This document shows, piece after piece, positions 1-64,000 of a DNA stretch of 64,000 nt. The position numbers and the translations under genes were made by a program. The stretch spans positions 13,987,422 to 14,051,421 of the forward strand of contig OZ036001.1 in assembly GCA_964035015.1 (NCBI GenBank). Direction: 5' to 3'. The stretch is from Corallium rubrum. Taxonomy: Eukaryota; Cnidaria; Anthozoa; Scleralcyonacea; Coralliidae. Position 1 is the stretch's first letter, and each line of letters opens with the position of its first letter. Below the pieces are notes generated by a model. The model made no database searches and was not told where the DNA came from. It worked only from the letters and a program-made list of their open reading frames with translations.

Positions 1-102
1 CCGAAGGCGCCGGATTAGTGTGGACGAAAGGCCTAACTGTATCAAAATGTCTCCGTTTTCGTCTGAAAACGGATTAGTGCACTGTGGACATGGCCTCTAT
101 AC
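1..102. mobile_element. right end of a GGCCATGTCC-type MITE
   Basis: The first 102 bases match the right end of the complete element at 21443-21791: both have GCCGGATTAG, GTGGACGAAAGGCCTA and a terminal GTGGACATGGCC. The left part lies outside the window. It is a non-coding palindromic repeat of unknown superfamily. Confidence 0.6.
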
Positions 103-1141
103 TAACATTGGGAACGAATCGGTAATTCCTTCATCTTCGCCGTTGTCGTGCACACAGGAAAATAACAATTGTTAAAGTGCATATAAACCCTTTTTTTATC
201 ATCTGAATACGTTCTACATAGAGCAAACAGTTGTTCAGTGAAATATTTTTTGATTGGAGCTATTCTTCAATGCTTTTTGGCGATTCGCATTTCTAGTATG
301 GTAATGAGATGACGTCTATGTTGGCATTTGGCTTTCTTTCCCTTTTTAGCAAGATAAACTACCTGAGAACGTTTGTGGAAAAACTCATACAATACGGAAC
401 ATGTTGTTCAAATACACCATTAATGGAAGAATTGGGTCATGTCATCCCTGCAAATAAATATTGTATAGATAATGATGACTACTTTGGCGTCATCTCATTA
501 CCATTTTGAAAACAAAAATCTGTATTAAAGCAATAAAGGTTGCTCCAATCTAAAAAAAATATTTCGTTGTTCGACTATTTGCCAAAGGTTAGAACGTGTT
601 TAGATGATCATGATAAAAAAATTGGGGTTATATACACTTTAAAGGGAAAATTGTCAATGAAAACTACTAGTCGTTTCAGGTTGCACGTGCAAAGCTTTAC
701 CTTGTTTACCAGCAATACGTCTTTTATAATTCTTTGATCTGGAAGGACGATGTCCGACTATAAAATTACAAAAAGGCTTTTAGATTACTAGAACATGATT
801 TTTAGTTTCTTAGCGCATGTATCGCCTCTGCCTCCGGGTTCAGTTTCCTGCTCACAAACCCTCCCTTGGCTTTCGAGAACATTTAATCGCTAATAATCCT
901 CAACGCCGTGCATTTGTATAGGTAATCGCATGGGGTCGAGGAAAATTAAGGTTTAATTTCCCGAGTGTTTTCAAAATTTTAAACACAGGCAAAAGTTCGT
1001 AAATTTTCTAGTGTGTTCATTTTCACTAATAGTTTACACTCATTCAATAGTTTAATTAAATTAGTTCAAAGTAAACAAAAAAGCATTTTCAGACCGAAAG
1101 ACCTTGCAGATTTGTTGAAAAAAGTCAGTCCTCTGAGGTTC
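103..1141. other. stretch with no recognised gene
   Basis: AT-rich sequence downstream, in gene sense, of the last MYRF exon found. I searched the minus strand for the next MYRF exon (rest of the ICE domain, transmembrane segment) and found none. It is probably intron. Short open frames at 309-509 and 540-737 match nothing known to me. Confidence 0.4.
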
Positions 1142-1440
1142 ACTGTTGCTAAGTAACAAAGCGACCAATCAGGCAATCACATGCAAGTACTGCTGATCAA
1201 GGAACCAATTTTGCGTTTATTCAAAATGGCCGCCAGCCAAGTGTCAATGCGACAGATGAGGAAATTAACAATTTTAAAGAAAATGTTGTTCCTAAAAGTA
1301 CGAAAATGTGTATTTATACTAAAACAATTATTTGCCTCAGGCTCAGTGATTATCAGTGAATAATAACCTCGACTTCGTCTCGGTTATTATTCGCCGATAT
1401 TTACCTCGCCTTCGGCGAATAATTGTTAAATAGTCACTTT
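1142..1440 (+). mobile_element. CCAAT plus CTCG-hairpin element with a coding relic
   Basis: A CCAAT box (GACCAATCAGG) is followed by a coding-like stretch at 1222-1340 reading ATDEEINNFKENVVPKSTK. This resembles the N-terminal part of Crypton-derived recombinase proteins (KIAA1958/QRICH1 type), a match made by eye. Next come two small hairpins (ACCTCGACTTCGTCTCGGT and CGCCTTCGGCG) and a closing AATTGTTAAATAG. The block at about 29030-29390 has the same order: CCAAT box, coding relic, ACTAAAACAATT, hairpin, AATTGTTAAATAG. Confidence 0.4.
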
Positions 1441-1637
1441 AATTTCGTTTTAGATTAAACGACGTCAAAGCATCGGTCTTATATACATTAACATTAACAT
1501 TACGATCAACAATAGTTTCTCAAGACATGCACCAACTTATATAGACGAACACCTCTCATGCTATAGGTTTAGACTATTTGCTGCGCTATAGTTTAAGGCG
1601 AGGTTTATGGAACTAAACAACTAGAAATAGAATTTAC

Positions 1638-25295
<23,658 letters not shown>

Positions 25296-26004
25296 CTAAT
25301 AAGATAAGTATATGAGACAATATACAGCGGTGGACACATATACAGGGGTATAGCATGCTAGCATGTCTATTTTTAAAGTGTCTGTAAAGTGAAGCTTTCT
25401 GGTAATACAAATTTGAAGCCCAAAATCTAGGCATGTACTTTTCGAGATATTAAGCGCCAAAGTTGCCTTCCTGATATTACAAAATACGGAAAGACTGAGA
25501 ACGAATACATAAGGCAAATGAGGTATGTCGTTAGTACCGTTGTTACGCATTAGTTTTCCAACCAGTGTATACGTCACAAGCACTCTAACCGAGCGATTAA
25601 TTTTTCGAAAATGGGTAAGGCACGGCAAACTGAGAGAGTTTATAGCTCAAAGACTATGCAGCAGATTTTCAAATTTTCAGTGAATGTTCATGTGTTGTTG
25701 TCATTGAATGTTATTTACATGTCATTTACCGGATGGGAGATCCGCACTGGAAGGTTTCAAGCCGCAAGCGGTTCGGTTGCGAGGTCCGGATAGGATACGC
25801 CTGGACTGACCGGACCGCTCGCGCACGCGCGATTAATAAGATGGACACCGGACGGGGGAAAAATAAACACAGTTACTAGCATTTGACCAAAAACCAAGAC
25901 CAGCCGACAACTTGAAAAAGTATAGAATAAAACATATTCCGAAGAATAATGCCATCCTGGAAACTCAAGATATAAGTCAAACAAGTGGAACTATGTATAG
26001 TGAA

Positions 26005-26055
26005 AAGTGTAATATTTCGACTTTATTTCAAAGTCATCATCAGATATACTATATA
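26005..26055 (-). ncRNA. candidate hammerhead motif, weak stem I
   Basis: Minus strand: CTGATGA, stem II GACTTT/AAAGTC with 5-base loop, GAAA, then palindromic ATAT and U. The core and stem II are perfect, but I cannot build a convincing stem I. It is probably a decayed Penelope terminal repeat. No RT sequence was found nearby. Confidence 0.35.
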
Positions 26056-26337
26056 GTAGTAGACTTATCTAGCTTTTATATAGCGACATATACTGTATAA
26101 GACTTATATAGCTATAGAAATTTAAAGGTAAACAGATATCCTGTTGGAGTTATTTTTCTGTAAGCTGTAAGTCAGTTGCATCTTAGTTTGTCAAAATAAT
26201 TTTTGATTGGATTTAAACTTAATAGTATAGCCCAGTGGGTGGGTGGGAAGGTCTAAGGGCATTTCAGGTGGCCCGCAAAATGGTCCAAGCCCGTAAAGCC
26301 GTAAAAGAAATATAAGGGATCTGTATTTAGGCTACGT

Positions 26338-26470
26338 GTCGTTTACACGGTATCGGACGAATTCGAGACCAGTCTCGAATTCGTCCTATTTCACTGTGTA
26401 AACAGGCGGAACCGTACTAATTCGAGAACGGATCCGAAATTTTCTTCCGTGTAAACAGGCGGAACCGTAA
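26338..26470. mobile_element. GTTTACACGG MITE, partial
   Basis: GTTTACACGGTATCGGACGA followed by the palindrome ATTCGAGACCAGTCTCGAAT and two GTGTAAACAGGCGGAACCGT units. Same family as 45005-45187. The right terminus is missing. Confidence 0.55.
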
Positions 26471-28310
26471 TAATTCGGCACTCACGCTTGCACTGTCTTC
26501 ACAAGAGTCGGTTAGACGCTGTTAGAATCGCTTAAAATAATTTTTCATGACAAAGCCAATAAGGTGAATTAGTCAATAATAGCTAGTACGACGAATATAA
26601 TAAGTCATGCATAGCGTTACATTAAGCACGCGAATGCCATACAAGTACTGTAAATGACAATGATCGAATGACCATGCAAGAACTGTAATAAGTACTGATC
26701 ACTATGATTGAAGTTCTATTCAAATAAAACTATAGTCGTAAAGAGAGAATTGTAACTAAGTTAGAGTCGGTAGGGTAGCGTTTTGCATTACATTATCATC
26801 GATAGGAAGGGCAGAGGAGTAACCCTGGGGCTGGGTAGATGTGCATGGATCACAGTTTAGAGCAAAATGGGTCCCAGAGCATGATAGGTTGAATGAAAAC
26901 CACTAGTTAATTAGACCTACCGTCCTCGAATTAGGCCGTTAAACTTAACAAATTATGCCCACGTCTGGTCCAAAAGATACACAACTGAAGATACCTTGTG
27001 CTTATTTATATAGTCGCTTCTGCACCGAATGTCACTTTTTACACTGCAAGCCACAACCAACGTCGATTGAAAAAAGGCTTTTGCAAAGAGACCCACGTCT
27101 AATACTGTATACTCTGAGAGTATCAGTTAAGCTGAACACTGAGAAAATCCCCAGCAGTTATTATATGCAAGAAGATGTTGATATTTCATTTTTCTTTTTT
27201 AAACAAAAATACGTAATATTTTGACTAGACATCAGAGCTAGCCGATATAATTATTTATTGTTTTAAAAGTCTGGGGTGAGTGGTGAAAATGTCTCGTTGG
27301 TAAATCAAACAACTGTGATTTGATTTTTGGTATGTCTTTAATGAACGTATCGAGGAGGGGTCGAGTGTGAAGACAAAAGGACAGTGTTCCGACTTGCTTT
27401 TATAGTGACTAGTCCAGTGAAGTATTAACCATTTTCGTGACATTCATACTATGATAATAATATTATTTGTCTGCAGGGCAAATACTGTGAAAGCCCAGGG
27501 ACATTTAGACATGCACTTGGCCCAGTTTCGAAGTTGTGGTCTTTTCGCTTTTCGCGCAGTACATACATGCTAGTCTGTACGAAACGTCGATCTTATTCCT
27601 GTCTCAGATTGTGGATTTTGCTTGTTATTGAATCGTCATGAGGGAAAGAAAAAATGATCATAGACGAGTCAACACTATAGTTCAAGTAAATGTCAGCGTG
27701 TCATGAAATTTTGCGTGAATTCGGAAAGTTCGACAAATCTAAAGTCTGCTGATTCAGATTTCAACAAAAAAAGTAGTTGGCGGATTTGACCAAAAAAAAT
27801 TGTCGGATTTTTTGACCTCTATTCCCCCAGTCCTCCATATCTAGCATTTTCCGCTTCTCTTTCCACTATAGCCTAGGGTATATGATAAGAAATTACTGCA
27901 AAATGAAAATACAGACAGTACTTGCAACAACACTTACTTAACCATAACGCCTACATAGAAAATTGTAGTACTGTGTATTGCCTAAGTATTCATTCACTCG
28001 TTCATCAAGTTATTTTTGTGTCTAAATCTTCTAGCCGATCTAAGAGAAGGTTACATTATATATAAAGTATTCACAATACATAGAGATTAAAATATACGTA
28101 TAATTAGTATAAATTAATGTAGTTGTATTGTGAGGTGAGTAGGTATACTACTACAGAAGCACAGTACTTATGTACTGATAAAAAAACAGTTGTTACTATT
28201 TCGGAAATAGAAAACAGATTTTGTATTTTATGAACTGTTTAGTAAAATAAAATAAAAAAACGAACCATTTTGTAAGTTCATTGACGTCAACATTTAAAAA
28301 AAGATTGACC
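26471..28310. other. stretch with no recognised feature
   Basis: About 1.8 kb of AT-rich sequence. A frame at 26955-27224 encodes an unrecognised peptide without supporting splice or domain signals. I see no clear repeat or RNA gene. Confidence 0.4.
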
Positions 28311-28790
28311 TTAAAGGGTATTGGCAATAAAAATTAAGTTTATCTCATTTGAAAGAACTCGTCAAATGGTATAAGAAGACCTTTTACGATTTTTCCGTAT
28401 CTGTTTTGGTTTTATTGGAAGTATTTTGACTAAAGACAGCGTGCTGTCCGCCATCTTGGAATTGTTTTCGATATGCAAAATTATGCATGTGACGACACAA
28501 CCAGGGTAAGGTGAAATTTTTATCTTGCCAATCTTATGACATTATGAGCTAGAAACTCGATTTTTTGTTCCGCTATTTCCATTTTAAATTGACCCACAAC
28601 ATTTAAAAAGCCTTCCATGGAAATCTGGTCACCCACGGAGTAGTTTCATCAGGTTTACCCTGCTTGTGACGTCACCAATTTCCTAGTTAACTAGACCCAA
28701 TATTACAACAATATGGAGGACAGCACGCTGTCTTTGGTCGAAATATTCCCAAAACCAAAACAAATAAGAAATGAGAAATGAGTAAAATGC
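28311..28790. mobile_element. palindromic MITE (GACAGCGTGCTGTC arms)
   Basis: Left arm GACTAAAGACAGCGTGCTGT and right arm ACAGCACGCTGTCTTTGGTC pair around about 300 bp. The left outer part (AAAAATTAAGTTTATCTCAT, TTTGAAAGAACTC) resembles the TTAA MITE family. Confidence 0.5.
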
Positions 28791-29029
28791 TCGGCCCTAT
28801 ATTATCAGTCAAAGCATTCAATGAGATATTTGTTTTGTATGACTGTTCACTGTTAAAATACATCTGAAATTGTGGTTTAGATTTGTCATTCTCTTTGATT
28901 TTAGGACTTCAAAACCGTTAAACGTGTATAGAAGTGTGCAATACGAATTTTGGTGTGTTATCCGACCTGCATGGAAAAGCTGCGTTCCATTGCCCATATA
29001 TGGAAAAATTGCATAATTGTCATATAATG

Positions 29030-29390
29030 AATTAGTATACTATTGCAAATGCTGCACTCTGATTGGCTACTGTAGTCGCTATCTATTCGTCAACAGATAG
29101 CGGGTAGGAAATTGAGTACCAGTACTCGCGCGGTCATACAGTAAAACAACATGGAGGCGACGAGGAAATTTATTTGCCTTAATGGTTTTTACAGAAACAA
29201 TGTTTATGCTTGTTTTTTTTTAAATAATTTGGAAGAACTAAGGGTACACAAGTTAGTTTCTACTAAAACAATTAAATTATTCGCTATCAACTTCTATGAG
29301 ATGATAGTTGACTCGAGCTCCGCTTTCGTCAACTATATTTCCTCATTGAAAGTTGAAGCTCATAATCTAATTGTTAAATAGAACTACAGT
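29030..29390 (+). mobile_element. CCAAT plus CTCG-hairpin element, second copy
   Basis: CCAAT box (CTCTGATTGGCTAC), an ACAACATGGAGGCGACGAGG segment comparable to 1224-1265, then ACTAAAACAATT, a hairpin GATAGTTGACTCGAGCTCCG...CGTCAACTAT, and AATTGTTAAATAG. The 76-codon frame from 29151 is probably the decayed coding relic. Confidence 0.4.
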
Positions 29391-29639
29391 TTTATTGCTG
29401 AATTACAGTCACAGTGTAGTTATATGTATAATAAAAGTGATGCGCGAAGAATAAAGTAGAAAGTATATTTGGTCGAATGTTCCTGGGATCTAGAGTAGCG
29501 ACAGTATATTATATAAAAAGCATAAGGATATCTGCGAAGATTTTACCAAAGATCTTGGCGATCGAAAGAAGGAAATTATGGAATATATTCCAATTGGAGC
29601 TCGAAATGAAAATGTAACTGTTTAACTTTCAACTTTTGG

Positions 29640-29770
29640 CAGTTGCAGAAGGAAAGCTAGTGATAAGAAATGAATTTGAACAACCAATCAGATCGCGATG
29701 ATATATGAATTCCCCCAGAGCCTTTTCCGCGCTCGGCCATGCATGCAGTGAACCTTCGTCGATCAGAGGT
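29640..29770. repeat. dispersed repeat (CCCCCAGAGCCTTTTCCGCGC)
   Basis: ACCAATCAGATCGCG...TATATG...TTCCCCCAGAGCCTTTTCC matches the complement of 38860-38945. Foldback forms of the terminus occur at 38855-38890 and 39760-39815. Confidence 0.5.
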
Positions 29771-31255
29771 GAGTAGGCTTGTGTTATTTTATGCAGATGC
29801 ATAGTAAGTGTCGGGAAACACTTAGGACGTCATAACATCACAATTCTTCTTCAATAAACAACTGAGTTGTGAAGTGAAAGTGTTTACGAATTTTCCTAGG
29901 CCTTCCCCAGTGGGTCCGTTCGGATCACTTCTGAAACGTGTCAACCGAGGAAGGCCTAGATACTAGGCTACATTTTCCCCTGTGCGTATACTGTAATAGA
30001 TCACAGATGACGTCACTGCGTGCGAAAACTAACAGGTACAACACGAAACAAAGTCGAGTCAAAATAGTCTTTTCACAGTTTCACATTTTCTAGCAACAAG
30101 AAGGCTATGTTTGTGTACATATTCATACTTGAGCCAGATTTCAAAACCCGAATAAAAATGTCAAGGTTACAACCTTTACTTTTTGACTGATTTTAGCCAT
30201 TTTTCAACTGTTTGAAATAAGGTTAAAATATGAAGACTTAGCGCAAATATAGCCTTTTTGTTGCAACAGAGCCCACAGAAGGCTTTATTTGAGCTAAATT
30301 AGAATTTTTTTCACCTTATTTCAAAAGTTGAAAATGCCCCAAATCTGTCAAAAAGTAAAGGCTATAACCCTTAACATTCTGACTAATTTTGGCCATTTTT
30401 CAGCTATTGAAATATGGTTAAAATGTGAACAATTAGCGCAAATAAAACCTTTTTGTTGCTATGGAAGCTAAAGACAGGCTTTATTTGAGCCCAATTATCA
30501 CTTTTTGACCATATTTCAAAGGTTGAAAAAATGGCAAAAATTTGTCAAAAAGTGACGGCTAACCTGTTTACTTTTTGACCGATTTTGACCATTTTCAACT
30601 TTTGAAATATGGCTAAAATACGACGATTTAACACAAGTAAAGCCTTCTCCTTGCTACAAAGCTTGCTATAAATTATCATTTTTGACCATATTTCAAAGTT
30701 TGAAAAAATGGCCAAAAATCGGTCAAAAAGTAAACAGGTTAGCCTCTACTTCTTGAACGATTTTGGCCATGCTAAAAATGATAAATTTGCGCAAATAATG
30801 CCTTTTATGACCTTGTGTAGCAAGAAGAAGGCTTTTCTGTGCTAAATCGTTCTATTTTAGCCAAATTTCAAAAGTTGAATAAATGACCAAAATGGGTCAA
30901 AATGCAAAGGGGTTAGCCTTTACATCTTGACAGATTTTGGCCATTCTGTCAACATTTGAAATATGGTAAAAAAAATGATAATTTAGCTTAAATAAAGCCT
31001 TTTATGAACTTCTGTAGCAAGGAGAAGGCTTATCCGTGATAAATTTCGTTCTATTTTAGCCAAATTTCAAAAGTTGAATAAATGGTCAAAAATAAAGGGT
31101 AGTTAGCCTTTGCTTTTTGACCGATTTTGGCCATTTTTTCAGCCATTGAAAATGGTCAAAAAATTCTAAATTAGCCCAAATTAAGCCTTTTCTCAGCTTC
31201 TGTTGCAAGGAGAAGGCTTATCTATGCCAAATCTTTCTATTTTAGCCTAATTTAA

Positions 31256-31923
31256 GGTGGCTCTATACAGTTTCTTGAAAAATGGAAAATACAAGTTTGA
31301 GAGTCCAAAACACGCAAATAAACAACTCCAAAAAAGAATAAAACTAAATGTTATGCATAATTAAACAGTCTGACAATCCAAAAATGTTACCAAATAAATA
31401 CCAACAGTTGTTGCTATGGCAACAATGACGTTTCAAAATGGCTGCCAATTTCCCTTCAAACTTTAATTCGAAAACAACTTTGGTGACCCCTTTTTTTTCA
31501 TTAAAACTTTTCTTGAAATATGAGTGATCAATTAGCCGATATAAAAAAAAATTCTGTAGAACGAATAATTTTTTTCCGGAAAAATCATGTTTGTTAATTT
31601 TTAAAAAATTTCGTTCTACAGAATTTTTTTTATCGGCCTATTGATTACTCATACTTCAACAAAAGTTTTAATGAAAAAAAAATTGGGGGTCACCAAAGTT
31701 TTTTTCGAATTAAATTAGTTTGAAGGGTAATTGGCAGCCATTTTGAAACGTCATTGTTGCCATAGCAACAACTGTTGCTATTTACTTGGTAACAGTTTTT
31801 GATTATCAGACTGTTTAACTATGCATAACATTTAGTTTTATTATTTTCCCGAATTGTTTAATCATGTGTTTTGAACTCTCAAACTTGTATTTTCCATTTT
31901 TCAAGAAACTGTGTGGAGTCACC
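31256..31923. mobile_element. TTAA-flanked palindromic MITE (GGTGRCTC termini)
   Basis: TTAA at 31252-31255 and 31924-31927. TIRs GGTGGCTCTATACAGTTTCT and ...AGAAACTGTGTGGAGTCACC. Arms pair for most of 330 bp (for example CAACTGTTGCTATGGCAACA). Inserted in the satellite. Confidence 0.75.
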
Positions 31924-32397
31924 TTAAAACGATGAAAGAAAAGCCAAAATTGATTAAAACGTAAAAGGGTTGGCCTTTTACCGATTTGGGGCATTTTTTC
32001 AACAATTGAAATATGGTCAGAAAATGATAAGTTAGCTCAAATAAAGCCTTAGCAAGGATAAGGCTTATTTATGCTAAATCTTTATATTTTAGTCTTCTTT
32101 TAAAAGTTAAAGAAATGGAAAAAATGTCGGGGGTTAGCCCTTACATTTTGACCGATTTTGGCCATTTTTTTCAACCTTTGAAATATGGCCAAAAAATGAT
32201 AAATAGCTCAAATAAAGCCTTTTTTTATGCTTCTATAGCAACAAAAAGGTTTTATTTGTGTTAATTTTTCATATTTTAGCGTTACTTCGTGGACAAAATC
32301 GGTCAAAAAATAAATGGGTTAGCCTTTACATTTTGGCCGATTTTTTTCAACCTTTGAAATATGGTCAGAACATGCTAAGCAGCTCAAATAAAGGCTT

Positions 32398-32820
32398 TTA
32401 TTATATGGCTGGGTTTGATTTCCGGCCCGTACGCAAAGCGACGCCCGCTGATTGGTTCCTGAGAGGTCGGGATTTTACGATATTGACCGACCGGCGTATT
32501 GACGCTTCTTCTCGGCCCTGTAAGTTTTGCCAAACTGGTGTAAATAAGGAGGCCAAGAACCGACACGAAAAAGTTAACAGGTAAGGTAAACAGCATGCTC
32601 CGAAGACGAAAACAACACAAGAAGCTAATAAAAAATAAAATGAACCAATATCCATATAATAAATTCCTTATTAACCACGTTTGCTCGGTCTGTACTGGAA
32701 AGTATTTGCCCTCGGTTTTATCGCACAAACCTCGCTCCTTCGTCGCTCGGTCTGTACGAAAACCTCGGGCAAATACTTTCCCGTACAGACCTCGCACTCG
32801 GTTAATAAGTCCTTATTATG
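32398..32820 (+). mobile_element. hairpin-tailed MITE, TTATTATATGGC family, copy d (complete)
   Basis: TIR TTATTATATGGCTGGGTTTG, CCAAT box (GCTGATTGGTTCCTGAGAGG), a coding-like stretch with CKFCQTGVNKEAKNRHEKVN (C-x2-C...H) ending at a donor AACAG|GTAAGG, TIR ATCCATATAATAAATTCC, then a hairpin tail (32667-32815), stem TCTGTACTGGAAAGTATTTG, outer ends TTATTAACC/GGTTAATAAG. Best copy for defining the family. Confidence 0.7.
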
Positions 32821-35479
32821 AGCCTCTAGCAATTTTAGTCGTATTTCAAAAGTTGAAAAATGGCCAAAATCGAGTAAAAAAATAAGGGGGTTAGCCTTTA
32901 CATTTTACCGATATTGGCCATTTTTTCAACCTTTGAAATAAGGCTATAATTCGAAAATTTAGCACGACTAAAGCCTTCTCATTGCTGCAGAGTCTCGCGT
33001 AACAGGTTTTATTTGAGCTAACGTAACTTATGATTTTTCACCATCTTTTATTTCAAAGGTTGAAAAATGACCAAATCGGTCAAAAAGTAAAGGCTAACCC
33101 CTTCACGTTTTTACCGATTTTGGCTATTTTCTCAACTTTTGAAATATGGTCAAAAGTTCATAATTTAGCTCAAATAAAGGCTTTTTTAAGCTTCTATGGC
33201 AACAAGGTTTGATTTGAGCTAATTTTTACTATTTTATCCTTATTTTAAAAGTTGAAAAATTGATCAAAATCAGTAAAAAATCAAGGGGTTTAGCCTTTAC
33301 TTTTTGACCGATTTTGACCATTTTTTCAACTTTCTAAATAAAGCTAAAATATGAAAAATTAGCTCAAATCAAACCTTTTACTTTAGAAGCTTAAAAAAGG
33401 CCTTATTTGAGCTAAATTATGAACTTTTGACCATATTTCAAAAGTTCAAAAAATGGCCAAAATCGGTCAAAAAGTAAAGGCTAACCCCTTCACATTTTTT
33501 TTTCCGATTTTTTTTAAAAAAATCAAAAAAAATTTTTTAGCAAAAATACAGCCTTCTCCTTTCACAGAAGGACTAAAAAGGCTTTATTTAACCGTTTTTG
33601 ACCCTAACTCAAAAGTTTGAAAAATGACCAAAATCGGTCAAAAAGTAAAGGCTAATTCCTTTACTTATTTTTCCAATTTTTTTTCAAAAGTCAAAAAAAA
33701 TGTTTTTTAGCCCAAATAGAGCCTTCTCCTTTTCACAGACGATCTAAAAAGGCTTTATTTAACCGGTTTTGACCTTAACTCAAAAGTTTGAAAAATGACC
33801 AAAATCGGTCAAAACGTAAAGGCTAATCCCTTTACTTTTTTTCGGATTTTTTTCCAAAAAATCAAAAAAAATTTTTTAGCCAAAATACAGTCTTCTCGTT
33901 TTCACAGAAGGTTTAAAACGACTTTATTTAACCGTTTTTGACCCTAACTTAAAAGTTTGAAAAATGACCAAAATCGTTCAAAAAGTAAAGGCTGATCCCT
34001 TTACTTTTTTTTTCACTTTTTTTCAAAAATAAAAAAAATAAATTTTTAGCCCAAATACAGCCTTCAAATCGGTCTCAAAGTAAAGGCTAACCCTTTACAT
34101 CCCCCCCCCCCCCCCCCCCCATTTTAAAAATAAATAAATAAATTTTTAGCCCAAATACAGCCTTCCTCTTTACACAGAAAGTCTAAAAAGGCTTTATTTA
34201 ACCGTTTTTGACCCTAACTCAAAAGTTTGAAAAAGCCAAAATCTGTCAAAAAGTTTAGGTTAATCCCTTTACTTTTTTTCCCGATTTTTTTTAAAAAATA
34301 AAAAGAATATTTTTTTTAGCCCAAATACAGCCTTCTCCTTTTCCTTTTCACAGCAGGTCTAAAAAGGCTTTATTTAACCGTTTTTGACCTTAACTCAAAA
34401 GTTTCAAAAATGACCAAAATCGGTCAAGGACTTTATTTAACCGTTTTTAACACTAACTCAAAATCGGTCAAAGCTAACCCCATTACATTTTTACTGATTT
34501 TGGCTATATTTTCAAATTTTGAAATATGGTCAAAAATGATAATTTAGCTCAAATAAAGGCTGTTTTAAGGTTCTAAAGCAACAAGGTTTGATTTGAGCTA
34601 ATTTTACATATTTTAGCCTTATTTCAAAAGTTGAAAAAATGGCGAAAATCGGTCAAAAAGTAAAGGCTAACCCCTTTACTTTTGTCCGATTTTGGTAATT
34701 TTTTCAACTTTTGAAATATGGTCAAGCAATGATAATTTAGATTAAATAAGCCTTCTTTAAGATTCTGTAGCAACAAAAAGGGTTTATTTGTGTTATTTTT
34801 TCATATTTTAGACTTATTTCAAAAGTTGAAAAATTGGCAAAATCGGTCAAAATGTAAAGGCTAACCCCTTTACTTTTTAACCGATTTTGACCATTTCAAC
34901 TTTTGAAATATGGTTAAGAAATGACAATTTAGCTCAAATAAAGCCTTTTTTAAGCTACTACGGCAACAAAAAGGTTTTATTTGTGTTAATTTATCGTATT
35001 TTAGCCTTATTTTAGAACTTGAAAATATGGCCAAAATCAGTCAAAAAGTGAAGGCTAACCCCTTTACTTTTTTAACGATGATGACTATTTTTTAAACTAT
35101 TGAAATATGGTCAAAAGTTCATAATTTAGATTACGTAAAGCCCTTGTTTAGGTTCTATAGCAACAAAAAGGTTTTATTTGAGCTAATGTTTCTTATATTA
35201 GCCTATTTCAAAAGTTGAAAAATGGCCAAAATCGGTCAAAACGTAAAGGCTATATAACCCCTTTACTTTTTAGGTTAACCCCTTTCTTTTTGACCGATTT
35301 TGACCATTTTTTCGTGTTTTAAATTAAGCTAAGATGCAAAGATTTAATAAAAATAAAGCCTTCTCATTGCTACAGAGGCTCATAAAAGGCTTTATTTGAG
35401 CTAAATTATCATTTTTCAACCAATTGAAATTTTAAAAGTTGAGAAAATGGCCAAAATCGGTAAAAAAGAAAGCCTAACT

Positions 35480-36017
35480 TTTAAAGTTAATTTTTATTGG
35501 TGTCATCTCAAGTGTTATGACGTCATTGGTGACATAAGTCCTAAAAATAGAACAAATGGAAGTACAGCCAAATAACAGACAAGAAAATCTCTTAAATCAA
35601 AATTTTTTTGATTATTAATGTAGCTTAAGCCAGTAGCAAGAAGAACTATATAAAACTTAAAAAATTTAGGAAAGATTTGGTTTATTTTTTGGTCGATGGC
35701 CGTTGAGGTAGTTATGGCGATAAGAAGCTAAATCTGTAAATTCAAGCCCTGTTTTTTCCCCTAATAATCCTTACGGATCGGCGGATCCTTGGCGGATTGC
35801 GGATTTTCCAAATAATTGGCCTCGGATTATGGATTATTTTTGCGATTTTTTACGCAGCGGGACAGCCTGGATGTTATTCCAATAATGGATTGTGGATTTG
35901 CCTTTATTAATCTAATGGGATTACATCGATACATTGGCAATCTTATAATAATAATTTATATTGCCGCATTTATCAATCACACAATTTTCAAATGCGCATT
36001 ACAAGAGTTAAGGTCTT
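35480..36017. other. stretch with no recognised feature
   Basis: AT-rich sequence between the satellite and the 36.0-kb palindrome. Nothing recognised. Confidence 0.4.
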
Positions 36018-36618
36018 CGTATCGGTTTGCAAGGTCATTTCTGTAAAGGGCTCTCAATTCGTCAGAATTTATGCCACAAAAATAAAATAAATATCGTTAG
36101 AAAGCTAGAGGGCTTCACTCGGGGCGACTTAAGAACAAAGCGTTACGTTTCATTTTGTTCAAAAAAATTTTTCGCAGTTCGATTCCGAGATAAATGTCCA
36201 GCAAAACGGTATCAGCGGGGTTTTTTTATTTTTGGCCTGGTTTCGAATTTATGACTTATTTTGTCCGAATGTTGGTCGAAAAACAGCATTTTTAACTTTG
36301 GTCGTCAATAAAATTGGCAAAACTCGACATATCAAAAAACGCTGACATCGTTTTGTTGGAAATTTATCTCGGAATCAAACTACAAAAAAATATTTTGAAC
36401 AAAATAAAACGCTTTGTTCTTAAGTCGTCCCGAGTGAAGCCCTCTGGTTTTAATTAAAAAATTCACAACTATTAACGGTTTGTGTTTATCGCAAAATCAA
36501 AGACACCATTGTATTATCTATTTTAGACACCACGATATCTATTTTATTTTTGTGGCAAAAATTTTCATGAATTGAGAGCGCTTTACAGAAATGACCTTGC
36601 AAACCTAATCCAATACGA
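36018..36618. mobile_element. palindromic MITE (TTTGCAAGGTCATTTCTGTA)
   Basis: Left end GGTTTGCAAGGTCATTTCTG and right end CAGAAATGACCTTGCAAACC. Arms also share AGGGCTTCACTCGGG and AAGAACAAAGCGTTACG with their complements. About 600 bp, non-coding. Confidence 0.7.
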
Positions 36619-37706
36619 AAATTTACAATTTGCAGTAATTTACAATCCCACAACAACCTTAATAAAAATTAAATAGTAAAACTATACGAATTTAAATAAA
36701 AATAACTGTATATAAAAATGTGTATGAACACTATACATAAAAACTATACAATCGGATATACAGCTATATAGGAAACTGGGAAGCTATGCGAAAGCTTGGC
36801 GAAACAAAAACGTTTTAACTAACTGCTTAAAACAATCTACAGATGTACAACTTCTAAAAGATAAGGCAAACTGAAGGTTCCTTCGGTGTCATGAAGGAAC
36901 AGGGGCAGCGGAAGATGTTTTTGAGTGTGAGTGTGGGGGTGCTCGTGGATTTGCCACAACCTCTTATAGGGGGATATGGGGGTATGCTCCCCCTGAAAAT
37001 GTTGAATCTTTAGATTACCTGGAAGTCATTTTAGGCTATTCCCAGGACACACTAATCAAAGCTGCTAGAATAACTTTTATATATTCCAACTTTATTTCAA
37101 GAATTAACAAACATTGATTTTTTAACTAACGTATACTCGCGTCAATTTAAAAATTCTGTCAGGCTGCTTAAGCCTTTTTAATTCAACACGTCTAATATGT
37201 ATACAGCCGTATATTGTGCATGTACCTATAACATATTAGCTGAAGTCATAGAAAACTATAATTTGTCAAAATTTTGTGGCGGCGAAAACTATCTGTTGCC
37301 CCCACATGTAAAAACTTGTGGGGACAATCCTAACCAGAGTATCAGGCCCTTCTTTTTCTTCTGGGGACTGGGGCGGAGAACGGAGAGAAAAGAAATGTGA
37401 TTAAAGCAACACGATCTCTTACCAAAATTAAGTGTAATATCTTAATTGTAAAATAGGGCTCGAATTAAGACATGGCCTTAATTTTGAAATAGGGTACAAT
37501 TAAGACATGGCCTTAATTTATCTGTCCCACAAGCGGGATGTTAAACTTGAACACATAAAGCTAAAAATCCTAGAGGGGTGTTGTGGTCGGGGTTTGAGAG
37601 GTGGGTCATTTTTCCGGAGGGTTGTGACTTGGTTAGGGTCCGGGGTTTTTTGGCTACCGGGCGGTTGTGGTTAGGGGTTGGGGTATGGGAGATGAGTTTT
37701 CATTTA
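36619..37706. other. stretch with dispersed repeat scraps only
   Basis: GGGGGTATGCTCCCCCTGAA near 36975 belongs to a dispersed repeat also seen near 39440, 45280 and 60090. The phrase GACATGGCCTTAATTT is duplicated at 37470 and 37503. No gene recognised. Confidence 0.4.
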
Positions 37707-37766
37707 AAATTAAGGATTATCCTTAATTCTAGGCGAGTTGAGAATTAAGGATAATCCTTAATTTTG
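37707..37766. repeat. perfect short palindrome
   Basis: AAAATTAAGGATTATCCTTA on the left and its complement on the right around a TCTAGGCGAGTTGAG spacer. Confidence 0.8.
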
Positions 37767-38129
37767 GATGTGAGGTCGACCTGGATTAAAGTGCTTATAT
37801 CACTTGTGGGGTTTTAACGTATTTGAATAGAGCAAAAAAAGTTAGTTAATAAGTTATTTTTCCGTTTTTGATTTACTTTAATAGTTTCTGAGATATAAGC
37901 CTTTAAACATGCCAATTTCGGCTTTTCGGCAAAATTTCCGTCGTTCATTTTGGGGGCCTGGGACTCAGGAACGAGTCAATCCAAAACAACTACGTTTCGG
38001 CTTACTAATTCACAAAAACACATATATTTGATCAATGACGAGTCAGTACAAATCCAAGTAATTGTCAACGTATTGAAATTTTTTTTTTGGTGAATCGTGC
38101 GAATTCGGGAAGTTCAACAAAACTAGGCA

Positions 38130-38640
38130 TGATAGCGAACATACAATCCTGGACAAAAGTGCTTGGGACACATGCGACACTATGCGACAAGGATTGTCTG
38201 AAAATGACGAATTTATGAATTTTCAATAAAACACAGCATTTTAACTTCGTAACATTGCAAAAGATAAGCAGTTTAATAAAAGAGCCCCCGTCTCTGCTCC
38301 CCCTTACCCCCTCAATGCATGGGGAAGGGATCACTGGAGCAGAGTCTCCGCAGAGTTCCCACCCGCACCGGTACCCCCCGCACGAGAACTCTTATTTCAT
38401 TTCCACATTCACCGAACCATCTATACACCACAAACAATGTGTTGCTCATGCATGTGGGAGCGTATTGTATCATTTTGGAACAAACTGCGCAGAATCATCG
38501 CGTTCAAATTGGGTTTTTTCTTCGATTCTGTCTAATTCGCCATTTTCAGACAATCATGGACAAAAGTGCTTGGGACACTATGCGACAATTGGCAAAATGG
38601 GCAAAGTGTCCCAACAATTTTGTCCAGGATTGTGGGTATA
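38130..38640. mobile_element. inverted-repeat element (CAATCCTGGACAAAA)
   Basis: Left CAATCCTGGACAAAAGTGCT and right ACAATTTTGTCCAGGATTG. GATTGTCTGAAAATG at 38192 pairs with CATTTTCAGACAATC at 38532. The repeat GGACAAAAGTGCTTGGGACA occurs twice. Confidence 0.45.
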
Positions 38641-38749
38641 ATTGGAAGGGGAAGGGGACGGGAACTGGTTAGGATCTTAAAACGATGTTACGAAACCGGA
38701 AACGATGTTTGCACAACTAGTCAAGCGCGAGACATTTTACGGCTATAGC

Positions 38750-40540
38750 TACCTCGTACCCAGGCGCGATTGAGGGGGGAGTGCGCAAGGGGCGATGGGA
38801 TAGGAGAAGTGCACTCTTCCCATCAGCCTCATCGCCATTCTCGTCCCCAGAGCCTCTCCCGTGCAGGCGCGCGGAAAAGGCTCTGGGGGAATCCATATAT
38901 TACCGCGATCTGATTGGTCGTTCAAATTCAAAGGCCAATATATAACGGAGCTTAGTGAATGTTTATAAATAAACAGTATTTGAGACACGAAATCTGACAA
39001 CGAAGCACAATTCTAATCATAGTTCTAATCCGAACAATTTAATCGAACGTTTTTCAAAGCAATCAACCCGTTTATCCGTTTCGGCTTATATAATTAAATC
39101 AAACACAGAAGGCAGACCAATTTTAAAAACTATCTCTTTAACTCTTTCTTGTCCGAATTGGTCTTTAGTATTTTATTCTGGCTAACGCCAGACGATTTTA
39201 TTCACTTCTGGGGAAGCCCCCGGACAGGAATGAGTTAAACCGATAGGCCATAGACGATAGACAGCACACTGCAGGCTGTTCGTGCATGCATATTAACGAG
39301 GGAAATTTTGGAGGTCAAAAATTACTTCTACTCTTTCTGACGCCTAAATCATGTGATTTAAAACCTTTATACGTGGGTCAAAAGTGTCCTCAATGCAGAA
39401 AATGCCATTTTACAGATACAAAGTTCAAAAATTTCCCGCGGAGCTATGCCCCCGGACTCCCCTAGATTTGTGTCGTAACTTTATCTAAAACTTTATCTAC
39501 GAAGTCGTAAATTTTAATGTCTTTTGCCTCACCGAGTAAACGCGGCGATGATCCACACTCGACAAGGACCTTCTTCGAACGGAATCTACCACAATCAGAA
39601 TTGTTCCAAAGTCAAACGAGTCAATACGAGACAGAATCGAAAACGAAGGAAAGTTATATTCCATACACTGTCGATGATCTCGTGTCCAACTCCCAAACCG
39701 CGAACTTAAGCGCATGCGCTTTAGAAAGAACACCAAAGAATCTTAGTGTTCCGGTTTTGGATTCTCCCAGAGCCTTTTCCGTGCGCCAGCACGGGAGAGG
39801 CTCTGGGAACGAGAATGCCTCATCGCGCGACACCCTCCTCCCCAAAACGACACCTGGGCACGAGGCAGCGGCTAGCTTTGCATTGATGACGGAGACTACT
39901 CAAACCTGTCAAAAAATGGGAAACGATTGACGAGAAGAGGACGTCGGTGTAATCACGGTTTAATAGGATTTAGAAGAGTCGATAAACGGAATTATCAACT
40001 AAAAGTTATTTTTATATATAGCCTGCGTCACAGAGCTGTGTCTGTTGCATCAGCGCCAAATTGCGTGTTCTATAATTTATTCCGATTTTGTAATTCAGCA
40101 GTACTCGTGGCAACTAACCATATGACTATATATTCGTATAAAGAGTAAAAGCTGATCGATTAATAAGACATTCGAAGCCTCACAGAAAGGTATTAATAAA
40201 GCGAGCCAGCAAACAAAGAGCAGACTAAAATAATAAAGTATCGTATATCACTGTGATGTTTGGAATTTTTCTTGATAGTAGCTACGTGACAGAACACGAA
40301 AAGCGGCGCTGACACAGGCTATGACGTAATAGGCTATTGCGTATACCGATGGTGTGAATTTAGGTATATGAAGCGAGAATTAAGTCTTATTTGAAAGAAC
40401 ACTAGTCAAACAGTATTGATAGCAACATTGCATTTAGCAAGTTGCTAAAAATACACATTCTCTCTTTCTTTGAATAGGTTAGGATCAAATGAGGCCAGAA
40501 GTTACTGTGTGAAAATATATATAAAATATTTATTTATCAA
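38750..40540. other. repeat-rich stretch without a recognised gene
   Basis: Contains foldback repeats with CCCAGAGCCTTTTCC (38855-38890, 39760-39815), a CGTCTGGCGTTAGC-family fragment on the minus strand (39165-39236) and part of a TTAA-type MITE arm (40360-40430). The 137-codon frame at 39517-39930 crosses the 39760 foldback and has no recognisable domain. Confidence 0.45.
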
Positions 40541-40545
40541 GCTTT

Positions 40546-40754
<209 letters not shown>

Positions 40755-41265
40755 AACAAGCATGAAGTTCTATTGAAAGTCAGAACAACTATAACTCTAC
40801 CTAAACTACATGTTATGTGAAGTTCGATATTTAAAATTAATGCGAATTTTTAGCAAGTTGCCAAGGAGTCGCTGTGTATCGTTACCAAGTCAACATCGCA
40901 ATGTTGCTGTCAGTATACATCAGTTTCCGACCCAATTATGATGCACTATGGGATAGATTGTTGCTGCCTCCCAACCAGGGAAGCAGCACACTATTCTTGA
41001 CATCTCTCTTGGGTTACTATGCGTTACTCGTGCTCAGTCTTTTTGCCGAGCTATGTATGGCTTGCGTAATCAATTTTCGGATTTGGAGATGTTTCTGAAC
41101 CCCTCTGACCATGCCAACACATTGGCTGCAGTGCGCTATCCACTTTTACACGTTTTGCTCGCATAATTTCCTTGTGGTCGAAGCTGTTCAAGACTCAACA
41201 AGACGCCTGGTCAGGCGTTCACTCGCCACTCGGGCAAGGTCGTGTGGTAAAGAACGTCCGGTTTG

Positions 41266-42016
41266 TATGACGTGCCAAGGTCGACAATATTAGTTACCCC
41301 AAATATATTTTAATATAACTCCATAAATATAATACGAAAGCCATAAATATAATGCCAATTACCCAAATATGATACAAACTTCTCAAATATAATACCAATT
41401 ACCCAAATATAATCTATGACGTGCCAAGGTAGACAATATTAGTTACCCCAAATGTATTTAAAACGGACCTCGCAAATATAGTACGAAAGCCATAAATATA
41501 ATACCAATTTCCCAAATATAATACGAACTTCCCAAATATAATACGAACTTCCCAAATATAATACCAATTACCCAAATATAATACGAACTCCCCAAATATA
41601 ATACGAACTTCCCAAATATAGTACGAATTTCACAAATATAATATGAATTTCTCAAATATAATACGAACTTCCCAAATATAATACGAACTTCCCAAATATA
41701 GTACGAATTTCACAAATATAATATGAATTTCTCAAATATAATACGAACTTCCCAAATATAATACGAACTTCCCAAATATAGTACGAATTTCACAAATATA
41801 ATACCAATTACCCAAATATAATACGAACTTCCCAAATATAATACCAATTACCCAAATATAATACGAACTTCCCAAATATAATACGAACTTCCCAAATATA
41901 ATACCAATTACCCAAATATAACACGAACTCCCCAAATTAAATATAATACGAACTCCCCAAATTAAATATAATACGAACTTCCCAAATATAATACGAACTT
42001 CCCAAATATAATACCA
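41266..42016. repeat. 20-bp tandem array with leader, short copy
   Basis: Two leader copies (41266 and 41417), TGACGTGCCAAGGT followed by GACAATATTAGTTACCCC, precede units of AATATAATACGAACTTCCCA and variants (AATACCAATTACCC). The second leader continues AAAACGGACCTCGCAAATAT, as at 52859. Unit length is 20 bp throughout. Confidence 0.9.
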
Positions 42017-42331
42017 ATTATGTAAATTGCCAATCTTGACGTCACACGTGCGTAACGGATTACAATACTTTAAAAAACTCATTAATAATTCATGAAAAGC
42101 AAGGAAATCAGTACCAACATATCGGTGGTTTTATACCTGATAAAACTTATCGACGTCTGAAAGAATAGATCATTTTCATCTGACGTCACGGCGGCCATAT
42201 TGGTGTACCAAAACAATGAAATGTCGGCCATATTGGTGTACGGTATGGGAATTAGCTCTTTCTTATTCAAATATTTCGTATTGTTTCACCACCCCAAGGG
42301 GGCCACCGATCACGTGAGTGAAAACGATCTA

Positions 42332-42646
42332 CAGGGTGTATAAAAAAAAAGGCTACCCTTAGAAAATATAATTAACATTCTTTTCAAATAACCTATTGTA
42401 TATTGACAGCCCAGGACACCTCTGAAGTCACGGATGCGTAAAAAACAAATGTCGTATACACCTGGGAAATTACGATAACTTCTAAACGTATGAAGGAGCA
42501 TAACTGAAATAAAAATGTTAATTATATTCATATCAGTTCGATTAAAAATGGTTCAACTGACCACAGGGCTGTCAATATACAATAGGTTATTTGAAAAGAA
42601 TGTTAATTATATTTTCTAAGGGTAGCCTTTTTTTTGATACACCCTG
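42332..42646. mobile_element. TA-flanked mariner-like palindromic MITE
   Basis: TA at 42330-42331 and 42647-42648. TIRs CAGGGTGTATAAAAAAAAAG and ...GATACACCCTG. Arms continue as complements through TATTGTATATTGACAGCCC. A decayed relative is at 61574-61827. Confidence 0.75.
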
Positions 42647-42789
42647 TATACTAATGAACATTTGCGACGTTAAATGTTTATTTTGCATATCAAACAATCT
42701 GAAACATCTAGTGTTTGCACAACTTGCTATGATAAGCGGCTAATGCGGCCTAACGGGTGGTCCCACATGGCTAAAATCAGACACTATCC

Positions 42790-42970
42790 GTTCCGATAAT
42801 TCATTACGCATATGTGACGTCAAAATGTTTGGATATCATTTGGATATCAAACAAACTAAAATATCTCAACGAAGCAAGGACACGAAAAACTGCAAAAGAT
42901 GTTACTTTGTCATTTCAAGTGTTCTTTCAAATAAGACTTAATTTTCGCTTCATATACTTAAATTCACACC
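42790..42970. mobile_element. right arm of a TTAA-type MITE
   Basis: GAAAAACTGCAAAAGATGTT, GTTCTTTCAAATAAGACTTA and TTTTCGCTTCATATACTTAA match the family at 6084 and 21954. 40360-40430 looks like a facing left arm about 2.4 kb away, with the TTTC tract and 20-bp array between. Confidence 0.45.
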
Positions 42971-43022
42971 AATATACGCAAGGCTTTTAGCTTATGTTAT
43001 TCTTTACCATCACAAAAAATAA

Positions 43023-43545
43023 CTTTTATTGTTATATAGCTAGAGTTTCGCTGGATACAACGATGACTGTCATTGGTTGGTTTGTGGTCACATGACCTTA
43101 GCTAAATCAATGTCTACCGAGCGGGCATTAATTGCGAACTTATTGCCTGCTCGGGCAATACGTTTTCAATTGTCGACCGCTAGATCTTTGAACTCTTCAC
43201 GGTTTCCTATAAAGAAAAGCTTGTTTGGTAAGAAAAAAAGAATATTTATAGGTCTTCAAAGCATGTGTGAAGATTAACTGGAGAAATGTATTGCTGTTCT
43301 TTTGTTCTGAGACTTATATTTGTTTGGTTGAAGTGAAATTACGGAGTCAGGCGAAATGTTTTGGTAAGTCTTAGCGTTTGTCTTTTGTGTACTTTCCCTT
43401 GAGTGATAAACGTCGAAATTATTCAGCGAAACTCAAGATATATAACAAAACACTTAATTAATGTCTGCTCCCTCGGGAAACAGTTAGTTTTGTTTTCCCT
43501 AAACTAACTGTTTCCCTCGGGAGCAGACTTAAGTGTATATTATTC
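43023..43545 (+). mobile_element. hairpin-tailed element, TTATATA family, copy c
   Basis: TIRs TTGTTATATAGCTAGAGTTT and ...CGAAACTCAAGATATATAAC, a CCAAT-like box (GTCATTGGTTGG), the shared interior GTTTTGGTAAGTCTT, then a hairpin tail CTCGGGAAACAGTTAGTTTT / AACTAACTGTTTCCCTCGGG. Confidence 0.6.
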
Positions 43546-43735
43546 AATCCGTAAAATGTCTCGCGCTTGACTATACATCAATCAACCAAGTGCTAGAATT
43601 TGAGACGAACCCATCGCCTTTCGTGTCACACTGCTTGTTTGTTTTATATCGTTCACAGATAAGCTGGCTGTTAATAAGGATTAGAAATACGAGGTAAAAT
43701 CTACATTTTGCTAAATATTTTGTAACAGTTCATAA

Positions 43736-43900
43736 ATGATGGAGAACGTTTCTTTGCTCTTGTTTTCTTCATGTATCTACGTATGCGCTGTTCGGTCAGA
43801 CGCAAAGCAATCAATCACAGAAGGAGACGAATGTTCCTTATCTTACACTGAATCAAGCAAAACTTGCTATTTCGACGAAACCTTCAAACGGCAACATTAA
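43736..43900 (+). CDS. possible 54-residue secreted peptide or first exon
   Basis: ATG ATG starts a short frame. Residues 1-23 look like a signal peptide (ENVSLLLFSSCIYVCAV hydrophobic core). The rest is polar with two cysteines (DECSLSYTESSKTCYFDETF) and ends at TAA. No homologue is recognised. The frame is short enough to be chance. It could also be the first exon of a longer gene whose remaining exons I do not see. Confidence 0.25.
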   Translation: MMENVSLLLFSSCIYVCAVRSDAKQSITEGDECSLSYTESSKTCYFDETFKRQH

Positions 43901-45004
43901 CACTTAATTCTTGTTGCGCCCGTTCACCCAAGAAAAGAACGGGAGTATTGGGCACTTGCTAGACCAAGGCTTGGGACCGAGTTAGATGGTTTCAGCTCAT
44001 CCTGCAGGACGATCATTGCCGTTTTTGAAAAAAACAATTTCGTATTTTCGTATGCACAAAGTATAAACATACAAGCAGTATGCACTAGTAAACCTGGTAG
44101 ACATCTGGTATTGCGATCGCTATTTGCGATCGTTTTGGAGTATTTTTCCAAGCTCTGCACCTTTTAGGTTAACATTACCTTTACTTGCCTAGGATCGACG
44201 AGGGTATTAAACTTTACAAGTGTTGATTGGCCACAATCCACTTGACTTTCCGCAACGCGCAGTATCAAGCATACCGTATCAGTTTTCAAGAAAACTTGAT
44301 CGGTCACGCTGGGCACCGTGAATGTGAACAAGTGGCCCGAACCCGAGGGTAAGCGTACAATATCACTCGCTGGACTTTTCTATTGAACAAATTAAATAGT
44401 TTTCTACTTCGCTGCACATGGAAACTCACAAGGCAAATTAAAGAAACCGCGGTCACTCTGGCGCTAGAATCGTGCTTGCTTAACCCATATCTGTCAACAC
44501 TTCACCTTCCAGGATCTGATAAGCTTTCACACATGGCTTTTAGCCTTCGAATACAAAGAATACTGAGTAAGAAGCGTGAGCACCACTTTGGGCACATTAG
44601 TGCCCGAGCTGATGAGCTCTGACACGGAGCAAAACAGTCCTTATGCAAAAGCACAAGTCCTTAAAAAGTCATAAAACGTTGTATAAAAAACACAAGTTAA
44701 AACTGTAAGATTTTGCTAAATAGTCTTGTCAAAATGCAGGAAATGCCATTTCAGGGAACCAAATTTAAAAAATTTTCCGGACCCCTTACTGGTGCTCAAC
44801 GTCTGGACAAGCGACACATGAAAGTTTATTTAATTTATTTATAGATACTGATTCGCCCATATTTATGTCTAACAACAGACATGTAACTACAAAACTGATG
44901 CAATATGAATTGTGTCAGGAAATCAACTGTAAACAGTATATTCAATCTACTGAGTGTATGCATTTTGAGTATCTATGTGACGTTTGCGTGTTTTGAGTAT
45001 TTTA

Positions 45005-45187
45005 TATGACGTTTACACGGAGCAGACGAATTTGAGACCGGTCTCGAATTCGTCCTATTTCGCCGTGTAAACAGGCGTAACCGGACGAATTCGAGACCGG
45101 TTCGGAATTTTTCTCCGTGTAAACAGGCCGAACCGTACGAATTCGAGACCGGTCTCGAATTCATCCGGTACCGTGTAAACGGGGTCT
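45005..45187. mobile_element. GTTTACACGG MITE, near-complete
   Basis: TTATAT before and after (44 kb side and 45188) may be the target duplication. Ends GACGTTTACACGG and CCGTGTAAACGGGGTC. The unit ATTCGAGACCGGTCTCGAAT occurs twice, with GTGTAAACAGGC between. The left end has lost CCC relative to the right. Confidence 0.65.
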
Positions 45188-46740
45188 TATATGACGTTTT
45201 TTAACCTTTAGAGTCAGTAAAATCTTCCTCCAAAAGCCAAGAAATGGCATTTCAGAGACTCGATTTCAAAATTTCCAAGGGGAGCATGCCCCCAGACCCC
45301 CCTAAAAATTTATTTTGATTTCGGCTCCCCCCCTTTCAAAATCCTGGCTACGTCCCTATGTTCAACAAAATTTTCTAATCTAGGGCAGAGGTCTATAGGA
45401 AACCTTAATAGGCTTTTTTTAAAAGAATCATAATTAAAGTGACTATAAAGTGACTATAAGTGACATAACTAAAGTCTTAACTCTTAAAGTTGATACATAG
45501 TCAATCGAGATATGGTCTGGAAACTCAGCTAAAGTCTTTGGTCTATCTTTTTGTTCGCCTTTATGCATTTTTGTGCACGGTGTACGGTCACTGAACACAT
45601 TGTATTTTAGTATAATGAACGAATTGTCCAATAGCAACGTTTCAGTTCAATCATTCAACCGTGCTATTTAAATATTAATAAACCTAAAACAAAGGATGTG
45701 CACGGTGTAAGGTACGGTTCAACATAAAATCACAGCTCATTATAGGCGCTTTGAAGCTTGCCGAGTTTCCAGACCATATGTCGATTGACTATGGTTGATA
45801 TTAGGAAGATTGGTACATACAATGCATACTATTGTAAAATACACGTAAACAGTGGCGTAGGAAGCAAGTTGACCTTGGAGGGGCATAAATATCTGTTGCA
45901 AAAAGGGCACTTCATGATAAAGTTGGGGGGAGGCACATATTGGTTGCAAAATAATTTGAAAATGGTAAACAACGAACTAAGGAATACATTTCAATGAATT
46001 AAACTTGTAATGTCTTCAACTTTCATGAGTAAAGCATGCATCACAACACAGTTGAATTGTTTTCAATTTTCTTCTATCATAGGTGCAATATGCATGAAAA
46101 ATTTAAAATTTTCAGGAATGGAGTAATAAATACCCACATGTTTCTAATTTCGTAAATAGATATGGGCGAATTATCTAAAATAATCATGATTTTCGCCGAA
46201 TCATTAATGAATCCGTCTGCATTCCTTAGCCTTTGACACCGTAAGATCTCTACCGTTTTGATTTGATTGGTTCGCAGAACACAAAGGTAACAATATTGTT
46301 CTCAGATTTGTGGGGATGTAAAAGCGTCCTCTGAAAACGTCTGTGGAAGGCTAATGCGACACCAGATTTTTTAAATAAATCCAGTTACTGGTTTACCGTT
46401 GACATCCGTTTAAAGCCTTGCTGGCTTATATGGGTCAACACTGAGGGCCATTTACATGCACCTTTTTACATGAACGAGGCCTATTATTTGGACCGGCCTG
46501 AATTTTTGCATTTTGGGCTTTGTTCCAGGTCAGACGGTTCCCGGTGTACAGCCATCAATTTTGGTGTACAGCCATAAATTATATGGCGTACATGCATTTG
46601 GCGTACATTTGGCGTACGTACAATTCTTGTTAAAAGTTACTGGTGTATACCTTCGATCTATATTGCTTGAGATATTTGCTTAGATAAACCCTGTGTCTGG
46701 ACTTTAAACCGCAAGCTTATTATTTACCGTCGGGCGTAGG
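45188..46740. other. stretch with dispersed repeat scraps only
   Basis: TGGCATTTCAGAGACTCGAT...GGGGAGCATGCCCCCAGACC at 45245-45305 is the dispersed repeat also near 39440, 44735 and 60090. GGAAACTCAGCTAAAG and CATATG segments near 45510 and 45770 are loosely inverted. No gene recognised. Confidence 0.4.
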
Positions 46741-47840
46741 AAAAAACAACTTTCCAACTTGGTAATTTTGTTTCTACCAGCTAAAATGATATAAATAAAA
46801 ACCAAGCTTTCGGACTATACGTCCATCCTCAGGGTTAAAATGACTATATGGTAAAACTACATGCATTCATGAAGATTATTAAAGTATTTCGTGGTCTTTT
46901 GTGTTTACATGAGCCGACTGGCCTTCAAAATTCGTGTCAATGGCCTTCCAACTAATGACTATCAGAGAGGCATTATTTCATGTGGTTTGACACCAATCTC
47001 ATTTCAAACAACATATTTAATAAGTTTAAGTTGAGAAGTAAAGTATGCTTATTATGCAAAAAAAAGGAAAAAAGTCTTATAATATGTTTGCGGTCAAGAC
47101 ACATGTCGAAAATCGACGGGGTGACGCGGATTATTTTTTTCTTATTTATTAAGGCAAACCTTATGTGTTCTTCTATAGTGTCGCATTTTAAACTGAGCAT
47201 GTATAGCATCGTCTATGTTTTGATTTATTTATGGAAAATATTTACGTCAAAATATCAACATGCATATAGAGCACTTTGATAATGACCATGCATCACTTCA
47301 AATACTCTTTCATTATGAAAATAAAGATTCTTTTAGTTTGAATTGCAGGCACACAAACGAGACGACGGAAAGGCTTATGAAGATGCACATATTAAAAAGA
47401 ATATTCAAATTAATCGCTATTATGAAAGTGGTTTATGGTAGGCATATTATACGGTTTATGTGATATTCGTGCAGAATTATGCATGCTATACTGCATGTCC
47501 CTTGCAAGCTCAATCTGACTTGACAAGTATATGCAAACATGCACGAATACATCCTGATCGAGCTATCATGCGACCAAATACTTAAAAAGGCTTCGAGTCC
47601 CATGCAGCCAGTATAGGTATTTGAAATCGGACTAAATTAATAAAATTATGATTAAAAACTAATCTTGCATCTTTGCAAGTTTAATCTCACTTTATATAAC
47701 GCCCTCTGCACGCCATGGAAAAAAATTAAAGCTTCGGCCGTTCAACAGAGCGAATAATCAAAGAAGCAATTGTTCTGAGAAGCAGTTTTCCTTCACCAAG
47801 ACAATATTAAACCGCAAACCGCAAAGGGAGCTATAACCGT
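46741..47840 (+). mobile_element. decayed Penelope-like element, family 2
   Basis: Left end: a terminal repeat with a hammerhead on the minus strand (46800-46843). Right part: 47725-47806 matches 57580-57660 of the other decayed Penelope copy (GTTCAACAGAGC, AATAAT, CCTTCACCAAG against CCTCCACCAAG). In between I find no intact RT motif. The inverted 5' hammerhead relative to the coding strand mirrors the intact element at 13-15 kb. Confidence 0.45.
46800..46843 (-). ncRNA. minimal hammerhead ribozyme, second sequence type
   Basis: Minus strand: AACC, core CTGAGGA, stem II GGAC/GTCC with GTATA loop, GAAA, palindromic AGCT, U, then GGTT closing a 4-bp stem I. It has the same minimal, loop-less stem III as the 13-kb copy but different stem I and II sequence. 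Confidence 0.6.
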
Positions 47841-49965
47841 GCAAGCTAAATATGATATTGTATTACGCCAACTATTCTTATGTAATATCTCGTGTACAGC
47901 CACTGAATGTGTATTAATATACGATTATAACGAATATACAATGCATAAAAATGTTTACATACCCAACAGCAGAGTGGTAAGTTCGGTGTCCTCCATGGTC
48001 TATACTGTCTGGCGGTGACCACGGGCAGTTGACATGCAACTGGAGTGCTTTTGGTTGGTCGCTCGATTTATGAGATGAAAGTTAATTGGGTACAAAGTTC
48101 ATATTTTACCGGTTCGTCAGACCATGATATGACCAATGGCATCTCTTCTATTAAAAACTGATAGCTAAACGGATTAATCGCTTTCGACACTTCCTTCAAC
48201 ACGTTCAACATCTCCTTCAACACCGTTCAACATTGTTGAATTCAACATGTTGCAACTTGCAAACCTTTGGCCACCCCCTGTTGAATGATGTTGAAGCATT
48301 GTTCTGAGGTTAGGAAAATCCGCACGATGTGTGAAAGGACTTATAAGACTTTAAGCCTATTTCTCACTAGTCGTACGACAGCCATGCGACGTTCACGCTT
48401 GTCGTAACTAGTCGTAAGAATCCCCCAATCGTCGGCAACCGTCTGGGATGCATTTTACAAATAGAAATGATTCCGATTCTTGCGATGCTTCCGATTGGAT
48501 CGGGCGACTACATCTGGTACGATACTTCAAGTCTTCAAACACGTTCTGTTCACGTGCACTTGTCAATCTGGCAGACGATCGGGAAAGGGAGAAATCTCAC
48601 GATTCTTTCGATCCTCAGTGAGAATCACGATTCCTGGCGAGAACCAGGCTTTAAGCGTTGGTGACCTTGGCGTTGCGGAATGGGATGTGAAATTGGTGAT
48701 TGAAGATAATGCCTTACAAAAGGATATATTTAATTAGGATTACATCACGTTTATGTCTAAGATTAGAGTTTACATATAAGTACAGTAGTGAAAGCTCTTG
48801 TGAAAGATGTGCCATCTTTCGCTGGCAGAGCTTAACTAGTGGAAGCCAAAGGAGCCTTGATATTATTTATCAGTTAATGACGAAGACAAACAGAGCATGT
48901 AAAATATTCAAACTGTCATAAGCAAGATGTAGTAGATCAAACACAAGGAGGAAGAGTGTTTCATCCGATATCCAGTCACCGAGAAGTGGTTGAAAAACGA
49001 TGCGTAAGGTCTGAAGTGTTTTATCTCAAGCTCATTAATAATTCATAAATGAAAAAAAGAAATCAGTACCGAGACGGTGAAGTTAACTGGAAACCCAGTC
49101 TTATAATTAGCATAGAATTTTGCCAACTTTCAACCTGATTTTTTCATAAAATACTGATTTGTTTGAGAAGCTCGATCAAACACTCGAAAGAGTGTTTCAT
49201 CCTCTATCCAGTTAGCGGTTTTCAACATTTCGCTGCCGTTTCACTCACCGAAATAGAAAAATGCATGCACCAATATTATGACAAAAAAACTCACTTTTTC
49301 TTTGACTCACTGATTACGCAATTAACCGGTAACCCCATATACCAGAAAGATATGCACTCAAGAAAAATCACCCCCCTCCCCACCAAGGCCCCAAATTGAA
49401 CAAAGTGCGCTTTGAAGCTGTGCCCCTCCAAGGTCGCAGGCTGGTGATTTGACGCTGTTGACGCATTTGCGGGTTAATTCTGTTTTATATAAGTACGTCA
49501 CTCTGCTCTTGCGTCACAAGTGTGGCTAGTCTTTATCCGTCAGATCTGTGATGGATTTGGTTTATGACGTGATTTATTCTTATACTGTAAGTAATGCACC
49601 TCTTTTTATCCTTTGTAATATCATGTTTGCGGAAATTACGTTTGTTGTCACCTCCGTTGACGTCGGTTTGACATCAAGGGAAGTAGTATTGGTAAAAATA
49701 AATATGAGGTATATTATTAGTTGTTAATGACCTGTGAGAACAAAAGAAATTCCGGCAAACATTACATATCAGCCAGTTAATTAGATTTGACGTCGACCAC
49801 TCGACACAAGAGCGACGGATCTTCCCGCGACGAGTAAAATCGTCTGGTGTTACGTTAGCGACAAAATCTTTTAGAACTCTCAAGGTTTTGCGGATGTCGA
49901 AAAACATAGTATGCAATACTATATACGTAAATGGATAGATATACTAGATATACTGAACTTTAGAT
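47841..49965. other. repeat scraps, no recognised gene
   Basis: TTCAACATTGTTGAATTCAA near 48225 is a short palindrome. GAGTGTTTCATCC occurs at 48955 and 49189 and recurs at 58460. A CGTCTGG repeat fragment lies near 49840. The frames at 48467-48737 and 49163-49399 are not recognised. Confidence 0.4.
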
Positions 49966-49971
49966 TGCCGT

Positions 49972-50362
49972 TCAACAATAAACACTTTACTTCAAGCGTC
50001 GAGGGAAACAGTGTGTTTTGTGGCCCCGAGACCACCGTTGGTTCCCTGGGCGAAGTCGAGAGCAACAACGAAGGGTCCCACAAAACACACTGTTTTCCCG
50101 AGGTTATATCAAGTGTTACATGACAACAAAAATGTTGAGTAAAATCGTCAGACATTGTTGAATGAAGGAAATCTGGAAAAACAAAGACAAACTAGACCTG
50201 ACAATCTACTCCCGGTTTTCATATTTTCCCCTAGGGAAAAATAAATGTAATTCGCTCGCTGCCATGGGTTACGTGGGAAACATCACAATTGGATCGCTAC
50301 GCGAGATCCACTCGACCAATCAAAAAGCTAGAAAAACGGACTTTGACACATTTGATATATAA
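49972..50362 (-). mobile_element. hairpin-tailed element, TTATATA family, copy d
   Basis: Minus strand: TGTTATATATCAAATGTGTC, CCAAT box (TTTTGATTGGTCGAG), right end CTTGATATAAC, then a hairpin tail sharing GGTGGTCTCGGGGCCACAAA with copy a at 23.3 kb, with tip CTCGACTTCGCCCAGGG. Confidence 0.6.
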
Positions 50363-50417
50363 CAAAGTTGTAATGGATAACGGCCAAATGCATTCGCTAG
50401 TAACACGGTTATTAACT

Positions 50418-51005
50418 TCTTATTAACCGAACGCGAGGTCTTTACAGAGAAATATCGGACCTCGGTCTTTTTGGTACAGACCGAGCCCGTAGGGCGAGGT
50501 TTGTACACAAAGACCGAGGTCTGATATTTCTCTGTAAAGACCGAGCAAGCGAGGTTAATAAAAAGTTTATTATATGGCATTTTGAAACAACAAACCTTAC
50601 ATTTATACCTTGTCATGATACGTACTTTAGTCAGTTTAGTGTGACCTCGAGCGTGTGACATAAACTCATCGTTTTCAATGTTGTTGCTTTTCTTGTCATC
50701 GCTTTCGGACTCCTAAACTCGCTTCCAGATTGCTCTCGTCCCAATCATACATAATTTAGTCCTCAGGTTGTTGAATTCACAAAATTCTTGCGGTTTTCTT
50801 TCGTTGTTTAGTTGCAAACAACATGGCAACCTCGTACCCAGGGCCCTTATCTCCGCTAGATAAGGGCCCTGGGTACGAGGTTGACAACATGGCTGACAAT
50901 ATCCGTAATCGACCGGTCGATTACGGAAAATAATCGACCGGCACGTGACACGTCTCGGCCAATGAGAACACACGATTTCAACGGAAGTAACTTGTGCCAT
51001 ATAAT
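50418..51005 (-). mobile_element. hairpin-tailed MITE, TTATTATATGGC family, copy e
   Basis: Minus strand: TTATTATATGGCACAAGTTA, CCAAT box (CTCATTGGCCGAG), TIR TGCCATATAATAAAC, hairpin tail 50418-50565 (TTATTAACCTCGCTTGCTCG..., stem TCTTTACAGAGAAATATC). A perfect foldback at 50827-50882 (CCTCGTACCCAGGGCCCTTA with its complement) is nested inside. Confidence 0.65.
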
Positions 51006-52380
51006 AATATACAATAACTAGAAATACATGATCGCAACAACCCCTCGCCCACTTTAAATATATACATTTTTGTAAACCACCCAAACCACAACCACCACAC
51101 ACACCACACTTTCTGGGTTGTTTTTTTTTTTTAGTATTTAAGTCTATTATAGTTTTTATATTTAGTCTATTATACTTTTAGTATGTAATAAAAAAATGAA
51201 CAGCCTTAAAAATTTTGAATAGAAAGAGAGAAACAAACCAGTATAACATCAAAGAAAATTCATTGGCAAAGTCCATCTGTATTGACACACCGAAAGAGCA
51301 TACAAAGTCAATATTAAAAAAGAAACAACGAGATGAACCAAATAACAAATTTTCATTCAAAATAGATAATAGTGGCCAAGAAAAGACACAATACCACGTC
51401 CTAGCGTCCAAAGACAACTGCAGACAAGAATATTATTTATATTGCATGATTTTTCAAGACTCATCTAAACTGGTAAATATGAATCTCCTACCGTTAAACT
51501 TTCTTCTGCTTCTGTCACCACAAACACTGCCAATTCAGTCTATACTCTTTTCAGAATTCAGATTGTTTTTCTCGTTCGGTTTCTTACTTTTCAAGACCTA
51601 AAAAGCCGTTTGTTTCAAACTGATTTCTTCATCGTTCTCCCTCGAGTTAAGTAGAATACACCAGAGCAGAATTCTTTACAGGCTTTGGCCAGTTTCAGGA
51701 CACAGTGTCGTTTTCGGTCTTCGTTGTGACGGTTACAAGTACCCTGCTATCCGAACTGCGAAAGTTGCGGATTTGTTGATATATATACAAACATCTCGCA
51801 GAATTTCTTTCCCACTTGCGTGTAATTTCGCGTGTAAGTGAACTCCACGCGTGTCGAGATTAGCACCCTCACCCGGGCTCCGGGCCTTCGGCCCTACGCC
51901 CGGGCTCGGGGATGATACAATCTCGATTGTAATTCGCTAAAAACCTACGGACAATTCTGATGTCTTTCCACCTACAAAATATCAAATTAAAAAGCTGGCC
52001 AGCGGTTTGAGCAATAACAAACATGGCCGCCGGGACTTTTAGGAGTGACGATCAGAAGTGAATTAATCGGCCGGATTTGGCAAATTTTGTTGACACCAAA
52101 ACCAAAAAGAAAAACCAAGCGAGCTACACATACAGCTGTTAGAGTTTAAAGCAGTATTTGAAAGAGAAAAAAGTAAGTGAACCTCAAACTGAAGACGGTG
52201 TGATATGATTCACTTTTTTATCTTACTTTCAACTTTCAATGTATAAAACTCCTTAAAGGCTTCTACATTTATAATTGTGTAATAAAACAATTAGTGAATT
52301 CGGTTGTCGCATGATAGCTTGTGTTATCAAGCCTTGGTTTGAATTATCTGCCAGAGTCGGACTGGCTTCGTATTAGGGGC
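51006..52380. other. stretch with no recognised gene
   Basis: A frame at 51215-51601 is lysine/asparagine-rich and unrecognised. A strong hairpin, ACCCGGGCTCCGGGCCTTCGGCCCTACGCCCGGG, lies at about 51869-51904. Otherwise nothing. Confidence 0.4.
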
Positions 52381-52390
52381 GTTACGGAGG

Positions 52391-52393
<3 letters not shown>

Positions 52394-52429
<36 letters not shown>
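52394..52429. repeat. (AT)n microsatellite
   Basis: Pure AT run of about 36 bp. Confidence 0.95.
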
Positions 52430-52432
<3 letters not shown>

Positions 52433-54650
52433 CTATTTAGTGGCAACAAATAAGAAAATTCGACGAAAAACATTTTTGCGATATGAGAATGTCCACATTC
52501 TTTCTTGTTACATGTTTTTTTTAAGCCATAAGAACGAGAAAGGTACGATATTTCAAATTCTCGAAGTGATTATTTTCTCTATTCGTTCATATATGCTGTA
52601 GAGCTGATGGAGGAAATTAATAATTGAAAAAAAAGTGGGGGTCACCAAGTGTCTGTGAGCTAAACTAGGTTGAAGCTTTAACATGGAGTATTTCCCTATC
52701 ATTTCATCTATATACGAAACCACGTAACAAATTTTTACTGATTTTTTTTAAAAGATTAAGCTAATTTATTTGGCCTCCTTGGTGACATTTTTATGTGTTT
52801 CGTCACTAACACTTGGATACATCTTGAATCACGACAGATTGCAATGTGTAATAAGTATGACGTGCCAAGGTGGACAATATTAGTTACCCCAAATATATTT
52901 AAAACGGACCTCGCAAATATAGTACGAAAGCCATAAATATAATACCAATCACCCAATAATAATACGAACTTCCCAAATATAATACGAACTTCCCAAATAT
53001 AATACCAATTACCCAAATAGAATACGAACTCCCCAAATATAATACGAACTTCCCAAATATAATACGAACTCCCCAAATATAATACCAATTACCCAAATAT
53101 AATACAAACTTCTCAAATATAATACGAACTTCTCAAATATAATACAAACTTCTCAAATATAACACGAACTTCTCAAATATAATACGAACTTCTCAAATAT
53201 AATATGAACTTCTCAAATATAATATGAACTTCTCAAATATAATACGAACTTCCCAAATATAATACGAACTTCTCAAATATAATACGAACTTCCCAAATAT
53301 AATACGAACTTCCCAAATATAATACGAACTTCTCAAATATAATAAGAATTACCCAAATATAATATGAACTTCTCAAATATAATACGAACTTCCCAAATAT
53401 AATATGAATTTCTCAAACATAATACGAACTTCCCAAATATAATACGAACTTCTCAAATATAATACCAATTACCCAAATATAATACGAACTCCCCAAATAT
53501 AATACGAACTTCCCAAATATAATACGAACTCCCCAAATATAATACCAATTACCCAAATATAATACAAACTTCTCAAATATAATACGAACTTCTCAAATAT
53601 AATACGAACTTCTCAAATATAACACGAACTTCTCAAATATAATACGAACTTCTCAAATATAATATGAACTTCTCAAATATAATATGAACTTCTCAAATAT
53701 AATACGAACTTCCCAAATATAATACGAACTTCTCAAATATAATACGAACTTCCCAAATATAATACGAACTTCCCAAATATAATACGAACGTCTCAAATAT
53801 AATAAGAATTACCCAAATATAATATGAACTTCTCAAATATAATACGAACTTCCCAAATATAATATGAATTTCTCAAACATAATACGAACTTCCCAAATAT
53901 AATACGAACTTCTCAAATATAATACCAATTACCCAAATATAATACGAACTCCCCAAATATAATACGAACTTCCCAAATATAATACGAACTCCCCAAATAT
54001 AATACCAATTACCCAAATATAATACAAACTTCTAATATAATACGAACTTCTCAAATATAATACGAACTTCTCAAATATAATACGAACTTCTCAAATATAA
54101 TACGAACTTCTCAAATATAATATGAACTTCTCAAATATAATATGAACTTCTCAAATATAATACGAACTTCTCAAATATAATACGAACTTCCCAAATATAA
54201 TACGAACTTCCCAAATATAATACGAACTTCTCAAATATAATAAGAATTACCCAAATATAATATGAACTTCTCAAATATAATACAAACTTCCCAAATATAA
54301 TATGAATTTCTCAAACATAATACGAACTTCCCAAATATAATACGAACTTCTCAAATATAATACGAATTACCCAAATATAATATGAACTTCTCAAATATAA
54401 TATGAACTTCTCAAATATAATACCAATTACCCAAATATAATATGAACTTCCCAAATATAATACGAACTTCTCAAATATAATACCAATTACCCAAATATAA
54501 CATGAACTTCCCAAATATAATACGAACTTCTCAAATATAATACGAATTACCCAAATATAATACGAACTTCCCAAATATAATACGAACTTCTCAAATATAA
54601 TACGAGTTACCCAAATATAATATGAACTTCCCAAATATAATACGAACTTG

Positions 54651-54780
54651 TCATTGTTGTCATTGCTCTGATGAAGGTCTGAGTCAACAGGCCGAAAGCT
54701 TAGCAAAGAAATATTTTACGTGGTGTTTCCACAAAACTTATTTATATTACTTTATCGCCATGAAAACGTTCAAAGAATTA
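54651..54780 (+). mobile_element. Penelope terminal-repeat segment in array, copy 1
   Basis: 130 bp, TCATTGTTGTCATTGCTCTG to CGTTCAAAGAATTA. It matches the 3' terminal repeat of the 13-15 kb element nearly base for base, and is flanked on both sides by 20-bp units. Confidence 0.9.
54661..54709 (+). ncRNA. minimal hammerhead ribozyme, array copy 1
   Basis: Core CTGATGA and GAAA intact. Stem II GGTCT/AGGCC keeps pairing through a G-U pair. Palindromic AGCT stem III. Stem I CATTGCT/AGCAAAG. Confidence 0.7.
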
Positions 54781-55314
54781 ATAATACGAACTTCTCAAAT
54801 ATAATACCAATTACCCAAATATAATATGAACTTCTCAAATATAATATGAACTTCTCAAATATAATACGAACTTCCCAAATATAATACCAATTACCCAAAT
54901 ATAATATGAACTTCTCAAATATAATACCAATTACCCAAATATAATATGAACTTCCCATATATAATACGAACTTCCCAAATATAATACCAATTACCCAAAT
55001 ATAATATGAACTTCCCAAATATAATACGAACTTCTCAAATATAATACGAACTTCTCAAATATAATACGAACTTCCCAAATATAATATGAATTTCTCAAAT
55101 ATAATACGAACTTCCCAAATATAATACGAACTTCTCAAATATAATACGAATTACCCAAATACAATATGAACTTCTCAAATATAATATGAACTTCTCAAAT
55201 ATAATACCAATTACCCAAATATAATATGAACTTCCCAAATATAATACGAACTTCTCAAATATAATACGAATTACCCAAATATAATATGAACTTCCCAAAT
55301 ATAATACGAACTTG

Positions 55315-55444
55315 TCATTGTTGTCATTGCTCTGATGAAGGCCTGAGTCAACAGGCCGAAAGCTTAGCAAAGAAATATTTTACGTGGTGTTTCCACAAAA
55401 CTTATTTATATTACTTTATCGCCATGAAAACGTTCAAAGAATTA
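55315..55444 (+). mobile_element. Penelope terminal-repeat segment in array, copy 2
   Basis: Same 130 bp, 664 bp after copy 1. The flanking array variants on each side repeat in the same order. Confidence 0.9.
55325..55373 (+). ncRNA. minimal hammerhead ribozyme, array copy 2
   Basis: Core CTGATGA...GAAA intact, stem II GGCCT/AGGCC perfect. Confidence 0.7.
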
Positions 55445-56118
55445 ATAATACGAACTTCTCAAATATAATACCAATTACCCAAATATAATATGAACTTCTC
55501 AAATATAATATGAACTTCTCAAATATAATACGAACTTCCCAAATATAACACCAATTACCCAAATATAATATGAACTTCTCAAATATAATATGAACTTTTC
55601 AAATATAATATGAACTTTTCAAATATAATACCAATTACCCAAATATAATATGAACTTCCCAAATATAATACGAACTTCCCAAATATAATACCAATTACCC
55701 AAATATAATATGAACTTCCCAAATATAATACGAACTTCTCAAATATAATACGAACTTCCCAAATATAATATGAATTTCTCAAATATAATACGAACTTCCC
55801 AAATATAGTACGAACTTCTCAAATATAATACGAATTACCCAAATATAATATGAACTTCTCAAATATAATATGAACTTCTCAAATATAATACCAATTACCC
55901 AAATATAATATGAACTTCCCAAATATAATACGAACTTCTCAAATATAATACCAATTACCCAAATATAACATGAACTTCCCAAATATAATACGAACTTCTC
56001 AAATATAATACGAATTACCCAAATATAATACGAACTTCCCAAATATAATACGAACTTCTCAAATATAATACGAATTACCCAAATATAATATGAACTTCCC
56101 AAATATAATACGAACTTG

Positions 56119-56248
56119 TCATTGTTGTCAATGCTCTGATGAAGGCCTGAGTCAACAGGCCGAAAGCTTAGCAAAGAAATATTTTACGTGGTGTTTCCAC
56201 AAAACTTATTTATATTACTTTATCGCCATGAAAACGTTCAAAGAATTA
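56119..56248 (+). mobile_element. Penelope terminal-repeat segment in array, copy 3
   Basis: Same 130 bp, 804 bp after copy 2; the spacing difference of 140 bp equals seven 20-bp units. Confidence 0.9.
56129..56177 (+). ncRNA. minimal hammerhead ribozyme, array copy 3
   Basis: Core and stem II intact. Stem I starts CAATGCT rather than CATTGCT, costing one base pair. Confidence 0.65.
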
Positions 56249-56985
56249 ATAATACGAACTTCTCAAATATAATACCAATTACCCAAATATAATATGGACT
56301 TCTCAAATATAATATGAACTTCTCAAATATAATACGAACTTCCCAAATATAATACCAATTACCCAAATATAATATGAACTTCTCAAATATAATATGAACT
56401 TCTCAAATATAATACCAATTACCCAAATATAATATGAACTTCCCAAATATAATACGAACTTCCCAAATATAATACCAATTACCCAAATATAATACGAACT
56501 TCCCAAATATAATACGAACTTCCCAAATATAATACCAATTACCCAAATATAATACGAACTTCCCAAATATAATACGAACTTCCCAAATATAATACGAACT
56601 TCCCAAATATAATACGAACTTCCCAAATATAATACCAATTACCCAAATATAATACGAACTTCCCAAATATAATACGAATTTCCCAAATATAATACGAACT
56701 TCCCAAATATAATACGAATTTCCCAAATATAATACGAACTTCCCAAATATAATACGAACTTCCCAAATATAATACGAACTTCACAAATATAATACGAACT
56801 TCCCAAATATAATACCAATTACCCAAATATAATACGAACTTCCCAAATATAATACCAATTACCCAAATATAATACGAATTTCCCAAATATAATACGAACT
56901 TTGAAAACATAATACGAACTTCCTAAATATAATACGAATTTCCCAAATATAATACGAACTTTGAAAATATAATACGAACTTATAG

Positions 56986-57921
56986 ACATTTACGAGGAAA
57001 TTTACAGACGATATGTCGATGACACATTAATTCTTATCAAGCCGTCTGACATTCCTTTCGTGTTAGCTAAATTCAACTCTTTTGACAAAAGTCTTGAATT
57101 CACTGTTGATTCTTGCAATGACGGTCTTGTACACTTTTTAGATATCAAAATTTCGTCAGATGGTATTGACGTTTACCGTAAAAATACTCACACCGGTCAA
57201 TATACTCATTTCTCTAGTTTTGAACCGTTTTCTGGCAAAACTGCATGGATAAAATCGCTTTTTCATAGAGCCTCTAAAATATGTAGCACTAATAAACTTT
57301 TTGAAAGTCAGATTTCTAATTTAAAGTAATTTATGTCCTGGAACGGTTTCCCTAGCAACATAAGAAACTCAACTGATTAATAAATTAAAGAATAAACTCT
57401 CCTTCCTTCTGCTATAAATAACACATCTGATGAGTTAGATAATCTGCCAAAAATCTGGTTTCGTATTCCATACCTCGGTAAACGAGGTGAAAATCTAGTT
57501 AAAGGATGCATAAATAAAGTCCGACGTTGCCTAATAGACCTCTTGCAGATGACGTCAAAACGATGCATCTGGAGGACAACTTCAAAGTTCCGACGTTCAA
57601 CAGAGCAAATAATGAATGAAAATTCTATAGTTTATAAGCATTTGTCCTCCACCAAGGGAATAAGTGCAAGTGGTCTATAGAGAACCTGTTAATTTTATTG
57701 TGATTTACAACACCAAAAAGGTTTCTTATTTTCTGTCAAACAAAGACAACATTCCGGATAATTTACGAAGTAACATTGTTTACCAAATTTCTTGTTCAGA
57801 CTGCGGTCAAAGATACATAACATTGGTAAAACCGAGCGTTGTCTCATTTTGGAAGTATAGTGTTGGTGTTTTTCGAAATAAAAACACCTTGCATGTCCGC
57901 GAATCGTGGGTTTTTGAATAA
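56986..57921 (+). pseudogene. decayed Penelope-like element: RT end and GIY-YIG
   Basis: Starts exactly where the 20-bp array stops. It reads IYEEIYRRYVDDTLILI (catalytic YVDD at 57012-57023), FLDIKISSDGIDVYRK, and FMSWNGFPSN after an in-frame TAA (57328-57330). Further on, RIPYLGKRGENLVKG, then the endonuclease part NIVYQISCSDCGQRYI, where a two-base insertion breaks the frame before IGKTER. The N-terminal two-thirds of the RT is missing. A different Penelope subfamily from the 13-15 kb element. Confidence 0.85.
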
Positions 57922-57929
57922 AGGTATAT

Positions 57930-58190
57930 AGCGTTGTTGTTGTACTTACTTTTAGTTTAGCTAATAAATTAGGTTAGTAAATAGCTGATCGTTAAATACA
58001 TAAAACAAATAACACTGTACATACATGGTAAGTTAAGGTAACCTAGCAATAGTAAAAAAAAATAGATATCAATAAAAGTGACCTTTGACGGGAGTTTGCC
58101 CTTCTTGTCCTTTTATCGTTCCAGCGTCCCTGGTAACTTCTACGTTGTCGAAGTTCATCTGGGAATTAAGAGTCCACCACAGAATATTCG
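57930..58190. other. stretch with no recognised feature
   Basis: AT-rich, perhaps the 3' untranslated part of the decayed Penelope copy. Nothing recognised. Confidence 0.35.
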
Positions 58191-58191
58191 A

Positions 58192-58354
58192 AAGCCGGTT
58201 TTCCACTAGGCGACTTTTTTCGCGCGAAGCGACTTTCTTTCTTCCGATTAGATTGTTCGATCAATAGATTTCTGATTAGTTCCAGCTCAGAGCTCATGAG
58301 ACAAAAGAAAAAGTCGCTTCGCGCGAAAAAAGTCGCCTAGTGGAAAACTGGCTT
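58192..58354. mobile_element. AAGCCGGTTTTCCACTAGGCG MITE
   Basis: Left AGCCGGTTTTCCACTAGGCG and its complement on the right. Arms include CGCGCGAAGCGACTTT. 163 bp. Confidence 0.75.
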
Positions 58355-58454
58355 AAAGTGGTCAATTGCGAAACATGCAAGTGCATACAAAAGTGGTGGA
58401 TTAAGAATCAGTAACTTGTGCTTAGTAAGACCACACAACCAGTAAACACTGTGT

Positions 58455-58575
58455 AATATATCAACAACAAGGAGTTTGAGTGTTTCATCAGGGGATCCAA
58501 ACACGAGAAAACATGGTGAAAGCACGAGGCCGACGTGTTTGGATTCCTCTGATGAAACACGATAAACGAGTTGCA
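58455..58575. repeat. inverted repeat GAGTGTTTCATCAG
   Basis: GAGTGTTTCATCAGGGGATC / CTCTGATGAAACAC, with CCAAACACG / CGTGTTTGG inside. Short GAGTGTTTCATC fragments also at 48955 and 49189. Confidence 0.6.
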
Positions 58576-58894
58576 GATATGGCATCTCAATCGAGCGATT
58601 TCAATTGAAACATGCAACTAGAATATGTGTGCATGTAATTAGAACGGGAAATAAGTGCGTGGGAAGAAATACCTTGATTAAAGATTAAAAATTGTGGCCA
58701 AACCAAATTATCAAATGAACTTGAACTTACGTTAATTAGGAAAAGGAACATGATTTTGCAGAATATTATCCGATAATACCGTAGGATTAACCTTAAAGAA
58801 ATATGTCATAGTTAGAGAATGTCTTCCCGTGTTCTGGTTATAAATACAAGCTGTAAACATAGAGTGAGTTAGAAGTTGTTGTAGTTGCAAAAAA

Positions 58895-59404
58895 ATCACA
58901 TCAGGGTTAAGTGCTCTCCGTCGTCTGAGGGCATTTGTCGACAGAGACTCGCTTCTTTCCGTCTAGAATGCAATTATTCAACCATACTTTAACTACTGTT
59001 GTGAAGTATGGAATGTTTTTGGTGCAACGCTGTCAACACGTCTGCAAAAACTTCATAACAGAGCTGCTCGAATTATTACATATACGAGCAGTGAAGTCGA
59101 TCACAAAATTGTGTTAAGTAAATTGCGATGGCAACCACTCCAAACACAAAGAATAAAAGCCAAGGCTAAGATTATGTTTAAAATTTTAAATAATATGGGA
59201 CCAAAGAGTCTCACAAACCTTTTTAGTTACAAAAAAGAGATGTCAAGTTACAATCTTCGAGACATCTCATCTACCGTTTGTTTGCCACAATCACGCACAA
59301 ACAGCATGAAAAAGAGTTTCATGTTTGATGGAGCATCCATATAATTCTTTGCCCAAAGAAATTAGGGAAAGCAATCTCTGTCGATCTTTGAACGCAAAAT
59401 CGCT
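58895..59404 (+). pseudogene. C-terminal RT fragment of a CR1/L2-like LINE
   Basis: One frame reads LSALRRLRAFVDRDSLLSV, a stop (TAG 58964-58966, where Tyr is expected), then NAIIQPYFNYCCEVWNVFG, LHNRAARIITYTSSEVDH, LRWQPLQTQRIKAKAKIMFK. A frameshift at about 59342 leads into NSLPKEIRESN. This is the post-catalytic C-terminus of CR1/L2-clade reverse transcriptases. The element is 5'-truncated as usual for LINEs. Confidence 0.85.
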
Positions 59405-59645
59405 ACTCATGACATGAAGTAATGTATATGTAAATAAAATATGTAAATAATTAAATTATATTACTATATTACCTAGATACTTTACTGACATTGTTAACTG
59501 CTTAAACTTCTATTTTTTACTATTGCTATATTCTATACTTTCTATTTCTCTTTATTGTTGTACACGCCCTTCGTGGAAACCAGCTTTTGTTGACGTTGTT
59601 AGCGTGTTTAAATAAAATTTTCTATCCTTTGTATCTAATGAGTGA
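59405..59645 (+). mobile_element. LINE 3' untranslated region
   Basis: AT-rich, with TTGTACACGCCCTTCGTGGAAACC and an AATAAAATTTT near the end, following directly on the RT fragment. The end position is approximate. Confidence 0.5.
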
Positions 59646-61570
59646 GTGTGCTGTGCCCCCTTTTAAACATTTTTTATACCAAAAACAACCCAGAAAACGA
59701 TGAATATGCTACATTCATTAATTTTCATATGCAAAGCCAAGTTATAAACTTCACATAGTCGAGCTTATTGTGTTGCAATAGCGAATAAAAAACATTGTTG
59801 GGATAAACAAACATCGCTAAGAATGGAGTAGAGGCGTCAAGAACATTAATGATTATACCAATGGTTTCTATTTTACGGTTTGTGTTCTTTATCACTAATA
59901 TAAAGTGACAAAAAAACTTCAGACTGTTCGCTATTATGAATTTCGTTTATATTATGGTGTTCACACTACATATATTTAACTTTTGGAGGGGAGTCCATAT
60001 TTACTAGTAGATTTGGACCGGGGGTCCGAACCAGGGGCGGTGCGGAGCGTAAATTTTTTGGTATTAGTTGTGGTATATAAGGTAGGGGGGGTCTGGGGGT
60101 ATCCACCCCCATAAAATTTTGAAATCTAGAGGTTCTGAAATGCAATTTCCAGCATTCTACAGAAGATATTCTTTGAAAAAATCAAGCGAGATGAAGATCT
60201 AAATGTTAAGTATTTAACGCAGTTCGATGACTTCACGACCAAATTAACGGAAACATCCATTGAATTATATCTGTCTATGACTGTGATGTGATTTAGTGAT
60301 TAATAATATTGTAGCGGTACATTCCTTATATTCAAACTGCGCAAACGGTAAGTCTACTTTAAAGATATTTCGTTTTTAAAACTGTGGGAATTGGGCAAAA
60401 TCGGAAATCAGGATTGAATGTCAATATGCGACATGGAGAAACCCGTTGGATTGTTTGGAAATGCAAACCAGGCACAACTCAGTTAGAAACATAATGGCAA
60501 TGCATAACAAACTTGTTCACTGTTCTCTTACTTAGTTTTTAAGTTTACACTTAACAGTTGTGACTCGATAGTAAAGAAAAACGTTTTGAAACATCCCAGC
60601 GATGGCCACACGCCTCGCCACCGTACCGCAAGCCATTCACAACAGCCGTCAACTCAAAACTCATCCCGGCTCAGCTTGCGTGATGCGCCGACAATACATA
60701 TGATCAGCGCAACGTCTGCCTGCTTTTGCGAACGCCAGGCGGTCAAGGTATCAGAATCGCAAAACTAATACCTTATTACCTTGTAGGATTGGTTCTTAGA
60801 TATACAAATATTCGCATCGTTCTTACCTTTGAAGGAGGAATTATGCCTTTATTTTGTTAAATATGGATTCAAGAAGGTTTTCCTTTCGTCAGATAAGTTC
60901 TAGTCGCCATATCAAAGCTTCAAAATTGTTATAAATAATTGCTCTTTGTTTCCATATTATTGAAGTATTGAACTCCAGTGTTGGGAGCTTTTCCTTGTGA
61001 AATAGGCGATACAGCCGAAACTACATGGATGATTTATATATTGAGATGTTATATATTGTTAATGTAATGAAGTGAAAAGAATTGCAGACTTCTGGCTGCG
61101 AAATAAAAGCAGTTTTAAATCGAAATAGTAAAGCGTCTGACTTTAAAATATAAATATTGTACCACCTGTGGTGAAATTTAACACCGAAAATCCGCGTTTC
61201 TTGTCAAGCCAAGGTATTAGTTTTGAGATTCTAATAGCTAAAGTCGAAGGACGCTGCGGCTGCGCGCGTCAGCGAGGACGGTACGGTACTGCGGAATACT
61301 AAACTTTTTAGTGTTTAGCTACCAGATATTTGAAATCAAACAATCATTCCGTCTCTGTTCTGTAAGAATAAGTACGTTCTGATGGAATAATTATATTATT
61401 TTACAATTAATTTCAATCTGGAGAAAAAAAGGTATTAGACTAATACCTCTAATACCTTAGCGCGCCGCCCCTGGTCCGAACTTAGGGGGGCTAAATTAAC
61501 TGGGACACCTGCAAGAGCGTAATCTACGAACGCAAACAGATTACGCGACATGGAGTATCCAAGTTATATA
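59646..61570. other. stretch with no recognised gene
   Basis: GGGGGTCTGGGGGTATCCAC near 60090 is the dispersed repeat also at 39440 and 45280. A more GC-rich patch at 60590-60745 (61-codon frame from 60586) carries no domain I recognise. Otherwise nothing. Confidence 0.4.
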
Positions 61571-61573
61571 CAG

Positions 61574-61827
61574 TGTGTCTAAAAAACCCCGGGACCCTTA
61601 GAAAATAAATTAGTATTCTTTTAAAACAACCTATTGTAGTAGTTTGAAAGCCCTAACAGCGCTGCGTTATAAATTAATCAGCACATAAGTTAAACAGGAA
61701 GAGAAAAAGCTCTTAAATACTTTCACCATGCACACACTTCAGGTTATCTTAATTTACCAGGTATAAGATAAGACCGTGTTTTTTACGTATCCGTGGCTCA
61801 GAGGTGTTCAAACTACTACAATAGGTG
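61574..61827. mobile_element. truncated mariner-like palindromic MITE
   Basis: Left end ACCCTTAGAAAATAAATTAG...CCTATTGTAGTAGTTTGAA parallels 42332-42646. The facing arm TTCAAACTACTACAATAGG stops abruptly at 61825. Confidence 0.55.
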
Positions 61828-61850
61828 CCGATCTGGGTAACCGGGCTGAC

Positions 61851-62560
61851 CATAGTAGCCCAAGCACACTGTGCGAGTATGATTACGTTAATACTATATA
61901 TAGTCTATTTTATAATTGATTTATTTTATATGGCATAGAAATGCATACTGTTAGCATGTAACTGTTCATATCCTCGTTCATAAGATCAGTGTGTATCTAT
62001 ATGACTTGTGCATTGCCCATAAAACTCAGCAGTGTTTCAAAGTCTTTATATAAATAAATACAGCTATTCTACACTACCCCCTGCTGTGTTCACCTCGCTT
62101 CACCGTCGGATAAACAACATTGTTATATTACTATTTTTACCGTAAAATATACAGGAAAATCAAATTTACTGTTCAGACTAACTGCCACCATGTAAGAGGG
62201 AAAATTCACACATATACTTACGACTAGACGACTTTAAAGTATATCTGTGAATTTTCCCTCTTACATGGTATATTAAGTAGTTAGTCTTGAACAGTAAATT
62301 TGATTTTCCTGTATATTTTACGGTAAAAATAGTAATATAACAATGTTATTTATCCGACGGAGACGAGAGGTGAACACAGCAGGGGGTAATGTATGGTAGC
62401 TGTATTTATTTATATTATTAATAAAGACTTTGAAACACTGCTCAGTTTTATGGTCAATGAACAAGTCATATAGATACATATTGATCTTATGAACGACGAT
62501 ATGAACAGTTACATGCTAACTTAACCTATTCATACTCGCAGTGTGTTTGGGCTACCTATG
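61851..62560. mobile_element. large foldback element 1 (CATAGGTAGCCCAA termini)
   Basis: Ends CATAGTAGCCCAAGCACACT and ...TGTGTTTGGGCTACCTATG. Two arms of about 350 bp pair around CTTACGACTAGACGACTT. The left arm has about 60 extra bases near its outer end. No coding signal. Confidence 0.8.
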
Positions 62561-62600
62561 GACTGACTCGTGTCACGAAATAATTTCCTCTGCCCAAGAA

Positions 62601-63416
62601 CATAGGTAGCCCAAACACAGTTTGTGAGTAATAAATATTCCTTTATTTACATTTCCAATGTTATATTTCGTGCTTTCAGACTGTAAAAATGCATACTATA
62701 AACATGTGATTGTCCACAACATAAATATTATGTATATCACTCATTTGTAGACTATAGAGCTGTATTTCAAAGGCTGTACTTCAAAATCGTACCCTCTGTG
62801 GTGTTCAGCTCTTTAAACCGTCGCCTAAGTATTGACTATTGTTATATCAGTATTTTTTTACTCTAAATATACACAAAAGTCTAGTGTACTGTTCAGATAA
62901 ACTCCCTAGGTAATGTAGCATCTAACAGGCACAATAAACAAATTTACTTACGACATGAGCGGTCTGAAATCGCGCTTGAATACCAACGGTCGCTGCGGCC
63001 AACGCGGCGTATTCAAGCGCGATTTCAGACCGCTCATGTCGTAAGTAAATTTGTTTATTGTGCCTGTTAGATGCTACATTACCTAGGGAGTTTATCTGAA
63101 CAGTACACTAGACTTTTGTGTATATTTAGAGTAAAAAAATACTGATATAACAATAGTCAATACTTAGGCGACGGTTAGAGCTGAACACCACAGAGGGTAC
63201 GTCAAGTAAATATATAAATACTAGACGAAGATTTTGAAGTACAGCCTTTGAAATACAGCTCTATAGTCTACAAATGAGTGATATACATAATATTTTGTTG
63301 TGGACAATCACATGTTTATAGTATGCATTTTTACAGTCTAAAAGCACGAAATATAACATTGGAAATGTAAATAAAGGAGTATTTATTACTCACAAACTGT
63401 GTTTGGGCTACCTATG
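62601..63416. mobile_element. large foldback element 2 (CATAGGTAGCCCAA termini)
   Basis: Ends CATAGGTAGCCCAAACACAG and ...CTGTGTTTGGGCTACCTATG. Arms of about 400 bp; the inner 160 bp look identical. Tip AATACCAACGGTCGCTGCGG. Same landmarks as foldback 1 in the same order, but roughly 70 percent alike where compared. Confidence 0.85.
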
Positions 63417-63829
63417 CAAGAAGAGATTTTAATCAACGTTAGGATTAGTTTACATCTAAACTAAACCAATTCTTCTTTGTACATTTAGTTTATGCGAGTT
63501 TCAAAACCACAGTAAGATCCTAATCAATCACGTGAGCCCAGTTAACCGGGCTAGCCCGGCTCATGTAAACAGCCCCTAAGGGTTCCGGTTTTTTTTTATA
63601 AATTGTTGTTTCTCAAAGCGGCATTTGTGTTAATGTAAGACGTATTAAAGTACTCGTTTATCGGTTCGTTCAAGCTGTTATAAACGTTGAATGGTGGTTC
63701 GTAATGCAATAGTAAGGCGCTAACGTTTGGAAGAATAAGACATAATGTAATTCATTTTTTTTTCTCCATTTATTGAGTCCATGTTTGAGTCCACGTTTAA
63801 AGAGATAGTTTATAAAGAGATAGTTTATA

Positions 63830-64000
63830 ACTCATTCCTGTCCAGGGGCTTCCCCAGAGGTGAATAAAATCGTCTGGCGTTAGCCAGAATAAAATACTAA
63901 AGACCAATTCGGACAAGAAAGAGTTAAAGAGTTTATAACTCATTCCTGTCCGGGGGCTTCCCCAGAGGTGAATAAAATCGTCTGGCGTTAGCCAGAATAA
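63830..64000. repeat. tandem CGTCTGGCGTTAGC dispersed repeat
   Basis: A unit of about 107 bp, ATAACTCATTCCTGTCCAGG...GTGAATAAAATCGTCTGGCG, appears once fully and begins again before the window ends. Related single copies: 24820-24880, 39165-39236 (minus), 49835-49870. Confidence 0.75.

Follow-up and report, generated by a model that had tools for sequence, protein, structure and literature searches.

Results

Three copies of one insert in a 20-bp minisatellite

Three segments carrying a hammerhead ribozyme motif lie on the same strand of a 20-bp satellite in the red coral Corallium rubrum, and the question raised by this locus is how they came to be there, and whether the ribozymes had any part in their multiplication. 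The window analysed is a stretch of 64,000 nucleotides of contig OZ036001.1 (assembly GCA_964035015.1, positions 13,987,422 to 14,051,421 of the forward strand); the contig measures 16.9 Mb, and the genome 474 Mb in 312 contigs.

The satellite occupies positions 52935–56981 (+) and comprises about 200 copies, as counted by TRF, of a unit of the AAATATAATACGAACTTCCC type. It is preceded by a constant 'head' (52856–52934, +), which is also present in a second array at 41 kb (41266–42019, +; two heads, no insert) and elsewhere in the genome. This head (TATGACGTGCCAAGG...) marks a dispersed element, and the 20-bp arrays form its internal part. When the genome was searched with the head, at least 145 matches from 22 candidates were obtained, most of them satellite units.

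The inserts are located at 54650–54782 (insert 1), 55314–55446 (insert 2) and 56118–56250 (insert 3), all on the + strand. Their spacing is 664 and 804 bp, exactly as had been stated in an earlier analysis made from the letters alone (the sequence-only reading); the repeated segment is equally real, although it measures 133 bp from its start at 54650 and not 130 bp. The three copies differ at two positions only. Read unit by unit, the array shows three interruptions, starting at 54633, 55297 and 56101 and each 164 bp long from one unit start to the next, which contain a partial unit, the 133-bp insert and an 11-bp repeat of the preceding bases, so that AATACGAACTT stands directly before and after the insert. 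It should be noted that this flanking repeat sits in a tandem repeat, and therefore a repeat of 31 or 51 bp would look the same. BLAST matches to the insert within the window were found at 13, 15, 54, 55 and 56 kb only.

The spacers between the inserts measure 531 and 671 bp; they are identical at 521 of 531 aligned positions and differ by four gaps of 40, 20, 60 and 20 bp, whose placement depends on the alignment. The 140-bp difference, correctly recognized before as seven 20-bp units, is thus a sum over several events. The order of unit variants around the inserts is also repeated, as had been proposed. Inserts 1 and 3 have 20 consecutive upstream units in common at 19–20/20 identity, compared with a background of 18.0/20 on average (14.6% perfect pairs). 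For insert 2, this level is held in strict register over the first 6 upstream units only, because some units are missing there, while the first 7 downstream units are common to all three inserts. Upstream, inserts 1 and 3 share about 400 bp of duplicated context; downstream, 140 bp are shared by all three pairs. The duplicated block spans the predicted cleavage site in both directions.

Satellites are hard to assemble, and the array might be misassembled and hold fewer copies in reality. This is quite unlikely, considering that two base changes separate the copies, that their spacers differ at ten positions and by four unit-length gaps, and that the array sits in a 16.9-Mb contig.

Upstream of the insert region, and adjoining it, is a second higher-order repeat, of 23 units (460 bp) in about three copies (53080–54500, +, from the unit string), which contains no hammerhead. 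Its identity is 99.7% at a lag of 460 bp and 98% at a lag of 438 bp.

The sequence-only reading had suggested a search of the genome for further arrays with the same segment; an exact satellite/insert junction was found in this array only. A pattern for the junction, allowing up to 2 mismatches, occurred exactly at three places in the genome, all in this array, and at one other place with 2 mismatches; at that sensitivity, therefore, the composite exists once. Likewise, the insert was inside the array in none of the 14 other stretches of 20-bp satellite that were fetched, one of which (L051) has no run of three or more units by the unit pattern. Weak matches to the insert outside the arrays were observed in L046, L047 and L054 (77–78%), in a left flank that is apparently common to all three, and as short pieces in L046 (E 0.30) and L048 (E 0.025 and 0.086).

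The insert is the end of a Penelope-like element

A BLAST search within the window identified the insert as the last 128 bp of a minus-strand element at 13028–15198, with four additional bases, GTCA, at its 5' end. Positions 2045–2172 of this element are matched at 98–99% (98.4% over 128 bp for insert 1, 99.2% for insert 2 and 98.4% for insert 3). The element is a Penelope-like element (PLE) of the same family, truncated at its 5' end. It is flanked by a 10-bp repeat and has a 635-codon open frame whose PLE-coding part (13260–15098, −) contains a reverse transcriptase (RT) domain (Pfam RVT_1, E 4.7e-9). Its C-terminus is GIY-YIG-like by motif only (GVYRI...YIGETG, read by eye), Pfam giving no GIY-YIG match at E up to 10, and a PDB search returned weak RT matches only (best E 0.017). 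The pseudo-LTR (pLTR) at the 3' end (13028–13156, −) carries an intact hammerhead and a tail. At the 5' end there is an inverted pLTR (15095–15198, +), which lacks the tail, stopping about 32 bp short of the PLE end, and in which C3 of the hammerhead core is changed to A.

The 13–15 kb copy, too, is surrounded by a satellite, with a 10-bp unit (TAAGTTGAAG; 12191–13028 and 15197–15608). The idea that the satellite is part of the PLE was rejected, because the element ends flush in differing DNA, namely the 10-bp satellite at 13 kb, the 20-bp satellite at the inserts and varied AT-rich DNA at other loci.

The tail of the insert corresponds to the first 23 nt of the PLE reading frame. In the full-length copies L068 and L069, which have direct pLTRs 2594 bp apart and a 795-codon ORF starting from Met, the tail bases are the start of the ORF (ATG AAA ACG TTC..., MKTFKEL). 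This is in line with what the available part of PMC11167929 reports for the Poseidon element of Anolis, where reverse transcription starts inside the early ORF and two start sites are matched by the authors to the tail. The 3' end of the insert is thus most likely the start of reverse transcription, and its 5' end a truncation. Both boundaries recur elsewhere. Among 78 BLAST pieces drawn from 37 other loci, 33 end at q201–203 like the insert and 27 at q166–170 (the form with no tail); the 5' break at q74 is found in 6 (L014, L015, L029, L030, L034 and L036), three of which have one flank in common and therefore count once.

The 98–99% match to the PLE end, the tail and the unit order together support what the sequence-only reading had proposed, i.e. 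that the three segments are hammerhead-carrying PLE terminal repeats, built into the 20-bp satellite within a higher-order repeat.

The PLE family across the genome

The family is abundant and young-looking. The PLE protein gave at least 74 matches in the genome, many at 97–99% identity (72 of 6390 candidates scored). A 34-letter hammerhead pattern, with up to 2 mismatches, occurred at 2,868 places (1430 and 1438 by strand), and its reversed control at none in the whole genome. The first 100 places listed are all on one contig (C1) and all without mismatch; neighbours less than 3 kb apart among them are head-to-head (−/+) in 21 cases, in the +/− order in 3, and on the same strand in two. Direct tandem pairs therefore exist elsewhere, but are rare in that listing.

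The 37 other loci fetched are not a random sample, being the matches to the insert with the highest scores (40 of 248 candidates scored). An outer −/+ pair was present in 33 of them, flanked by a direct repeat of 7–12 bp in 19/33 cases versus 1/33 controls. Both CTGANGA and GAAAGCTT are kept in 36 of the 47 pieces spanning the hammerhead (16/18 with no tail, 16/25 with the tail, 4/4 others). Overall, the family has direct pLTRs, an inverted pLTR with no tail, a tail at the ORF start, a short target duplication and an RT ORF, all of which are features of PLEs. The layout of the 13–15 kb copy, with its inverted shorter end, is that of the endonuclease (EN)-containing, pLTR-bearing Penelopes of the rotifer Adineta vaga, for some of which the available part of PMC3846280 describes inverted pLTRs of reduced length compared with the full ones, target-site duplications of 8–10 bp and palindromes at inverted junctions.

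Three independent insertions of a PLE end into the satellite might be considered as the origin of the array, since a preference of PLEs for simple AT-rich targets has been reported (PMC3846280, available part) and the AT content is 70% in the 60 bp around 33 insertions compared with 63% for the 37 loci overall; moreover, both insertions of this family in the window sit in satellites. However, the three inserts agree in their 5' break, in the extra GTCA, in their phase within the unit and in their neighbours. Nor is a satellite the usual target of the PLE, and a general preference for satellites was rejected, because a tandem repeat (TRF score ≥ 50) lies within 100 bp outside the outer end in only 5 of the 37 loci; these include a 14-bp array (L027), a 127-bp array of 4 copies (L025), a TA run (L034) and two minor TRF rows. 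Independent insertion can hardly be maintained.

Two further observations concern the family. In L027, the 14-bp array (270–1397, 81 copies) lies 84 bp from a nested cluster of PLE pLTRs. In addition, 13 of the 33 outer pairs span only 149–263 bp and consist of two pLTR pieces set head to head, of which usually just one has the tail (L014, L019, L021, L022, L024, L033, L037 and L045 among them). These have a target duplication of at least 7 bp in 8/13 cases and resemble a foldback or MITE-like form of the PLE.

The hammerhead

The hammerhead of insert 1 (54663–54706, +) consists of stem I (TTGCT/AGCAA), CTGATGA, an extra A, stem II (GGTCTG/CAGGCC) and GAAAGCTT, which is followed directly by the second strand of stem I. 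The core had been described as intact; as regards the catalytic letters this is correct, but there is no stem III, and CUGAUGA is followed by an extra A. An extra A between CUGAUGA and stem II is known from a viroid hammerhead. The predicted cuts are at 54701/54702, 55365/55366 and 56169/56170 for inserts 1, 2 and 3, respectively, and in insert 3 one pair of stem I is lost, leaving 4 bp. Written with its variable letter, stem II is GGYCTG/CAGGCC. The elements of a minimal type I PLE hammerhead (CUGANGA, stem II, GAAA, stem I, no stem III) are therefore all present. Core letters, stems I and II and the missing helix III are as in the minimal type I PLE hammerheads of Luense et al. 2017; the extra A is a difference.

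Five hammerhead-like folds were found in the window, compared with an average of 0.03 in dinucleotide shuffles, none of the 100 shuffles giving more than 1. One of them, at 46832 on the minus strand, belongs to a different repeat family. This second minimal hammerhead (46790–46840, −) has stem I AACC/GGTT and stem II GGAC/GTCC, while the core is as in the insert, with an extra base at the corresponding place and with GAAAGCTT. Stems that have changed around a constant core support a real hammerhead. The second family has 43 matches in the genome, including that in the window, some of them in inverted pairs by their coordinates; among 20 relatives fetched, CTGANGA and GAAA are kept in 15, and in 14 with GAAAGCTT as well.

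Minimal type I PLE hammerhead variants reportedly cleave as dimers, to judge from the title of one study. Because AGCU is self-complementary, a dimer could here form a helix III. Nearest-neighbour energies, which ignore tertiary contacts, are −30.0 kcal/mol for the dimer and −16.0 and −15.1 kcal/mol for the monomers, and so give no gain for the dimer.

Rfam, at its gathering and E-value thresholds, reported neither the insert hammerhead nor the canonical-looking motif of L065. The absent match is therefore not counted against the insert hammerhead. The L065 motif (at about 1105, +) looks like a type I hammerhead with helix III and a predicted cut after GTA, as in retrozymes. L054 contains, near the end of a 20-bp array (minus strand, offset 2668), a hammerhead-like fold with no helix III, ending in GAAACGTC. 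Viral contigs contained no relative when searched with the hammerhead, with the satellite or with the PLE protein.

Discussion

Origin of the composite array

The reading that we prefer, with a probability of about 0.86, is a single insertion of a solo pLTR followed by ordinary satellite amplification. An abundant PLE family would have made one severely 5'-truncated insertion (133 bp, with a solo pLTR, the minimal hammerhead and the ORF-start tail). The target would have been a 20-bp minisatellite, which itself makes up the interior of a separate dispersed element. Unequal exchange or replication slippage at the DNA level would then have amplified the satellite and brought the block of satellite and insert to three copies, and single units gained or lost would account for the spacings of 664 and 804 bp. 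The insert-bearing block and the hammerhead-free 460-bp repeat are both amplified, and DNA-level unequal exchange or slippage is the simplest explanation for both. The hammerheads would be passengers, any role they have belonging to the life cycle of the PLE; in a + strand transcript, if there is one, pairs of hammerheads could cut each other as dimers. The match to the PLE end, the tail, the flanking repeat, the unit order and the junction at a single locus are directly observed, while the order of these events and the mechanism of amplification are what we infer. On this reading, the composite brings together a known kind of element end and a plain kind of satellite, joined once and multiplied.

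Some observations count against a single insertion. The extra GTCA at the 5' junction is outside the PLE match. A solo copy with no inverted partner is uncommon, since 33/37 loci have the outer −/+ pair, and 14 of the 33 outer pairs have no flanking repeat of at least 7 bp. Finally, the inserts are slightly more alike (1–2 differences per 133) than the spacers (10 per 531), which chance can explain, although some conservation could do so too.

The sequence-only reading had likened the array to other hammerhead-containing satellites and retrozymes, and had proposed that a transcript of it, with several ribozymes in the same strand, could be cut into unit-length RNAs. In such a case, read-through transcripts would be cut into 664- and 804-nt RNAs, circularized and perhaps reverse transcribed, and this would have created the tandem structure. 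It would fit that the three hammerheads share a strand and have intact stems I and II and catalytic letters, and the RNA of the satellite between the inserts is predicted to be weakly structured (mean unpaired probability 0.68, versus 0.52–0.53 in the inserts). According to the accessible part of a review, moreover, minimal PLE hammerheads, when in tandem, may self-cleave as dimers, their role being unknown (PMC7761336). However, stem III is absent, the folding energies show no gain for the dimer in a model that ignores tertiary contacts, the units are unequal in length, and there are only three inserts per ~200 units, with the junction at one locus. In addition, context is common on both sides of the insert, so that the duplicated block does not begin at the predicted cut but crosses it, and the neighbouring block, which has no ribozyme, was amplified likewise. 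The PLE hammerhead of Anolis, in the part of PMC11167929 available, did not cut in vitro without the PLE protein, and no RNA-seq read ended at its site. A retrozyme-like origin is therefore very unlikely, and copying of cut circles at the RNA level explains nothing beyond what DNA-level exchange explains.

It is also conceivable, if only remotely, that the whole pLTR–satellite–pLTR–satellite–pLTR block is a nascent non-autonomous PLE, in whose + strand transcripts dimeric hammerheads, formed across the direct pLTRs, release 664- and 804-nt satellite RNAs with a PLE tail, to be re-inserted by the PLE protein of this young-looking family; such an element would spread satellite DNA. Sequences captured between pLTRs in Adineta (PMC3846280, available part) offer a comparison. 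On the other hand, there is no second locus with the junction, and according to the accessible text of PMC11167929 the template of the Anolis protein had to include the first 172 nt of the ORF, and the insert contains 23 of these.

Comparison with known systems

Anolis Poseidon, an EN-containing PLE, has pLTRs and a hammerhead near the ORF start, like the present family; the predicted cut is 58 nt upstream of the start codon here and 26 bp downstream in the Anolis element (PMC11167929, available part). What distinguishes the present case from the PLEs of Adineta and Anolis is that one solo copy was multiplied inside a satellite.

Repetitive DNA of amphibians, schistosomes and cave crickets also carries hammerheads, there as part of the repeat monomer. 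In C. rubrum, the hammerhead likewise lies within tandem DNA, but interrupts a 20-bp satellite at three places. The accessible part of PMC7229834 names these repeats, and describes the metazoan non-LTR retrozymes as short tandem units (150–450 bp) with canonical hammerheads, present at many loci and giving circular RNAs. The present array shares with retrozymes type I hammerheads in the same direction in an AT-rich tandem array; it differs in having no helix III (GAAAGCTT passing directly into stem I) and in being made of 664- and 804-bp units with an exact junction at one locus, not a multi-locus family of 150–450 bp. In the terminon, telomeric repeats stand next to a hammerhead at the chromosome end (PMC12477314, accessible part), while here the repeat is a 20-bp AT-rich one at 14.04 Mb of the 16.9-Mb contig. 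A survey of titles and abstract openings, with subscription papers mostly outside its coverage, found no case of PLE ends in satellites or higher-order repeats.

The composite is most likely an ordinary genomic accident. It provides a clear case in which the ribozyme-bearing end of a transposon joins a satellite by one insertion and array growth, for which the ribozyme is not needed, and it is a warning that a hammerhead in tandem DNA is not always a retrozyme. If the array made unit-length RNA, it would show the birth of new ribozyme satellites.

Two further repeats of the window may be mentioned. Downstream of the array (56982–57900, +) is a fragment of a different PLE, with the RT motif YVDD and 37% identity over 129 positions to the PLE at 13–15 kb; its junction with the array is at AATACGAACTT, a point at which the ends of other arrays tend to lie as well. 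At 16803–17829 there is a GC-richer 64-bp tandem repeat, of 16 copies at 90%.
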